In this document: piece after piece, positions 1 to 64,000 of the stretch
How positions within the stretch are numbered: position 1 is the first letter of the stretch
Layout of the letters: each line of letters starts with the position of its first letter
From: Natronorubrum thiooxidans
Lineage (GTDB): Archaea; Halobacteriota; Halobacteria; Halobacteriales; Natrialbaceae
Reading direction: 5' to 3'
Assembly (NCBI RefSeq): GCF_900156475.1
Contig: NZ_FTNR01000016.1
Coordinates: 1-64,000, forward strand
Length of the DNA: 64,000 nt
The notes under the pieces: model-generated
Seen by the model: only the letters and a program-made list of their open reading frames with translations
Databases searched by the model: none
What the model was told of the DNA's origin: nothing
Made by a program: the position numbers and the translations under genes

Positions 1-56
1 TCGAGCGTCTTGCGATCTTCGTCGCTGAGCTCAACAATGTACTTCTTCGCTCCCAT
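1..56 (-). CDS. IS630-like transposase, N-terminal fragment cut by the window edge
   Basis: The reverse strand has an ATG at 56 and reads MGAKKYIVELSDEDRKTL before leaving the window. This resembles the first residues of IS630-family transposases, which begin with a short Lys-rich stretch followed by a helix-turn-helix. Only 18 residues are visible, so the family call is tentative. It lies head to head with a TnpB gene that lacks its 5' part, which suggests this element landed in and truncated that gene. Confidence 0.45.
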   Translation of the reverse strand, partial: MGAKKYIVELSDEDRKTL

Positions 57-100
57 TTGGTAAGAGACGCGCTCAGAGAAGATACGTTAGACGTTCACTG

Positions 101-973
101 TTGAAGCTACACTTAGAGGTGGGTCGGGCAGAGGTTGTGTATCGAGAGGGCGTGTACTACCTACACGTCCCGATACGACACCCCATCACAATCGACACCG
201 CAAACGAAGCGGAGTCAATTATCGCCATCGACATCAACGAACGCAACATCACCACCACCGTTCTTGACAGGGAGTCGAGTGAGACACTCGCACAGCTCAC
301 GCTTGATTACGGCCAAGTCAAGCAGAATCGCCAGCGATACTACGACATTAAACGTCGCTGTCAAGAACACGACAAACACAGTGAGGTTCACCGAATCGGG
401 AACCACGTGGAGAACTTTACTGAGTGGACGCTACACCGACTCAGCAAAGTCATCGAACACTACGTCCAATGGTTCCCAAACCCTGTCGTGGTGTTCGAAT
501 CGCTCGAAGGCATTCGCAACGACATCGACTATGGCACGTATATGAACCGCAGGTTGCATAAGCTGCCGTTCCACGAGTTCGAACGCCAGGTCACGTACAA
601 AGCTCACCGGCACGGTGCTCCAGTTGAGCATGTCGAGTCTGAGTATAACTCACAGCGTTGCTCGATGTGTGGCGAGAAAGGCCTTCGTAACGGTGGGAGG
701 TTCACGTGTCAGAACGATGTGTGTGCTCTCGAGCAAGATCATAGTGATCGGAATGCGTCGGTGAATGCTGCGGTGCGATGGATTGCGAAAACAGAGACTG
801 GCGATGACAGTCATAGCAGTGCGGATAACTACCGGCCTCGCAAAACCCCGCCTCAAGTACGGGTGCGCCGGGTCGGGTCGGGACGCCACAGCACCACCTC
901 TTGTGGTGCGGTGGATGTAAACCGTCCAACCTCATCCCGTTCCATCGCGGAACAGGGAGTGCTTCACAGCTAA
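101..973 (+). pseudogene. TnpB (IS200/IS605 type), 5'-truncated
   Basis: TnpB is the RNA-guided nuclease of IS200/IS605 elements. The 290 residues keep the RuvC-like core (IIAIDINERN near residue 42, VVVFESLEGI near 130, DHSDRNASVNAA near 213) and a four-cysteine zinc ribbon (CSMCG, then CQNDVC). Haloarchaeal TnpB is usually about 400-430 residues, with over 150 before the first catalytic Asp; here only about 40 remain, so the N-terminal domain is gone. The TTG start at 101 is simply the first possible start after the break. The likely cause is the IS630-like element at the left edge. It is probably inactive as a nuclease. Confidence 0.8.
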
Positions 974-993
974 ACTTGAGGGAATTACAAAAG

Positions 994-1015
994 CCGCGGG
1001 CCACCGCGCCCGCGG
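994..1015 (+). repeat. Right-end hairpin of the truncated TnpB element
   Basis: CCGCGGGC and GCCCGCGG form a perfect 8-bp stem with a 6-nt loop, 20 bp after the tnpB stop. Subterminal hairpins of this kind mark IS200/IS605 right ends and the 3' part of the omega RNA. The sequence from here to about 1260 holds nothing else I can recognise. Confidence 0.55.
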
Positions 1016-1260
1016 TCGTTTACGTTTGCCAAAGACACTGGACACAGTGGGGTGGGTGTGTCCCTCGTTTTCTTCCACTAAATTCCAGTATCGCATTATT
1101 CATTTCCATTGGGTTCTACGATCGATGGCCAGATGAACGTACGGCCGTATTCCCCTCTTTTGACCTCACCGTCTTTTTTTGATTTCTTTCAATCGGTGAC
1201 GGGCGGTGTTTCGATGGCAGTCAGTTTCCTCGGCAACGCATGGTCATGAGTACAACAACT

Positions 1261-1322
1261 TTGTGTCCCCCAAAGGGGTGGGGACTCGAACAGAGTCTGC
1301 CGCAGCAACCCATGAGACAAAG
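1261..1322 (+). repeat. 62-bp conserved element, copy A
   Basis: This stretch matches the reverse strand of 62310-62377, including an exact TTTGTCTCATGGGTTGCTGC core when read on the minus strand. Here it overlaps the start of the small gene at 1278. The flanks of the two copies differ, so it is a short conserved module and not part of a large duplication. Confidence 0.6.
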
Positions 1323-1493
1323 GAACTCAACGCGACCAAAGACCGTGTCGGCGAACTCCAAGCACGCGAACTCGAGAAGGGCGCGCATCTCCTCGAGGAG
1401 CACATCGACGAGAGCGAGATCGATGTCGTGGATGGCCGCCTCGAACGCATTCGCAAAGACGACGGTGAGCGCTACTTTCGACTCTTAGGGTGA
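1278..1493 (+). CDS. Small charged helical protein, function unknown
   Basis: 71 residues, rich in Glu, Asp, Arg and Lys, with heptad-like spacing (DRVGELQARELEKGAHLLEE and later DGRLERIRKDDGERYF) that suggests a helical or coiled-coil protein. I chose the GTG at 1278 because upstream of it the frame is not protein-like. A different frame through the conserved element starts with ATG at 1246 and also looks translatable, so a one-base frameshift in an older, longer gene is possible. No domain recognised. Confidence 0.45.
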   Translation: MGTRTESAAATHETKELNATKDRVGELQARELEKGAHLLEEHIDESEIDVVDGRLERIRKDDGERYFRLLG

Positions 1494-1628
1494 ACAGACG
1501 AAACGTACTCTCCGTCTCTCTGGATACTGCTTCACTCTCTGAAAGAACAGACGAAACGTACTCTCTATCTTCTTCTATTATTTGTTACTTAGTCGAAAAT
1601 TCTGTTGTAACGGACGAACTGTACTCTC
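1492..1628 (+). repeat. Three direct copies of a 21-bp repeat
   Basis: GAACAGACGAAACGTACTCT occurs at 1492 and 1545, and a diverged form TAACGGACGAACTGTACTCT at 1608. Spacing is 53 and 63 bp. The first copy overlaps the stop codon of the preceding small gene. Role unknown. The rest of the gap to 1949 shows no gene. Confidence 0.7.
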
Positions 1629-1949
1629 TCTGGACCTCACTTGGATATTGAAATTCCAAAGGGACTCATAACGGATCGCCAGTAGCGTCGTCTCGCCATC
1701 CTGTCGTCAACGTTGCAGCACCCAGTGATTGATCCTTAGGACAGACGCTTCGATCCCCGGTGAGATGACAGGCTCGAATGGAGAAAGCGCTGGGCACAGC
1801 TGACGTCCACGGTTAGCCACCGTCTATTTTCAGTTTCACCGTGGTTGGATCGCCTATATGTGCATCCAAATACTATTCTGCTTGTAGAGGGAGTACCCAC
1901 ATCATCCCTGTCACAGTCACACGCTCCCTCCCTATCACCTTCATCAACC

Positions 1950-2102
1950 ATGTCCGCGACGAACCCTCCGTCTCTCGGTACGTGTCCGTTCTGCCAGGCC
2001 GAGATCACGACTCTCAACGTGATCCTTGAGTATGAGACAGATATGGGACCGGCCGTATACGCTGAGTGCCCAGAGTGTCTCGACGTTGTAAACCCGGAGT
2101 GA
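1950..2102 (+). CDS. Small zinc-finger protein
   Basis: 50 residues with two CxxC knuckles: CPFCQAEI near residue 11 and CPECLDVVNPE at the C terminus. Between them is LEYETDMGPAVYAE, a pattern I associate with small haloarchaeal zinc-ribbon proteins of unknown function. The ATG at 1950 is chosen because the longer upstream frame is Ser/Pro-rich and not protein-like. The stop is 7 bp before the next zinc protein, so it is probably the first gene of a three-gene operon. Confidence 0.7.
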   Translation: MSATNPPSLGTCPFCQAEITTLNVILEYETDMGPAVYAECPECLDVVNPE

Positions 2103-2109
2103 TCTACGT

Positions 2110-2262
2110 ATGGTATTTGAAGGTGTGGATCGGTTGAAGGACTTGGTGAACCGGCCAGAAGTCGTGTACGAGTGCCGGCGCTGTGGCACCACTGTCGACA
2201 GCAATACTGAGACCTGTCCTGCCTGCGGTGCAGACGCGATCATCCAATATCAGATATCCTGA
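2110..2262 (+). CDS. Small zinc-ribbon protein
   Basis: 50 residues. A rubredoxin-like zinc ribbon fills the C-terminal half: YECRRCGTTVDSNTETCPAC carries two CxxC pairs 13 residues apart. The N terminus (MVFEGVDRLKDLVNRPE) is helical. It starts 7 bp after the previous stop and ends 3 bp before the next start, so the three are almost certainly co-transcribed. Haloarchaea carry many such micro-proteins, probably in nucleic-acid or protein binding; no specific role can be given. Confidence 0.75.
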   Translation: MVFEGVDRLKDLVNRPEVVYECRRCGTTVDSNTETCPACGADAIIQYQIS

Positions 2263-2265
2263 CCG

Positions 2266-2493
2266 ATGAACGCAGAATATGGTCCGGTCCTGGACATTGT
2301 AGCGGAGAACCCGGGGACCACCCTCGAGGAAATTACGGAGCTGGAAGCTGATCACGGCGTCATTGACACGGATATCCCGGATGTCCTCTCAGTGGCGGTC
2401 AGCAACGACGATCTTCTCGAGTTTGACGACCGGTACTGGGTGATGCGGAAAGGCAAGTACAGGTTCCACCGGTACGATCATCCGGAAACCTAA
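2266..2493 (+). CDS. Small winged-helix-like protein
   Basis: 75 residues, third gene of the 1950-2493 cluster. The order of helices and the final strand pair (VLDIVAENPGTTLEEITELE, then VSNDDLLEFDDRYWVMRKGKY) fit a minimal winged helix: a first helix, a 'legitimate entry' helix, then a beta wing with aromatic residues. A regulatory role is an inference from fold and neighbours only. Confidence 0.6.
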   Translation: MNAEYGPVLDIVAENPGTTLEEITELEADHGVIDTDIPDVLSVAVSNDDLLEFDDRYWVMRKGKYRFHRYDHPET

Positions 2494-2564
2494 TTCATAG
2501 GGGTGTGACCATCTCTGTCCTATGCCTGTGCGATCTCCGATCTCATCACCTGTATATAAATCAG

Positions 2565-2933
2565 CTACCCGTCGCTGCGCCACTTGTGGCCGCATCGGGT
2601 GCAGCGGAACAGTCGTGTCTCCGGTTCGTCGGCCGATCGGGTTTGATGTAGCCGCCACTCGGCTTCGTTGTATCCACAACGGGGACAGATCTCGTTAATC
2701 GTCGGCAGGTACAGGGCATCCTCCGGGACGAATCGAGACGAATCCTGTTGCTGCGATGTGGTTGTCGTGAACTCGAAGTTGGTGTCGGTGGCGGGTTGTC
2801 CGCATCCTTGTCGGCATTGCCAGCCGTCATGACCGGGTAATCGGTAGCTGCCGCAGGTGCAGAACACCGGGCCGGTATCGGATGATGCGTTCTCGGGATG
2901 ATCACGGCGGATGTTTCGGGTCATCGGCACCAC
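2565..2933 (-). CDS. TFIIS/TFS-like zinc-ribbon transcription factor paralogue
   Basis: TFIIS-type proteins enter the RNA polymerase pore and promote transcript cleavage. The last 40 residues are a typical TFIIS C-terminal ribbon: CPRCGYNEAEWRLHQTRSAD, then EPET, then a CTRCGHKWRSDG end. The acidic pair in RSADEPET sits where the catalytic Asp-Glu of TFS sits. The N-terminal half has a second Cys-rich knot (FCTCGS, CRQGCG) and a Gln/Thr-rich linker. At 122 residues it is slightly longer than chromosomal TFS (about 105-110), so I read it as an accessory paralogue. An internal ATG at 2921 could be the real start. Confidence 0.8.
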   Translation of the reverse strand: MVPMTRNIRRDHPENASSDTGPVFCTCGSYRLPGHDGWQCRQGCGQPATDTNFEFTTTTSQQQDSSRFVPEDALYLPTINEICPRCGYNEAEWRLHQTRSADEPETRLFRCTRCGHKWRSDG

Positions 2934-3083
2934 AGACTACACAGCACATACCTAACATCTCATAAGATAATTTATACTTCTGGTGGTTCGCCGTGTCCGT
3001 GGTGGATCGCCGTCACCGTAGTCATCCGAATGTTCGGATAGCAGATTGAGGAGGAAGAAAAACGATTTCACCGTCTTGACCGA

Positions 3084-3812
3084 TCAGGCAAGTTCCTCGT
3101 CAAGAACGCGCTTGACCACCTTTGTTTTGGATTGCCTTTCAACCTCTTCTTCAAGGTTTTCAGATAGTTCGAAACAGTCACTGAGGGTTTTATCCGGGTC
3201 TTGTGCGATTTCGCCCCACCACTTGTCCTCGTCATCTGCTAGTATGAAGAGGAAGGTACGTACCCGGTCTTTTTCGGTCTCTTCATCGATGATCCGATTG
3301 TACTTGTAGATCTGGCCCAGCACCTTGTTTTTCGAGAGGTTCTCCGCGATCTTTGACTCGATTAGATAGCACTTGCCGGTCGGAGTGTGCTCGACGTACA
3401 GGTCGAACTTCGTTCGGGTGTGATCGTGGATACTGTGTTCCCGATACACCTTGTAGTCATCTCCGAACTCGTTGCGGAGCGCGCCATACATCTGCATCGA
3501 CACCAGACGTTCACGCGGCCGTTCATCACCACATATCGGCGTCTGTAACAACACATGCTTGATCCGGGTCTCCGGTAGATTCGGGCTTCCTCGGAGGACC
3601 TCGTTATGGATCTGTCGGACCAGCTGGTCAAACGAGATGTCGCCGTCCTCGACAGATGTCCGTGCGGAGTTACGGATTCGTTTGGAGAACTCTGTTTCTG
3701 CCTTTTCAGGTGACTGTACGTTACACCAGTCGCAGCGGCGGCGAATCGCCCGTAACTCGCTTTCATCCAGTGTATCGAGAACTCGGTACAGTCCGTGCCA
3801 TGGACTCGCCAT
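3084..3812 (-). CDS. Restriction-endonuclease-like (PD-(D/E)XK) protein
   Basis: 242 residues, not assigned to a named family. Around residues 136-153 it shows TKFDLYVEHTPTGKCYLIES followed by K, which is the D...(15 residues)...ExK spacing of the PD-(D/E)XK nuclease core, preceded by a predicted helix. The N terminus is basic and Cys-containing (RRRCDWCNVQS). The C terminus is a charged helix. It stands alone, convergent with nothing and without a methylase next to it. It could be a type-II-like or DNA-repair nuclease, or a solitary defence effector. Confidence 0.55.
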   Translation of the reverse strand: MASPWHGLYRVLDTLDESELRAIRRRCDWCNVQSPEKAETEFSKRIRNSARTSVEDGDISFDQLVRQIHNEVLRGSPNLPETRIKHVLLQTPICGDERPRERLVSMQMYGALRNEFGDDYKVYREHSIHDHTRTKFDLYVEHTPTGKCYLIESKIAENLSKNKVLGQIYKYNRIIDEETEKDRVRTFLFILADDEDKWWGEIAQDPDKTLSDCFELSENLEEEVERQSKTKVVKRVLDEELA

Positions 3813-3916
3813 ATAATTTTCGCGCTCACCGCAAAAATATAGCTCTGTGGGAATTATCGCAGTGCTGTCGTACGATTTCCTATCCTGCCCATTTCAAAGC
3901 TGAGAGAGGATAGAGT

Positions 3917-4225
3917 TTACTCGGAGAGGAGGTCTTCCACGTATTGTTGTTCCCAGTCACGACGGGCTTCGATCTCTCGAGTGCCACGACGGGTCACCGA
4001 GTACACGTTTGTGCGGCGGTCGGCCTCCCCTTTTTCGATTAATCCTTTGTCGACGAGCGTGTCGAGGTTCGGGTAGAGACGGCCGTGGTGGATCTCTTTC
4101 TCGTAGTAGTTCTCGAGTTCTTCCTTAATCGCTAGGCCGTGCGGCTCCTCCAGTCCAGCGGTAACGTATAGCAGGTCGCGCTGGAATCCGGTCAGATCGT
4201 ACATATCAGAACTCATGGCTATCAT
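3917..4225 (-). CDS. PadR-family transcriptional regulator
   Basis: 102 residues. The winged-helix pattern is clear: LTGFQRDLLYVTAGLEEPHG, GLAIKEELENYYEKEIHHGR, LYPNLDTLVDKGLIEKGEAD, then RRTNVYSVTRRGTREIEAR. The LYPNLDTLVDKGLI stretch is diagnostic of PadR. A second ATG at 4216 (MSSDMYD) is an equally good start. The gene has its own promoter region and is divergent from the gene at 4406, so it may control that gene or itself. In haloarchaea PadR proteins often sit on plasmids and in proviruses. Confidence 0.85.
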   Translation of the reverse strand: MIAMSSDMYDLTGFQRDLLYVTAGLEEPHGLAIKEELENYYEKEIHHGRLYPNLDTLVDKGLIEKGEADRRTNVYSVTRRGTREIEARRDWEQQYVEDLLSE

Positions 4226-4405
4226 CCGCTTAAGGGTAGTGATGAGTGAACAGGGTAGGAAAGAGAAGTCCAGATCAAGTGAGGGTACCGAGATTCTGTA
4301 ACGATCTTCCTACTCTTCCCTTGAATTCCCTTTAATTATGGATAGACAGGGAAACCAACGTAATAGTTATCCATATAGGAGATATTGACTGTAGTGGAGA
4401 CAATA

Positions 4406-5062
4406 ATGACGCAAACACCTGACGTCCCCGACGACCTTGATCCTGAACAGGTCAAGCAGTACGTGAAGAGCCTCCCAGAAGAGGAACGCGAAGAACTCCT
4501 GATGGAAGTCCAGACAGAGGATGTATATCCCGTTGTCAACTGGGCGCCGAATCCTGCAGCGGTTAAAGCCACGTTCAACTTCATCGCAGACAACGGCACG
4601 GTCACCTACGAGGAGCTGCGTCAGCACCTCGTTGATCTCGACTACGCTGATACCGATGAAGGAAAGTACAACTTCGGGATCGTCTCGATCGAAGACGACG
4701 ACCCCATCTTCAACACGACCGGTAGCCGGGAAGCTGACACCGAGATCTCATTGACACCGATCGGTGAGAATATCGCCAGCGTGTTCGACGAAAGCGAGAA
4801 TATTCGGCCTGTTGAGCGGGCATTGCTGTGCGGTCTCCAACCCTACGGCAGCGGGTTCACGTATCTGTCGCTGCTGGAGGAACACCGCGAAGATGGTATC
4901 CTCCGTCAGGATTTGGAAGACGCAATGGTGGACCAGTTCGGCGGGAAGGGTAAATACTTCACCGGCTATTTCACCTCTTGGTATGCGAAACTCGGATTGC
5001 TCGAGAAAGAGCGGGTCGGCCGGAAGAAGAAATTCCATCCGAACTTCCCCGAGGCCTGGTGA
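4406..5062 (+). CDS. Hypothetical protein with winged-helix-like C terminus
   Basis: 218 residues from ATG 4406 (a TTG at 4385 is also possible). The first 45 residues are a charged helical segment (DPEQVKQYVKSLPEEEREEL). Two later segments look like winged helices: FNFIADNGTVTYEELRQHLV near 60 and LEEHREDGILRQDLEDAMVD near 170, ending in a Lys-rich wing (KERVGRKKKFHPNFPEAW). It is divergent from the PadR gene and separated by an AT-rich stretch. No family recognised. A DNA-binding plasmid or viral protein is plausible. Confidence 0.65.
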   Translation: MTQTPDVPDDLDPEQVKQYVKSLPEEEREELLMEVQTEDVYPVVNWAPNPAAVKATFNFIADNGTVTYEELRQHLVDLDYADTDEGKYNFGIVSIEDDDPIFNTTGSREADTEISLTPIGENIASVFDESENIRPVERALLCGLQPYGSGFTYLSLLEEHREDGILRQDLEDAMVDQFGGKGKYFTGYFTSWYAKLGLLEKERVGRKKKFHPNFPEAW

Positions 5063-5405
5063 AGTTGGTCCGCTAGTAATCGCTGTCAGTTATCAGTTCT
5101 ATCTGCCACGGTCTGAACTGAGAGAGACATAAATTGAGGATTGAAGCACCACTAAGCGGTTGGATCCTATTTTTGAATCTAGATCGGATTATCAATAATC
5201 TCAATAGATCTCGGATGTGCCTCGAGTGGCGTCTGAGGGGAGTGGGACAGCTGGTCGCAGGTTCCGCGAGCCGTTCGGCGTGAGGCGTCGGGCTCACGAT
5301 CGTGGGTGAGGCCGACTGTCTCGAGAGGTCGTTCGGTGTGTGATTACACTCGGTGCGAGGGGTGATGTCCGGCACCCCGTCTGAGGCTGGCTCCCTCGAG
5401 AGGTC

Positions 5406-5424
5406 GTTAGTAGCAGCTACTAAC
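5406..5424. promoter_or_regulatory. Palindrome GTTAGTAG-CAG-CTACTAAC
   Basis: A perfect 8-bp inverted repeat with a 3-bp spacer, an operator-like dyad. An almost identical palindrome is at 22104-22124. No adjacent intact gene begins here. Confidence 0.4.
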
Positions 5425-5536
5425 AATCAAAAACTGTCACTTATTTTAGAATGGTTATAAACGAACTCGAAACCGACACGGAAGAGCTCGAGAAGACCGC
5501 GCTTGCCGACTTCGTCTGATGGCGCTGGTGAACCGT

Positions 5537-5707
5537 TAGACTGCGTCGGGTTGCAGTGTCTCGCTCTCTTCCTGAGATCGGCCAATCGGTTCGTTATCGA
5601 CGGATTCCTCAAGGTTGCAGTCACGACCGTTCCAAGATGACGCCTTAAGCGATGTACTCTCCGGCGGTTGGTCGCTGCCGTCTAGTGATTCACCAGAGCC
5701 TTATGTG
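5537..5707 (+). repeat. Direct repeat A flanking the AddAB-like region
   Basis: About 170 bp that align at roughly three in four positions with 13553-13725 in the same orientation. Best-conserved blocks are GATTCCTCAAGGTT and TCACCAGAGCCTTA-type ends around GTCTAGTG. The other copy lies just upstream of the AddB-like gene. The remainder of 5063-5828 shows no supported gene. Confidence 0.6.
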
Positions 5708-5828
5708 GTCAAGAGGTCCGATGCCACATCGATTACTCGCGAGACGAGTTTCTTTGCGTAGGTCTCACCCGTCTCAAACTCCTGGCGTCGAATCCAGTGT
5801 TTCAGATCCCTCGCTTTTACAGGGGAAT

Positions 5829-6098
5829 CTATCTGTCGCTTTTGTACGTCTTCCCCTCTATGTTATCTAACCATTCTTCGATTTCTGCCATTTCGAAGCC
5901 GGCGGATGTGACATATTCTATGTAAGTTCCACACTCCTCGCCTGCTCCGTAGTAGTCATAGAGTTCACGAGCTGTGTTCAAACAGACCTTTGCCATTAAA
6001 TCTGGATTTGCATCGTCCTGGATTCCTTTCACCATTAGTTTGTTGATTAGTATTACAAACTCTTCTTCGGCTGATTTCTCTTGATTTGTGTCTGCCAT
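5829..6098 (-). CDS. Small acidic hypothetical protein
   Basis: 89 residues, acidic and helical (EKSAEEEFVILINKLMVKGI, then NTARELYDYYGAGEECGTYI). No domain recognised. Third-position G/C is lower than in the neighbours, suggesting a more recent origin or viral source. The start at 6098 is followed by an asparagine/glutamine-rich tail typical of small soluble haloarchaeal proteins. Single gene, no clear operon partner. Confidence 0.6.
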   Translation of the reverse strand: MADTNQEKSAEEEFVILINKLMVKGIQDDANPDLMAKVCLNTARELYDYYGAGEECGTYIEYVTSAGFEMAEIEEWLDNIEGKTYKSDR

Positions 6099-6202
6099 GG
6101 TTTATTGCCGGCCGGATCCGGCATGACCGCTCATGCCTCGTCATCAGTTAATAAATCAACGACCTAATCAACTCGTCAGATTGACAAACGAGATATAAAA
6201 TG

Positions 6203-6262
6203 CATCGTCAACATAACTCCGAGTCCTCACGGCGAGGATAGGAGTAACAGCTGTGTGGTGGT
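6203..6262 (+). mobile_element. 3' remnant of a TnpB element
   Basis: CGTCAACATAACTCCGAGTC followed by CTCACGGCGAGGATAGGAGT matches the 3' part of the intact tnpB at 27300-27355 almost base for base. Nothing of the rest of the element remains. Confidence 0.7.
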
Positions 6263-6340
6263 TCGAGAGACGGAGTCTCTCGTCATCACGAAAATCGGAG
6301 ATTTTCGAACGATACAGCCTTCGACACGACCTGTTCTCTC

Positions 6341-6553
6341 GTGCGAAACGTCCCGCTTTCGCGGTCGGACAGTGCGTGGAAGTGTCGATGGGACCGGCAT
6401 CCGAACGCACACAACTCACGAGATCACTTCCATCCGCCACCAACCGCGATCCGCACTGACGCGAAGAATGCTCAGTGGCCGGATGACCATCTCGACGTGA
6501 GCCGCCTCGTTCTTGATCGGATCGAGGAGCGCATCGAGATGCTGTGGAAGTAG
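6341..6553 (+). pseudogene. C-terminal fragment of a haloarchaeal DUF6516-like protein
   Basis: The frame ends with CRWDRHPNAHNSRDHFHPPP and later DDHLDVSRLVLDRIEERIEM LWK (spacing mine). From memory, the WD(K/R)HPNPHNSREHFHPPP motif marks the C terminus of small haloarchaeal proteins paired with an HTH partner in toxin-antitoxin-like loci. The upstream part is missing, replaced by the TnpB remnant at 6203-6262, and the GTG at 6341 is only the first available start. Family name is from memory and not checked. 6554-6700 shows nothing further. Confidence 0.45.
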
Positions 6554-6700
6554 CAGTGATGTTTTGGATATCCCTCGGCGTTGACGAGACACTTCGGGCC
6601 ACGTTCGTACACCAGAAGTCAGAGATTCCTGGGGACGCTGTATCCTCTCCCTGCTCGCGCCTTCGGAACTCGCCGAAGAAGGGGATTTCAGCGTCTCGAT

Positions 6701-9700
6701 TCAGCTAACCAGCGATCGGAGTTCATCCTCGAGAGCTGTGATCTGCGACGGGTCCCAGTCGAACGATTCTGTCACACTACCGTCGGTGAATCGTAGCGTC
6801 GCGCGCACACTCCGAGACGAATCGTGCTGGAAGAGCGCCAGTGCATACGACAGCAGCTGCGGCCGATAATGGGCTGCAAGTTCCTCAGTGGGTGTCGCGG
6901 AAACGTCGTTTGTCTTGTAGTCGATGATATGATACCGGTCAGGTGTGACGAGAAGCCGGTCGATGTCACCAACGATCCTGTGCTTGTCGAGTCGAGCAAC
7001 AACGGAGTACTCGTCGTACGTATGCTCGATCTCTGCCGCCGCTTCGACATCGTCAACGAATGCGATCGCATCAGTTGCGTGGCTTTTCGCTGCCTCGATG
7101 TCAGCCTCAGTCGGCTCGTCGCCGGCTATTTGACTGATGCGCTCGATCGTCGCTTCCCAGTCGCTTCGTGGCGGCCGCAACTCCGCAAGACGATGGATGA
7201 CAGTCCCAAAGGTCGTCGGTTCCAACCCAGTAGCAGTCCGCTCAAAGGAATCGCGTGACGCTGGTCGCGCGACGGTGTCGCCGACGAGGGCCGTCGCAGA
7301 AACCCGCGTCCCAGACTCGCGTTCTGGCGGTGAAGGAAGCGTTATTTCGGGCAACGACGCGTCGGACGGAGGTTCATCACGCCACTCGACCGGACGTGGT
7401 GGTGACCGAACCGTGTAGGCTACGTCACCAATCTGTTCAGTTGTAGCTCCGGTCTCGAATGCGTGTACGAGTGTCTCCTCGCCATCCAATAGAAGCGGCT
7501 GCAACCAATCTCGCCATCGGTCTGCTTCGTCAAACGCGGCGGGCTCTGCAAGAGACACTGTCTCGTCCGCTGCCCCCAGTTCGATCTCGTGTGTCCCACA
7601 GAGCAGGAGATGATCACGTGTTCTGGTGCAAGCGACATAGAGGAGCCGTTTCGCCTCTGCTCGTTCTTGTGGCTGGGTGATGCGAGCAGCATACTCGTGG
7701 GCGGCAGTCTTCTCGACGGAGAACGCGTCGTCAGGGTCCGGTCCACCGACCGCAGGAATCGGTGGCGCCGCATCTGTATCATCGACGAGTTGAACGTACC
7801 CGTACTCGTCGATACTCCGCCCGAAGTTGAGCTTGCTACCGAGATCGGGGACTGTGACGATCGGGAACTCCAGTCCCTTCGCCGTATGGATCGTCATGAT
7901 TCGGACGCCGTCAGCGTCGCCGGGAACGTCTGCTTCACCCTCACGCGGATCCAATTTGGCCTGACGATCGATCCGGTGAAGGAGTTCGGCAGTTGTTTGA
8001 ACCCCACTCTCGCTCCACGTTCGCACCTGATCTCGAAACTTCTCGACGTTTGCGACGGCCTGTCGACCGCGCTCGTCGGCGCTTACACTTGCAAGATATC
8101 CAGTCTCGTTGATTACGCGCGAGAGCAGTCGATGCCACGGGAGGACGCCGTCCTCGCCGGGCGTCGAACACCCGCTGAGTGTTCGCCACGCCGTCAGCAA
8201 GTCGTACGCGTCTGCGAGCTGTGGGTCGTCTGTCTCCTCGAGAGCTTCCCAGACGGAATTGGCATCGGCGACCGCTGGTGCGAGTCGATCATCCGTGAAA
8301 CCGAATATCGGTGACCGAAGGACACCGTACAGCGAGACATCGTCAGTCGGGTCTCCAAGGGCACGGAATAGATTCGTTAGGGCCTGAATCTCAGGCGTGT
8401 CGTAGAATCCAGTACCACCAACGACCGTGTACGGAATGTCGTACTCCTCGAGGGCCCGTTGGTACCGATCCAGATGTGTGCGCCGCCGGAGGAGAATCGC
8501 CACGTCGTCGGGCGTCGCCGCCCGTTTCTCACCGTTGTCTTGGTCCTGTATCTGTGGCGGATCATCGAAAAGCTGGGTCAACCGTGCAGCGAGTGCCTGC
8601 GCTTCGGCTTCGATCGAGTGATCACGCGCTCCCTCAGCGACTGGATGCGCGTCGCCAAGCAGCGTTGCGGCCGTCTCGTCGTCGTCGGGAATGACCAGAT
8701 ATTCGACGTGTCCGTCAAGCCCCTGAACGTCATCGAGCCGGTCCCGTTCCATCGTGAGCTGCTGGGGGGTTGCTTCGAATGACTCGTGCGCCGCACCGGC
8801 CGGCTGGAAGAGGTACTCGAACACCTCGTTGCAAAAGGACAGTGGGTCGTCGAGCGTCCGGAAGTTCCCCGAGAGTTCAAGCGACGTCGGATGCACAGCG
8901 TCACTGTCAGGAACTTCGTCGAGTCCGAGTGCCGCGTTAGCCATCTGGAGTTCGTCACGTGCAGCACCGAAAGTGGTGACGTCTGCGCCACGGAACCCGT
9001 AGATGCTCTGTTTCTCGTCACCGACCAAGAACGCGTTCGTCGCAGTCCCGTCGTCAAGCCCAGTCAGCAGCTTGACCAGCTCCCATTGGCGCGGGTCGGT
9101 GTCTTGGAACTCATCGACCATCACCGACGAAAACGTGTCCTGTATCCGCTCCCGGACGTGATCGGTTTCGTCGAGGAATCTGATTGTCGTCTCGATTAGA
9201 TCAGTGAAATCGAGCGTCTCCCGGCGATGTTTCTCCTCCGTATAGTGCTCCAAGACGTCGTCGAAAACTCGGAGCAACGCGAACACGTAGGGTGCGCTGT
9301 TCTCCTCGAGGTCACCCGGCGTGGTCTCGACGTCGTCCTCGTATGGTTCGACGGCATCGATCACCGCGTCGACAGTGGTTTTCAGCTCATCGTAGACCGA
9401 TGCATGGTCACCCCACGCGTCACGATCGCCGACCACGTAGCCAGAACTGCTGTAGAGGCCACCGCGTTTCTTCTCACAGGCTTCATAGAGGTCGACCACG
9501 GCTTGCTGGCAGGCACGGGAATCAGTCGCCGCTGAAGTGTCCGGGAGCCGAGCAGCGACGTCGGTGAATGTCTTGAACGCCTGGAGGCCATCCTCGTCGC
9601 CCACACCGTGGTCAGCAGGGAGTCGACCCTGTAGCTCGCGGAGCTGTGCGAGCAGTCCGTTGTCGTAGAGCGTGGCTCGCGCCTCATCGGCATCGAGTTC

Positions 9701-10327
9701 GCACGCCACGTCCCAGAGTACGTCGAGATAGTCGTCGACGGCTTTGTCCTGCCAGTGCTCGAGAACCCGTTCGCTCCGCGGGCGATCAGCAAGGAGCGCT
9801 GCAAGCACGGAGAGCAACTGGTTGCGCCCCCAAAGTTGGGCGAGAAACCGTACGTCGTCGGCTGCCTGATTGCGGTCGAGATACTCTGTGACGACTTCAC
9901 GTTGCAGGACGGATGCGCCGTCTTCATCAAGCACGTCGAATCCAAGCGGAACGGGCGCCTCGACAGCGTGCTCCCGAAGCAACCGGGTACAGAACGCGTG
10001 GATCGTGTGGACGTAGCCGTTCTCGAGTTCGTCGAGTACCGCACGCCATCGGTGGTATTCGTCGTCAGACTCGACGGCGGCAAGCCGATCGTACACTTCC
10101 TCACGAACACGCTCGGTCAGTTCGGCGGCTGCTTTCCGCGTAAACGTGATCGTGACGATATTCTCGGGCGTCACGTCCGGGTTCTCCTCCAAGACGCGCA
10201 CGTACCGTTCGGCCAACGTCGTCGTCTTTCCGGTTCCGGCGCCGGCGGTAATCGCCACGTTTCGATCGAGAACCAGTGCGTCCTGCTGTTCGGCGGTCAA
10301 TTGAATCTCGTCGTTATCCTCAGTCAT
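6701..10327 (-). CDS. AddA/RecB-like UvrD-family helicase-nuclease
   Basis: 1208 residues, the usual length of AddA. Helicase motifs in order: Walker A AGAGTGKTTT at 29-38, ITFTRKAAAELTERV (Ia), MVDEFQDTDPRQWE near 405 (Walker B), VRIMTIHTAKGLEFPIV near 815, LLYVACTRTRDHLLL near 900. The C-terminal RecB-type nuclease has VGDIDRLLV and IIDYKTNDVS near 1120-1140, with the catalytic Asp and the DYK motif. Its ATG overlaps the AddB-like stop by 8 bp, and GGAGGTGATG just upstream is a near-perfect Shine-Dalgarno for coupled translation. Expected role: unwinding and resecting DNA ends, in repair or against invading DNA. Confidence 0.9.
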   Translation of the reverse strand: MTEDNDEIQLTAEQQDALVLDRNVAITAGAGTGKTTTLAERYVRVLEENPDVTPENIVTITFTRKAAAELTERVREEVYDRLAAVESDDEYHRWRAVLDELENGYVHTIHAFCTRLLREHAVEAPVPLGFDVLDEDGASVLQREVVTEYLDRNQAADDVRFLAQLWGRNQLLSVLAALLADRPRSERVLEHWQDKAVDDYLDVLWDVACELDADEARATLYDNGLLAQLRELQGRLPADHGVGDEDGLQAFKTFTDVAARLPDTSAATDSRACQQAVVDLYEACEKKRGGLYSSSGYVVGDRDAWGDHASVYDELKTTVDAVIDAVEPYEDDVETTPGDLEENSAPYVFALLRVFDDVLEHYTEEKHRRETLDFTDLIETTIRFLDETDHVRERIQDTFSSVMVDEFQDTDPRQWELVKLLTGLDDGTATNAFLVGDEKQSIYGFRGADVTTFGAARDELQMANAALGLDEVPDSDAVHPTSLELSGNFRTLDDPLSFCNEVFEYLFQPAGAAHESFEATPQQLTMERDRLDDVQGLDGHVEYLVIPDDDETAATLLGDAHPVAEGARDHSIEAEAQALAARLTQLFDDPPQIQDQDNGEKRAATPDDVAILLRRRTHLDRYQRALEEYDIPYTVVGGTGFYDTPEIQALTNLFRALGDPTDDVSLYGVLRSPIFGFTDDRLAPAVADANSVWEALEETDDPQLADAYDLLTAWRTLSGCSTPGEDGVLPWHRLLSRVINETGYLASVSADERGRQAVANVEKFRDQVRTWSESGVQTTAELLHRIDRQAKLDPREGEADVPGDADGVRIMTIHTAKGLEFPIVTVPDLGSKLNFGRSIDEYGYVQLVDDTDAAPPIPAVGGPDPDDAFSVEKTAAHEYAARITQPQERAEAKRLLYVACTRTRDHLLLCGTHEIELGAADETVSLAEPAAFDEADRWRDWLQPLLLDGEETLVHAFETGATTEQIGDVAYTVRSPPRPVEWRDEPPSDASLPEITLPSPPERESGTRVSATALVGDTVARPASRDSFERTATGLEPTTFGTVIHRLAELRPPRSDWEATIERISQIAGDEPTEADIEAAKSHATDAIAFVDDVEAAAEIEHTYDEYSVVARLDKHRIVGDIDRLLVTPDRYHIIDYKTNDVSATPTEELAAHYRPQLLSYALALFQHDSSRSVRATLRFTDGSVTESFDWDPSQITALEDELRSLVS

Positions 10328-13300
10328 TGCTCATCACCTCCTCGAGGTCGGTGTCATCCTGTACGCGCAACGGAACGTACGCAGCATCATCCGTGGACGC
10401 TTCATCACGACGGTCGCGTTTTCGATGGTGGCGGACGTCACAGCTGCGTTGATACTCACAGTACGTGCAGTTGGCTTCGCGTTCGGACAGCAACGTCGTG
10501 TGGAAGCGCCCGTTTGCGATGGCATCGTCGATTGCCCCGAGTCGTCTCGGAACAACGTCCTGGAGGAACTGCCGGAGTTCGGCCTGTGAATCGAACTTCG
10601 ACTCGACACCACGCCGAATACGGACATCGTTCGGCGGGCGGGCCTGATAATAGGTCGCTGCAAGATCAGCCTCGTCCAGCGCTTCCTCGAGGACTCCGTC
10701 CGCTGCGAGCAAGTAGATCGGGAGCTGAAACTTCGTTCCGCCCGTCGTCGTGGTCATGTAGGGAGCGCGGCCAGTCTTGTAGTCGTACAGCGTCAGCCGA
10801 GTCCCGTCCTCGCCTCGGGCCACGTCGATGCGGTCGATATAGCCTCGAATGGACACCGTCGATCCGTCCGGGCGCTGTACTTCGAACGGCCCCGTCTCCG
10901 AATCGGGAAGGCCGTCACCGAATGGTTTCTCGAACCATGTGGGTCGATCGTCTCCGCCTCGAGAGCGCTCTTGCTCGAGAAACGCCGCGAACAGACCTTT
11001 TTCGGGCGCCTCGTGTGGCCGGTGACTTTCGGCGTATGGATTCGACGCCTTGTCAGCGAGCCCAGCGAACAGTTCCGTCAGCCAGCGCTCATAGAACAGG
11101 CCGTCGTAGTCTAACTCGGCAGCATCGAGTTCGTCCAACGCGACAGCAAGCAGGTGCTGTTCGAGTTCCTCGGGATCATATGCGCTGAGATCGACGCCAC
11201 TGCTGCTGTCTTGCTGTAGATCCGCGTAGAAGCGTTCGAAGACGTCGTGAACGTAGCTGCCCGTCTCCAAGGGATCGGGCGTCACGGCGATGTCGTCGGG
11301 ATCTTCGATCTCGAGGATATTCTCGGCGAAGAATTTGAAGCCACACTCGACGTACCGCTCGAGTCGACTGGCGCTGTACGGTTCGCGATCTGCTGCTGGA
11401 TACACGTCGGCGACAGTGTCCGGTTCGAGGACGCCATCGTGTGGTGTAAGTCCGGTCTGGCGGCGGTTTTCGGCACAGGCCACCCCTCGGTCGACTCGCG
11501 TCGTCTGTTCATGAGAGAAGTCACCGCGTTTGCCGGCATGATCGATCGCTGCCCGACGGTCATCACAGTCGGCAACGTGTCGCTGCAGGTCTTCCCGTGC
11601 GCCAATACGCTCGTCAACGCCAGTGGTCGGTTCGACCCCCGTCACCCGTTGGAGTTCGTCGAGGACTGGTGAGCGAACGACCGCCGAATCGTCGGCTCCG
11701 GTGTTTGGCGTCGTTAGCGTGACTTCGTCGACGTTTGCCAGTAGCGTCGCAAAGAGGTACCGACCGCGGAGTCGCTCGTCGGCGGTATCCAGCCGTGGAT
11801 GGGCATCGGTCATCTCCTCGAAGAAGGCCGGCCGTTCCGGTGTCGATGGGAAGTGTTCGGCTGTCATCCCGACGACGAACACTTTCTCGAACGCTCGCAT
11901 CCGTGCGTCCAGCATCCCGATAACCTCGACGCAGCTCCCTGCAGCAGTCTGTGGGAGTCGGACTGGGATACCATCGAACGCGCGTGTGAGCAGCGCCAGC
12001 GGTGACAGGTCACTCGACGCATCCTGCAGCGAGTCGAACGACTGGAGTACCTCGTCGATGAGGGCGTATCCACGGCGCTCGAGTACTCGGTCGGTCTCGT
12101 TCGCATACTCATCGATCGCATCGTCGATGCCCAGTCGATCGTCCAAGAGCTGGCGAAGCGTCTCGATTGCCGTCTCGAGGTCGCTTGTCCGGAGTGACTC
12201 GAGCGTGTCGAGTAAATCCCGAATCGGTCGTTCGATATCGCTCTCGAGTTCGCCGAGCATCGCCTCGAGCGCGACAGTATCCCGTCGACGGGTTGCCGCT
12301 GTGACGGCACTGGTTTGCTCCGATGAGAGCAGATCAGTCAGTGGATTAGCGAGCAACGAGGCGAGGTCGTCAGCCCGTGGGTCGGGTTCGGCAAGCGCGA
12401 GGAGATTGTGAACGATCTTCCCGGTATAGGTTCGGTCTAGCCGTGATGCAGCTGTACTGGTGTACGGGATATCGAACGTCTCGAACGTGTCCTCAACGGA
12501 GCCAGCGTACGCCTCAGTCCCCGGAATGACGACTGCAACATCGTCCGGATCACGCCCGTTTGCGAGCTCGCTTCGAAGTTCACGAGCCACAAAGCGAACC
12601 TCTCGTTCGGGCGTTGGCAACTCGCGCCACAACAGATGCTCCAGATCATCGACTGGATCTGGGTCAGGGCGATACAGTCCCATCGTGACGTCGGTTAACG
12701 GGGTTTCCGGTGTTTCGACCTGTTCGCGTTCGAACCCGAGCGCCTCGTACGTTTTTAGCGTCTCCGTTGTGACGGCGTCGACGCCGCCCTTCCCGGACTG
12801 GTGAAGCGGGAGGAGAGCAATCGTGTCGAACGCCTCAGTGATTTGTTCGAGCAGCGCACGTTCGACCGGTCGGAATTCGTAGTAGCCAGACAGAATGACG
12901 ACGTCCACTTCTGGTGCGAGCGTTGTCAGTGATTGCTCCGTTTCGGCAACTGTGCGGATGAGTTCGCCCCGGGTGTGCGTCCAGTCGGCGATGTGCTCTC
13001 GCTGTAGTGTTTTGTAGTGCCGGTACACGTCGGTCGTTGCCGTCGCAATGCGATCGTCGAGTGGTGAGTCATCGAACTCGGAGGCGAGTTCGGCTGCCGT
13101 GGTCAGTCCAGCCTCGTCGAACAACGAAAACCGCGTACTGAACGCGTCTGCGAGTGCTGCCGACGCTGACTCATCGGTCAGCGCGTTCGCTTCGTCGGCG
13201 GTACCAGCATCGAGCGCGTACTCAGTGAGTCGGCGATTCGCTTGTCCGGCGAGTCGCGTTGCTGGTCCCTCGAGTTGCTCGTACCACTCGTGGACGACTG

Positions 13301-13496
13301 CATCGAGCGTTTCTGTGCGCAGTCGGAGGGGCTGGTGCGTCTCGGCCCACGTGTCTTCGACCGAGCTGCGACGAGCGTCATTGCGAGGAATGTACAAAAT
13401 GCTCCCGGGAGCATCTCCTGCAGTTCTCTCAGCGATATTGAACGCTCGAGTCTCCAAGTCTCGGTGTCGGGGCCCAGTCAGAAGCGTCGAATCCAT
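10320..13496 (-). CDS. AddB-like subunit with Fe-S PD-(D/E)XK nuclease
   Basis: 1058 residues from the ATG at 13496 (MDSTLLTGPRHRDLETRAF); a longer frame to 13601 has a poorer start. It lacks an intact Walker A, as in inactivated AddB helicase folds. The C terminus has the AddB signature: YVECGFKFFAENIL near 715, IRGYIDRIDVARGEDG and LYDYKTGRAPY near 890-910, then NCTYCEYQRSC near 1012. The four cysteines (one upstream, three here) would hold a 4Fe-4S cluster. Co-transcribed with, and 8 bp overlapping, the AddA-like gene. Partner assignment is secure by synteny and motifs. Confidence 0.88.
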   Translation of the reverse strand: MDSTLLTGPRHRDLETRAFNIAERTAGDAPGSILYIPRNDARRSSVEDTWAETHQPLRLRTETLDAVVHEWYEQLEGPATRLAGQANRRLTEYALDAGTADEANALTDESASAALADAFSTRFSLFDEAGLTTAAELASEFDDSPLDDRIATATTDVYRHYKTLQREHIADWTHTRGELIRTVAETEQSLTTLAPEVDVVILSGYYEFRPVERALLEQITEAFDTIALLPLHQSGKGGVDAVTTETLKTYEALGFEREQVETPETPLTDVTMGLYRPDPDPVDDLEHLLWRELPTPEREVRFVARELRSELANGRDPDDVAVVIPGTEAYAGSVEDTFETFDIPYTSTAASRLDRTYTGKIVHNLLALAEPDPRADDLASLLANPLTDLLSSEQTSAVTAATRRRDTVALEAMLGELESDIERPIRDLLDTLESLRTSDLETAIETLRQLLDDRLGIDDAIDEYANETDRVLERRGYALIDEVLQSFDSLQDASSDLSPLALLTRAFDGIPVRLPQTAAGSCVEVIGMLDARMRAFEKVFVVGMTAEHFPSTPERPAFFEEMTDAHPRLDTADERLRGRYLFATLLANVDEVTLTTPNTGADDSAVVRSPVLDELQRVTGVEPTTGVDERIGAREDLQRHVADCDDRRAAIDHAGKRGDFSHEQTTRVDRGVACAENRRQTGLTPHDGVLEPDTVADVYPAADREPYSASRLERYVECGFKFFAENILEIEDPDDIAVTPDPLETGSYVHDVFERFYADLQQDSSSGVDLSAYDPEELEQHLLAVALDELDAAELDYDGLFYERWLTELFAGLADKASNPYAESHRPHEAPEKGLFAAFLEQERSRGGDDRPTWFEKPFGDGLPDSETGPFEVQRPDGSTVSIRGYIDRIDVARGEDGTRLTLYDYKTGRAPYMTTTTGGTKFQLPIYLLAADGVLEEALDEADLAATYYQARPPNDVRIRRGVESKFDSQAELRQFLQDVVPRRLGAIDDAIANGRFHTTLLSEREANCTYCEYQRSCDVRHHRKRDRRDEASTDDAAYVPLRVQDDTDLEEVMSND

Positions 13497-13552
13497 CGAA
13501 TATACTGTATGGCCACACGACAGGCACTTTAACTTTCGGCCATAGTAAACCG

Positions 13553-13725
13553 CCAAACTGCGTCGGTTTCTGGCGTCTTGCTGTTTTTTTGAGGGCGTCA
13601 AATCGGGTTCGCTACCGCCAGATTCCTCAAGGTTACAGTCACGTTCGTTCCAGCGAGATGTCTTGAGAAGTATATACCCTTCCGATCGGTCGCGGTCGTC
13701 TAGTGGTTTACCAGAGCCTTACTGA
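13553..13725 (+). repeat. Direct repeat B flanking the AddAB-like region
   Basis: Same orientation as 5537-5707. It begins upstream of the AddB-like start and ends with GTCTAGTGGTTTACCAGAGC. The pair brackets about 7.9 kb. 13726-14186 contains no gene I can support: it is AT-rich and presumably holds promoters for the next gene. Confidence 0.6.
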
Positions 13726-14186
13726 TTGGAAGTAGATTTCATCCACCACATAAATATATGAATTATAATAAACCCTCCAGCGGCAAAGGATTATAATAGT
13801 GGACTATCTCTGGTGAGATGTGGTGAAAATCAAACCAGCCTAAATGGTAGATAGAAGCCCTCTCGAGCCACTACCCATTGAATTGTAGTATGGCTCGACA
13901 ACTACAGGACGATTAACGACCACACAACTCAGTGAGACTTCACTCCGCTTGTGTGAGAAACATCTGACCAGAGACATCTACACGATAAAACGCTGAACAA
14001 AAGCGAACACAACCCGGCAAGACTCGCGTTCTCGAGGTGATCGCCTGTTTGCGAGTGGAACGTGCGCGTTCTGTGGTCGGGTATTACAGAACATATGACC
14101 ATGCGAGAGACACGTAGCAGCGAAAGTGACGTCGTCAAGACGACCGTTTGCCGAGCAGCGATAGCTGACAGTATAGGGGTAGGGCA

Positions 14187-17100
14187 ATGAGCAGATTCGA
14201 CATCCTTCCTTGTTCGACGTGTACGAATACGTGGATTCAAGAAAGCGGGTGGCAGGCTCAACAGACCGTCTTATGTCCACATTGTCAATCTGAGCATCCC
14301 ACAGACAGAGTGGAACCCCGTGGATCACAGGAGACACTGGCCGGTGCATCTGAGCTCCGATCACGGATCGAAGCTGCCGAGGCCGGCGAGTCTGAGGTTT
14401 ACGAGGCCTTCATTGAAGACCGCGGCCAGTACGCCGAACAAGCTGATGAAGTCGAGTCACAAATCGACTCACTTGCTTTTGATGACGAGGAGATGGATCT
14501 GTCACCACCAGGGAGTGATCGATATGAGGAACTTGCGAAGACTGTATTTGAATCAGATCGGTGGAGATTCGAAGAGTTGGCCGAGGAGTACAGCGGGATT
14601 GGGTTCGATGCGTTCGAAGACAAGGTGTCCCTTCAAGATTCGAACGCCAAGATCTACAGTGACTATGTCGACGATTCGCTTGAGGGTTGGGCCGACCGAC
14701 CCGATCGCGACGAGCTACCGACTGGTGAAGTCTCGATCGCTGACACCCGACCGATCGACACGGCCGCAGTCGTCGAGATTGACGATGTGACGATCACTAG
14801 CGTCTGGGAAGATCTCATGGCCAGCCACGCATTACAGCGCGCTCTCGCACGCGCGCTTGGTAACCTGTTCGGTGGTTTGGACTTGGAAGAGTGTTACGAC
14901 GAGCTCAAGACCCGTAACGTGCCGTTCTGGCTTCGGAAACCAATTGCAGATGCGACGAAGGGTTATACGCACGATATCTGGATTGTGGTTAGCAACTTCG
15001 TTCCTGAACTCGCTGACCCCTCTCTTTCGGCTATTGAAGACTTACTGGCCGTCGCCAGCCTATTTAACGGACTTGAGCACCCAGAGACGGTCACCATCGT
15101 CGTGCGTGATGCATTCGTCGATCCGACGCAGACTCGCCGCGATCAGCGTGTCGACGTCTGTGATCTGCTGGCCGTGCTGGCAGCCTCGCTTGACATCCAG
15201 ATTGTGGGCGATAAGTCGACGCTACAAACATTGGCCGATCGGCATCGACTCGACCTTCCCGGCGTTAGCGAATGGTGCAATCGACACCGTGGGGACAACC
15301 ATGTCGGAGATCTGAGTGAGCGTGCCCTAGCCGCACTAGATCCGGACGGTCGTGCGGCGATGATCCTCCGGGATCTGGCCGACTCCCCCGACGGTGTTCT
15401 GTCGCGTCACGCCCTCGAGAGCACGCATGCCGTCAGTTCCCAACGGATCTCTCAGGTCCTACGAACTGACGATAACTCGCTGATCGACCTCGGTCTGATC
15501 GAGATCTACGGACCAGACGGTGACCAGATGATTCAGTTGCTCGAGGCCGGCGAACGCGTAATCGATACATTCAACCGCGAACACGGCCGTCAACAGTCGC
15601 TTTCGGATTTCGACTTCTCGACCGGAAAATCACATCTACAGTGCCGTGTAACCCCACGTGAGGGAGTAGGTGGGGAGGAAGATGTCGACCTACCGCAGGA
15701 GGGTCGACCCTACCGCACCCGCTACGCCAACAGCAACACCCACGCTGCAGCTGCCGCATGTGGCCGCTCCGGCGCTGTGACCATAGTAGACGGCAGTATA
15801 GAAGGCCGAAACGGCGATGATGGGAAAGTGCGGCTGGTAAGCTACGACGATGACCGCGACGAGGCGGTTGTGGCTGTACGAGCGGCCGAACCGTTGCCGT
15901 GCACGGTGAGCGTTGCACTGGCGTTAGCGAGCCCGCGATTTATTGACCGTGCCCTACCGACCAATCGTCTCGGCACCATCGATGACCCACCGGCTATCCT
16001 TCGCGATGCTCGGAACATCGGTGCCCTTTCGAGTGACGCACTTGCCGATCCGGAGGTCCTTCGCGATGACCTCGTTGAGTGGGGCGAGTCCATCGCACAA
16101 ATGACGACAAAACTTCGCCATCAGGACTACGAGGATCGCTGTGCGTTCCGCTCGAGGATTATGCGGCTGGCACATGGGCTGACAGGATCGATCGTGCACC
16201 TCCTCGATCTCGTCGGGACGGACATTATCCGGGAAATTCGTGTCCCTCAAGGTGCGAACCTCGAGAAACACCTCAAGCCGCTGGCGAAGTCGATTGGGAT
16301 CTCAGCGGCGATCCAATCGCGGTATGGCGCGTTCGCTCCCTACCGACAGCTGTTCGATGTCCCGAACTGTGACAGCCCGCTGCTGTCGCCGACTGTCGAC
16401 GCCGCTGATCCAACGGGCACTCTGATCGGGTCGTTCGTGATCCGTGGCCCGGATGTCCACCGCTTCCGTGACGTTCTCGAGTACTACCTTGAGACACCCC
16501 GTGAGCTCGTCGACGACGCACCGGAGTTTGGGATCGACATCACGGTTCGGGACGTCGACCGAACGGACTTTGAGCAGACCATAACACGGATCCTCGAGCA
16601 GAAGAACATCGCGACGACCCACCAAGCTATCTCGGTGCTGTACGGACTTGTCGCGACGCCACACGACGTCGCACGCGTTTTGAACACCCGACTTAGTCCC
16701 GAAGATCGCCGGCGAGAGATCCGTCCCGACGAACTTCGCGTGGCGCTGCGTGGACTCGAGCCAACAGCGCTCGTGCCGGAATTACCGCGATCGGTCGGAA
16801 AGATCATCGCGGCGCTGCTGACGGCATCGGAACCACTCTCACAAAAGACCGTCGCCGAGCGGGCTGATGTCTCTACTCGGACGGTCCGCAATCACGCCGA
16901 CAAGCTCGCGGCGTTCGATATCGTCCGAATCGGCGCTGACGGGTATCGGCTGGCGCTTTCGTTTGTCAGTGCCTCCGAACGTAGACAGCCCGTGTTCCCG
17001 TCAACGACCTCAAAATCGGCGAGTCTACTCTTTGACGCCGTTGATCCACTCCTTGTCTCGACATTGCCACCAGCTCAGTATGGAGATCCTGCAGATCCAA

Positions 17101-17291
17101 TCGGCAGCGTGCTCTTTGAGCCGCAGGACCCGTTGGCGTTGCTCGAGATCGATGCCTATGCGCCGTGGATCAAACTCGCCGGCCGGCTCACGGACTGTGA
17201 GCGACAAACGCAACCGGAAAAACACATTCACATGGGGCCAGAACTCGCACAACAACCGATCGAAGCCGCGGCGATGTCGGCGGCCGACTAA
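14187..17291 (+). CDS. Large zinc-ribbon / winged-helix protein (DUF5817-like N terminus)
   Basis: 1034 residues. The N terminus has a zinc ribbon (CSTCTNTW at 9-16, CPHCQSEHP at about 30) like small haloarchaeal proteins I know as DUF5817, then a helical linker to about 100. A central region (about 215-370) contains alternating hydrophobic strands and helices (DIWIVVSNFVPELAD, TVTIVVRDAFVD). Two winged helices follow: about 390-455 (RAAMILRDLADSPDGVLSRH) and about 880-935 (SQKTVAERADVSTRTVRNHA, a clear recognition helix). It lies immediately upstream of, and divergent from, the AddAB-like pair. Not recognised as a characterised protein; a regulator or effector of that module is an inference. 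Confidence 0.75.
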   Translation: MSRFDILPCSTCTNTWIQESGWQAQQTVLCPHCQSEHPTDRVEPRGSQETLAGASELRSRIEAAEAGESEVYEAFIEDRGQYAEQADEVESQIDSLAFDDEEMDLSPPGSDRYEELAKTVFESDRWRFEELAEEYSGIGFDAFEDKVSLQDSNAKIYSDYVDDSLEGWADRPDRDELPTGEVSIADTRPIDTAAVVEIDDVTITSVWEDLMASHALQRALARALGNLFGGLDLEECYDELKTRNVPFWLRKPIADATKGYTHDIWIVVSNFVPELADPSLSAIEDLLAVASLFNGLEHPETVTIVVRDAFVDPTQTRRDQRVDVCDLLAVLAASLDIQIVGDKSTLQTLADRHRLDLPGVSEWCNRHRGDNHVGDLSERALAALDPDGRAAMILRDLADSPDGVLSRHALESTHAVSSQRISQVLRTDDNSLIDLGLIEIYGPDGDQMIQLLEAGERVIDTFNREHGRQQSLSDFDFSTGKSHLQCRVTPREGVGGEEDVDLPQEGRPYRTRYANSNTHAAAAACGRSGAVTIVDGSIEGRNGDDGKVRLVSYDDDRDEAVVAVRAAEPLPCTVSVALALASPRFIDRALPTNRLGTIDDPPAILRDARNIGALSSDALADPEVLRDDLVEWGESIAQMTTKLRHQDYEDRCAFRSRIMRLAHGLTGSIVHLLDLVGTDIIREIRVPQGANLEKHLKPLAKSIGISAAIQSRYGAFAPYRQLFDVPNCDSPLLSPTVDAADPTGTLIGSFVIRGPDVHRFRDVLEYYLETPRELVDDAPEFGIDITVRDVDRTDFEQTITRILEQKNIATTHQAISVLYGLVATPHDVARVLNTRLSPEDRRREIRPDELRVALRGLEPTALVPELPRSVGKIIAALLTASEPLSQKTVAERADVSTRTVRNHADKLAAFDIVRIGADGYRLALSFVSASERRQPVFPSTTSKSASLLFDAVDPLLVSTLPPAQYGDPADPIGSVLFEPQDPLALLEIDAYAPWIKLAGRLTDCERQTQPEKHIHMGPELAQQPIEAAAMSAAD

Positions 17292-17507
17292 TCCTTGAGT
17301 CCGATGAACCGACGTACGGAGATTCGTCCCACTCCACCCTACTCGCTTACGGTTGCCGCCGTTTGCTCCTCGAGGAAGGGGCCTTAGCGCCTCAACCCAA
17401 TTATTCGTTTTGCGCTTGATCGGTCGAAATTCAGAAAGAGACGCTGGTCAATCCCGAAGTTTTGCAACCGAGTCGCCAATTTCGCGAACGTGTTCACAGA
17501 ATGTCAA

Positions 17508-17672
17508 GGCGGATGCCACGGGGCTTGACCCCGAGGTTGTTGACTCGTTCCTTGAGGTCGGAGGCTCCACCTCGAATTGCTGACTCAGCAAAAAATCAGG
17601 GTATGATTCGACCGCAGAGAGAGAGCACGTTTCCAGTCAACAACCCCGACCTCAAGGGTCGGGGTATCCGCC
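17508..17672. mobile_element. 165-bp MITE-like element with 37-bp inverted ends
   Basis: The left end (17508-17544) and right end (17636-17672) are inverted copies: GGCGGATGCCACGG...GTTGTTGAC against GTCAACAACC...GGGGTATCCGCC. Each end carries its own small hairpin (CCCCGACC TCAA GGGTCGGGG at right). Palindromic ends of this style belong to IS200/IS605-type non-autonomous elements (PATEs) in haloarchaea. It encodes nothing. Confidence 0.6.
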
Positions 17673-17699
17673 TCGACCGCCGGTAGAAACGTATTAACG

Positions 17700-17819
17700 A
17701 TGACTGACGAAAACAACGGCGTCGACCTGAACGATCCGCGATCGTCCAGCACTACGGGCGATTCCGAGATGTGTCGTGGTACTATGAATATTGACGTCCT
17801 CCTACGGCTTCAGCCGTAG
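17700..17819 (+). pseudogene. 5' fragment of an unknown gene, cut by a TnpB element end
   Basis: ATG at 17700 opens an acidic N terminus (MTDENNGVDLNDPRSSSTTG) of haloarchaeal style, which runs into the right-end hairpin of a TnpB remnant from about 17790, and stops at 17819. The last 12 residues come from transposon sequence. The rest of the gene is not found in the window. Confidence 0.5.
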
Positions 17820-18000
17820 GATTCCCGGGCGTTGGGATATTACGGTTTGCAGTCGGCGACCTGTTCTCGGCCGGCTACTACGCCGGTGTGTTTGTCGAAC
17901 AAGCGGACTGCTGGCTGCGCCAAACCGCCGTTACTCCTATCCTCGGCGTCGGTGACCCCCACCTATTGTTTTTGCCAGCAGGGAACCGACTAACCAATTT
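17791..18000 (-). mobile_element. 3' remnant of a minus-strand TnpB element
   Basis: Hairpin CCTACGGC TTCA GCCGTAGG (17801-17820) is the right-end stem. Beyond it, the reverse strand reads the conserved tnpB tail, with GAGGATAGGAGTAACGGC as in the intact copy at 27335. Only about 200 bp are left. Confidence 0.7.
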
Positions 18001-18161
18001 TAGAATAGGCTATTTCAGAATAGGCTACTCGGAAGTATTATTCTCTGACGGAATAACATAGACGACAATTTCAGGATATCTTTCATACCCTGAATTTGGG
18101 GTTTCAGATACCAATCCGCCGAAACAGACAAGTCATTATCGTACGAATCATTAGGCAGAGT

Positions 18162-19559
18162 ATGACCTTCTACAACCGGGATGACGAACTCGCTGCACTC
18201 GAGACTGCGTTCAATTCGCCCGGCCACGATTTTTATGTCGTCTACGGACGGCGTCGAGTCGGGAAAACGGAATTGCTCAAAGAATTTTGCACTGACCGTC
18301 CCCACATATACTATCTTGCAGCTCAGGAAGCCGAACACCGCCAGCGTGAGAAGTTCGTTGAACAAGTCGCCGACACCTTCGACGACCGTGTCCCACGCAT
18401 CGATGGTTGGGATGACGCCTTCGAATATCTCGGAGACAAACTCACATCAGAGCGACACGTCGTTGTTGTCGACGAGTTTCCCTATCTGATTGCGGAGAAC
18501 GACTCACTCCCATCGTATATTCAGGCGTTTGTCGACGAACAGCTCCAACACACTGACTCCATGCTCGTGCTCTGTGGCTCGAGCGTGAGTACCATGGAGT
18601 CAGAGGTACTCGGTCACGAAAGTCCATTGTACGGCCGTCGAACGGGCCAGATCGATCTCCAGCCGTTCTCGTTTCAACAGGCCCGGGACGTCATCACGTA
18701 CGATCTTGCAGACGCGATTCGGTCGTACTCGGTTACTGGTGGGACGCCGATGTACCTCACGCTCTTCGACTACGACCGGACGCTTGCCGAGAACATCCAG
18801 ACACAGCTCCTCTCACCGACAGCTGTACTCTACAACGAACCAGAGTTTCTGTTGCGGACCGAGCTACGAAACCCCGCTCGGTATATGAGTATTCTCGAGG
18901 CGGTTGCGCTGGGCCATACGACACCGAATGAGATTTCAGGAGCGACTGGAATCGATCCGGGACCGTTATCGAAATATCTCCAGACACTCCGGCGACTGCG
19001 ACTCATTGATCGTGAGGTTCCAGTCACAGCATCGAGCCAGAAATCCAAACGGTCCCAGTATCATGTCGCCGATGAGTTCTTGCGGTTTTGGTTCCGATAT
19101 GTCGAGCCGAATCGCTCCAGTATCGAAGAAGCGCCAACTATCGTCTTCGACGGCACCATCGAACCCGATCTTCCCACCCACGTCGCAACCACGTTCGAGG
19201 ACGTCTGTCAAGAGGCCGTCTGGGAGGCGATTCGACGCGGTGAATTCGACCCGTACTCCAAGATCGGGCGATGGTGGTATGGCGAAGAAGAGGTCGACAT
19301 CGTTGGTCTTGCCCCCGACGACGATCGAATCCTGCTTGCCGAGTGCAAGTGGACTGCCGAGCCTGTCGGATATGCACTCGTCGAGAACCTTCGGGACAAA
19401 GCTGAAAACGTTCGATGGGGGCCAGGGAATCGAGAAGAACGGTTTGCTCTCTTCTCGAGAAGCGGATTCGTCGATGGACTTGAAGAAGACCTTGATAGCA
19501 ATTGGTCGCTATTTAGTATCGATGATCTTGATATACTATTCTCGAATAATAATCTCTGA
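18162..19559 (+). CDS. Archaeal STAND-type ATPase with DUF234-like C terminus
   Basis: 465 residues. MTFYNRDDELAALETAF followed by Walker A YGRRRVGKTELLKEF (about 26-40) and Walker B VVVVDEFPYLI (about 105-115), then LCGSSVSTMESEV, are the features of the PF01637-type archaeal ATPases. A winged helix follows (TPNEISGATGIDPGPLSKYL near 270), then the DUF234 region with a nuclease-like core: GEEEVDIVGLAP and ILLAECKW near 400-420, i.e. D...ExK. The ATG at 18162 is chosen over an upstream start because it opens the conserved region. Abundant in archaea; role uncertain, often proposed as defence-related. Confidence 0.85.
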   Translation: MTFYNRDDELAALETAFNSPGHDFYVVYGRRRVGKTELLKEFCTDRPHIYYLAAQEAEHRQREKFVEQVADTFDDRVPRIDGWDDAFEYLGDKLTSERHVVVVDEFPYLIAENDSLPSYIQAFVDEQLQHTDSMLVLCGSSVSTMESEVLGHESPLYGRRTGQIDLQPFSFQQARDVITYDLADAIRSYSVTGGTPMYLTLFDYDRTLAENIQTQLLSPTAVLYNEPEFLLRTELRNPARYMSILEAVALGHTTPNEISGATGIDPGPLSKYLQTLRRLRLIDREVPVTASSQKSKRSQYHVADEFLRFWFRYVEPNRSSIEEAPTIVFDGTIEPDLPTHVATTFEDVCQEAVWEAIRRGEFDPYSKIGRWWYGEEEVDIVGLAPDDDRILLAECKWTAEPVGYALVENLRDKAENVRWGPGNREERFALFSRSGFVDGLEEDLDSNWSLFSIDDLDILFSNNNL

Positions 19560-19638
19560 GACACTAACGCATACTTTGGGGAAGACTGATCCAACTCATG
19601 CATCACACTTATAATGATGGCTGGCTAGAATATTGTTT

Positions 19639-20516
19639 TAAATAACCCCCGCGTCCGCAATGTCCGCCTGGAGGTTTCTTTAAATAACACCCCCACCCCC
19701 TCGCGCCGCATAATTCTCGTTCAAACAGGGGGGGAGGGGTGGATAGGATGATATACAACAAGAGGTGCCCGGGTGAGAAGACCAAAACAACCTCACTTAT
19801 CATATACCTGTTGTGATCACTCACTCAGATACTTTCGCGACAGTTGGGAAATTAAGTCCCGTCTCCCGGGTACTTGGGAAGGAACTGCTGGGACGTTTGA
19901 TCCGAAAATCGTGAACGTGGTTTTGGCTCCCCCACCCCGGAGTGCCGCCGCATAGAATGTAGAGGGAGGGGGATGGTTAGAGATGTTATTGAAATAATCT
20001 TTAAGACACGGTCATACACCGGACTTCGGATGTAAATCTCTATTTTAATGACGATATAGAGACTGAGACGCCAGATCTCATTCTGTACATACACCAGCAT
20101 ATATTGCTGATAAACATAAGACTTTACATACAGGACTCTTACTATTCCGTAATCCATCTTCGGCACACTGAAAAGCCGAGACGTCTTCGGCTTAGAAGAC
20201 TTGAAATGATCCTTCAGTCTGTTTTACGGTAATCCAGCTATTTCGGTTCTATATGCGTGTGAAGAGGTTACTACGTAGATCTAACCCCTCTTTCAACTCC
20301 CCCATCCCCTTCGAATTCTATGCGGCGGCACTCCGGGGTGGGAGGGTCAAAAAACATAGGCTAGCCAGAAACGAAGGCTATCCCGTCTAGTCAACTGCGG
20401 AATCTCCTGTCTCTCACACCCTCCCCTTGTTTGAACGAGAATTATGCGGCAGAAGGGGGTGGGGGTGTTATTTAAAGAAACCTCCAGGCGGACATTGCGG
20501 ACGCGGGGGTTAGTTA
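19639..20516. repeat. 880-bp nested inverted-repeat structure
   Basis: Outer arms 19639-19741 and 20411-20516 are inverted copies over about 100 bp with over 90 percent identity by eye. Inner arms about 19925-19975 and 20295-20350 are another inverted pair (CACCCCGGAGTGCCGCCGCA is shared). All four arms carry a common motif, CCGCATA followed by AAT-type bases and a G-rich block. The centre (19986-20290) is AT-rich with a small hairpin pair near 20165-20195. No frame in the 19560-20556 interval looks coding. Confidence 0.85.
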
Positions 20517-20556
20517 AAAGCTCTATAGAAATACAATGCGAGAAAATCTTTGAATC

Positions 20557-20742
20557 GTGGACGACCTCTTCCGCAAGTACATTGATATGGAAGTCAAGGT
20601 CGAGTTCGACCGGAGAGAGTACGCGGATACACAGTCACAAGATACGAAACGGTTCCGCGTCATCGGCGTCCACAACGAGGACGCCGACGATCTACCGATG
20701 TCGGTGGGGGTCGAGTTGCTGTCCCGGGAACTCCAGACATAG
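20557..20742 (+). CDS. Small acidic hypothetical protein
   Basis: 61 residues from GTG 20557. The composition (EVKVEFDRREYADTQSQDTK, then VIGVHNEDADDLPMSV) is typical of small haloarchaeal soluble proteins, with beta-strand-like hydrophobic alternation. It starts about 40 bp after the right outer arm of the nested inverted repeat, so that structure could act as its promoter region. No family recognised. Confidence 0.5.
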   Translation: MDDLFRKYIDMEVKVEFDRREYADTQSQDTKRFRVIGVHNEDADDLPMSVGVELLSRELQT

Positions 20743-20907
20743 TACGAACTGGATCGATCGTGACTGCAACCTCGAAGAATCCAGCAACCGATCGACCGAT
20801 CTCAGGAAAACGATGAGGCACTACAATCCGGTGCCGTATGGCGATTGTTCTCTGACATTCCCAACTCCAGACAGTGAAAGCTGGCGATAGCTGCAGGCGG
20901 CTCTCAC

Positions 20908-21486
20908 TCACCTCACAAACTCGAATAACTCTGTTCGAGTCCGATCTTCGACGGTGACGATGGTGTCGTTATGCTGCCCGCCATGGGGGACCAAGAGGAT
21001 TCGTCTCCTCTCAAACCCTCGAGTTTTACCGACGCCACCGCTGTTCCAGCCGCACGAGATGACCGTTGCACCGCTCGAACAGACGCGCTCGATTTCGTCT
21101 TTTACATCTGACCAGAATGTCGCCTGCGTCGTCTCAATCGACGTCTCGAGACCGATTGAGTCGTACACCTCTTTGATCTGCCGTGGCGAGTAGGGCGGAT
21201 CAAACAGCACTCCACCATCGATTTCTCGGTCATCATACTGCTTGAGAAAATCGAGTGCCTGCATGGTGTAGTCAGACTCGATTTCGGGATTGAGATCGTT
21301 TGTCACGTCAGCGACGGTCGCTCCACCAGAATACGGATCGATCCATAGACCATCGGACTTGTGATACTCCTCAGTGACGAGATCTCCGATAGGCCCGATG
21401 TCAAACGTCGCGCTACTCGGCATTGCCCACGTGCGCTGAAATCGAATACCGTTATGCGTGGATTGCTCAGCATTGCTTCCCGACAT
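20908..21486 (-). CDS. Solitary DNA methyltransferase-like protein (DPPY motif)
   Basis: 192 residues. GGVLFDPPYSPRQIKEVYDS near residue 90-110 is the DPPY catalytic motif of adenine-N6 or cytosine-N4 amino-methylases. The SAM-binding side is weak: the segment LWIDPYSGGATVADVTNDLN near 40 resembles the DPFxGxGT motif. A second conserved part is ATVISCGWNSGGVGKTRGFE. ATG 21486 is chosen because GAGGTGGTCGTGATG gives a good ribosome site. At 192 residues it lacks a target-recognition domain, like phage-type methylases; no cognate nuclease is adjacent. Could protect a mobile element from host restriction. Confidence 0.75.
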   Translation of the reverse strand: MSGSNAEQSTHNGIRFQRTWAMPSSATFDIGPIGDLVTEEYHKSDGLWIDPYSGGATVADVTNDLNPEIESDYTMQALDFLKQYDDREIDGGVLFDPPYSPRQIKEVYDSIGLETSIETTQATFWSDVKDEIERVCSSGATVISCGWNSGGVGKTRGFERRRILLVPHGGQHNDTIVTVEDRTRTELFEFVR

Positions 21487-21726
21487 CACGACCACCTCGA
21501 AACGGTAGTGTGGGTCGGACTATGGATTTCGTCAACGGCTACATGAGAGATCCGACGGTCACTCGTTGCGGTAATCGCACCTGTTGGGAGATATCCATTG
21601 CTATGGTTATTTTTGATAGACTGTTCGTCATCGTGTTCGTAGTCGCTGTCTTTAACAGAGAGACAGCGCGTACGTTGCACTGCGGGTTGCATGTATGTTC
21701 GTTTCATGTATGCTCAGTCTTTGGAC

Positions 21727-21830
21727 CTGACACCCGCACTGCGAGGCCGCGGTCACCGTGTCATAGCACGGTGACTGACCTTGCGGCCTTGTGTCGTCTC
21801 AACTCGGCCTATCCGCAGTACGGGTGTCGG
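21727..21830. repeat. 104-bp nested palindrome
   Basis: Outer arms CTGACACCCGCACTGCG (21727-21743) and CGCAGTACGGGTGTCGG (21814-21830) pair with two mismatches. Inner arms GGCCGCGGTCACCGTG and CACGGTGACTGACCTTGCGG pair around a 6-nt loop (about 21761-21766). It would fold into a long stem in RNA or a cruciform in DNA. No gene overlaps it; 21487-22103 is otherwise empty. Confidence 0.65.
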
Positions 21831-22103
21831 GTTGCATTTGATGTGCTGCAGGGATAATATATATAACTTGTGCACAATGTGTAGAGAATGTGAAACTCAA
21901 TTACAGCTTACACTGCGCCGTCTTGCGGTTTTTTCGAGTGATAAACCTTTGGGGATGTGGGGGGTGAAGTGCTCAAATTTGCCCATTTATAAGTGCGTGT
22001 GAATCGCATTTTTCGGAGCAAATAATCTTTAGGATTGGGGTGTGACAAATCACTTTCACTAAACTCGCGCGCACCAAAGGTTGCTCTCAAACACACTCTT
22101 TCG

Positions 22104-22278
22104 TTAGTACCAGCTACTAACGTGAGGGTTGAGCTTCCTATCGCTACGCATGGAGAACGTCGCGTTCGGTCGCAGGATTGAGAGCAGGATCGCTCCGAGG
22201 TCGAGGCTCGAGGCCGTGTTCGAACTGGCACCACAGTCGCAATCGCAGCTGCAGCCAGCGTTCTGTTCAGTGTCGGAT
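22104..22278 (-). pseudogene. N-terminal remnant of a viral-type membrane protein
   Basis: The minus strand encodes TEQNAGCSCDCDCG and then LDLGAILLSILRPNATFS, which matches the intact 109-residue protein at 29230-29559 (TEQN..., LDVDFGEILLSILRPNATFS). The match breaks off after NATFS, so the transmembrane part is missing. The 5' end was split by the composite IS at 22279, whose terminal bases now supply an artificial start. The palindrome CGTTAGTA CCAGC TACTAACG overlaps its 3' end at 22104-22124. Confidence 0.65.
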
Positions 22279-22399
22279 GGCTCTGTTGAAATCATATTCT
22301 TCAGATATATTCTCGTCTGAAACAGTCGGTCAATGAGAGCTGCGAATTGATCACTTAGAACCGGAACATGTATCGTAAATCTTGAGAGATAATAATACA

Positions 22400-22579
22400 A
22401 TGCCTATAGATTCAGAGAGGCAGAGCGATATTTTACTGATGCTCTTTGCTGTACAGTTCACCCTACTTATCCTACTGGTTCCGTGGTTATGGCCACTTCT
22501 TCTCTTCCCGGTGCTTCTCACCCTACACGTAATGAAATCTGAGTATCACCGTCGATTAACCGAAGAAGAACTCCAGTAA
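22400..22579 (+). CDS. Small membrane protein, IS cargo
   Basis: 59 residues. A short charged N terminus (MPIDSERQSD) is followed by about 38 continuous hydrophobic residues (ILLMLFAVQFTLLILLVPWL and on), enough for two membrane helices, then a charged tail (KSEYHRRLTEEELQ). It lies between the left inverted repeat and the 3' end of the transposase, so it travels with the element. Convergent with the transposase, 22 bp between stops. Function unknown. Confidence 0.6.
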   Translation: MPIDSERQSDILLMLFAVQFTLLILLVPWLWPLLLFPVLLTLHVMKSEYHRRLTEEELQ

Positions 22580-22601
22580 GTCCTTCACCTGTATTGACCG
22601 T

Positions 22602-23423
22602 TCAGAGTGATCGGTCTATATTATGAATGAGACAGGCGATGGTGAGTTCACGGAACTGTTTCCACCAGCATCGTGATCGGACGAATGCACCGTACTTTCG
22701 CTTGAGCGTGGAATTGACAGTCTCGGATTGACTCCGCTGACCGTAGAGATCAGCGTCTATGCGTGCGTTCCATGCCTTGTGGAGCGATGTGAACTCACGA
22801 TGCTTGATCAGTGGGCGAACCTCGTGTTGACGGGCAAGCCGTCTGATCTTCTGGTCGTCGTAGCCTTTGTCACCGAGAAGGATGTCAATGGTATTGGGGT
22901 TGCGTTTGATCAACGACGGCGCAATCTGGCTATCGTGCTTTCGTGTCGTCGTCACGTGTAGATCGAGGATTACGTTTACCTTCGTATCGACTAAGAGCGT
23001 GACCTTCAGCTGCTGAATCGTCAACTTCGCCCGTTTCGTGTAGTGCTTCGAGGCGTGAGTTCGGTCGAATCCTGACGCATCGATTCCCGCAACACTGTTG
23101 GTCGGGAGCAGTGACACAGAGAGATTGAGAAGCACTCGCCAGACCGCCATATCGAGTCTGTCGAACGCTTTGCACAGCGTTGACGGCGCAGGAAGTTCGG
23201 TAAGGTTGATCGCACTCCGAATGCGGGGCATCTCGATAAGTTCGTCGAGGAGTGTTCGATAGGTCGTGTTCTTCCGAACTTTGAGGCACAAGAGAACGAT
23301 GTGTTGATGGAGCGTATAGCGCTGTTTCGAGAACTTTGAAGAGTATCGTGCCACAGCACGTTGCGCTAACTGAAATGCCTCCTCGACGAATCGGAGCAAC
23401 CGTGATTTCGGGAGAGTCTGCAT
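22602..23423 (-). CDS. IS5-family transposase, copy 1
   Basis: 273 residues with a DDE core: GIDASGFDRTHASKHY (first Asp near 117), LLGDKGYDDQKIRR (second Asp near 185) and SETVNSTLKRKYGAF (Glu near 240, with the K/R-G context of IS5). The N terminus is helical (LLRFVEEAFQLAQRAVARYS). Full length for the group. Nearly identical proteins are at 58025 (intact) and 23866 (truncated). It has no internal hairpins of the kind seen in the 43-55 kb transposases. Confidence 0.9.
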   Translation of the reverse strand: MQTLPKSRLLRFVEEAFQLAQRAVARYSSKFSKQRYTLHQHIVLLCLKVRKNTTYRTLLDELIEMPRIRSAINLTELPAPSTLCKAFDRLDMAVWRVLLNLSVSLLPTNSVAGIDASGFDRTHASKHYTKRAKLTIQQLKVTLLVDTKVNVILDLHVTTTRKHDSQIAPSLIKRNPNTIDILLGDKGYDDQKIRRLARQHEVRPLIKHREFTSLHKAWNARIDADLYGQRSQSETVNSTLKRKYGAFVRSRCWWKQFRELTIACLIHNIDRSL

Positions 23424-23548
23424 TTGGTTATACTACTGGCCAAACTTGTAACTCTTCAAGGATTTCAACAGAGCCTTATAGACTTATTCACATGAACCTA
23501 CTGTACTCTACACGTGCATACTGACTACCAGAACACCTATCAGCTGTT

Positions 23549-23788
23549 TTAGAGGGCTTGTAAACTATCTGAGATGACTTTATGAACGATAGCGACAATA
23601 GTGATTATTAAAACACCAAAAGAAACCACAGACAGAGCCATTGGTATGAGATAATTGAGGATGCGAACCGGGAAACCTCCACGAATTATTTCTTCAAAAA
23701 CCTGGAGCAACCAAAATATGAGAAACCCTAGATAGAGTGAAAGAAGGTCCTTGCTTGTTGCATACTTAATTGCATTCAGAGCAGTCAT
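23549..23788 (-). CDS. Small membrane protein inside the composite IS
   Basis: 79 residues with two membrane helices (about 17-32 LYLGFLIFWLLQVF; about 46-70 LIPMALSVVSFGVLIITIVA) separated by a charged loop (EEIIRGGFPVRIL). It lies between the inner IS end at 23475 and the truncated transposase. Low G/C content compared with neighbours. No family recognised. It may be cargo of the composite element or a relic of the DNA trapped between two IS copies. Confidence 0.55.
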   Translation of the reverse strand: MTALNAIKYATSKDLLSLYLGFLIFWLLQVFEEIIRGGFPVRILNYLIPMALSVVSFGVLIITIVAIVHKVISDSLQAL

Positions 23789-23865
23789 TTTCCTATACTG
23801 CTTTTACATATCGCTTAAAAATAAATATTACGTCTACAACCAATGCGGATATTTAATGAATTCAC

Positions 23866-24360
23866 ACTATCGTGTTTTCGTGTCGTCGTCACGTGTAAAT
23901 CAAGGGCTGCGTTCACTTTGGAATCGACTAGCAGTGCTACTTTGAGTTGCTGAATCGTGAGTTTGGCTCGTTTCGTGTAGTGTTTTGAAGCGTGACTGCG
24001 GTCGAATCCCGAAGCATCGATCCCCGCAACGCCGTTGGTCGGAAGCAGTGACACAGAGAGATTGAGCAGCACTCGCCAGACAGCCATATCGAGTCTGTTG
24101 AACGCCTTGCATAGCGTAGACAGCACAGGGAGTTCAGTGAGATTCATCGCGTTCCGGATACAGGGCATCTCGATGAGTTCGTCGGGGAGTGTACGATAGG
24201 TCGTGTTCTTCCGAACCTTGAGACAGAGGAGAACGATGTGCTGATGGAGCGTGTAGCGTTGTTTCGAGAACTTCGAGGAGTACCGAGCTACAGCGCGTTT
24301 CGCTAACTGAAATGCTTCTTCGACAAATCGGAGCAACCGAGACTTTGGGAGGGTCTGCAT
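23866..24360 (-). pseudogene. IS5-family transposase, copy 2, 3'-truncated
   Basis: Residues 1-165 match copy 1 closely up to TTTRKHDS, then the frame runs into unrelated sequence and stops. The second Asp and the Glu of the DDE triad are lost, so it is inactive. Its right inverted repeat (ending 24412) is intact and carries the target duplication shared with the left end of copy 1. Confidence 0.85.
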
Positions 24361-24527
24361 CTACTCAGACTACCGTCTGAACCTGTAACTCACTAAGGAT
24401 TTCAACAGAGCCTGTCGGATTTAAACGTCTGCCTTGGACGACCATCTAGGAAAGTAGTGCTGGGATCTGTGATAGAATTATAGTGCCTGAAGCGGTGGGA
24501 GGAATACCCGCCCAGGGGTGTTACCCT

Positions 24528-24577
24528 ATGACTGAATTGGAGTCAATCCATCCGGCGGAGGCGTTCGAGATCTATCT
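24528..24577 (+). pseudogene. Possible N-terminal fragment of a tyrosine recombinase
   Basis: ATG 24528 encodes MTELESIHPAEAFEIYL and stops where an IS200/IS605-type end begins. From memory, haloarchaeal XerC/D-like integrases often begin MTELEPI.P.EA...YL. Only 17 residues survive, so this is weak; part of the match may come from the transposon end itself. Confidence 0.25.
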
Positions 24578-24622
24578 TTAAGCAGCGAGAGAATCCCGTC
24601 GTTCACGACGGGCGTGAATCGC
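24571..24622 (+). mobile_element. IS200/IS605-type end without a transposase gene
   Basis: CTATCTTTAAGCAGCGAGAG, hairpin CCCGTCG TTCA CGACGGG (24595-24612), then GCGTGAATCGC. The same arrangement lies upstream of the intact tnpB at 26012-26088. It overwrites the end of the HEPN gene. Confidence 0.55.
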
Positions 24623-25121
24623 AAACGCAGACGCCACCCTCCCTGATTTGATTTGTAACGTACTCGTGGACGCTTCGAGCAAGTTGTTGCATCGTGTTTG
24701 CTTGGCGTTCTGTCGGGCGTCGCCCGCCGTAATAACTGTCTGTGCGGTTGGTGTCGTACAGTTGCCGGAGTTCGCGCGTCGTTGTGGTGGAGAGAAGTCC
24801 GAGGTCGGTGGCACGATCGTAGCAAGTGGTGTGGTCGTGGAAATCATTGAGTTCGTCGCCGCCTTCGGCTAATGCGAAGGCTTCGACCGATCGTTCGGTC
24901 GCACCGAAACACAATTCGATGGTAGCAGTGTAGAATTCCTGTTCGGCGATCGTATCGACTGCAGCCAGCAACCGGCACGCCTTCGTCAGTTGGGTTTTCC
25001 AGTCAGCGTCTGCGTCAATTGCCTCCTCTCGCGTAGGGACGCCGTATCCTTCTTCGTTGAACGCGTCGACGGCCGCGGTGAGCGCGTCGGTGATGGCCTG
25101 CGGGTCGGCTTCGCTACTCAT
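24603..25121 (-). CDS. HEPN-domain protein, probable toxin partner
   Basis: 172 residues, all-helical, following the nucleotidyltransferase gene with an 8-bp overlap. The core (LTKACRLLAAVDTIAEQEFY, ATIELCFGATERSVEAFALA, then LRQLYDTNRTDSYYGGRRPT) resembles haloarchaeal HEPN proteins that pair with a MNT-type nucleotidyltransferase. I do not see a clean RxxxxH ribonuclease motif; NRTDSYYG occupies that position. The last residues (GVCVCDSRPS) come from the IS end at 24571-24622, so the natural C terminus is lost and activity is doubtful. In known MNT-HEPN pairs HEPN is an RNase toxin. Confidence 0.7.
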   Translation of the reverse strand: MSSEADPQAITDALTAAVDAFNEEGYGVPTREEAIDADADWKTQLTKACRLLAAVDTIAEQEFYTATIELCFGATERSVEAFALAEGGDELNDFHDHTTCYDRATDLGLLSTTTTRELRQLYDTNRTDSYYGGRRPTERQANTMQQLARSVHEYVTNQIREGGVCVCDSRPS

Positions 25122-25806
25122 CGAGATCACCGTGGAACACCATCTTCCGGACCGTTTCGAATTTATCTGTGTCGTGGACGACGAGCCCGTCGCTGAGTAT
25201 GTCTCGGAGTTCGTCAGTGTAGTTCGGGATGGCTGGAAGCGATTCGACGTCGATCTCGTATGCGTACCGACCGGTGTCGAACGCGTGGTCTTCGAGATCT
25301 TGCCGGATACGGTTCGCAGTTCGTTGGTTCGCCATCCGGTCTTCCTCGACGAGGACCCACAGGTCAATGTCACTCCGCCGATCAGCGTCTCCACGCGCGA
25401 CACTCCCGTACAACATGATACCGACGATATCGTCAAGCTGGTCCACCAATTCGTCGACGGCTGTGCGGACTGGTGTGTGGAATTCTGCTTGCGGGATCTG
25501 AAGAAACGGATCGTCGGGGTGGAGTAATCGTTCCCGATTGATCTGGACCAGTCGAGTGTTCCCTTCCCGATGGTCAGTGACGAGGTCGTTTGCAGCCAAA
25601 ATATCGACGGCCTTTGAGATGCTGGGTTGGGAGTAGTCTACCGCGTCAGTCAGTTCCGTGATGGAGAACTCGTCGGTATGGTATTGAGATAAAAACGAGA
25701 GGACTTCGTGAACGGCCTGACTCTTGAATAGACTCGTGTCTTGGGCGGGGATATCGAGGGTGATCTTCGATCCACCTCCTGATCCAATATTCGACTTGCT
25801 TTCCAT
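25114..25806 (-). CDS. Nucleotidyltransferase with N-terminal winged helix (MNT-type antitoxin)
   Basis: 230 residues. Residues about 28-95 form a winged helix (SITELTDAVDYSQPSISKAV is the recognition region). Residues about 115-200 are a minimal nucleotidyltransferase with GIMLYGSVARGDADRRSDID then LWVLVEE, the GSxARGxxxxxSDIDL active site. It precedes the HEPN gene with an 8-bp overlap. In characterised MNT-HEPN modules the nucleotidyltransferase AMPylates and silences the HEPN toxin. The DNA-binding domain fused here suggests direct autoregulation as well. Confidence 0.85.
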   Translation of the reverse strand: MESKSNIGSGGGSKITLDIPAQDTSLFKSQAVHEVLSFLSQYHTDEFSITELTDAVDYSQPSISKAVDILAANDLVTDHREGNTRLVQINRERLLHPDDPFLQIPQAEFHTPVRTAVDELVDQLDDIVGIMLYGSVARGDADRRSDIDLWVLVEEDRMANQRTANRIRQDLEDHAFDTGRYAYEIDVESLPAIPNYTDELRDILSDGLVVHDTDKFETVRKMVFHGDLDE

Positions 25807-26011
25807 AGAAAAGCATTCGGTGTGCTAGGTACTTAAACTTCATAATGAATTCTGAGTCTTATTTATATGGTACCGGCATAGTTGAGGAACCTCGAATACC
25901 CAGTCAGATGTATCTCCCCGTGAAGTTCGCTGTACCGAGTAGTAGTGACATTCCGCCGTAACAGCCTTGATTAGTTCGACAGTACTTCTGTGGCTACGAA
26001 CGGTATGGAGA

Positions 26012-27478
26012 ACTATCTTTAGACAGCGAGAGAATCCCGTCCTGAAGCCGAGAGACGCGAGGCTGAAGGGCGGGCGTGAATCGCGTCACTCGATTCCACA
26101 ACTACCGACGAATGCTGACTGGATATTCCACGCAGATCCATACCATTAAGTAGAAATATCCACATTGGCTATGTATGGCGATTAGGGTCACACGAACCTA
26201 CGTTGGTTCCATCCAGAACCACCGGCAGGTTTGCGATGGCCTCGATTCGCTCGGAGACTCCGCCTCAAAAATCTGGAACGTCGCACGCTGGACAGCCGAT
26301 CGGATTTGGGATGCAACCGGCGAGATCCCCGATGAAGGAACGCTGAAAGCGTACATGAAGAATCGCGAGTGCTGGAAAGACTTGAACGCACAATCCAGTC
26401 AGAAAGTCATCGAAGAACTTTCCGACGCTTTCCAGTCGTGGTTCGACCTGAGACACAAGTACGGTGAGGCGAATCCGCCCGGTTACCGCAAACACGGCGA
26501 CACTCGCCCCCGAAGCACGGTTACGTTCAAAGTAGACGGGTTCAAACACGACCCAGAGAACAACCGCGTTCGACTCTCGAAAGGGTCGAATCTTAAGGAG
26601 TCTTGGTCGGACTTCATCCTCTGTGAGTATCAGACCCGCCCGGACGTTGACCTTTCAGAGGTCAACAAGGTACAGAACGTTCGCGCCGTCTGGAACGGCG
26701 ACGAGTGGGAACTGCACTTCGTCTGTAAAGTCGAACTCGAAACCACCGACTCCGCAGGCGACGAAGTTGCAGGCATCGACCTCGGCATCAAGAACATCGC
26801 TACCGTTGTGTTCCCCGACGAGTACGTCCTATACCCCGGCAACTCCCTCAAAGAAGACAAACACTATTTCACCCAAGCAGAGTACGACACGGAAGGAGAG
26901 AACGGCCCGTCGCAGAAGTCGATGTGGGCACGTCGAAAACTCGCAGAACGCGAAACGCACTTCTATCACACCCTCACAGACAGCATAATTACGGAGTGTG
27001 TCAAACGTGGTGTTGGCACGCTCGCGGTAAGTTGGCCTGAAGACGTGCGAAAGTCCGACTGGGGCAAAACCGGCAACAAGAAACTCCACACGTGGGCGTT
27101 CGACCGTATCTACCAGTACCTCGCGTACAAGGGCGAGCTTCGTGGTGTCGAGGTGCTGAAAGAGAATGAATGGAACACCTCAAAAACGTGTTCGGCGTGT
27201 GGTGACGACACGAAGTCGAATCGGAAGCACCGTGGCTTGTACGTCTGCTCGTCGTGTGGGTTAGTCGGAAACGCGGATTGCAACGGCGCGGAGAATATAC
27301 GTCAGAAGATAACTCCGAGTCCTCATAGCGAGGATAGGAGTAACGGCTGTGTGGCACAGCCATCGGTACACCTGTTCGATTCAGAGAGTGGGGTGTTCGC
27401 CCCGCGAGAACAAGTTGTGTCGTAGACCGGCAAATATCCCAACTGCGGTACGGGAAGCCTCGTCCGTTTACGGCGAGG
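26012..27478 (+). mobile_element. Complete IS200/IS605 (IS1341-type) element, tnpB only
   Basis: Left end at about 26012-26088 (CTATCTTTAGACAGCGAGAG, hairpin, GGGCGTGAATCGC). Right end is the stem CCTCG-CCG-TTTA-CGG-CGAGG at 27458-27478, whose transcript would be the omega RNA scaffold. There is a full tnpB and no tnpA, so it depends on a TnpA elsewhere. Remnants of the same type are at 6203, 17791, 24571 and 63451. It sits between the HEPN module and a broken coiled-coil gene. Confidence 0.8.
26175..27425 (+). CDS. tnpB: TnpB, RNA-guided nuclease of IS200/IS605 type, full length
   Basis: 416 residues, normal for haloarchaeal TnpB. N-terminal helical/WED-like part (residues 1-190), then the RuvC core: EVAGIDLGIKNIATVV near 198 (first Asp), LAVSWPEDVRKSDWG near 285 (Glu), and NADCNGAENIRQKI near 372 (last Asp). 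The zinc ribbon is CSACGDD then CSSCGLV. The glutamate lies in WPEDVR rather than the usual G.I/R context, so I am slightly less sure of that residue. Start ATG 26175; an overlapping ATG at 26171 is out of frame and closes at once. Confidence 0.9.
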   Translation: MAIRVTRTYVGSIQNHRQVCDGLDSLGDSASKIWNVARWTADRIWDATGEIPDEGTLKAYMKNRECWKDLNAQSSQKVIEELSDAFQSWFDLRHKYGEANPPGYRKHGDTRPRSTVTFKVDGFKHDPENNRVRLSKGSNLKESWSDFILCEYQTRPDVDLSEVNKVQNVRAVWNGDEWELHFVCKVELETTDSAGDEVAGIDLGIKNIATVVFPDEYVLYPGNSLKEDKHYFTQAEYDTEGENGPSQKSMWARRKLAERETHFYHTLTDSIITECVKRGVGTLAVSWPEDVRKSDWGKTGNKKLHTWAFDRIYQYLAYKGELRGVEVLKENEWNTSKTCSACGDDTKSNRKHRGLYVCSSCGLVGNADCNGAENIRQKITPSPHSEDRSNGCVAQPSVHLFDSESGVFAPREQVVS

Positions 27479-27557
27479 AGGATGTCACCTTTAACTGCCC
27501 CGTTCGTAGCGAGAAAGCGTTCGGGCTTCGCCCAGCCTCGCTTCCAGTCCTCTGTGA

Positions 27558-27902
27558 GAACGACTCGAGAGGGCTAGCAGACCCCGCTCGTCCTGTTCTG
27601 TCGGCGGCGTTGCAGCGCTTGTTGATCGATTCACTGAGCATCAGCACCAGCAGTCCCATTCCAACCCGATAACCACCGAAGACACGACTACCACATCGAC
27701 ACACGAACAGTTCGATGCCGAACTCACCCGACTTCGCGATCGCATCACCCAACTCGAGGCCAAAGAAGCCCGAATCAACGCCCTCGAGACGGAACTCGAG
27801 GAAACCGAGCAGGAAAACACACGCCTCGAAGATCGCCTCAAGGACCTCGAAGTTCTCTGTCAGGCCACCCCCATCGGGGGTGAAACCCGCATCTCCGGAT
27901 GA
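27558..27902 (+). pseudogene. Coiled-coil protein fragment lacking its start
   Basis: An open frame of 114 codons with no usable start codon. The C-terminal part is a strong coiled coil (EQFDAELTRLRDRITQLEAK, INALETELEETEQENTRLED) preceded by a Gln/Ser/Thr stretch. The 5' end is missing, probably lost to the TnpB element that ends 80 bp upstream. Its last codons overlap the first copy of the shared double hairpin at 27865. Confidence 0.5.
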
Positions 27903-27916
27903 GGGAGATAATGTTG
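27865..27916. repeat. Shared double-hairpin element, copy 1
   Basis: CCACCCCCATCGGGGG, GTGAAACC, then CGCATCTCCGGATGAGGG and ATAATGTTG. Compare copies at 29008 and 29575. This copy overlaps the end of a coiled-coil fragment and has no intact gene on its downstream side. 27917-28270 shows no gene. Confidence 0.7.
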
Positions 27917-28270
27917 CTCTGGGTCAGCCGGTCGGTCGAAGATTGTGGCGTAAGTTCGGTCAGTGGGAGAACAGAAGCGGGGCCAAGAGAACGCCGTAGC
28001 GGGTCTCTCGATTGGTCCGTCTGCTGTCCCTCGATAACAATCACACCACACTAACTCCCACTAACTCCTTCAGCGGCACTACGGGCTTCGGTCACACCAG
28101 TCCTCCACGTACCAAAACCCGACCAGACGTCGTGGACCGGAAGGTCGGGTACACCAGAGGCAGCCATAGAGAGCGGTCAGAGAGGAGGTGTAGTTGCCTT
28201 CCGGTTCACGTCGTCGCGCCGATCACGGAGATCGTCCCTGTGGGGACAGTCCGCTATCTCGAGGCACCCA

Positions 28271-28298
28271 GCGCAAAAAAAGAGGCGTCCGACCGGCC
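28271..28298 (-). terminator. Probable terminator after the gene at 28299
   Basis: On the minus strand, GAGGC..GCCTC stem followed by TTTTTTT, directly after the stop codon. The same 29-base sequence (GCGCAAAAAAAGAGGCGTCC and GACCGGCCT) is repeated after the gene ending at 29230. Confidence 0.6.
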
Positions 28299-28988
28299 TC
28301 ACTCGTCGAGGACAGTCACGTGTTTGACCGCGTGGGTCTCGCCGCCGTCCATCCAGACTGCCTCGCCTTCGTACGTCGTCGTGAGATCGAAGTGCGTTCC
28401 GTCCTCGAGTTCGACCGTCTCCGAGGACACACTCGAGACTTCGGTCCACAGCTTCTCGTTGCACGACGAGTACTGGTACCCACCGTGGGTTCGAGTTGCT
28501 CGGTGCTCGACGACCACTTCGTCGCCGGCGTCGAGATCAGCGACCGAAGCGAGGCGACCGTGACGTTGACTCTCTTCGCCGAAGGATGTCTCGCCCTGTG
28601 GCAGCGACACTTGAACTCGAGCGCCGATCTGGAGCGGATCGGTTGGACACTCTCGAGCGAAGCGACTGCTCGATCGAGTGGACATCGGGATCGTGCTGTC
28701 GAGGTGGGGATCGCTCCCCTCGTCGTAGACGAGGTTGACCGTGTCGTAGGAGATCTTCCCGGGGTCGTGGACCCAGCCGAGGTTCCGCGCCTTCTTTCGA
28801 AGCGATCGGGAGTCGGAGCCACTGTTGGTTGGGCTCATCTCCGCAGAGGCGAACAGGCGACCGTCTTGTTCAACGACCGAGATCTGCTCGACGTATCGGT
28901 CGATTTCCGCTTCGAGTTCGGCGACGACGTCGCGGCTTTCGTTTGACAGCTGTGCAACTCCGACCGTCGTGGGTGTCTTAACAGACAT
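28299..28988 (-). CDS. Hypothetical protein of the virus-like block
   Basis: 229 residues from ATG 28988. N-terminal helical part (LSNESRDVVAELEAEIDRYV) followed by beta-rich segments (RLFASAEMSPTNSG, VVEHRATRTHGGYQYSSCNE, EGEAVWMDGGETHAVKHVTV). No recognised domain. The shared double hairpin (29008-29058) lies 20 bp before the start and a T-rich terminator directly after the stop, exactly as in the next gene upstream, so the two belong to one regulated block. Possibly a virion or accessory protein. Confidence 0.65.
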   Translation of the reverse strand: MSVKTPTTVGVAQLSNESRDVVAELEAEIDRYVEQISVVEQDGRLFASAEMSPTNSGSDSRSLRKKARNLGWVHDPGKISYDTVNLVYDEGSDPHLDSTIPMSTRSSSRFARECPTDPLQIGARVQVSLPQGETSFGEESQRHGRLASVADLDAGDEVVVEHRATRTHGGYQYSSCNEKLWTEVSSVSSETVELEDGTHFDLTTTYEGEAVWMDGGETHAVKHVTVLDE

Positions 28989-29007
28989 TGGAATCACTCT
29001 CGGGATC

Positions 29008-29058
29008 ACCCCCCTCAGGGGTGAAAACCCTCATCTCCGGATGAGGGCAATAATGTTT
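29008..29058. promoter_or_regulatory. Shared double-hairpin element, copy 2, upstream of 28988
   Basis: CACCCCCCTCAGGGG, AAAA, CCCTCATC TCCG GATGAGGG, then CAATAATGTT. The second stem is 8 bp and perfect with a 4-base loop. On the minus strand it precedes the start codon by about 20 bp, a place for a leader RNA structure or a protein-binding site. Confidence 0.7.
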
Positions 29059-29201
29059 CTCCGTTTCTGACAGCCCCACGGAAGGCAAGAGCGAAGACAG
29101 AGTGTCGTCGACGACGTCTGGGACAGAGACCGTCGCTTTCAGTGGTTTCCAGTTCCTGCATTGGCAACTGCACTACGGCTTTGGTGGGGGTTGGGTAGCC
29201 G

Positions 29202-29229
29202 GCGCAAAAAAAGAGGCGTCCGACCGGCC
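29202..29229 (-). terminator. Probable terminator after the gene at 29230
   Basis: Identical to the sequence after 28299: GAGGC..GCCTC stem and seven T residues on the minus strand, immediately after the stop codon. Confidence 0.6.
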
Positions 29230-29559
29230 TCACTCGTCGCTGCTCGAGCCGAACTTCACGTAGAGCACGTAGGCAGTCAGGGCGAAGATCGCAGGCGTGC
29301 TGATGAACCAGATCAGGGCTGCAGGCAGGAAGAAGATCGCGTGGAGGCCCACGCCGAGGATGCTCAGGAACGCCGCGGTGAAGTACGAGCCGAGCGCGAA
29401 GACGCCGATGGTGGAGAACGTCGCGTTCGGTCGTAGGATCGAGAGCAGGATCTCCCCGAAGTCGACATCGAGATCGTCGAACCTCGAGGTCGTCTCGGTG
29501 GCGCTGGTGTTCTGTTCGGTGTCGGTGCTACGCAGCTCGGAGATGCTTGGTCGAGACAT
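29230..29559 (-). CDS. Virus-like integral membrane protein
   Basis: 109 residues. The N terminus is polar (MSRPSISELRSTDTEQNTSA), then ILLSILRPNATFS, then hydrophobic segments about 52-75 (VFALGSYFTAAFLSILGVGL) and about 76-102 (IFFLPAALIWFISTPAIFAL). The tail is charged (KFGSSSDE). A truncated relative is at 22104. The arrangement of small membrane proteins resembles the structural block of haloarchaeal pleolipovirus-like elements, but no spike gene is visible, so that is only a suggestion. Preceded by copy 3 of the shared hairpin. Confidence 0.7.
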   Translation of the reverse strand: MSRPSISELRSTDTEQNTSATETTSRFDDLDVDFGEILLSILRPNATFSTIGVFALGSYFTAAFLSILGVGLHAIFFLPAALIWFISTPAIFALTAYVLYVKFGSSSDE

Positions 29560-29574
29560 GATTGATCGTCAGGC

Positions 29575-29626
29575 CCACCCCCTCGGGGTCGAAAGCCCTC
29601 ATCTCCGGATGAGGGTGACAATGTTG
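29575..29626. promoter_or_regulatory. Shared double-hairpin element, copy 3, upstream of 29559
   Basis: CCACCCCCTCGGGG, TCGAAAG, CCCTCATC TCCG GATGAGGG, TGACAATGTTG. It ends about 16 bp before the start codon on the minus strand, in the same relation as copy 2. Confidence 0.7.
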
Positions 29627-29825
29627 TGTGGCCTGAGGATCTGGCTAAGAGACGGCGTCGAACAGGGATCGTCGTGGAGGCTTCTGTAGCCGACCGACGT
29701 CACTGCAGGAGTTGGAACCATCTGGTCTCGAGTTGCCCACAGACAGTTGTTCTTCCGCTGGTTTTCTCGACTTCTGTCGATTGGTTCCGGAACTGCACTA
29801 CAGTCTGTTTTTGGTTCGGCAGTCG

Positions 29826-29850
29826 TCGCAAAAAAGAGGCGGCAGAGTGG
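29826..29850 (-). terminator. Probable terminator after the gene at 29851
   Basis: On the minus strand GCCGCCTCTTTTTTGCGACG follows the stop codon; a shortened version of the terminators at 28271 and 29202, keeping GCCTC and the T run. Confidence 0.5.
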
Positions 29851-30078
29851 TTAGAGGTAGTTGAAGAGACAGTCCTCGCAGGCATCGTGTCCATCGATTC
29901 GCCGGTCCGCTTCCGTACTCGAGCAAAAGTAGCAGCCTTCCGTCTTCGAACAGACCGAACAGCCACAGCCAGCATTCTCAGTACTCGGCCCAGCCAGTGC
30001 CAGCAGGACTACGCCAACGACAGCAGCACCCAGTGTGGAAAACGTCACAACAGTCACAGCGACGACGATGAACAGCAT
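29851..30078 (-). CDS. Small membrane-anchored Cys-rich protein
   Basis: 75 residues. Residues 2-30 are one hydrophobic helix (FIVVAVTVVTFSTLGAAVVG VVLLALA, spaced here). The rest is Cys-rich: CGCSVCSKTEGCYFCSS and then DACEDCLFNYL, with eight cysteines in CxxC-like pairs, suggesting a zinc knuckle on one face of the membrane. Third gene of the virus-like block (28299, 29230, 29851), all on the minus strand with shared 3' ends. No double hairpin precedes this one. Function unknown. Confidence 0.65.
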   Translation of the reverse strand: MLFIVVAVTVVTFSTLGAAVVGVVLLALAGPSTENAGCGCSVCSKTEGCYFCSSTEADRRIDGHDACEDCLFNYL

Positions 30079-31525
30079 TGTTAGTATCTCGGCTCAGGCC
30101 TCCGCCACAATGTAGCCGATTGGGTTGGGACCATCTCGTCCCCCGTTTGGTTTGCCACCGTCGTTTCAGGATTTCGAGAGAAGAGAGTCGACCCGATTTC
30201 GGGAGACTCTCGGTGGGGGAGAGATCATAGTCAGGTGAGTGAGACGTTTTCCCGACTTCCCAGCGGCGACACCAGATTGCAAGTGTCTCATCGTAACTGC
30301 GTCGATGTCGACGACCAGTGGGATCACGACGGGGCAAACCCCACCGGCCGACTGGTCGATTTCGATGGGGTGATTTCGACCGGCAATTGCGACGTTCGTC
30401 CCTCGAACTCGAAGCGGTGTCCCGCCGTGTCTGTGGTCATCGATCAGCTGGCCAACGGCCACCACTCGGACGTGTCTCGATGAACTGATATGACTACCAG
30501 ATCGGTCACCGAACGAGGATCGAAGATCGTCCAGCCTGTCGCCACGATCAGGAGGTGACTGGCCCTCCACGAAGTGGTGACTCGACAAGGTTGATTCGGA
30601 GCCGAAACGGAGGCCGAAATCGAGTCGAGATCGACGGTCGAACAGCGGTGGATCAACCACCGCATCTGTGGGTCGAATCGAGGCGTCGATCACGGCCAGT
30701 CGGTCACCGACGTCAGGGGTCGTTCACCGGGAGTCATCCACGGTTACAACGCGGTCAATTCGTGGCCGACTCTGAGGGACGAATCCCGGCGGAATCCAGC
30801 CGGCCAATAGCCACCGACATATAGGGCAAACTGACACAGAGATCGAGGCAACTCAGTGCCGGTGAATCGAGTCCGGTGGAACCACGATCGTCGCGACCAG
30901 TATGGCCACCAGAATCTCCCGTGGGTCGAGGGTCACCAGTCCCCCGTCGCAATCCGTGAAGCGGGAGTGGCCGTCGGCCATCAGGAGACAGCTGGATCGG
31001 AACGTCCAACAGCACATCTCGATAAGAAAGTCTCCCCACCACTGGGTCCGACTGACCGGAGGAAGTTGGGCTGGTTCTGTATATCAGATTCACCTAGATA
31101 TTCGGCAGTCCAGTGTGTCCTCAGAGACGGCCAATCCTGACGGCCGTCGACTACTGGTGACTGGTGTTCGAGGAGAGGCCATCCGGCCGGTGGGAGGTCA
31201 GTTGGTCACGGCTCATCACTCCACTCTCACTCACCCCCATTTCTCTCCAGATCAGTCCATCCCCCTTCAGGGGGAAAGGGGGTGGTGTTGCTGTCTCTGG
31301 TCCTCCAATCCATTCTCATTTTCTTGACTCTTGGCCTTGTGGCCTGAACCCCCCCACCCAACGGGGGGAAATAGGGGTATATCTCAGACGCAGCGGCTCA
31401 AAATCGGGGGTGTCTGAGAACGTGAAATAAAGTCGAGTCTGTCGAGACCCTCGTATCGCGCAGATTCGAGCGAGACAGGTACTCGAGTCTCGAGGATTCG
31501 CTTCGAGGTCCAGTACAGCTTCTCA
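30079..31525. other. 1.4-kb tract without a convincing gene
   Basis: Several overlapping frames exist on both strands (for example 30166-30693 minus and 30902-31327 plus) but their proteins are low-complexity Arg/Ser/Pro mixtures without hydrophobic cores, and none has the codon bias of the neighbours. Short words such as GGTCACCG and TCGGTCACCG recur. Near 31255-31285 there is a G/C-rich hairpin (CATCCCCCTTCAGGGGGAAA). It may hold RNA or an origin, or be decayed DNA. Confidence 0.5.
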
Positions 31526-31941
31526 CCCCCGGACACCCCGACGCCGTCTTGCGATTGTCCGGGGGTCGTCTGAGAGTGGCCCAGAAAGGCGATTATTTCA
31601 GCCGAACCCGACGCCGTCTGGTTATTTTCACGATAGAAACTTTTGTATCTGGGTTGTGGTAATTATATGCGGAATAAAGTGGTGAAACACCCCGGACATC
31701 CCGACGCAGTCTTGCGATTGTCCGGGGGGTAATTTTGGATAGTCGATACCCCCGGACACCCGACGCCGTCTGGTTATTTTCATGGTTTTCGAATATCCCA
31801 TATTTCGAAATATGTCGGTCGTAAATATGGGTCTATGGAGGGGTTGACTGAAGGATATCAGCCACGGAGTTTATCACATAAAAATTTTCTTTGCATCTAA
31901 CCCCCGGACACCCGACGCAGTCTTGCGATTGTCCGGGGGGG
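31526..31941. repeat. Five iteron-like repeats, three with 10-bp inverted arms
   Basis: Core CCCGACGC(C/A)GTCT(T/G)G at about 31537, 31607, 31700, 31759 and 31910. Three copies (31526-31565, 31688-31728, 31900-31940) are bracketed by CCCCGGACA and TGTCCGGGG; two shorter ones (31602, 31748) end in TGGTTATTTTCA. All lie in the same orientation. 31942-32253 shows no gene. The array lies beyond the 3' end of the giant gene at 32254. Confidence 0.85.
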
Positions 31942-32253
31942 TATTTCGGAGGATCAAAGAGGAAACAGACCGCTGCTCAGGGGAGATTCTGGTTGGTTAT
32001 TCAACAACTATAGCACAGCAGTTGTGGGGATGTTGTTTCCGCGCAATAGACAGTGGATTATAGTTCAGACAAGTACCGTTCTGAGAGTCATGAGAAAGAA
32101 CAGATTTGGACCTCGAGTGTGCCTCGGGACGCAAAGGGAAGTGATCTGAAACACAGTGATTGAGAGGCTGAAATCAATGTCGAGAAAGAGAGGTTTTTGG
32201 GAAGAGTGTCTGCAAACCCGACGATAAAACAGAGAGTGAGTTACAGTATTCGG

Positions 32254-35200
32254 TTACTCGTCTTCGGCGAAGAGCCCCTCGAGTTGGGCGAGTTGTTCGC
32301 CCTGATCAGTGAGACTGATTCCGAAATAGCACCGGGGACGACCGCGTCCTTCGATAGTCACTTTTCGCTTGGGGTGATCATTGTTGAGAGCCGACTTCAG
32401 TCGGGTCGAAAACCCACCCGGAGGATAGGTTTTGACCTCCGCTTCGTCAGCGCTCTTCTCAGGATCTTGACGTAGATCTTCGAGGGTGATTTGCGCCCAC
32501 GCATTGTAGGCATCGCGGATGTCTGAGACAGGGGTGACAGAACTCCGATCTCTATCCGCACTGATCTCGTCATCGATCTCCACGAACACGGTCAAGAATT
32601 GTTCCATCGGCTCCGGCCATTCATCTCCCGTCCGGTAGTAGTTACCGAACCGTTCGAGTGCGTCCTCACGGATGGCCTCATCGGGGTCCACATCGGGGGC
32701 CTCTGCCGGGCCATCACCGTGGCCGGTCTGGTCCTCTCTGGACCCACTATTATCGAGACGCGCTGGGGTGTATCCAGTCTCTTCTTCGATATCTTTGAGA
32801 ACTGGGAAGTAGACGTCATCGGGGAGTTTGAGATTGCGCTTGAGCGCCTTCTCGTCCGACCCCGATCCGTCGCCATCTTCGCCCTCATCTGGACCCTCCG
32901 CAGCATCGAACTGCTCGAGGTCAGCTGGGTCACAGAAGTCGTGCTTGATCGCGTAGCCGACCAGCCCCTTGAGGGGGATCGGCGTGTGCTCTGGAACCAG
33001 TCCATTTTGGCGGGCGTACTTCCACAGCAGGAAGTACTCATAATCCTCAAGAGTCTGACCTTTCGCCGACGTGGACCCATCGCGGTGACCCATGTCGCAG
33101 AGTGCGAAGTGTTGGAAATTGTATACTGCTTCGCGCTTGTGACAGTAGGCGAAATCGTCGTCGATCACGACGAAATAGTTCTCCGATTCACCGAAGTGAC
33201 CGAACGGATTCTTCCCTCGAGAGCCGGGGTTCAGTCCGAGGTCGCGGAGCTCGAGACTCCAGATCGGATTGTGTTTGCCGGTGAGTTTCTTGTAGTCGGC
33301 TTCCTCGACACGATCTTCGATTTCCTGTGGGTCGACGTCGATCGCTGAATCGCTGTCGGAGTTGACGAGCCCACTGACATTGCCCGAGGCTGCGGGATGC
33401 TGTGTGGGGTGGATCGTCGGGATGACACCGAACAGCGAGAGCGGTGGGTAGACGTCAGGCGACTCCGGGGCCGGCGTGAGTGCGTTGTTGTCCTGACGGA
33501 GGTCGGCAGCGTCAGCAACAGGATGTCTGTGAGCGGCCTGCAGTTCGTCGCTGTCGGCTTCGGGGTCGGAGTTGATGACATACGGGGACTTCACTGGGAA
33601 GTCGTCGCCTGCCGCTGCGTAGGGCAGCGAACCGACTGTGTGCAGGAGGTCGTTGGCCACCGGGTAGGTTAGCGAGTTGGTTTCCATCCCGGTCGGGTAG
33701 TCTGCGACGGGATCTGCCCGCTGGGTGAGAGCCTGCATCCACGCAGGGGCCGTGGTGTGTCCGTCACGCCGTTCTTCGACCGACGGACTGTCTTCCATCG
33801 ACAGTCGGAGTGCCCAGTCTGCAGGTGGCGCGAGTGCCAGCCAGCCGTTCTGCAGATAGTCGTCGAGGTCGCGTTTCTCGTCCCCGAACTGTGGGAGTTC
33901 GATCAGCCAGACGTTCGTCCCGCCGTAGTCGAAGCGGTCGGGTTCCTCGAGAGAAGCTTGGTCGGCGTCGTCCTTAGTCGTCGCCTCTCCATCAGTCTCG
34001 GTATCGACTTCGATGACATCCAGCCGGCGGGCCACTTCTTCCCAGAGGTCGTAGTCGTCTTCTTCGGGGTCGGCATCGCCTTCGATGACTTCCTCGCGAT
34101 AGACGTCGGCTGCGGCTTGCACTGTTCCCGTGAACGTCTCGTCCGGTGACGGCGTATGCGTATCCAGTACGCGACCCATGTCGACGGCGCTGTCGACACC
34201 GGGGCCATGGTTGTAGATTTCGATGACTTCGCTGATCGGGCCGGTATCTCGTGGGCGGTCGGCGTCGGTCGTCAGGAGATGGACCGGCACTTCATCGGCC
34301 GTGACCTGCGTTTCCTCGTCGGCGTCTTTCTCCGGATCAGCTGGTGGAGCGACACAGATGTCGTGGTCCTCGAGCATCTCCTCGAGGAGGTCGTTCGCGG
34401 CGGCACTCACTGCAGTCTTCGCGGTGAACTCCGACGGGCCGGGGAACTCCCCAGTACAGAACAGTTCCCGGATGTTCATCGCCCGCCGGCAGGCTCGTTC
34501 GTCGTGGTCCCGATCGTCTTCATCGAGGACGACGCGCTTCGGTGGGTCGCTGTCCTGCAGGAAGTAGACGTCGGGGATCTGGTGACTCCGAATGATATCG
34601 GCCAGCGTCTCGCGCTGTTTGATTTTGAACGTCTTCGTCACGGGCGAGATACACGGAATCCCGTGGGCGTGGGCCGTGATCGCGTCGGCCATCCCTTCCG
34701 TGATGACGAGCGGTTCGCCGTCGCGGATGGTTTCGCGGCCGTAGATCGGTTCGTCGACGATGGTGTAGTTCTTGGTCGTGGCGAGCTTGGCGTACTTGCC
34801 CTTCGTGAAGTCCTCGGGATGGATTCCATGCTCGGTGTCGAAGTCGGGTTGACGGCCGATGAAGAACGCGACCTGTCCGTCTTCGTCGTGGTAGGGGAAG
34901 ATGTAACGTCCACGAAACAGGCACGAGAGGTCCTTCGGCTCATCGACTTGCGTGTAGTCGACGTAACCCTCGCCGTCGCTGTTCTCTCCGTAGGCGTCTC
35001 GAGGCTTCGTGAACAGCCCCGTCGCGATCATCGTATGATGAGCGAAGCCCGCTTCCTCGAGATGATAGAATAGTTCCTTCCCGAAGACGGGTGCCCAGCC
35101 GAGTTGTTTCTGGTCGACGATCGAGTCACTCCAGCCACGATGGTCAGCGCCGAGATACTGGTAGGGCTTCCCGTCGATCATGAAGTCGTTCGGACTGGCG

Positions 35201-38200
35201 ACTTTTGTTTCGGCGTCGTCGACTGACTGAATGCCCGTCGGTTGCTCGTCGCGATGGGCGGGCATCGCGTCAGCTGCCTCGGGATCTCGCTCGACTGGGT
35301 ACGCTGGGTCGTCTCCCTCGAGGGAAGTGAAGTACTCCCGTGGCGTCTCGGGCTTGCGGTAGCCCTCTTCGAACGCTCGCTCTTGGTTCCACTCGACGTT
35401 GTGTTCGATTTCCCGATCCAGCTGGTCGTGGAAGAACAGGGCGGCTTCCTCGAGACAGGCTTGGACAGCGCCGAGGTCTGGTTTGGGTTTCAGTCGAAGC
35501 TCCTCAAGATCGGTGTCGATGAGCGCGCTGTTGGGCTCGGCACGCGGCTCGCCGTCTGCGGTCTGGTCTGCACCACTCGTTTCACTGGACTCGCTCTGCG
35601 TGGCGCTGTCGGCCGCAGAATCGCTTCCGGTTTCGTCGGACGTCGTCTCGTCGTCCGACGACTCGAACATCTGCTGGTCGGTGATCGTTTCTTCCGACTC
35701 AGTTTCGGAACTCGAGTCTTGGTTTTCCGATTCGTTGTACGTCTCTGAGTTGGTCGCTGTGCGACTTTCGGCTTCAGATGTGGTCTCGGTCGTGTCGGTA
35801 TTGGTCGGCTGCTCTCCGGGCGTGCTGTCCGACTCCTGTTGGCCCTCGTCGTGAGTCGGTTCGTCCGAGGGCGTCGTGTCGGCCGTCGACGTCGATTCCG
35901 TGGCTGGTTCGTCTCCACCACTCTCGGTTTGCTCGGTGGTTTCTTTGTCAGTAGTCTCTGTGGTTGACTGGCCAGTATTCTCGTTAGTTGACTCGGGAGA
36001 TTCCTCAGTACCAGCGTCGGGACTCGAGCCAGAGCCGTCGTCATCATCTCCGTCGTCGCTGTTGTCTGCGTTCCCTGCGTCGTCGCTTGGTGGGTAGGCA
36101 TCTGGATCGAACGCTTCCTCAGCGATCTCCGGGCCACGATCGTCTCGAGGCGTGTTGATGTAGTAGTGGTCTTCGGTATAGACGATCCCATGTTCACGGC
36201 CACGCTCGAGAGTTGCGTGTGCCTGATCTTCTGAGAGGTCGTGGACGAAAGTCAGACCGAGGATACACTCCTGTTCGGTGAACGAATCGTGAGGGGATCG
36301 GTTGTATTCATCGAGGAGCGCGCTCCAGAAGGTAGGGACAGTGCGGTCACCGAGTGCGAGCTGCTTTCCGTCTTCGATGATGACACCTGCATCAACACCA
36401 GCTCCGATTGCAGCCTTGGCGTCTACTCGCTCGAGGTCGTGAGTGGCGCGCAAACCCATGATGACACCCGGAATATCGATCCCATTTTCGGGACTGTGGC
36501 CGAGTGCATTCCAGACAGCAGTCCAGTTATCTCGCCGTTGCATCTTCGTGATCTGCTCATCCTCGAGGTGCTCACGGTAGGCGTCACGCGGGCCGGGGAG
36601 TCGAACGGCGTCTTCTTCTTCCCCAGCGGGGACGAGTTCGCCTGAGGCGAGGCCGAGTTGAACTGCGTCGGAAACTTGCGTCCGACGAGTGCCGGCGTGT
36701 TGGACGGCGCCGGGCAGTCGCTCGCGATAGATCGGCTTCGTCTCGTCGACGCTTGCTGCCTCCCAGACTCGAGTCCAGAACGTCCGGGTTGTCGGTTTCT
36801 TACTCCCGAAGCGATCAGCGACAGCCTCGTCGTCGATTTCGATATCTTCGGGATCGGTACTTCCGCCTGTGTCGTTTGCGATGTAGTTGTCGTTCAGATC
36901 GTCCATAGCTGCATATTGGTCGAACTCGATCTCTGCGATTCGCTCGGCGCCACTCTCGTCACTCGTATCTCCATCCTCGTCACCGAGAATGTCGATCGTT
37001 CCCTCGTCGTCCGTGTCTTCGACTTCAAAGCCATCGTCGGAGATTTCTGCATCGACCTCGACGTCTTCGACTTCGGTTTCGGCCGTGGCTTCTCCATCAC
37101 TGTCGTCTGCCGTCTCGTCGCTGTCTTCGTTGAGTCCGACGGGGTCGGCGTCGTTGCCCTCCACTGCGAGTGCGGTCAACCCACGGTAGTCGTCCAGATG
37201 TTCGTCGGGGAAGAGTGACTCAAAGGCCTCGGGCGGTGCCTCGTGAACCTGATTGCTATGCGAAACCGATCGTTTTCCGCTGGTGTCCTCTGCTCGGCTG
37301 GGCATTTCCTCGGGCACGAGCGCTTCAGGGATTGGAACAGCCTCTCGAGTGAATCCGGCCCTTTCTGCATCGCTTTCGTTCCCTCCCTCGGCTGGTTGTT
37401 TCTCTTGCTCTTGGTCGAGGACTGCATCTTCAGGAACCTCGGCGATGTTGCTGATTTCCTCAGTAGAGTCTGAATCAGTCGAGGACTCGTCCGACTCTTC
37501 AGCACTGTCAGCCCCACCAGCAGGAGACAGGAAGTCAGGAAGAGGAGTTTGGACGATGTCCCATGCCTCTTCACCCGGAACATCTTGGAACTCTCGCTCG
37601 GGGACGAACGGTTCGTAGACGAGTTGCCAATCTTCTTTGAGGTCACCCAGCGTATCGTATCGCTGTTTCCGGCCTCCGGGGTAGACGACCCATTCATTGT
37701 TGTGAGTGTCGAGCCGACACCACGCCTCAAAGGCATTCGTCGAACCAAAGCGCTCATCGATGCGGAGTTTCCCTTGTTCCTCCGCATCGCTCATCCCATT
37801 ATAGAGCGTCAGTTCGTTGTCGTCGGTTTTCGTCCAGACTGCCTGCTCTCCTCGTTCGATGACTGCGTGCTTTCGCTCGCCGTCAGTGGGTGTCCCCAAC
37901 TGGAGATAGTCTGTCTTGTTGTAGTAGAGCTCCATTGGCGTCCGGTTCTGGAGATCGTCGACTTCCTCAGGGTCTTCGTTCGGACGCATCCGAATATGAC
38001 CTCGAGTGAACATCGGATCTGTGAGGATATGGTTCACCCGAGCAGCTGGTTCTGCACTCTCATCGGACTCCGCTGCAGGGGTGATGAACATAGTCTTCCG
38101 GTCGTTTCGAACAGACCGGGCGAGGTTTTGGAGTGTGCGGGCCGGTTTCTTGTATGTGGCAGTCTCGGCTTCTATCGTGACTGCACCACCGTTAGAGAGT

Positions 38201-41200
38201 TCTGCCGCGATAGGATACTCCTTCTCGAATCGATCCAGCACTTTCGACGCTCGTTTCGCTTTGATTTTGCTCTCAATTGGTGGGAAGGCGATTGCGTCAG
38301 GTAGGCTTTCTTCGTGCTCCTGACGGACGATGGTGACTTCCATCCCGATCGCAGAGAACACGACGAACGCACGTCGCAGAACCTCGTTGTGTTTCTCCGT
38401 CTCGGGCCGCCAGTCTTCGTCGGCTTGCTCAAGGACAGCCCGGATGCCCTTGTCGGTGATCGTGAGTTCGGTGTCCGTATCCGCAATCCGAATCTCGCCG
38501 ACCGGCGTTCCACCAGTCCCACGGAGTGAGTCGTCGTCATCGTCGTCTTCTGTCTCGATGAGTTCGACGTACTCCTCGTCGATCAGGACGCCATCGGGGA
38601 GCTCTTCGAACGCAGTCCCTGTTCGCGTCTTGAATCCGTCCACGATCTCCTCGACGGTGACCGTGAGCATGCCGCCGTCCGAGACTGTCTCGCCTTCGCC
38701 ACCACCGCTCGGTGCGTCGATATTGAACGGCGGGGATGGATCCAGCACGTCGTACTCTGCCTCGAGTGTATCGAGGGCGTTCTGTCGGATCTGCTCGGCC
38801 CACAGCGCCTCGAGGAAACTCTTCGTGATATCGGCTTCGCCGCCGAGATGGGAGAGTGCGTGTTCGGACTCGTCGAGGTCCTGCTCGAGTGGATCGACAC
38901 CGTACTCTGCAAGGCTCTCGGCGATGATCGACTCGGCGTCGGCTTTCGTCCGCCGTGGGGGGTAGTCTGCGAACGTGTTGGGGGCCAGTGGGTCCGACCG
39001 CATTGGCCCGTCTTCGTCCATCACCGAGATCGACGTCAGTGCCGTAAACGCCGGCAACGACATGAACGTACTCGAGTCGATATTCTCGTCATCGAAGCGT
39101 TCGGCGATGATCTTGGCGTCATCAACCTCGGTGACACCGAAGCTGATCAGCGTGTCCGAGTTCCCGAACATCTGCTTGAGCGTCTGCGGGGCGAAGTCCC
39201 GCACCTGCGAAGGGTTCTGCAGGCAGGTGATGACACCCATCTTCCCGGAGCGGGCCTTCGAGAGCATCTTGTCCAAGGCCATGTTCTCCGAGGCGATGTC
39301 GTCGAACTCGTCCATGATCGCGAAGAACGGTTCGCGCTCGGCTTCGGGCATCTTCTCGCGTTTTCGGATGGTCGACCAGACACGACGCATGATCCCCGTC
39401 GAGACGACTTTCCGAATCTCGTCGGAGCGGATCGTGTTCCGGACGAGGATGATCTTCCCTTCTTCGACGGCGTCGGAGATGTTGATCGTCCCGTCACGGT
39501 GGGCGACGATTCCCCGGGAGATGGGGTCTTCGACCCAGTCCTGAATCCGGCGCAGGATCGGGTCGATTTCCTCGTCGTCCATCTGCGCGATTTTCGTGGT
39601 GTACTCGTGGATGAACGTCATCCCCTCTTGGCTGACGACGTTCGAGAACTTCGCCCGACTCTCGCTTTCGGCCAGCACGTAGTACATGTCCACAAGCGTG
39701 AACTTACGCCGCGAGCGGATCATCGCCCGGGCGATGTTACACGTGATCCCCTCCATCTTCGGCCCCCAGTACTCGCCGCCACGCAGGACTGCCCGGAGGT
39801 CGTCGATGATCGACTCGACTTCTCGGTTGAACTCCTTTTCCGTCTCGCAGTTGCCCGGCTCAAGGAAGTTGATACCGGCGACCTGCTCGAAGGTTTCGCT
39901 GCCGGGTTCGACCCAGATGATATCGTCCATCCGGTCGTCGGGCAGCTGTGTTATCAGATCATCGACAGTGTCTCCTTTTGGATCAATGAAGACGTAGCCG
40001 TGTCCCTTCCGGGCGATTTGGTTCATGATATTATTCAGAGTTGTGGATTTCCCTTTCCCCGTCGAACCGAAGACGGTGGCGTGACGGAACCACGAGAACG
40101 GCTCGAGGCCGATTTCTCGGATGCCGTCCATCGGATTGGAATCGTAGCCAAGCCAGATGGGTTCGTCGGGGTTGTCCTTATGCGAATGCATGAGGCGGTC
40201 CCGAACGTCGAAGCCGGCGAACACGTCGCCCTCTTCGGCGTACTCTGTCCCGCTGGCGAACGATTTGAGCTCGAACGGGAAGTACTGCTGAAGCCCCGGC
40301 TCACGACGGAACTGCACGTCACTATCAGCCTGATCGTAGACGTAGTGAGCGTGGTGGGCCGAGTTGTCCATCCCGCGACGATCGGTTGTTGGTAGACCCG
40401 CTTCGGATTTCTCTGGGAGGGAGTCTGGCTGCTGGACCGTCTCGGGTAGGCCCGATGTCGTCTCGACGTCGTCGGGGACAGTATTCTCTTGGTCGGGGTC
40501 TTGGCCTCGAGTGTCGGTCGTTTCCCCAGTGTCTGTTTCGTCTGACTGCGTGGCCGGTTCCTCCGTCTGTTCCGGTTTCTTCTCGGGTGTGTTCCGAGCG
40601 CCGGGTTGATCGAAGATCGAACCGTCCTCAAGGTCCTCAAGGTCGATCCCCATTTCGTCGGCGCGGCGCTCGCGGAACTTCCGGAGGAGGTTGTCGGCTA
40701 CGTGTTCGTTATACCGGGCTTTGATTTTCTCACGGGTGAGTTGGCCGTTGATGAACTGGCGATAGACGTCGTTGAACGCCTCCTGTTTCTCGGGCGTGTC
40801 GACAGTGATGACGTTTTGTGCGCTGTCCGCGCCACCAGTGTCTGAATCATCGGTTTTGTCGTCGAAGAGGAACCGGGCGAGGACTTCTGCCCCTTTCCAG
40901 AGTAGTGAATCGCTTTCGGACGTGTCGCTCGAGACAGTATCTGATTCTTCCGCCGAGTCGCTTGAGAGCGAACTCATCGCGAGGGCATCGCCGCTGACAC
41001 TGGAAGTGTCCCGCTGGTACGCCATATCTGGTGGCTTGACCGTCCGCTTGGCTTGTGCTGGAGGGCGATTACCGGCACCTTTCCGAGTCCAGTCGACGTT
41101 TGTCGATTCGACGCCGTCGCCGGGAAGGTGAGCAGCCGCAGCGAGTTCTTCGACCGTGAGTGCGGTCTGATCGTAGTGGAACTCGCGGCCTGCTGCGCGG

Positions 41201-42162
41201 CGGGCTTCCTCGAGAAGGCCATCGCCATGGTAAGCCAGCGGCGTGAACGTCTGGTCGATCTCGTTGTTGTGGTAGATCGACGAGAAGATCGACCCGATAC
41301 CGTGGGCGTGATGTTTGGCGATGTCTGCGGAAGAGGCAAAGACGAGGTACCGAATGTTGACGTAGAACGCCTGTTTCCCCTCCTGATTGAGGACGGCGTC
41401 TGCTGCTCGCAGGTCCTTTGAGGAGGGGTCGTCTAAGCGAGGACTCCAGTAGCTGCCTCTGACTCGACCATAGGTGAGACTATCGTTGATCTGGTCGGCG
41501 CTAAACTCGTGGAGTTTGTGTCCTTCAGTCCACTTGTCACTCGCGGGTGTGAATACGAACTGGACGATAGCGACTTCATCACTGTAGCCGACGAGTTCGC
41601 TCAGAATACTCTGATAAGGATCACTCTCGAATTGGTCGAGGCCATTCGTTCCTTTGATCGGGCGGTACTTTTCGCTGTGAAGCTCGAGTTTGCCGCCAGA
41701 GACATGCATCCCCGGTTCGATCTCGGGGAATTTGTTCTTGACGGGTTTGATCTCGGAGTTGGGGTAGAGTCCGGAGACCTGCTGGCGGAACTCCCGCTGC
41801 TCAATCGTATCGGGGAGGCCCCAGTGAAACTCAACAGTTTCGTCATTGAGGACGAGTTCGAAGGCGAACTTCTTGGGTTCCTCCGCGAGGTTGAATTTCT
41901 GAGCGAGCCGCGAGTGAGATGCGTTTTCGTTGTGGAGGCTGGCGATGAGTTCTTGGGCGTACTCGAGGCCGTCCTCGTTTTTGTGCGGACGAATGCGGTT
42001 GAGATAGCCTTGGTACGACTCACCTGCTTCCTGTAGTTGGTCGGCCTGTTCTTCTGAGAGTGCTACTGTGTCGTACGGACGTGACCCGAGTTGGTCATGT
42101 CGAATGTATTTGAGCCAGTCGGGCAGTGCATGATCGTCAATACGTCCTAATGGATCAGGCAT
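32254..42162 (-). CDS. Giant conjugation-type ATPase / TOPRIM primase fusion
   Basis: One uninterrupted frame of 3302 residues (start at MPDPLGRIDD; a start 12 codons upstream is possible). Residues 1-420 precede a Ser/Asp-rich linker. An FtsK/VirB4/VirD4-like ATPase follows: Walker A VFGSTGKGKSTTLNN near 700, YVFIDPKGDTVDDLI, Walker B FFAIMDEFDD near 949, and VITCLQNPSQVRDFAPQT. Long acidic linkers and winged-helix-like units (about 1800-2010) come next, then a Ser/Thr/Glu linker (about 2025-2200). The C-terminal third is a DnaG-type region with TOPRIM motifs LVITEGMADAITAHAHG near 2490 and FLQDSDPP near 2540, and a final winged helix (about 3210-3302). Likely pumps and primes transferred DNA. 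Confidence 0.85.
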   Translation of the reverse strand: MPDPLGRIDDHALPDWLKYIRHDQLGSRPYDTVALSEEQADQLQEAGESYQGYLNRIRPHKNEDGLEYAQELIASLHNENASHSRLAQKFNLAEEPKKFAFELVLNDETVEFHWGLPDTIEQREFRQQVSGLYPNSEIKPVKNKFPEIEPGMHVSGGKLELHSEKYRPIKGTNGLDQFESDPYQSILSELVGYSDEVAIVQFVFTPASDKWTEGHKLHEFSADQINDSLTYGRVRGSYWSPRLDDPSSKDLRAADAVLNQEGKQAFYVNIRYLVFASSADIAKHHAHGIGSIFSSIYHNNEIDQTFTPLAYHGDGLLEEARRAAGREFHYDQTALTVEELAAAAHLPGDGVESTNVDWTRKGAGNRPPAQAKRTVKPPDMAYQRDTSSVSGDALAMSSLSSDSAEESDTVSSDTSESDSLLWKGAEVLARFLFDDKTDDSDTGGADSAQNVITVDTPEKQEAFNDVYRQFINGQLTREKIKARYNEHVADNLLRKFRERRADEMGIDLEDLEDGSIFDQPGARNTPEKKPEQTEEPATQSDETDTGETTDTRGQDPDQENTVPDDVETTSGLPETVQQPDSLPEKSEAGLPTTDRRGMDNSAHHAHYVYDQADSDVQFRREPGLQQYFPFELKSFASGTEYAEEGDVFAGFDVRDRLMHSHKDNPDEPIWLGYDSNPMDGIREIGLEPFSWFRHATVFGSTGKGKSTTLNNIMNQIARKGHGYVFIDPKGDTVDDLITQLPDDRMDDIIWVEPGSETFEQVAGINFLEPGNCETEKEFNREVESIIDDLRAVLRGGEYWGPKMEGITCNIARAMIRSRRKFTLVDMYYVLAESESRAKFSNVVSQEGMTFIHEYTTKIAQMDDEEIDPILRRIQDWVEDPISRGIVAHRDGTINISDAVEEGKIILVRNTIRSDEIRKVVSTGIMRRVWSTIRKREKMPEAEREPFFAIMDEFDDIASENMALDKMLSKARSGKMGVITCLQNPSQVRDFAPQTLKQMFGNSDTLISFGVTEVDDAKIIAERFDDENIDSSTFMSLPAFTALTSISVMDEDGPMRSDPLAPNTFADYPPRRTKADAESIIAESLAEYGVDPLEQDLDESEHALSHLGGEADITKSFLEALWAEQIRQNALDTLEAEYDVLDPSPPFNIDAPSGGGEGETVSDGGMLTVTVEEIVDGFKTRTGTAFEELPDGVLIDEEYVELIETEDDDDDDSLRGTGGTPVGEIRIADTDTELTITDKGIRAVLEQADEDWRPETEKHNEVLRRAFVVFSAIGMEVTIVRQEHEESLPDAIAFPPIESKIKAKRASKVLDRFEKEYPIAAELSNGGAVTIEAETATYKKPARTLQNLARSVRNDRKTMFITPAAESDESAEPAARVNHILTDPMFTRGHIRMRPNEDPEEVDDLQNRTPMELYYNKTDYLQLGTPTDGERKHAVIERGEQAVWTKTDDNELTLYNGMSDAEEQGKLRIDERFGSTNAFEAWCRLDTHNNEWVVYPGGRKQRYDTLGDLKEDWQLVYEPFVPEREFQDVPGEEAWDIVQTPLPDFLSPAGGADSAEESDESSTDSDSTEEISNIAEVPEDAVLDQEQEKQPAEGGNESDAERAGFTREAVPIPEALVPEEMPSRAEDTSGKRSVSHSNQVHEAPPEAFESLFPDEHLDDYRGLTALAVEGNDADPVGLNEDSDETADDSDGEATAETEVEDVEVDAEISDDGFEVEDTDDEGTIDILGDEDGDTSDESGAERIAEIEFDQYAAMDDLNDNYIANDTGGSTDPEDIEIDDEAVADRFGSKKPTTRTFWTRVWEAASVDETKPIYRERLPGAVQHAGTRRTQVSDAVQLGLASGELVPAGEEEDAVRLPGPRDAYREHLEDEQITKMQRRDNWTAVWNALGHSPENGIDIPGVIMGLRATHDLERVDAKAAIGAGVDAGVIIEDGKQLALGDRTVPTFWSALLDEYNRSPHDSFTEQECILGLTFVHDLSEDQAHATLERGREHGIVYTEDHYYINTPRDDRGPEIAEEAFDPDAYPPSDDAGNADNSDDGDDDDGSGSSPDAGTEESPESTNENTGQSTTETTDKETTEQTESGGDEPATESTSTADTTPSDEPTHDEGQQESDSTPGEQPTNTDTTETTSEAESRTATNSETYNESENQDSSSETESEETITDQQMFESSDDETTSDETGSDSAADSATQSESSETSGADQTADGEPRAEPNSALIDTDLEELRLKPKPDLGAVQACLEEAALFFHDQLDREIEHNVEWNQERAFEEGYRKPETPREYFTSLEGDDPAYPVERDPEAADAMPAHRDEQPTGIQSVDDAETKVASPNDFMIDGKPYQYLGADHRGWSDSIVDQKQLGWAPVFGKELFYHLEEAGFAHHTMIATGLFTKPRDAYGENSDGEGYVDYTQVDEPKDLSCLFRGRYIFPYHDEDGQVAFFIGRQPDFDTEHGIHPEDFTKGKYAKLATTKNYTIVDEPIYGRETIRDGEPLVITEGMADAITAHAHGIPCISPVTKTFKIKQRETLADIIRSHQIPDVYFLQDSDPPKRVVLDEDDRDHDERACRRAMNIRELFCTGEFPGPSEFTAKTAVSAAANDLLEEMLEDHDICVAPPADPEKDADEETQVTADEVPVHLLTTDADRPRDTGPISEVIEIYNHGPGVDSAVDMGRVLDTHTPSPDETFTGTVQAAADVYREEVIEGDADPEEDDYDLWEEVARRLDVIEVDTETDGEATTKDDADQASLEEPDRFDYGGTNVWLIELPQFGDEKRDLDDYLQNGWLALAPPADWALRLSMEDSPSVEERRDGHTTAPAWMQALTQRADPVADYPTGMETNSLTYPVANDLLHTVGSLPYAAAGDDFPVKSPYVINSDPEADSDELQAAHRHPVADAADLRQDNNALTPAPESPDVYPPLSLFGVIPTIHPTQHPAASGNVSGLVNSDSDSAIDVDPQEIEDRVEEADYKKLTGKHNPIWSLELRDLGLNPGSRGKNPFGHFGESENYFVVIDDDFAYCHKREAVYNFQHFALCDMGHRDGSTSAKGQTLEDYEYFLLWKYARQNGLVPEHTPIPLKGLVGYAIKHDFCDPADLEQFDAAEGPDEGEDGDGSGSDEKALKRNLKLPDDVYFPVLKDIEEETGYTPARLDNSGSREDQTGHGDGPAEAPDVDPDEAIREDALERFGNYYRTGDEWPEPMEQFLTVFVEIDDEISADRDRSSVTPVSDIRDAYNAWAQITLEDLRQDPEKSADEAEVKTYPPGGFSTRLKSALNNDHPKRKVTIEGRGRPRCYFGISLTDQGEQLAQLEGLFAEDE

Positions 42163-42713
42163 GGTTGAAATAACACTGGTCCGTCTACTGAGATACAATC
42201 ATATACTTCGCCAATGAAATTGGTTTTTTGCGATTTCTAACCTCTAATTTTTCGGACGTGGTATTTTCTTCTTTCATAGTTTGTGGATATAGATTCCTCT
42301 ATTCGGACGTTTTTGCACAACTGGAGTGTCAACTTCTCGACTAGCGTGAACTATGTTCGTTCATCCAGAAACGACACTTGGTTCGGTTCTGGAAATTAGG
42401 GGCTCGATAGAGTTATGTTATTCACTTATCGGGGTTCGATTTTGATCACATACAGAGGCAGTTACCCCTCCGTTATAATTCTTTGTGAGTGGGGGGTGTG
42501 AAGCGAAATGCTTTGTAGGATCGCTAGACAGCACCGCCTCAATCGTATTATCTTTGTAGAAAGCTGGTCTGATTGAACTGGAAGCCACTCTGCCAATTGC
42601 ACCTTCACGGCAGACCGATCGAGACGGGTTGCAGTCTGTCCCAGGGAACGGTGAGCAACGAGCCGAAGACGTACTCGAACGAGTTCAGTGAGAAGTGGAG
42701 GTCGTAGTACTCG
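42163..42713. other. Upstream region of the giant gene, no gene seen
   Basis: AT-rich near 42170-42300, consistent with a promoter for the minus-strand giant gene. I see no repeats or frames of note. The 3' half is bounded by the small gene ending at 42714. Confidence 0.4.
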
Positions 42714-42929
42714 CTATTCGCCAGACTCGGCAAGCCACTGCAACGTCTCGACGAGGGCCTGATTCGCAGTCCCGACGGTTGTCCGCTGTGAGAGCGTATT
42801 CGGGCCGCCGATCGGCCCCTCGAGAACGCGCCAAACACCGCCGTCTTGTGCGGCGACGAGCCGTTGCTTGCGATCGTGATCGTCGACAGCGATCATATCG
42901 TCATCAAAATCAAAGTTGATATTGACCAC
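42714..42929 (-). CDS. Small acidic hypothetical protein
   Basis: 71 residues. Alternating strands (MVNINFDFDDDMIAVDDHDR, VWRVLEGPIGG) and a C-terminal helix (TANQALVETLQWLAESGE). It reads in the same direction as the giant gene and about 550 bp upstream of it. The composition is typical of haloarchaeal soluble proteins. No domain recognised. Confidence 0.6.
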   Translation of the reverse strand: MVNINFDFDDDMIAVDDHDRKQRLVAAQDGGVWRVLEGPIGGPNTLSQRTTVGTANQALVETLQWLAESGE

Positions 42930-43033
42930 AGGTTAGTATTCTGCCACGTTGGTTTTGAATGCATCGATAACAGTCCCTACTCGCTATCCGGCGTGAGACT
43001 TGAGCAGGTTTAGGGGAACAGTTGGAACAATAG

Positions 43034-43198
43034 CTCGAGCCACTCCACGGAGATCTGAACGAGGAGTTCCCCGAAGACCGTACCGAGGAACGGATTCAAG
43101 AGTTGCAGAACCTCGAGTTGCTGTATCCTTGCGGTGATGAGTACGTCGAGTACCTCCCAGCGAACGATCCGTGGCATCAACGGAGGCGGTCAGCGTGA
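43034..43198 (+). pseudogene. C-terminal remnant of a winged-helix-like protein
   Basis: After an in-frame TAG the plus strand encodes LHGDLNEEFPEDRTEERIQE, then LQNLELLYPCGDEYVEYLPA and NDPWHQRRRSA with the proper stop. The pattern fits the end of a small regulator. No start codon or N-terminal part remains. Confidence 0.4.
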
Positions 43199-43221
43199 TG
43201 TTTGATATGCACCGCCGGTGT

Positions 43222-43383
43222 TCACTCAGGCAGCATTTGTTCTCCGCAGTTCCCGCAACTAATTCCAGTGAATTCATCACCGGCTTTTATTATGCAGTTT
43301 GCTTCTGACCCGCAGTTGCTGCATACACAGCCCACCGTATCTACTGCATTGTTGCAGCAGTTTGCCCCGACAATATCCTGCAT
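43222..43383 (-). CDS. Small Cys-rich zinc protein
   Basis: 53 residues with nine cysteines, among them NCCNNA, CVCSNCG and SCGNCGEQ; the last four would make a zinc ribbon. The ATG at 43383 lies 14 bp after the stop of the coiled-coil gene and has GGAAC-type purines upstream, so the two are probably one operon. A longer frame exists upstream but would overlap that gene. Confidence 0.6.
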   Translation of the reverse strand: MQDIVGANCCNNAVDTVGCVCSNCGSEANCIIKAGDEFTGISCGNCGEQMLPE

Positions 43384-43396
43384 GACTTTGTAGTTC

Positions 43397-43700
43397 CTAC
43401 CAGCGTCCGACTTCATCCATGCGTTCGATCGCTTCATCAACGGTCTCTTCAAGACTCGCTAATGCTTCTTCCGTCTCGTCTTTATCTAATCTGAGCTGGG
43501 GCAATTCATCAGAAGAGTCCTCTATAGATTCCTGCAAGATCTTTCCCAACTCTGCATCCTTCTGAGACGATTTCTCGATCTGTCTCGTAGCTTGCTGAAG
43601 CGCTTTTCCGAGTAGTTGGTTTTCGCGCTCCAGTTCTCTTACATAGTCGGTACTTCCCGAACGTCGCTTCGTGAACTGTGCTGAGTCATGGACGAACGGA
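43397..43700 (-). pseudogene. Coiled-coil protein, 5' end lost near an IS insertion
   Basis: About 85 coding residues are convincing: STDYVRELERENQLLGKALQ, then QATRQIEKSSQKDAELGKIL and ETEEALASLEETVDEAIERM, a long coiled coil ending EVGRW. Upstream the frame continues into the IS5-type element (left end 43736) and loses protein character. The N terminus is thus missing. Operon partner of the zinc protein at 43222. Confidence 0.5.
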
Positions 43701-43735
43701 GTGAATGCCGGTGTGGTAACTGAGTGAACGGCTCT

Positions 43736-44661
43736 GGTGAATCGCCAGACTGCGCCGACTTGATCCGCCACAACTAGGGAGCTGAAGCGGGAAACGGCGG
43801 ATGGTTCATGTCCAAAATTTCCCGCTTCACTGGGAAGGTCGTGACGTTGGCTAAAAGTGCTGTTGGTGGCCGAGGCGAATCCGCCGCCCCGCAGGGTGGC
43901 GGCGGATTCGCCGACTACGCCGTCGTTTCGCTGCATTGTCTCCGGGTTTACTTGGAGAAATCCTACCGCGAAGCGCTTGATCTTCTGAGCGAAATGCCAC
44001 AAATATTGGCGGAGATCGGCCTTGAGAAGGCCGATCTCCCAGATCACTCGACGCTAGTCAAAGCGTTTGACAGGATCAAGATGGCGGTCTGGCGAGTGCT
44101 GCTGCGCCTGTCGGCGCAGCTGCACGAGTCATCTGGTCACGCTGCGATGGACGCGACATTTTTCGACCGCGAAAACGCGAGCAAACACTACTGCCGTCGC
44201 ACGAACTACCGCGTTCAGACGCTCAAAACAACCGCTCTCGTCGATACAGCGTCACAAGCTATCCTCGACGTTCACTGTACAACCGAGAAACGTCACGACA
44301 CGCAGATCGGCTGGCAACTCGCCCGCCGCAACGCGGGCGAGTTGCACAGCCTCGCCGCCGACAAAGGCTATGACTGGCAACGATTACGTGATAAACTCCG
44401 GGAAGAGGACGTAAGACCGCTAATCAAGCATCGAGAGTTCCGTCCCATCGATCACGCGCATAACGCGCGGATCGATGGGACTCTCTACGGCCAGAGAGCG
44501 CTGTCTGAAACCGTCTTCTCCGTGATCAAGCGCACGCTCGGCAATGCCGTGCGTGCGCGAAGTTGGTATCGTGAGTTCCGTGAAATCGTCCTGATGTGTG
44601 CCGTCTACAACATCAAGCGGGCTGTGAGCTAAGCAAATCCAACGCTGTATGGCGATTCACC
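43736..44661 (+). mobile_element. IS5-type element with 15-bp inverted repeats
   Basis: GGTGAATCGCCAGAC at the left and GTATGGCGATTCACC at the right (one mismatch). It contains one transposase. I see no exact target duplication (ACGGCTCT left, ACGGCCAA right). It separates a coiled-coil gene from the end of an older transposase. Confidence 0.75.
43808..44632 (+). CDS. IS5-family transposase with internal hairpins
   Basis: 274 residues. DDE core: HAAMDATFFDRENASKHY (first Asp near 114), SLAADKGYDWQRLR (second Asp near 180) and SETVFSVIKRTLGNAVRA (Glu near 240). The Gly-rich N-terminal SAAPQGGGGFADY motif is common to this subgroup. Within the coding sequence five perfect stems occur: 43874-43912 (15 bp), 44011-44039 (13 bp), 44101-44120 (8 bp), 44314-44345 (13 bp), 44442-44481 (12 bp). 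They encode normal family residues, so they are not insertions. Confidence 0.88.
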   Translation: MSKISRFTGKVVTLAKSAVGGRGESAAPQGGGGFADYAVVSLHCLRVYLEKSYREALDLLSEMPQILAEIGLEKADLPDHSTLVKAFDRIKMAVWRVLLRLSAQLHESSGHAAMDATFFDRENASKHYCRRTNYRVQTLKTTALVDTASQAILDVHCTTEKRHDTQIGWQLARRNAGELHSLAADKGYDWQRLRDKLREEDVRPLIKHREFRPIDHAHNARIDGTLYGQRALSETVFSVIKRTLGNAVRARSWYREFREIVLMCAVYNIKRAVS

Positions 44662-44891
44662 ACGGCCAAAATCAGTACAAGTCGGTGCAGTCGTACCTTC
44701 CCAAGACCTCATCGAAGGATTACCGTGTCCGGTTGTTCAACTTCACGTTCGCGACGTTGCTGTACAATCTCTGGCGACTCACCGACTTTCTCGTGAAAGT
44801 CGGCATGGACCGTGAGATCAGATCGCCGCCAGTCGTGACCGCCAGGACATTCGTCCGGGCGGTCGGCCAGTCACTGCGAGAGATCGGCTGA
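44649..44891 (+). pseudogene. C-terminal remnant of a DDE transposase
   Basis: 80 residues ending SYLPKTSSKDYRVRLFNFTF, LYNLWRLTDFLVKV... and a final SLREIG resemble the end of the transposase at 52193-53824 (NFSIRLFHFGFAVLLYDLWL LVDFLV, spaced). The body was lost when the IS5-type element inserted. The apparent start codon is fortuitous. Confidence 0.6.
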
Positions 44892-45043
44892 TCGTAATCA
44901 ACCCTTGTGCTCGCCTGCGGCAAGCCGCAGGACTCGCGATCTAAGCGACATATTGGCGGCTGTCGTTCATTCGAACTATCCTGTCCAGCCAGCGAGGGAT
45001 CCACGCATAGAACGCTCTCTCCCACCTCTCAGATTCTGACTAA

Positions 45044-45199
45044 TTCGATCTATATTCATTTGTAGACGCTCTATATCCCGAAAACGTGGTAGTTTGTGAT
45101 AGCGACGGCGAGGCGAAAGCACAGGACAAGAAGACGCTCCGTGAGGCAGGGTTATCACGCTATGGGGCGGATCCGTGTCACTTTATTCTCGCCTATTAA
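45044..45199 (+). pseudogene. Short orphan coding fragment
   Basis: After a TAA the plus strand is open for 51 codons with good codon bias: FVDALYPENVVVCDSDGEAK, AQDKKTLREAGLSRYGADPC, HFILAY. It has no start codon and overlaps by 17 bp the 3' end of the convergent membrane-protein gene. Origin unknown. Confidence 0.35.
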
Positions 45200-46082
45200 G
45201 GTATTCTTCGAGATTATTGATTATTTCTTCGTCATCAAACCGGAGATCGTTTCGGTCGAATCGAATACTCGGTAAAAGACCTGATCGATGTAATATTACA
45301 TCGTTCTCTGATACTGTAAAGTATTTTATCTGTGACTTTGGTATAAATTGATGCCAGGTTAACAATTTTCCACTTCCACTCCGACGCTGCTCTAACCCAA
45401 CCGGAGTAAGCTTATACGCTCTATCAGACAGCAGTGTGTTTGTTGTACCAACAAGTGTGACGACAACGAGAGCAGTTAACACAGTCAGATATGGAGGATA
45501 CCAAAATGAAAGTAGCCCAACTAGGACCAATCCAGTGACCATGGTGAATATCTGCACCTTTATTTTGTGACCCCGCGGCCACCTGGAAGTCCATTCTATT
45601 AGGACATTCTCGGATGCGATAGCGGAAGACGCAACCCGATTACGGGCCGCTCGTATGGCGATCTCACCTGCCCCAGCTGCGACAATCCCGAGTAGGAACC
45701 CGGTCGCACCGACGAGACTTGACACGGGGATGGCAGCCGGGTCGATGAGATAGACAGCGACCACCTCGAGGACACTAAAATGGTAAGCCATCATTGGAAC
45801 GAGTCCGAGAAGCGGGAAGAGCCAGGCTACCCAACCTGAGTTCAGCCAAGAGGCTATTTGTCCGTTGTCGGTTGTTAGGAATGCCGTCCCGGAACCAATA
45901 GTAATACCGATCGTTCCTAGAACGGCGAATGCAAGCACTTTGCTGCGCAAGCCCAAATACTCCACAGTGAACAAAGTAAGCGTCGGCGCAATCAGCGCGG
46001 CTACGTAGCTGCCGACGAGCACGCCGAATCGAGGACCCAATCCATCCGGTGAAACTACCGAGCTTTCGGTATTATATTTCAT
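45183..46082 (-). CDS. Multi-pass membrane protein, possible halocin immunity or export partner
   Basis: 299 residues. Hydrophobic segments near 18-42, 50-68, 85-110, 122-145 and two in 180-225 give about six membrane helices. The C-terminal 75 residues are soluble and beta-rich (LTPVGLEQRRSGSGKLLTWH, FTVSENDVILHRSG), ending in a charged helix (DDEEIINNLEEYLNRRE). This PH-like tail resembles DUF-type membrane proteins with a C-terminal sensor domain. It lies downstream of, and in the same direction as, the Tat-signal peptide gene at 47216. The immunity or export role rests on neighbourhood only. Confidence 0.6.
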   Translation of the reverse strand: MKYNTESSVVSPDGLGPRFGVLVGSYVAALIAPTLTLFTVEYLGLRSKVLAFAVLGTIGITIGSGTAFLTTDNGQIASWLNSGWVAWLFPLLGLVPMMAYHFSVLEVVAVYLIDPAAIPVSSLVGATGFLLGIVAAGAGEIAIRAARNRVASSAIASENVLIEWTSRWPRGHKIKVQIFTMVTGLVLVGLLSFWYPPYLTVLTALVVVTLVGTTNTLLSDRAYKLTPVGLEQRRSGSGKLLTWHQFIPKSQIKYFTVSENDVILHRSGLLPSIRFDRNDLRFDDEEIINNLEEYLNRRE

Positions 46083-46142
46083 ATTTGATTTTGATGTGGA
46101 GCGTATAAAGTATTTAGGTACGCTGAAGACTGAGTGTTGAGC

Positions 46143-46432
46143 TCAGCGTGAAGGAGGGAGTTGAAGCGGTTTCTGACGAGTGCTGTTACTGAAGACTTGC
46201 CGGCCCAAGGTCGCGGGCTGACCGTCAGCCCGTGACCGGAGCGTACGCGTCGGGACGCCGATACGTTCGTCTCGATCTTCCACCGCCACGCTACCTCTGC
46301 TTCTACTTCGTGGCGAATCCAGCCACAGAACGTCTGGAATGTGAACTGTTCGAGTAGGTCGCGCCCACCCTTTCGCGGTCGGATGACGGCTGTAAACAGA
46401 TGCTGAACACATCCAGACGCAGACCTTCTCAT
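46143..46432 (-). pseudogene. Possible transposase remnant
   Basis: The minus strand has a stretch with coding character (LLEQFTFQTFCGWIRHEVEA, and later NRFNSLLHAELNTQS) but an abnormal Arg/Ser-rich middle. A 13-bp hairpin with one wobble (GGTCGCGGGCTGA / TCAGCCCGTGACC) lies in it, as in the other hairpin-bearing transposase genes here. No family can be named with confidence. Confidence 0.25.
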
Positions 46433-46484
46433 GACAACTCGTCAATACGATTCAGCTGATTACGTCGGTTGGGAAGTACCAATC

Positions 46485-47216
46485 TTAGCAGTCACAATGC
46501 TGTGAAGATACGACATCTGAATCAGTCCCAATTTTAATGCCACATCCTTCATTAGTCAAACCGATATAGGCCGCAGTCACCGTCGCGAGGACGGCCGCCG
46601 CTGCCATCACAACCGGCGCCAATGCAGTTGCTCCAAAATAGGCGGCGATCGCAGTAGCGATAGTGAAGGTGCCGGCAGTTAATACGCTTCCCCACTGAAT
46701 CTCATCGACAGCGTCGTCACCAAGATAGGCCACGTCGCCGTTAATCTCTGATTTCCCATTACAGTGGCTTTGGATCCGCACCTCACCTTGCCGATTGTTG
46801 TCACTCTTGAAAAATTCACTACGCCCTTTTTCGGTTAGATCAATGTCAAGTTCGCCAGCACTCTCTTTTATTTTCCAGTATCCTTTTTCTACACCCTTAT
46901 TCATTTGTTTAACAATTTTTTGGACAGTGAATGTGAGCGATTTCCCGTTAGCAGAGATCTCGACTTTTTCCTTCCCAGATGTCCGACGTTTCGCCTTTTC
47001 CTTCCCGAGTGCGTTTGCCTGACCTTTCACTTTTGCCTTACCGTTGGCGACCGTGATTGAATCTGTGAGCTTTTCGAACTTATTAGACTTCTGATTGCCA
47101 ATCGCTTTCTTGTCCTTTGCCGCAGCGGCGGAGCCAGCCATAAGACTGCCACCAATAAGACCGCTAGCTGATTTAAGAACACTACGCCTATTCACATCAT
47201 TATAGACTTCTTTCAT
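46485..47216 (-). CDS. Tat-exported putative halocin-like precursor
   Basis: 243 residues. Tat signal: NRRSVLKSASGLIGGSLMAG then SAAAA. After it comes a long Lys-rich, Ala/Gly-poor pro-region (about 35-165). The C-terminal 75 residues are very hydrophobic and small-residue-rich (VLTAGTFTIATAIAAYFGAT, ALAPVVMAAAAVLATVTAAY) and end with a cysteine tail (NEGCGIKIG, SSQHCDC). This order (Tat signal, pro-region, hydrophobic Cys-containing C-terminal peptide) is that of halocin C8 precursors, though I see no sequence identity. Start 47216 is chosen from the TATA position; 12 bases upstream is another ATG (47228). Confidence 0.6.
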   Translation of the reverse strand: MKEVYNDVNRRSVLKSASGLIGGSLMAGSAAAAKDKKAIGNQKSNKFEKLTDSITVANGKAKVKGQANALGKEKAKRRTSGKEKVEISANGKSLTFTVQKIVKQMNKGVEKGYWKIKESAGELDIDLTEKGRSEFFKSDNNRQGEVRIQSHCNGKSEINGDVAYLGDDAVDEIQWGSVLTAGTFTIATAIAAYFGATALAPVVMAAAAVLATVTAAYIGLTNEGCGIKIGTDSDVVSSQHCDC

Positions 47217-47243
47217 TAATACACTCATATTTTATCCTTACTA

Positions 47244-47251
47244 ATTATAAA
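47244..47251 (-). promoter_or_regulatory. TATA box of the halocin-like gene
   Basis: The minus strand carries TTTATAAT centred about 31 bp upstream of ATG 47216. Haloarchaeal TATA boxes lie about 27 bp before the transcript start, which would give an almost leaderless message from ATG 47216. Confidence 0.55.
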
Positions 47252-47310
47252 TCTTCCCCATATCCTATTAGATTATATTATAGAAAGACTCCGATAGGAG
47301 GCCGCAGGGT

Positions 47311-48312
47311 TTGGAAACCGTATCCAGCAGTACCAACACCCTGCAAGACGTAGCTTCGGTAGACGACTTCTTGGATGCGGCGGCTACCGAGACAGTACCG
47401 CTGTTTGATCATCTTGCGTTCGAGTTTCTGTTGGAGTACGACGTGTTCGCCCCCGCTCGCCGGGGGCGAACACGAGTGCATTAGCCACCAGATCTCTTTC
47501 GTGGCTTTCTGCACTGCTACTACGGGGATGTCTACGGTACGCGCCCAGTTACACGAGAACTTCAGAACGGTCTTGTCTGGTATTACTGCGGACTCGACAA
47601 ACCGCCATCTAGAGACACGATTGATCGATTTTTCACCGACCTCGAACACATTGTTGACGATGTCTTCGACAGGCTCATCGAGCAGGCCGCTGTCCGCGGC
47701 CTGCTCGACTTAACATACTCTATCGATTCAACCCACGTCAAGGCGATCCAGTACAACGACGCTGCATCGTGGAACTACGACCCAACAGCCGAGGAGTACT
47801 ACTACGGCTTCGGTTGTACAATCGTCTCAACCGGTTCAAAGATCCCAATTGCAGCGGAATTCACCCAATCCAAGCAAGCATCTCAAGAGACGGCGAGCGC
47901 GTCACGCGTGACGCGCATCGCCGTCGGTACGCCGGACTGGATGCTCGGAGACAACGCCTACGACGTCCTTGATTGGCACGACCACCTGCTGGCCGCAGGG
48001 GTCGTGCCAATCGCTCCGTACAATCCACGAAACACTGACGACCCGAAAGACATCGGGTACAGGGTCGAAAATCGCATCGAGGAACATAACGAGGATGTTC
48101 AGCTGAAGCAATCTATCTTGAACGAGACGTACAACAACCGGACAGGCGTCGAACGAACCAACGACGCGGTCAAGGACTGCTGCCTCGGGCATGTCCGCGC
48201 CCGAGGCCGGGTTCACGCACGAACAGAAGTATTTGTTGCGCTCTGTCTACGACTCGGCGTTGCCATCACCAACTACGAGCGAGGAAACGATCCGGGCTGT
48301 GAGATATTATGA
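47311..48312 (+). pseudogene. DDE transposase with one in-frame amber codon
   Basis: 333 codons from TTG 47311 read in a single frame except for TAG at 47482-47484. Family members I recall have Gln (CAG) there (VHQPP), so one C-to-T change explains it. The protein has TYSIDSTHVKAIQYN (first Asp), WMLGDNAYDVLDWHDH (second Asp) and TGVERTNDAVKDC (Glu) in DDE order. Five stems lie in the coding region: 47442-47474 (14 bp), 47679-47707 (12 bp), 47889-47925 (18 bp, imperfect), 47971-48012 (13 bp), 48182-48207 (9 bp). The first stem lies 8 bp before the amber codon. Confidence 0.8.
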
Positions 48313-48334
48313 GATGGACCTATGAAAATCCTGC

Positions 48335-48540
48335 AAGCGAATTTTCCACTTGATCGGTGATAGTTGTTCGGGTGGGCGCTGCGCTCACCCGAACAAGAGG
48401 TGAGAACCGCTGGAAAGCAGTGACTTCGAGAAGTGAAACACCCGGCAGGCGGGGGACTTCTTGTTTGCGGTGCCGTTGCTGTTGAGAGCGCGAGCAGGTC
48501 GCGCCTGAGACGCTGGCCGCTTCTCAGGCGCTCACCCCCG
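48335..48540 (-). ncRNA. Candidate guide (seek/bridge) RNA region of the IS1111-type element
   Basis: The 190-bp non-coding stretch downstream of the transposase is strongly structured: stem TTGTTCGGGTG/CACCCGAACAA (48364-48396) and stem GCGCCTGAGA/TCTCAGGCGC (48501-48531), the latter overlapping the transposase stop. In the IS1111 subgroup the guide RNA is made from the 3' non-coding end. The call is an inference from position and folding. Confidence 0.45.
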
Positions 48541-49516
48541 GTGGATCGTACATTTCCTTTCGTGTGAGCATGTAGAAGATTGAGACAAGCATTTTCCGAG
48601 CTGTTGCAACAATCGCTACCTGGTGGTTCTTCCGTTGTTTTAGCCGAGTATAGAAGTTCCCGAAGTAGTCATCACACCGTACTGCGATGTTTGCACACTG
48701 AACGAGGGCCCAGCGCAACGGCGCTGAGCCCTCTTTACTGATGCTGCCGCGTATTTCCTTGTCGCCAGACTGGTGAACCATTGGATCAAGTCCGGCATAG
48801 CTCACGAGTTGCTTGTCGTTGTCGAAGCGATCGACCTCACCGACTTCAGCAACGATAACAGCGGCAGTATACTGCCCAACTCCCGGAATCGACAGCAGCC
48901 GCTGGGCTGCTGGCGATTCCAGAACCTCTTGTTCGATCTTCTCTTCAACTGCCTCGATCTGTTCGTCGTAGGCGTCGATCACCGAGAGGTGTGCCTCAAT
49001 GATTGTCCGATCGGGATGACTGAGCGAGAGTTCCGCGAGGAACTCTCGCCCAGTTGGACCGAATAGCTCGCTATCGTACGTGTTGTCCGTACGCGTGAGG
49101 ACTGCTCTGACGCGGTTTTTCTCGGCAGTCCGTGATTCGACGAGCGACTTGCGTGTCCGGACGAGATCCCGCAGTGTGCGGATCTCGTCCGGTGGAACGT
49201 AACTTTCAGCGAGCATATCTGCACGAAGCATCTGAGCAAGTCGCTTAGCGTCGACGCGATCGGTCTTGACCGTCGCGTCGGCGATGATCCGGTTCTTAGA
49301 AGGATTCACAAGGGTAACGTCGAGATGCTCGTCGAGCATCTCGTAGATCGGGCGATAATTGCCCGACGCTTCAATAGCAGCTTCACCACCAGAATACTGT
49401 TCGGCGAGTTCGGCAAGACGGTCGTTTGGCAAGCGAATCTCGTCTTGCAGGTTGCCGTCGCCGTCAACGACGGCAACCTGCGAATACCGTTTGTGGGTGT
49501 CGATTCCAAGGTACAT
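48524..49516 (-). CDS. IS110-family transposase (DEDD)
   Basis: 330 residues from ATG 49516, with GGAGG seven bases upstream. N-terminal RuvC-like DEDD domain: MYLGIDTHKRYSQVAVVDGD (first Asp at 6), AAIEASGNYRPIYEML (Glu near 50) and TDRVDAKRLAQML (Asp near 90). C-terminal transposase_20 domain: LSIPGVGQYTAAVIVAEVGE then YAGLDPMVHQSG, with the catalytic Ser region ISKEGSAPLRWALVQ. Six stems occur in the coding sequence, the best at 49157-49192 (13 bp) and 49447-49481 (14 bp). Full length for the family. Confidence 0.92.
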   Translation of the reverse strand: MYLGIDTHKRYSQVAVVDGDGNLQDEIRLPNDRLAELAEQYSGGEAAIEASGNYRPIYEMLDEHLDVTLVNPSKNRIIADATVKTDRVDAKRLAQMLRADMLAESYVPPDEIRTLRDLVRTRKSLVESRTAEKNRVRAVLTRTDNTYDSELFGPTGREFLAELSLSHPDRTIIEAHLSVIDAYDEQIEAVEEKIEQEVLESPAAQRLLSIPGVGQYTAAVIVAEVGEVDRFDNDKQLVSYAGLDPMVHQSGDKEIRGSISKEGSAPLRWALVQCANIAVRCDDYFGNFYTRLKQRKNHQVAIVATARKMLVSIFYMLTRKEMYDPPGVSA

Positions 49517-49809
49517 TGAACGCCTCCGTTGGGGCTGATAGCGCGTGAATCGGAAAGGCACCTATACGTGCTCTGTGGCACAGTGTTCTTCTTCCTTCCA
49601 CGGGCTAGGACCGGTCATTCTAGCGTGCTTGTTGCACTCCATCTCATTCGGTCTCTGCCAACCCCTGTTGTCCTGATTCACGCACAGGGGCTTCAAAGCA
49701 GGATTTTCATAGAGTCATTCTATGACACGCTCAGTGCCGTATGCTGAATAGTTTCAGGGATCTTTGGTGTTGCAGTTACTACCTTTGCTGGACACGAACT
49801 ATGCTACTG

Positions 49810-50481
49810 TTATCCGTAGAACTGACCGAGGACGGAGAAGACCCACACAAGGACGTGCGCGCCGACGACTGGAACCAGCGTCCGGCGACTGAGATACACG
49901 AGCGTGAGAACGGCCGCGACCAGCGCGGTCTGAAGGAGGTTCCCGAGGGGCCAGTTGAGCGCGTGCGCGGCGGTGAATACGCCCCACGTGATCCCGCCCG
50001 CAACGAGCGAACTGTCCGTATACGCGAGTAATCGCTCGATAGGGTAGCCCCGGTAGAGGATCTCCTCAACGACACCCGTCGTCACAGCTCGCGCAAGCGC
50101 CACACCTATCCCGACGCTCGCACCCGCTGCGCTCGCTTCCTTGACCGAGAAGCCCAACGCCGTAACGAGCGGGTCCGTCATAGTATAGATGAGCAGAATC
50201 ACCACGGAAGTCCCAACAATATACCCGAGATCGATCCAGGCTGGCCGTCGAAATCCGAGGTCGGCTAGTGACAGTCCTTCACCGCGCAGGGCAATCCCGA
50301 CGACGATGCCAGCGAGTGCCCACTGGATACCGATCGAGACGACTGAGGGAATGTCGGCATCGAACACACCGAGTGCGAGCACGAACAGGGGTAATCCGAG
50401 GAAGGCGAGGGCGAGGTTACTGACGGTGAGTGCGGGGAGGCTGGACAGGGCGGACACAGACCGTCGGACGTTCTCCACCAT
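49810..50481 (-). CDS. CPBP-family (CAAX-type) intramembrane protease
   Basis: 223 residues, about six membrane helices. Signature: VVEEILYRGYPIERLL near 140 (EExxxR), FTAAHALNWPLG near 170 (catalytic His), and PVVGAHVLVWVFSVLG near 205 (second His). In bacteria such proteins occur in bacteriocin immunity and peptide maturation, and in archaea their targets are unknown. It is 2.5 kb from the halocin-like gene with transposons between, so a link is only speculative. A single gene between an IS1111-type element and the integrase. Confidence 0.88.
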   Translation of the reverse strand: MVENVRRSVSALSSLPALTVSNLALAFLGLPLFVLALGVFDADIPSVVSIGIQWALAGIVVGIALRGEGLSLADLGFRRPAWIDLGYIVGTSVVILLIYTMTDPLVTALGFSVKEASAAGASVGIGVALARAVTTGVVEEILYRGYPIERLLAYTDSSLVAGGITWGVFTAAHALNWPLGNLLQTALVAAVLTLVYLSRRTLVPVVGAHVLVWVFSVLGQFYG

Positions 50482-50688
50482 ATCGACAGCTACTCCCAGA
50501 ATTCTAATAAAATTGTGTCACCTCATCAGTACAACAGACGACTAACGCGAACAGCTATAGTAATCGTTAGAACTTTTCACTCAGAGACTCTTGCAAGAGA
50601 TAGTGAACCATCTCGACGAGATCTCCGTCGAGGAATTGGTCGCGTTGCAAATTTATCTAAAGTTTGATCCTGTTCTAAAAGTTCGTTC

Positions 50689-51831
50689 TCAGCTACGAAC
50701 GTCGTCAATCGAATCGGAGACATCCTTCATCTTGACGTCGGCGTAGGCCTCGTGAGTAGTCTCGATCGAGTTGTGTCGTAACGCTTCCTGAGCCTTTTCG
50801 GACATCCCGCTGGTATAGAGGTCACGTCCGAGTGCCCGCCGAGCGCCATGCAGCGTCAGATAGTCGTACTCCCCATCTGGATCGATCCCAGCTTCGTCGG
50901 TGAACCGTTTTAACAACCGACGAACACCCTCTTTCGAGATTGACGGCGGCGGTACCTCGTGCTCGCGGTGCAGACGATCGAGGACCTCGGTTTTCCCGGC
51001 GTCACCCCTATCCTCAAGCGTCGACGATACTCGGTCCTCATCGAGTGCCTCCTCAAGTATGCGCTTTTTCGAGCCGTAGTGACCCGTCGGAAAGACGGGC
51101 CACGCTTCGGTCGTCGGCTCTTGCACCCGGTACCATCGCTTGAGGACGTTGTGGACACTCGCAGGAAACGGGGCCTGTTCGTACTCACGGGACTTGCCGT
51201 AGACTTCGATCAGCCGTTCGTCGAAATCGACGTCCTTCCACTGGAGGCCGTTACGCTTGTCGTCTTTTGGATCGGCGAACAACTCAGCACCACGCGCCCC
51301 TGTTCCGTCGAGCATGACAACGATCGCCCGGTCACGGAAGGCTGTCTCGGCGTCGGTCCGGATGGTTCCCTCGAGAGCCATATCCACACGCTTGGTGGCG
51401 TACTCGAGCAACGTCTCGCGGTCTTCTTGAGACCAATACTGGCGCTTGCGGTTCCCGTCGTCCTCTGGCAGCGGGTCCATCGCGGTGTTCGTATTCGCCG
51501 GGTTCGACTCGAGGTGTTGTTCTCGCACCGACCAGGAGAGAAAAGCTCGGACGTAGGCGAAGTAGTTGTGAGCAGTTGAAGCCGCCAGACCCTCGTCGAT
51601 TATGACGCGGTCGTAGAGGTGCTCGCTGTAACTGCGGACATCGTGGGGTGTGAGGTCGTCGACGAACTCGAGGTCACGCTCGTCTCGACAGTGGTCGGCG
51701 AACTCACGCAGTGGTGAGCGCATGGTCGTCTTCGAACCGTCGGCGTTGATCTTATAGCGCAGGTAGCTCTCGATGGCCTCGTGGACGGTCGTTCCTCCGG
51801 AGGAAGCCCCTCGTTCCGTTGACCCAGACAT
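50689..51831 (-). CDS. Tyrosine recombinase / integrase
   Basis: 380 residues. N-terminal SAM-like core-binding domain (AIESYLRYKINADGSKTTMR to about 130). Catalytic residues: Arg in DGTGARGAELF near 182, a Lys in the beta-hairpin (VYGKSREYEQ) near 215, HGARRALGRDLY near 330 (HxxR), RHNSIETTHEAYAD near 353-362 (His and Tyr). All five catalytic positions appear present. Upstream is an inverted repeat (51869-51894). It could integrate the plasmid, resolve dimers or belong to a former provirus. Confidence 0.9.
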   Translation of the reverse strand: MSGSTERGASSGGTTVHEAIESYLRYKINADGSKTTMRSPLREFADHCRDERDLEFVDDLTPHDVRSYSEHLYDRVIIDEGLAASTAHNYFAYVRAFLSWSVREQHLESNPANTNTAMDPLPEDDGNRKRQYWSQEDRETLLEYATKRVDMALEGTIRTDAETAFRDRAIVVMLDGTGARGAELFADPKDDKRNGLQWKDVDFDERLIEVYGKSREYEQAPFPASVHNVLKRWYRVQEPTTEAWPVFPTGHYGSKKRILEEALDEDRVSSTLEDRGDAGKTEVLDRLHREHEVPPPSISKEGVRRLLKRFTDEAGIDPDGEYDYLTLHGARRALGRDLYTSGMSEKAQEALRHNSIETTHEAYADVKMKDVSDSIDDVRS

Positions 51832-51868
51832 TCGTATGTGGGGTACAGTGCCGACCCTCGTAAAGTCC

Positions 51869-51894
51869 CTTGGTTAAACTGGGATTTAACCAAG
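51869..51894. promoter_or_regulatory. 10-bp perfect inverted repeat upstream of the integrase
   Basis: CTTGGTTAAA CTGGGA TTTAACCAAG, 38 bp before the integrase start and overlapping the expected promoter. It could be an operator or an attachment core. The remainder of 51895-52192 has a further hairpin (52089-52117) but no gene. Confidence 0.5.
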
Positions 51895-52088
51895 TGAATG
51901 CTGAAACGGCTCTATCGGGCGATTTCAGTAGTCTCGAATACTCGAGCGTGCAAAATCGTACTCGATAAACCAAATATCGCTGTACAAAACTCCGTTCGTG
52001 GGGCTGCGAATACCCCAAAATCCGTGCACGAGATTCGCGTCTGTCGGTAGAAATCGATCCCGAATACAGGGCCGATCAAGGAATCACG

Positions 52089-52117
52089 ACCGCCACTCAC
52101 CACCCGTGAGTGGCGGT
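52089..52117. repeat. 12-bp perfect hairpin downstream of a transposase gene
   Basis: ACCGCCACTCAC CACCC GTGAGTGGCGGT, 76 bp beyond the stop of the transposase at 52193. It may be a terminator or part of the IS end. Confidence 0.6.
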
Positions 52118-52192
52118 CGGGTGGGCGAAAACGGTATAATCAGTCGATTTAGACAGTGATACCTCTCAGGAAGGGCAAGCACGGGGCGGAAT

Positions 52193-53824
52193 CTACAGCA
52201 ATGCGCTCACCTCCCTCCGGAGGAACGCACGAAACCGCGGGGCAGTCACCCGCGGTTTCGTGCGAAACTCGATGATGTCGATCAACGTCTGGACGAGAAA
52301 GTCCACAAGCAACCATAGATCGTACAGTAGAACTGCGAAGCCGAAGTGGAATAACCGGATAGAGAAGTTTGTCGACGTCGTCCACGGTGCGAACTCCTTG
52401 ATCTTACTATAGGCCGTTTCGATCCCGCCTCGGCGTCTGTAGCGAGTGATTTGCTTTTTCGTCAAGCGACGGTCAAGACCAATCTCGTCGTTTACGTCGA
52501 GATTGGTCGCAAATACCTGCATCTCGTCGCAGTCCTCGTCTGGCGGGAGTCCAACCAGCGTCGTCTCAGCTCTGGTGTTGGAGACACCATGTTTTACCGG
52601 CCCGTACACCGCGTGCTCGGATTTGACTGTCACTTGCTTTTGTCCCTCTACATCCGTGTCCATGCGCGCGATGAACCGCTTGACGCGGTCATCGCGCGGT
52701 GCCGGAATCACGTAGAAAAGGTCTCGCTGTTCGAGTACCGAAAATACGTCCGTGGCGTAGAACTCCCGATCAGCGTAGAGTCGCCGCGTATGAACGCGAC
52801 AGACGTCGTTGACGTGGTCGACGAGTCGGCGAACGATATCGCCGACTCGGTAACTCCTGTTTTTGCCAGGATAGCTCTCTGGGTCGTGGTAATCAGCGTG
52901 CCCGACTGGAAGCATCGCAGCTGCGAAGTGAACGTTGTCTCCAACAACGTTCGCGGTTGCAAACTTGTAGCACCAGTTGTAGGACTTGTCCTTCGGCGCA
53001 CCCTGGACACGTACGAGTTCCTCACGCTCCCCGTAGAAAGCGACGTAGGTCATGTCGATCGACAGCATGACTGGTGTCTCGAACTCCAAGCGAGGCTTGG
53101 CCCGCGTCAAGACGCGGGCCGCGCTTTGGTTGACCATCTCCGCGATTTGTGTCGGTGAAAGGTCCTTGATCGCCTCCAGAAGCGTCTCTCCACTCGGTCC
53201 GTCCTCGTAGAAGGGATCGTCGAGATCTGGGTCAGGATTGACGAAATCGCCGTAGGTTTCGGCACCGCCGTTAGCGGCGGTGCCTGTCAGCCCGAGACAG
53301 GCCTCCAGCATCAGGAGTTCCTCGTCGTCGTAAACCGGGTCATCAGGCCGGTCAAACTCGAAGGCAGGCAACACGACAGTTTGGAGTTCGTCGAGGAGAT
53401 CACGTGTTTTCCTCCGAATGAGACGGTTGACTGTGCGCTTCGAGGAGCCTGTTGGCTCCTCCGAAGCGCTGTCTTCGTACGGTGTCCCGATCGGACTACC
53501 GCGTTCGGCGGCCAACGCTTGGATCTGACGAGTAGCAGTCTCGATCGTGGATTGGAGGTCCGCAAACCGATTAGTCTGTGCCCGAGAGATCGTGCTTCGT
53601 GAAGGTGTGTCGTCGGGATTAAAGCCAAGAGCATCCGCAAGTTGAGGGTCACTGTCGAGCGTCCGATGGAGCCAGCCATCGGACGCGTCTTCGAGTTCCT
53701 TCAGGAGAATCGCCCGGAGCATCGGTTCGAACGGTTTAGAGTCGTGCCAATGGGGAATGGAATCAGCACGGCAGTATTGGCTGACATCGAGGTGAGTGAC
53801 CAACTCGGCCGCAGAGGTCGTCTT
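52193..53824 (-). pseudogene. Large DDE transposase, interrupted by an IS630 element
   Basis: About 540 residues in frame: LSIDMTYVAFYGEREELV (first Asp), YADREFYATDVFSVLEQR (second Asp) and RRGGIETAYSKIKEF (Glu). Ends as a long-type IS4-like transposase (NFSIRLFHFGF). Its 5' end is displaced: at 53824 the frame meets an IS630 insertion, and the N-terminal part (SGGWLPLTKQAAEVVD) is found beyond it at 54971-55134. The coding region has about eight long stems, e.g. 52227-52263 (15 bp), 52477-52508 (11 bp), 52822-52849 (11 bp), 53261-53284 (10 bp). Family uncertain. Confidence 0.75.
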
Positions 53825-53826
53825 TA

Positions 53827-54968
53827 ATGATCGTGAAAACTTTTGTTGGCCACGTTCGCTCACCAGGTGATGGGTGAAGATCGTCGGAAGGAGATCAAAT
53901 ATCATCTTTCAGAAGAGAAAATTGATGAACTCCTCCGCGAGGCTAAAGACGATCGCCGGAAAGAGCGGTTGGGTTTTCTGAAGAACCTCTATTATGGCGA
54001 TTCGATTGCGGAAGCTGCCGACCGTGAGGGCAGGTCGGCAGCGACCGGCGGTCGCTGGGCGGATGCTTGGAACGAAGGTGGGCTTGAAGGATTGATGCCG
54101 AGTTTCGGGGGCGGCCGACCCCCGAAACTCGACGAAGACGAACAGGAACAGTTGGTTGAGATGCTTCGAGAAGGACAGCCGTGGAAATCACAGGAGATTC
54201 GCCATCTTCTCAAACAGGAGTTCGACGTTGAATATCACCCGGACTATCTCGGGAAATTCCTCCGTGAGTTGGGCTTATCGTATGCAAAACCTCGCCCAAA
54301 ACGCCCATGGCGACCGGAGAATCCAGAGGAGATTCTCGAAGAGCGCGTCGACGACGCGCTCGACGAAGATGATCAACCCCATAACAAACGTAAAGGAGAT
54401 GATGAAGAAGGGTGGATCGTCGACGACGATATCTGTACAGATGGCGGCACTGTTCTCGGGTTTTTCGATGCATCACAACCGCAACCGTATGATAATTCAC
54501 GACGTGTCTGGTACGTCGATGATCCACACGTTGAGCGGCCGTTAGTGAAGACAGAAGACTCGGCGGTTGGGTTCTACGCAGTGAACGGCACCAGTGTGGT
54601 CCAGTGGAAAGAAACCGAGGAGAAAGAGCAGATTTGCGAGGTGTTAGAGGCGGTACGCGAGCAGAATCCTGGCAAGCGGATTCTGCTCGTCTTGGACAAG
54701 CACGGCTCCCACATCTGTGAATACACGCGCAAGCGTGCGCACCAACTTGGCATCGATCTCGTGTTCCTTCCCTCAGGCTCACCGCATCTCAACCCAATCG
54801 AACAGGTTTGGAAATACCTCAAGTGGACGATGGCACCGATCATCGTTGAGAACGAAGACGAGTTCCACGAACTCGTCAAGGACGTATTTGATCAAGTGAC
54901 ACAACGAGTCAGTTTCGCAAAGAGCTGGTGTGAGAAGTTCCTTGATTTTCAAAAGTTTCCTTGATCAT
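53827..54968 (+). mobile_element. IS630-family element with TA target duplication
   Basis: Left end ATGATCGTGAAAACTTTTG and right end (inverted) ATGATCAAGGAAACTTTTG are similar inverted repeats; both sides are flanked by TA (53825-53826, 54969-54970), the target of IS630. It interrupts a larger transposase gene, so it is the younger insertion. Confidence 0.8.
53870..54964 (+). CDS. IS630-family transposase
   Basis: 364 residues. N-terminal helix-turn-helix (LYYGDSIAEAADREGRSAAT), then a winged helix (EIRHLLKQEFDVEYHPDYLG KFL, spaced). DDE core: DASQPQPYDNSRRVWY (first Asp), LLVLDKHGSHICEYTRK (second Asp) and LPSGSPHLNPIEQVWKYLKW (Glu in the classic LNPIE box). Start ATG 53870 after AGGTG. 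Four stems in the coding region: 54014-54042 (10 bp), 54099-54131 (13 bp), 54341-54361 (9 bp), 54658-54689 (12 bp). Appears intact. Confidence 0.92.
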   Translation: MGEDRRKEIKYHLSEEKIDELLREAKDDRRKERLGFLKNLYYGDSIAEAADREGRSAATGGRWADAWNEGGLEGLMPSFGGGRPPKLDEDEQEQLVEMLREGQPWKSQEIRHLLKQEFDVEYHPDYLGKFLRELGLSYAKPRPKRPWRPENPEEILEERVDDALDEDDQPHNKRKGDDEEGWIVDDDICTDGGTVLGFFDASQPQPYDNSRRVWYVDDPHVERPLVKTEDSAVGFYAVNGTSVVQWKETEEKEQICEVLEAVREQNPGKRILLVLDKHGSHICEYTRKRAHQLGIDLVFLPSGSPHLNPIEQVWKYLKWTMAPIIVENEDEFHELVKDVFDQVTQRVSFAKSWCEKFLDFQKFP

Positions 54969-54970
54969 TA

Positions 54971-55134
54971 TCGACGACCTCGGCGGCTTGCTTGGTTAGG
55001 GGCAGCCACCCGCCGGAGAGTGGACCGATATCTTGTAGGCGCTCGTCAACTGATCGTTGAGTGCGGCTGTCATCAGCAGCCGCAACACGATCTGACCAGT
55101 TATTTGTCACAGTGGGGGACGAATCGTCCCCCAC
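54971..55134 (-). pseudogene. Detached N-terminal part of the transposase at 52193
   Basis: Reads VDERLQDIGPLSGGWLPLTK then QAAEVVD up to the TA target site. Joining across the IS630 element needs one base of frameshift. It includes stem GTGGGGGACG/CGTCCCCCAC at 55108-55130, in keeping with the hairpin style of that gene. Confidence 0.45.
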
Positions 55135-55280
55135 CGGTCAGTTAATCGATGTTGAGATTCCGTGCACGGGTTCTGTCATTCGTAGCTACAGCCGTTCAAT
55201 TTCCCCATACATGAAATGCCCGAAAACCAACGTCTGATACGTTCTATCTGCCGGATAGGAAATAGAAGGGTTGAATCGGG

Positions 55281-55538
55281 CTACTTGAGGGCCTCTACAA
55301 CCGTCTCTTTCATCGCTCGGAACCGCTTTCCACGGTTGTCATAGAAGTTCACTCGCCGGAGACCTGGAATCACGATCACGTATCCCTTCGGCGGCGATCC
55401 GGACAAGGAGTAGACCACACTTCCAACAGCGTCGTGGCTATCGTTTCGTTCGTTCTTGATGAGTTCGCGATTGCTGTTATCGCCGCCGTAGTGGTCTGCC
55501 AGCTTCTCTCGAATTTCGTCTTCAGTGATCGTTTCCAT
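55281..55538 (-). CDS. Small hypothetical protein
   Basis: 85 residues. Helical N terminus (METITEDEIREKLADHYGGD) and a beta-rich C-terminal part (GSVVYSLSGSPPKGYVIVIP, RRVNFYDNRGKRFRAMKETV). The order resembles small nucleic-acid-binding or toxin-like folds, but no family is recognised. It reads towards the transposon graveyard, away from parA. AT-rich spacer upstream. Confidence 0.6.
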   Translation of the reverse strand: METITEDEIREKLADHYGGDNSNRELIKNERNDSHDAVGSVVYSLSGSPPKGYVIVIPGLRRVNFYDNRGKRFRAMKETVVEALK

Positions 55539-55598
55539 ACGCTCCGTTCGCTCGTGACGGTGTTTAAATTGCCGCCACTGGAGCGAAAGTGGAACTAG

Positions 55599-55817
55599 TC
55601 ACTCAACTTCGGCCCGCTGACGAAGTGCATCCGTGAGCCCGAGATAGTAAGTGGCAGCTATCTCCCTAGCGAGTTCACGGGCGTAGTCGGTCCGATGAGA
55701 GTTGGTCTCCCACCGGTCGTGTGCGTATTTGACGAGTGCCTCGATGATGAGCAAGTCTTCTTGCGGCGTTCGTATATGGTCGCTGACCGTGGCTTCCGAT
55801 AAAACCCCTACTACTAG
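55599..55817 (-). CDS. Possible small protein without a clear start
   Basis: The minus strand is open for 72 codons with good composition: SDHIRTPQEDLLIIEALVKY, AHDRWETNSHRTDYARELAR, EIAATYYLGLTDALRQRAEV E. No ATG or GTG exists in frame; a TTG within EDLLII is the only candidate, giving about 51 residues. Either an unusual start or a 5'-truncated gene. Confidence 0.35.
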   Translation of the reverse strand, partial: LVVGVLSEATVSDHIRTPQEDLLIIEALVKYAHDRWETNSHRTDYARELAREIAATYYLGLTDALRQRAEVE

Positions 55818-55857
55818 TCAAAGTGACTGTCACGAAAGCGTTTATGTGTGATGCAAA

Positions 55858-55871
55858 CGTTTGCGCAAACG
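55858..55871. promoter_or_regulatory. Operator-like palindrome upstream of parA
   Basis: CGTTTGCGCAAACG is a perfect 14-bp palindrome 10 bp before the parA start. The half-site GTTTGCGC is also the unit of the tandem array at 57202, so the same protein may bind both. Confidence 0.6.
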
Positions 55872-55880
55872 GTTACGCAA

Positions 55881-56741
55881 ATGTCTACAACAACAAAACG
55901 CGCCGCTACGTTCCTCGACAAGGGCGGGACTGGGAAAACGACCTCCGCGGCCCATCTCGGCGTTGCACTCGCCGAAGCCGGCGAAGACGTGTTGCTGATC
56001 GACCTTGCTGGAAAACAAGGCGACCTCGCGAAACACTTCGGCGTGTGGGAAGAGGTGCAAGAGCAGATCGACGAGGGTGATGACTGGCCGAACATTTCGA
56101 CGGTTTTCGCTGAGGAGTGGGATCAGATCGCTACGAAACTCGGTGACGCGGCCGTCGAGAGTCTGATTATTGAGACCGACGAAGGTGTCGATCTGATTCC
56201 GGCCCATCCAGGGCTCGACTCGCTTGACGCCGACCTCGGGAACATCGACGATGCCCGCGAGCGATACTCAAGACTCGAGCAGTTCCTCGATGAGTACATC
56301 GACGATAGCTACGACACCGTGATTATCGACCTACCGGGTTTGACGAACAACGTCTCGTACAACGGTCTGTGGGCAACCAAACACGTCATCGCGCCCGTCG
56401 AGATGGGGCCGTTTGAAAGCGAACAGGCGGCGGCACTCCGAAACGACCTCGAGAAGATTCACGATCGCTTCAACGTCGCTGTCGAGCTGGCGATGGTCTT
56501 GCCAAACAAGGTCGACCGCCGAACCAACCTCGCGAATGAATACCTGGAAACCTTTGGCGAAGACTATGCCGACGCGATCGCGCCCGCACACGTTCCCGTC
56601 AGTCAGGACATTCGCAACGCTGCCGACGACGGCCAGACGGTCTTCGCACTTGAGGAACCGTCCACGACCGCCGAACGCGCACGCGAGGCGTTCCTCGAGA
56701 ACGCAAGCGCACTCCAGCGTCGCCTGGATGGTTCGGCATGA
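55881..56741 (+). CDS. parA: ParA-family partition ATPase
   Basis: 286 residues from ATG 55881 (a longer frame begins inside the operator). Deviant Walker A FLDKGGTGKTTSAAHLGVAL at 12-31 with the signature Lys, LLIDLAGKQGDLAKHFG near 45 (Walker A' region), and TVIIDLPGLTNN near 145 (Walker B). ParA forms ATP-dependent filaments or gradients that segregate plasmid copies. It overlaps the next gene by 4 bp (ATGA). Operator upstream and repeat array downstream complete a partition cassette. Confidence 0.92.
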   Translation: MSTTTKRAATFLDKGGTGKTTSAAHLGVALAEAGEDVLLIDLAGKQGDLAKHFGVWEEVQEQIDEGDDWPNISTVFAEEWDQIATKLGDAAVESLIIETDEGVDLIPAHPGLDSLDADLGNIDDARERYSRLEQFLDEYIDDSYDTVIIDLPGLTNNVSYNGLWATKHVIAPVEMGPFESEQAAALRNDLEKIHDRFNVAVELAMVLPNKVDRRTNLANEYLETFGEDYADAIAPAHVPVSQDIRNAADDGQTVFALEEPSTTAERAREAFLENASALQRRLDGSA

Positions 56742-57130
56742 CCGACGATGCCGAACTCGAGGAACTCAAAGCGGCGACCCAACGCGGCGACCGCAACGAC
56801 GAGGTCGACACCGAGGGACCGACGGCGTTCACCGACGAGATCGTCGACGCACTCGAGGCGATCGAACAGGGCGAGTTGGGGAAGACGATCGCTGTCCGTG
56901 ACCAACCGATCGCCGCGTTACTGGCGACGCTCGATGCTGACGAGAACGAAGACAAAATGCAGTCAGTCGGACAGGCACTCGAGGACGAACTCGGGCGCAA
57001 GCACTCCAAGGTGTTCGACCGAAGTGAAATCGTCCGGCTTTCCCTCCGTGTCGGGCTCCAAGCTGCCGCCGAGGAGACGATGGCCGACTTGAACGACGCT
57101 GTTGGTGAACACGCCCGACAGAACCTGTAA
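56738..57130 (+). CDS. ParA partner protein (probable centromere binder)
   Basis: 130 residues, translationally coupled to parA by the ATGA overlap. Acidic N terminus (DAELEELKAATQRGDRNDEV), central helices (ALEAIEQGELGKTIAVRDQP), and a C-terminal part with a ribbon-helix-helix look (KHSKVFDRSEIVRLSLRVGL QAAAEE, spaced). Not a classical ParB. Position and size match the small DNA-binding partners of archaeal and type Ib ParA systems. DNA binding is inferred. Confidence 0.7.
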   Translation: MTDDAELEELKAATQRGDRNDEVDTEGPTAFTDEIVDALEAIEQGELGKTIAVRDQPIAALLATLDADENEDKMQSVGQALEDELGRKHSKVFDRSEIVRLSLRVGLQAAAEETMADLNDAVGEHARQNL

Positions 57131-57201
57131 CGGTCGTTTTCAGTATCGTACACATTCGCGTTATCGTTCGCGTCTCCGCTTTCGCTTCCGCATTCGTGTG
57201 C

Positions 57202-57269
57202 GTTTGCGCTTACGTTTGCGCTTACGTTTGCGCTTACGTTTGCGCTTACGTTTGCGCTTACGTTTGCGG
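57202..57269 (+). repeat. Tandem 12-bp array, candidate centromere
   Basis: Five exact head-to-tail copies of GTTTGCGCTTAC (57202-57261) plus a partial sixth; a decayed 6-bp-periodic version extends upstream to about 57150. It lies 71 bp after the partner gene. No spacers, so it is not a CRISPR. Confidence 0.85.
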
Positions 57270-57606
57270 AAATGTCCTAGTGGTGGCGGTGGGGGTGCCA
57301 AGCCCCCACCCTCAAGTAATCCACAAGGAAGTTGGGGACGGTGTGCCTGAAATCGATATGCGGGGCGCCCAGAACAAAATTCCTCGAGAGGCTCTGTTGA
57401 AATCCTTAATCAGTGATAGGATTTAGCGACCGTGCTGAATAGACAGCGCGAATGTCGCACGAGATTCGGCTTGATTTACGACAATGAAGATCGGTCAGTA
57501 CAAGCAGTGTAAGTAGCGTCCACCTGGCCTCCGAAAGGGTAGGCGAGGGCCGTCCGTAGCACCAGCAAGGAAGAGAGGCAAGCCATGTGAACACGAACCA
57601 ACCCAT

Positions 57607-57855
57607 ATGAACAACGGAGAACAGCGTACCAGTTCTGGTGCTGATCGAGCCATTGAGGAGGGAGAGACGTACAGCCACACCGAGCACGGACACGCCGAAG
57701 TCACAGGGATTTGGCACCGAACTCACAGTCTCGATACAACGCGCACTGTAGATGACCAAGACATGATTATCGTCCGTTTCGTACCCGGTGAGAACGGTGA
57801 CTGGATGGACGAACAGGCCGAACTGTTAGATGACTTTCTCAACGCGATCAACTGA
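57607..57855 (+). CDS. Cargo protein of the IS5-type element
   Basis: 82 residues. Polar N terminus (MNNGEQRTSSGADRAIEEGE), then a beta-rich core (TYSHTEHGHAEVTGIWHRTH, DMIIVRFVPGENGDWMDEQA) and a short helix (ELLDDFLNAIN). The His-rich start of the core resembles small haloarchaeal proteins of unknown function. Convergent with the transposase gene, 170 bp between their ends. It belongs to the element because both inverted repeats and the duplication lie outside it. Confidence 0.65.
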   Translation: MNNGEQRTSSGADRAIEEGETYSHTEHGHAEVTGIWHRTHSLDTTRTVDDQDMIIVRFVPGENGDWMDEQAELLDDFLNAIN

Positions 57856-58024
57856 CTCCGAGCGATTGATACGCACACTCTATTGAGCGGTTGGTTCGCC
57901 CGTCTCGGCGTGAAACAAACGATGGCGTCGTGTTGCACATATTCTCTATATTCAGCAGCCGACTTTTGACATGCTTCGGACAAATCAATAGCTGCCTCGG
58001 TAACTGCTTTCCCTGAACTGGTCG

Positions 58025-58822
58025 TTAGATTGCTTGGTCAAGATTGTGGACGAGACACGCAAGAGCGAGTTCACGGAACTGCTTCCACCAGCGTCGTGAA
58101 CGGACGAACGCGCCGTACTTCCGCTTGAGCGTTGAGTTGACTGTCTCTGATTGACTCCGTTGGCCGTAGAGGTCGGCGTCTAAGCGTGCGTTCCATGCCT
58201 TGTGAAGCGGTGTGAACTCACGGTGTTTGATTAGTGGACGAATCTCGTGTCGACGGGCAAGCCGTCTGATTTTCTGGTCGTCGTAGCCTTTGTCCCCGAG
58301 CAAGATGTCGATAGTCTCGGGGTTGCGTTTGATCAACGACGGAGCAATCTGGCTATCGTGTTTTCGTGTCGCGTTCACTTTGGAATCGACGAGCAGTGTT
58401 ACTTTGAGTTGCTGAATCGTGAGTTTGGCTCGTTTCGTGTAGTGTTTTGAGGCGTGACTGCGGTCGTATCCCGAAGCATCAATCCCCGCAACGCCGTTGG
58501 TCGGGAGCAGTGAAACAGAGAGATTGAGCAGCACTCGCCAGACAGCCATATCGAGTCTATCGAACGCTTTGCACAGTGTTGATGGGGAAGGCAGTTCAGT
58601 GAGATTGATCGCGTTCCGAATACGGGGCATTTCGATGAGTTCGTCGAGGAGTGTTCGATAGGTCGTGTTCTTCCGAACCTTGAGACAGAGGAGAACGATG
58701 TGCTGATGGAGCGTATAGCGTTGTTTCGAGAACTTCGAGGAGTATCGAGCTACAGCACGTTGCGCTAACTGAAATGCTTCCTCGACAAATCGGAGCAACC
58801 GAGACTTTAGGAGGGTCTGCAT
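58025..58822 (-). CDS. IS5-family transposase, copy 3
   Basis: 265 residues, nearly identical to copy 1 but lacking 8 residues between SKVNA and TRKHDS, an in-frame deletion in a variable loop. The DDE motifs (GIDASGYDRSHASKHY, LLGDKGYDDQKI, SETVNSTLKRKYG) are all present, so activity is possible. Confidence 0.88.
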   Translation of the reverse strand: MQTLLKSRLLRFVEEAFQLAQRAVARYSSKFSKQRYTLHQHIVLLCLKVRKNTTYRTLLDELIEMPRIRNAINLTELPSPSTLCKAFDRLDMAVWRVLLNLSVSLLPTNGVAGIDASGYDRSHASKHYTKRAKLTIQQLKVTLLVDSKVNATRKHDSQIAPSLIKRNPETIDILLGDKGYDDQKIRRLARRHEIRPLIKHREFTPLHKAWNARLDADLYGQRSQSETVNSTLKRKYGAFVRSRRWWKQFRELALACLVHNLDQAI

Positions 58823-59091
58823 CTACTCAAACTACCGACTGAACCTGTAACTCACTAAGGATTTCAACAGAGCCCCTCGAGAGGAATTAATCGCTGAACT
58901 GCACGAGTTGGCTGACGAAGTCGGAGGATCGCCCACAATAATCAAGTATGTCAGATACTCGGAGAGAGCATCTCAACACGAGTTTGGAAGGTAGAACAAG
59001 ACGCTACTGGAGTTAGGATATGAATCGCCACGTTGACAAGCTGACACTCGCCGCGAATTGGTCAGACCCATTCGTGGAGTGTCTCAAAGCC

Positions 59092-59643
59092 ACTCCCTCC
59101 CCCCGTCATCGATGTGTAAAACTGTGCAGAAGGAGTGGGGGTAAGAACGAGAAAGCTCCCAAGAGCATCAATGTCCCCAGAAACTCGCCGGAGACAGGCC
59201 TAAGCTCCAGAATTGCGTTTGAATAACGAATGTCTAATACATGGGAAAGTTTTATGTATAATACACGACAACCAAAACCGTAGTAGGCCTAGACATAGAG
59301 TTAGAAAGAATATACTTCGACTAAACGAACATCGACAACATCTATTGTAGCTCTTGTTCCATTCGCTTTCAGTATCGTTTTCAGGACTCTCGTGGTCTCT
59401 TTCCCTTATCGAGCCTTCATCATCACTAGACAGAAACCCCACCTTCCCGTGATTTACACATCGATGACGGGGGGAGGGGGTCACGAATTCTCCTATGAAC
59501 GGTTTCTCCCGCATATCTCCTGACCTTGACAAAGACTGCGTGTTGCTCTTAATTCAGTCTGATCGATGATCGGTGTCTCCACTCCTCTCGAGTACCTTGC
59601 CTTCTAGCAGGTCGGATTTACACATCGAACACGGGGGGAGAGG
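59092..59643. other. Candidate origin: inverted ORB-like repeats around AT-rich DNA
   Basis: Three 26-bp repeats with consensus TTACACATCGATGACGGGGG and trailing G-rich GAGGGG: 59092-59121 (reverse), 59451-59485 (forward), 59614-59643 (forward). The 59220-59350 stretch between the first two is AT-rich, as expected for a duplex-unwinding element. Next to orc1/cdc6. 59122-59450 has no gene. Confidence 0.7.
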
Positions 59644-59676
59644 CACACAAAACTTTCTCTGAATGCCTAATTTGTC

Positions 59677-61137
59677 CTACTGCTTGTGGAACTCATTCAG
59701 TTGTGCGTTGACGACTGTCTGGAGGAGATTCTTTTGTTCAACGATCCCCTCTAGCCGCGTGTCGTCGACGATCCGGTTCATTACCGCTTCCGGATCTCCC
59801 GTGAAAGTAAATTCCATGTACATTCCTCCTCCTCGTCCTCGACTCTTTCGCGATGTCGAAATCAATCCATAGGTAGAGAGTTCCTTGACATATTTGACGT
59901 ACGTCTCTCGTGTCATCTGGTCCGTATCGAGCTCATCAGTGACCCACTGATAGACTTTGAACCCGACCGGACTTGGGACAGAACTTCCTGTTTGTTTCGA
60001 GTAGCAGACGACAGCCGCGGTCGCGTACAGGGAGATTTTCTTTTGCGTGGTAAGCCCCTCCACGAGTTTCAGTGAGCGATCTTTGTCGATCTCCTCTTGG
60101 GACTCACGAACGTGGTCCTCTGTGACTATCTCGTCTCCACGCTCATCCGCAAGGTCGCCAGCACCTCGGAAGAGGTCGATAGCCTTTCGTGCGTCACCGT
60201 GGCTTTGCGCTGCGAACGCCGCCACAAGCGGAATCACATCATCCTCGAGGGCGTCTTGTCGGAAGGCGTCACGACGATTTTCGAGAATTTCACGCAACTG
60301 GTTCGCATCGTAGTCAGGAAAGTAGATATCTCGTGGGTTGAACGAACTCTCGGCTCGTCCGTCGATGTCCTCCATGAACTTCGGGTCATTCGTTAACGCT
60401 GCGACCGAGACACGCCCTTCAATTTCGTTTGTATTACTCGCGCGCGACAGCTGATACAGTAGCTTCGAATAGGCGGGTTCTTCGTTTGCTCGGCGGCCGA
60501 CAAGCAGGTCGATCTCGTCGAGAATAAAGATGACTGAGTCGTAGTATTCGTTGATGAGTTCGTACAGCCGTCTGTACTTGCGCTTCGTGGAGACACCCGT
60601 TTCAGGAACGCCGATGTCGACATCGACATCTTTCGCGACGGTCTGGACGAGTTCATAGACCGCTTGGTCCAGAGTATTAATCGGCTGGCAGTTGATATCG
60701 ACGACTCCGAACCGTTCTCCCTTCGACTTACAGAGTTCGATTATCTGTTGTGTGACTGCCCCGATGATGAGTGATTTCCCCGTCCCGGCGGGCCCGTACA
60801 GTAGCATGTTCGGAGGGCGATTTCCTTGGAGGGTCGGCTTCAGAAACGAAACGACTGATTCGAGCTGATCGTCACGACCAACTATCCGTTCTTCGTCGAT
60901 TATCGTGTCTGGCTCAACGAGATCTCGATTGACGAAAACTGATGATTCCCCCTCATCGTCGAGCATTTCCCGAATCGATCGCTGGGTACTATCTTTAGTA
61001 GATGCGTCATTCATTTCAGATGTAATCTCGTCTGTGGACACTCCACCAGACGTGTTTGTTTGCCCACCGCCATCTTCTGACCGAGTTCCACCATCGAGAG
61101 TAGATTGATTCGCACCATCCTGATTACTACCGACCAT
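59677..61137 (-). CDS. Orc1/Cdc6 replication initiator
   Basis: 486 residues from ATG 61137; a start 14 codons upstream is less likely. Acidic, Gly/Ser-rich N terminus (to about 60), then AAA+ motifs: Walker A LLYGPAGTGKSLIIG near 114, Walker B VIFILDEIDLLVG near 205, sensor region VAALTNDPKFMEDID near 245, and arginine-containing FAAQSHGDARKAIDL near 325. The C-terminal winged helix follows (KVYQWVTDELDTDQMTRETY to the end). Several plasmid-borne Orc1/Cdc6 copies with dedicated origins are normal in haloarchaea. The ORB-like repeats on both sides are probably its sites. Confidence 0.92.
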   Translation of the reverse strand: MVGSNQDGANQSTLDGGTRSEDGGGQTNTSGGVSTDEITSEMNDASTKDSTQRSIREMLDDEGESSVFVNRDLVEPDTIIDEERIVGRDDQLESVVSFLKPTLQGNRPPNMLLYGPAGTGKSLIIGAVTQQIIELCKSKGERFGVVDINCQPINTLDQAVYELVQTVAKDVDVDIGVPETGVSTKRKYRRLYELINEYYDSVIFILDEIDLLVGRRANEEPAYSKLLYQLSRASNTNEIEGRVSVAALTNDPKFMEDIDGRAESSFNPRDIYFPDYDANQLREILENRRDAFRQDALEDDVIPLVAAFAAQSHGDARKAIDLFRGAGDLADERGDEIVTEDHVRESQEEIDKDRSLKLVEGLTTQKKISLYATAAVVCYSKQTGSSVPSPVGFKVYQWVTDELDTDQMTRETYVKYVKELSTYGLISTSRKSRGRGGGMYMEFTFTGDPEAVMNRIVDDTRLEGIVEQKNLLQTVVNAQLNEFHKQ

Positions 61138-61274
61138 ATACTTGCTGCTCAATCGAGCACTAAAAAGATTTACCTCCATCGATGTTTATCCGGTAGATAT
61201 AGAGTGCATAAAGCGATTATTCGACTGTTTCAAGTCACGGGTGAGTAGACCCCTACCGAAGTATATCCGTCCAG

Positions 61275-61552
61275 AGGCCCCCCGTCGTCGATGTGTAAAT
61301 CGAGCCCCTCGATTTCCTATGAATCTGTCCATTATGGTTCTGTCACTATGCTCCCCACTCCCCGCCATCGACGTGTAAGCCATGCGTCTGACACCCCGTC
61401 TTCGAAGTGTAAATATCATCCCACACCCCACCATCGATGTGAAAAACGGCTCCTTCTGGCATTCTCTGTAATGCTTCTTGCTGATTTTTGATTCGCACAC
61501 GGGAGCTAAGCCTGACTTCCAAACTTACTACTCGAAAACGGGGGAAGGGGTG
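61275..61552. other. Candidate origin upstream of orc1/cdc6
   Basis: Four copies of the reverse ORB-like repeat (61275-61304, 61351-61382, 61390-61417, 61420-61449) and one diverged forward copy (61526-61552, ACTACTCGAAAACGGGGGAA). They face each other across about 75 bp. The usual haloarchaeal arrangement is an origin upstream of the orc1/cdc6 gene. 61138-61274 has no other feature. Confidence 0.7.
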
Positions 61553-61620
61553 TCAATCTTCTTCTCAAACTATTCGTCCGGTCTGATGGGCCTTTATATC
61601 GTGATTGTCGGGTATTTTGA

Positions 61621-61794
61621 GGTTCGATCACTGGACGCCGGCTACCCTGTGCTGGGCGCGACGACGACCAGCTCGTCACCTTCGTGAACGAGGTCCTGAT
61701 TGATCTTGAGGAGTGGTGCGGGGTGATCACACAGAGCGATGACCGTGTCCAAGAGCTGACGAACCGATACTACCGAGGATTCGAAATCCGTTAG
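61621..61794 (+). pseudogene. Short orphan coding fragment
   Basis: After a TGA the plus strand is open for 57 codons, with coding character in DDDQLVTFVNEVLIDLEEWC then GVITQSDDRVQELTNRYYRG. No start codon, so it is a 5'-truncated remnant. Family unknown. Confidence 0.3.
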
Positions 61795-61885
61795 GAACTC
61801 GACGAACTAGCGAATGATCTCATCCTCGAAGTCACGGAGATCAGGGATCGAATCACGTGCGCCTTAAGAGTTCAGTCCGGTATCA

Positions 61886-62083
61886 TCACCTGAGTACCTC
61901 AACTCCGGAGTGGTTTCCAACTGGACCGGCAACTGCCTTCGCACGCTCGAGTTCACGGCTCTCTCGCTGAGCCTGTCGTTCGAGCAGTTCGGCTCGCTGA
62001 CACCGTTCACGAGCGACGTCGTCGACAATGTCCTCGTCACCGATCCTGAAACGCTTGCCACGGTGATCGATCTGCTCGAGCAT
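61886..62083 (-). CDS. Small charged helical protein
   Basis: 65 residues (MLEQIDHRGKRFRIGDEDIV, then DDVARERCQRAELLERQAQR, ESRELERAKAVAG). Highly helical, likely coiled coil. Its ATG overlaps the stop of the preceding zinc-finger gene (TGATG), so the two are translationally coupled. No family recognised. Confidence 0.55.
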   Translation of the reverse strand: MLEQIDHRGKRFRIGDEDIVDDVARERCQRAELLERQAQRESRELERAKAVAGPVGNHSGVEVLR

Positions 62084-62247
62084 CAGTACCGATCCTTGTC
62101 TTCATCCACTGCAGCATCTCGAGCGTCCGCTTGGAGGTGCTCGTAGCGGACCTCACAGCTGTCCGAACAGAACCGACCAGCATATCCTGCCCGATCGCGA
62201 GCAGGTTCCGAACACGTCGGCATTCGGCACTCGTCGCGGTCAGTCAT
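62083..62247 (-). CDS. Small treble-clef-like zinc protein
   Basis: 54 residues with ECRMPTCSEPARDRAGYAGR then FCSDSCEVRYEHLQADARDA. Spacing CxxxxC ... CxxxC fits a small zinc finger like those in MYM/FCS-type or HNH-linked proteins. First gene of a coupled pair with the helical protein at 61886. Upstream, at 62310-62377, lies copy B of the conserved element. Confidence 0.65.
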   Translation of the reverse strand: MTDRDECRMPTCSEPARDRAGYAGRFCSDSCEVRYEHLQADARDAAVDEDKDRY

Positions 62248-62309
62248 CTGGCGATTCCTCGGTTCAGGAGCTGAGTCGTTTCAGTGGCTGTCGACGTGAT
62301 TGCTATCTC

Positions 62310-62377
62310 TCTTTGTCTCATGGGTTGCTGCGGTGGACTCCCTTCGAGCCCCCGCACCCCTCTCGGGGGGTACAAAC
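62310..62377 (-). repeat. Conserved element, copy B
   Basis: Reverse-strand match to 1261-1322 (CCGCAGCAACCCATGAGACA is exact). It lies about 65 bp upstream of the zinc-protein start at 62247, so as in copy A it precedes a small gene. 62378-62700 shows no gene. Confidence 0.6.
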
Positions 62378-62701
62378 CGTCTCGAGTGACGAGACCACTC
62401 GACAGTTGGCGACTGAACGTGCCATCCGGCGCAGGGACAAGTCTCGTCCGGATCTCGAGGTCGACACGCCGAAGATGCTTGCAGCCGTCATTTGACTGGT
62501 GCTTTCAATGAGCAATAAGTTCGGAGATCGTCAATCAAGTAGCCACCTGCCCTGAGTGGGGTCGGCTGGGCAGTCCCTCGCCTTCGACTGATTGCTGACT
62601 CTTTGGCGGCTGCATGCTCGAGATATGAACCAGACATGCCGGCTTCGGCGTCTTCTGTGGTGGAGACTGCCGAAATATCCGTCCATGGTAGTAGTACGGA
62701 G

Positions 62702-62708
62702 TTTTATA
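62702..62708 (+). promoter_or_regulatory. TATA box of the TBP gene
   Basis: TTTATAA, centred about 33 bp before ATG 62738, leaving a leader of only a few bases as is usual in haloarchaea. Confidence 0.5.
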
Positions 62709-62737
62709 AGTGTTAAATACGTCCTTTTTAACGACTT

Positions 62738-63298
62738 ATGACAGATCCGAAGGAATCCATCAATATCGAAAACGTCGTGGCATCGACTGGCATCGGACAG
62801 GAACTTGACCTCCAGAGTGTCGCAATGGATCTCGAGGGAGCTGATTACGACCCCGAACAGTTCCCTGGACTCGTTTACCGCACCCAGAACCCCAAGTCCG
62901 CCGCCCTGATCTTTCGGTCAGGAAAAATCGTCTGTACTGGCGCAAAAAGCACTGATAACGTCCACGAAAGTCTGGAGATCGTCTTCGATGAGCTCCGTGA
63001 CCTCCATATTCAAGTTGAGGAGGATCCTGAGATTATCGTCCAGAACATCGTTAGCAGTGCCGACCTCGGCCGCAATCTTAATTTGAACGCGATCGCGATT
63101 GGGCTCGGTCTCGAGAATATCGAGTACGAACCAGAGCAGTTCCCTGGACTAGTCTATCGACTTGACGATCCAGAGGTCGTTGCCCTCCTCTTTGGCTCCG
63201 GAAAGCTGGTCGTCACTGGAGGGAAGAAAGTAGATGACGCCAAGCAGGCCGTCGACGTGATCGTCAAGCGTCTCGAGGAGCTCGGCCTACTCGAGTAA
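62738..63298 (+). CDS. tbp: TATA-binding protein paralogue
   Basis: 186 residues, the normal archaeal TBP length. It has the two-fold repeat: INIENVVASTGIGQELDLQS with PEQFPGLVYRTQNPKSAALI FRSGKIVCTGAK (spaced), and IIVQNIVSSADLGRNLNLNA with PEQFPGLVYRLDDPEVVALL FGSGKLVVTGGK (spaced). The acidic tail is KRLEELGLLE. Haloarchaea often carry several TBPs on plasmids that serve distinct TFB partners. No TFB gene is in the window. Own promoter, no operon. Confidence 0.95.
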   Translation: MTDPKESINIENVVASTGIGQELDLQSVAMDLEGADYDPEQFPGLVYRTQNPKSAALIFRSGKIVCTGAKSTDNVHESLEIVFDELRDLHIQVEEDPEIIVQNIVSSADLGRNLNLNAIAIGLGLENIEYEPEQFPGLVYRLDDPEVVALLFGSGKLVVTGGKKVDDAKQAVDVIVKRLEELGLLE

Positions 63299-63450
63299 CG
63301 ACGGTTGGATATCGTGAGACTCGGCGCTATGGTCGTATGGTGCTGCAAGGTAGCCGAGATCGACACCCCCCAGTTCCGCTGTATCACTGCGGCGAACTGA
63401 TCTGGATGGCCCGAGCGTCTCTTAGTCCATGATATCCGTCGGTGGTGGAT

Positions 63451-63960
63451 TTGACATCCTCCTCCGCGTGAACACGGAGGAATCCCGAGCGGTGGGAGTT
63501 TCAGGTTCGCAGTCCAATCATCAGACTACCATCCCTTTCGGGCACGGGTAGTCCCACAGCATCGGACTGGTGGACTGCTGGCCATGCCAAGTGGCCGTTA
63601 CCCCTATCCTCGACCATGTTTGGCGTCCCGGTGTTGTTTTTGCCACAGGGACACCAGCAGACGTCAGCAGACTTGGGGGTATCTTGGGGTCGCTTTCAGC
63701 AGTCGGCACGTCGGCACACCCTTCGAGGATGTGGCGTTCACCGACTGGTCTTTCGGATATTGCCTCGTTTCGTGGGCGGACAGGCCGCCTCCGTAGGACG
63801 GTTCGGAATCCGCTCCGTTCCGACCGATTCCTATCGTACAATATGGCGGCCTGTCGCTTAAACGTCACCGTAGGAAACTCGGAGCAAGCGTTTGAACGGT
63901 GGTCTGTTACCACAAGTGACGGCGCGTATCCACGGCGTTCACGCCGTGGTATTGCGCCTG
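63451..63960 (-). mobile_element. Degenerate TnpB element remnant with terminal hairpins
   Basis: Right-end stem CCTCCGCGTGAACACGGAGG at 63461-63480, then on the reverse strand a tnpB tail (SDAVGLPVPERDGSLMIGLR T, spaced) with frame breaks. At 63921-63958 a second strong palindrome (GGCGCGTATCCACGGCG TTCA CGCCGTGGTATTGCGCC) may be the end of another IS200/IS605-type element. 63299-63450 shows nothing. Confidence 0.6.
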
Positions 63961-64000
63961 TTCAGCATATAAAACGTCGATTCAACCGTCAGGACGAATT

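Follow-up and report, generated by a model that had tools for sequence, protein, structure and literature searches.

A candidate mobile halocin-type cassette encoding a Tat-secreted precursor and a membrane protein in Natronorubrum thiooxidans

The analyzed DNA of 64,000 nucleotides from Natronorubrum thiooxidans (hereafter, the window) contains a gene for a Tat-secreted precursor with a hydrophobic C-terminus and a neighboring gene for a membrane protein (Table 1). The two genes probably constitute a mobile cassette of the halocin type, i.e., an archaeal bacteriocin, with a probability of about 0.68. The cassette would encode a membrane-active peptide secreted via Tat, together with a membrane protein giving cognate immunity. 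The killing, the processing, and the immunity are all predicted functions. The earlier note had proposed a possible halocin locus here. Given the Tat precursor, the hydrophobic peptide, and the membrane neighbor, a halocin-type locus is still the best-supported reading, and its antimicrobial role is a prediction. A wider generalization is tentative, at somewhat under even odds: a widespread and hitherto undescribed superfamily of archaeal bacteriocins would share a hydrophobic hairpin closed by a disulfide, its single toxin fold being combined with at least 11 unrelated immunity families and spreading by way of transposon-like cassettes.

Table 1. Features of the candidate cassette in the window.
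Feature	Position	Strand	Basis or remark
Remnant of transposase gene 3' end, left cassette edge	45089..45160	-	boundary 45089 common to four other genomes; right limit approximate
Proposed immunity protein, a six-TM membrane protein whose C-terminal region is soluble	45183..46082	-	adjacency in divergent loci; kept when precursor is broken
Tat-secreted halocin-like precursor gene	46485..47216	-	ORF and homologues; 243 aa from ATG 47216, 247 aa from ATG 47228
C-terminal halocin-like domain, residues 151-247	46488..46778	-	family-wide conservation and covarying Cys pair
N-terminal domain/propeptide, about residues 41-150	46779..47108	-	common to homologues; conserved less than C-terminal domain
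Twin-arginine signal peptide region, NRRSVLK ... MAGSAAAA	47109..47216	-	sequence; RR retained in aligned full-length homologues
Broken copy of related transposase, right cassette edge, outward-pointing	47375..48312	+	two ORF pieces; match to G024 stops at 48325

The precursor and its family

In the precursor, the signal sequence is NRRSVLKSASGLIGGSLMAGSAAAA. An N-terminal domain of ~110 residues precedes a C-terminal domain of ~95 residues, in which there are four Cys and two hydrophobic segments. The latter domain comprises, in this order, CNGKSEINGDVAYLGDD, two hydrophobic segments rich in Gly/Ala, the sequence NEGCGIKIG, and finally SSQHCDC. Residues 151-247 contain CNGK (Cys156), YLGDD, NEGCGIKI (Cys229), and SSQHCDC (Cys245 and Cys247). 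The earlier description of a Tat-signal precursor with a hydrophobic C-terminus and a Cys tail agrees with the sequence, in which both the GCGIKI box and SSQHCDC are present. The length of ~75 very hydrophobic residues given there was slightly generous; the part is indeed hydrophobic, but strongly so only at residues ~176-225. The internal ATG at 47216, which had already been taken as the start, is a better start than that at 47228, because the homologue L093 (88% identical) begins with a matching MKE.

Neither the precursor nor the six-TM protein scored above any cut-off in Pfam and NCBIfam. The profile search that the earlier note had suggested yielded no match to a structural family; such a match was what it had considered contrary to a halocin. 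The search of PHROGs with the window protein gave nothing at E ≤ 0.1. The PDB sequence search gave weak matches only, all outside the hydrophobic domain of the precursor. AlphaFold2 models of the precursor were unusable, with pLDDT of 37.9 from one sequence and 39.2 from four sequences; the two long helices between strands in the latter model carry no weight here.

Among 293 genomes of the order searched at the protein level, ten showed matches, weak to strong. Profiles of nine rows and then of 24 rows were run on 392 genomes, and the second one gave 37 at E ≤ 1e-5. Matches confined to the Tat/N-terminal region were excluded, as those at model positions 1-60 only are matches to the Tat signal. 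By a hand count of C-domain matches, the family has 38 loci in 30 of the 392 sampled genomes, ~8% of the genomes sampled in the order. When the last 115 residues of 36 members were each compared with all the others, 353 off-diagonal matches reached E ≤ 1e-6; with reversed or shuffled sequences there were none. Thus, the hydrophobic domain represents a genuine homologous family, not a common composition.

The features of the family that are present in the window protein are the Tat signal, the Cys box, the hydrophobic hairpin, the N-x-G-C-G-V/I box, and Q near the C-terminus. Within the family, the G-x-G inside the N-x-G-C-G-V/I box and the Gln near the C-terminus vary least. The hairpin is bracketed by two Cys, preceded by Cys156 and followed by Cys229; 22 members have both and five have neither, which are counts of members related by descent and not of independent events. 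Since the two Cys mostly occur together or are missing together, the simplest inference from the sequences is that a Cys156-Cys229 disulfide closes the hydrophobic hairpin. A small subgroup has G-E-G instead of G-C-G; in its members the first Cys is retained, and an additional one occurs at another place. The subgroup of the window protein has an additional C-x-C tail.

The distribution of the family is patchy. G184, a genome from the same family as the window genome, has six matching places, several of them broken, and resembles a graveyard of cassettes. No relatives were found in the scanned viral contigs. The scan of genome contigs with the subgroup of the window found nothing, and that with another subgroup found three named loci. 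The family is unnamed in Pfam, NCBIfam, and PHROGs, and was not found in the literature searched, a set of papers apart from the principal in silico survey of antimicrobials in archaea (Makarova et al. 2019, mBio). A Streptomyces plasmid protein with no evident signal peptide (L140:2330-2767, + strand) resembles the candidate G266 (27% identity over 55% of the query, E 5e-4). It is not claimed as a family member, as it is similar only to G266, the most divergent candidate; judging from this similarity, it is a possible distant bacterial counterpart.

The membrane partner

The next gene in the same direction had been described as encoding a multi-pass membrane protein, and this is correct: it encodes 299 aa with six predicted membrane segments, ~400 bp downstream of the precursor. 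Here and below, membrane segments were predicted by a simple hydropathy scan, and genes in the fetched loci were called heuristically. One distant homologue of this six-TM protein shows a weak match to the bacterial PH domain bPH_7 (E 0.0057).

Co-occurrence in other genomes, the other check that had been suggested, gave a positive answer: the membrane gene is conserved beside homologues of the precursor. It is downstream of the precursor in the window, in G024, G353, G344, and G006, and in a Natrinema versiforme plasmid. In G172, it is upstream on the same strand, reversing the gene order. The adjacency persists between pairs with a homologous partner at 32-46% identity. In two independent searches of 72,556 plasmid records, the sole homologue of the precursor and the sole homologue of the membrane protein were adjacent in one record. 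As this pair of genes recurs side by side in other genomes, its arrangement is not due to chance. Compared with the window copies, dN/dS is 0.27-0.37 for the partner and 0.49 for the precursor.

Across the whole family, a gene for a small protein of two or more membrane segments lies on the same strand ≤450 bp downstream of 19 of 32 precursors and of 17 of 134 control genes, the latter mostly from the same loci as the precursors (Fisher p 1.4e-7). On closer inspection, 26 of 36 precursors adjoin a multi-pass membrane protein, including hand-found neighbors, one of which is on the opposite strand and another upstream. The remaining 10 have no recognized membrane partner nearby. The partners form 11 groups, between which no similarity is detectable at E ≤ 1e-4. 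Two segments go with lengths of 60-69 aa, three or four with 118-137 aa, and six with 299-311 aa. One secreted family combined with many unrelated membrane partners has the look of toxin/immunity pairs, and on the sequence evidence it is hard to explain by an exporter or a structural partner.

The precursor is repeatedly decayed while the partner is kept. At least eight loci have a broken precursor and an open membrane gene, although some split frames in draft genomes could reflect sequencing errors. In G279, inserted DNA with transposase sequence splits the precursor, and the membrane protein, 94% identical, is open. In G214, just the last few codons of the precursor are left beside a 93% identical membrane gene. 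In G006, G014, G150, G184, G319, and G338 (two loci), the precursor is broken by stops, truncation, or split frames, and the partner is open in each. If the partner confers immunity, protection is expected to be retained after the loss of the weapon. Two related broken precursor loci, in G252 and G184, have no recognized partner.

These observations bear on two other explanations. The hairpin could be an anchor; the precursor would then be exported via Tat to serve in the envelope of its producer. The membrane gene would in that case encode a receptor or assembly partner for it, and an antimicrobial role would be lacking. Hydrophobic C-terminal segments could serve as membrane anchors, and the antimicrobial activity is predicted. 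This explanation is unlikely, as an envelope protein fits poorly with occurrence in 30 of 392 genomes at up to six places per genome, with 11 unrelated types of partners, and with repeated loss of the precursor beside a kept partner. In addition, the hydrophobic part is followed by a conserved, often Cys-bearing tail, not by a short cytoplasmic end.

It is rather doubtful that the precursor is a true halocin whose membrane neighbor exports, processes, or displays the peptide, self-protection being provided by the N-terminal domain as by HalI in halocin C8. Production of and immunity to halocin C8 were attributed to one gene in a 2005 paper, as cited in PMC12893001, and the 10 precursors with no recognized membrane neighbor would fit such an arrangement. 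However, the Tat signal already accounts for export, and the smallest partners, of 60-70 aa and two segments, are unlikely to be proteases or transporters. The persistence of partners beside broken precursors also argues against it.

For a halocin with a cognate immunity protein, the following process can be proposed. The precursor would be exported in the folded state via the Tat pathway, as its signal indicates. By analogy with HalC8 and HalH4, an extracellular protease would cut the ~95-residue C-terminal domain free of the N-terminal one. The released domain would be a hydrophobic hairpin of two segments, closed by the disulfide that the covariation of Cys156 and Cys229 suggests. It would insert into the membrane of related haloarchaea and de-energize or permeabilize it. 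The six-TM protein would remain in the membrane of the producer and block the peptide; its adjacency, the unrelated partners in sister loci, and its retention after precursor loss point to this role.

Distant relatives of the six-TM protein adjoin a RadB-like ATPase gene in many haloarchaea (L052-L059). They may be a housekeeping family from which the partner was recruited. They were dropped as a part of the system, since there is no precursor there. As related membrane proteins occur away from precursors, some of them beside this ATPase gene, the fold is not specific to immunity.

Comparison with known halocins and bacteriocins

The layout had been likened to halocin C8-type systems. As an analogy this holds: like halocin C8 precursors, the precursor has a Tat signal, a long N-terminal part, and a hydrophobic Cys-bearing peptide at the C-terminus. 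Membership in the C8 family does not hold. The NCBIfam model of halocin C8, TIGR04449, showed no match to nine family members even at E ≤ 10. It matched 19 of 101 family genomes and nothing in the window genome. The alignment by hhalign with the halocin C8 profile covered 14 Tat columns and nothing of the C-terminal domain. Precursors of the present family have 2-4 Cys in contrast to about 10 in halocin C8, and other conserved motifs; the invariant G-x-G and the conserved Q were not seen in C8. Descent of the precursor from halocin C8 by divergence and loss of most cysteines is thus quite improbable, even though the general plan is the same and small membrane genes also lie downstream of some C8-type precursors.

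Such C8-type loci are seen in related genomes (L126, L127, and L132), where the precursor is followed within ≤100 bp by a 125-aa 4-TM gene or a 59-aa 2-TM gene. These genes may encode extra immunity proteins for C8-type halocins. With 2- or 4-TM genes downstream of some C8-type precursors as well, such a layout may be common among the halocins of haloarchaea.

Halocin H4 of Haloferax mediterranei is also a secreted precursor. The halolysin HlyR4 cleaves HalH4 and releases an active C-terminal fragment, and HalC8 likewise acts as a C-terminal fragment (PMC12893001). Cleavage of the window precursor is proposed by analogy. Among class III bacteriocins, Geobacillin 26 and alicyclobacillin 24 are similarly secreted proteins of ~240 aa with a hydrophobic C-terminal helix and membrane-associated action (PMC13176240), but they are bacterial and have a Sec signal. 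The comparison by hhalign with Ali24, a proven member of the Geobacillin 26 family, showed no similarity (probability 0.5%, E 0.11). None of the circular bacteriocin models of Pfam and NCBIfam was among the matches at E ≤ 10. Overall, the precursor showed no homology to the proven halocins and bacteriocins with which it was compared.

Genes are known for very few halocins, and most antagonism among haloarchaea still lacks a molecular explanation. Haloferax mediterranei remains inhibitory after the deletion of halH4 (PMC12893001). If the proposed interpretation is true, the cognate and orphan membrane partners would provide dozens of candidate toxin/immunity pairs. It would also open a route to how membrane-active peptides act on ether-lipid membranes at high salt.

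Mobility of the cassette and its surroundings

The 3.24-kb region at 45089-48325 is 99.2% identical between the window and G024, a genome of another genus. Both edges of the cassette are pieces of related transposases facing outward. The G+C content of the precursor and membrane genes is 47-49%, versus 55% for the window. Judged by this identity, the cassette is a recent transfer between genera. Insertion sequences have scrambled the region, and an unrelated Tat protein and membrane gene could have become neighbors by chance, but this is hardly credible given the recurrence of the adjacency at 32-46% identity and in reversed gene order, and the association with membrane partners (p 1.4e-7).

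Two other genes in the window were observed. A gene for a CPBP (Rce1-like) intramembrane protease is at 49810-50481 (- strand), ~2.6 kb from the precursor and outside the shared 3.24-kb cassette. CPBP proteases are a class sometimes tied to bacteriocin self-protection. At 32254-42198 (- strand), a single open frame of 3314 aa joins a region like the TraD/TrwB coupling ATPases to one with weak similarity to DnaG primase, which suggests an unusual fused conjugation/replication protein.
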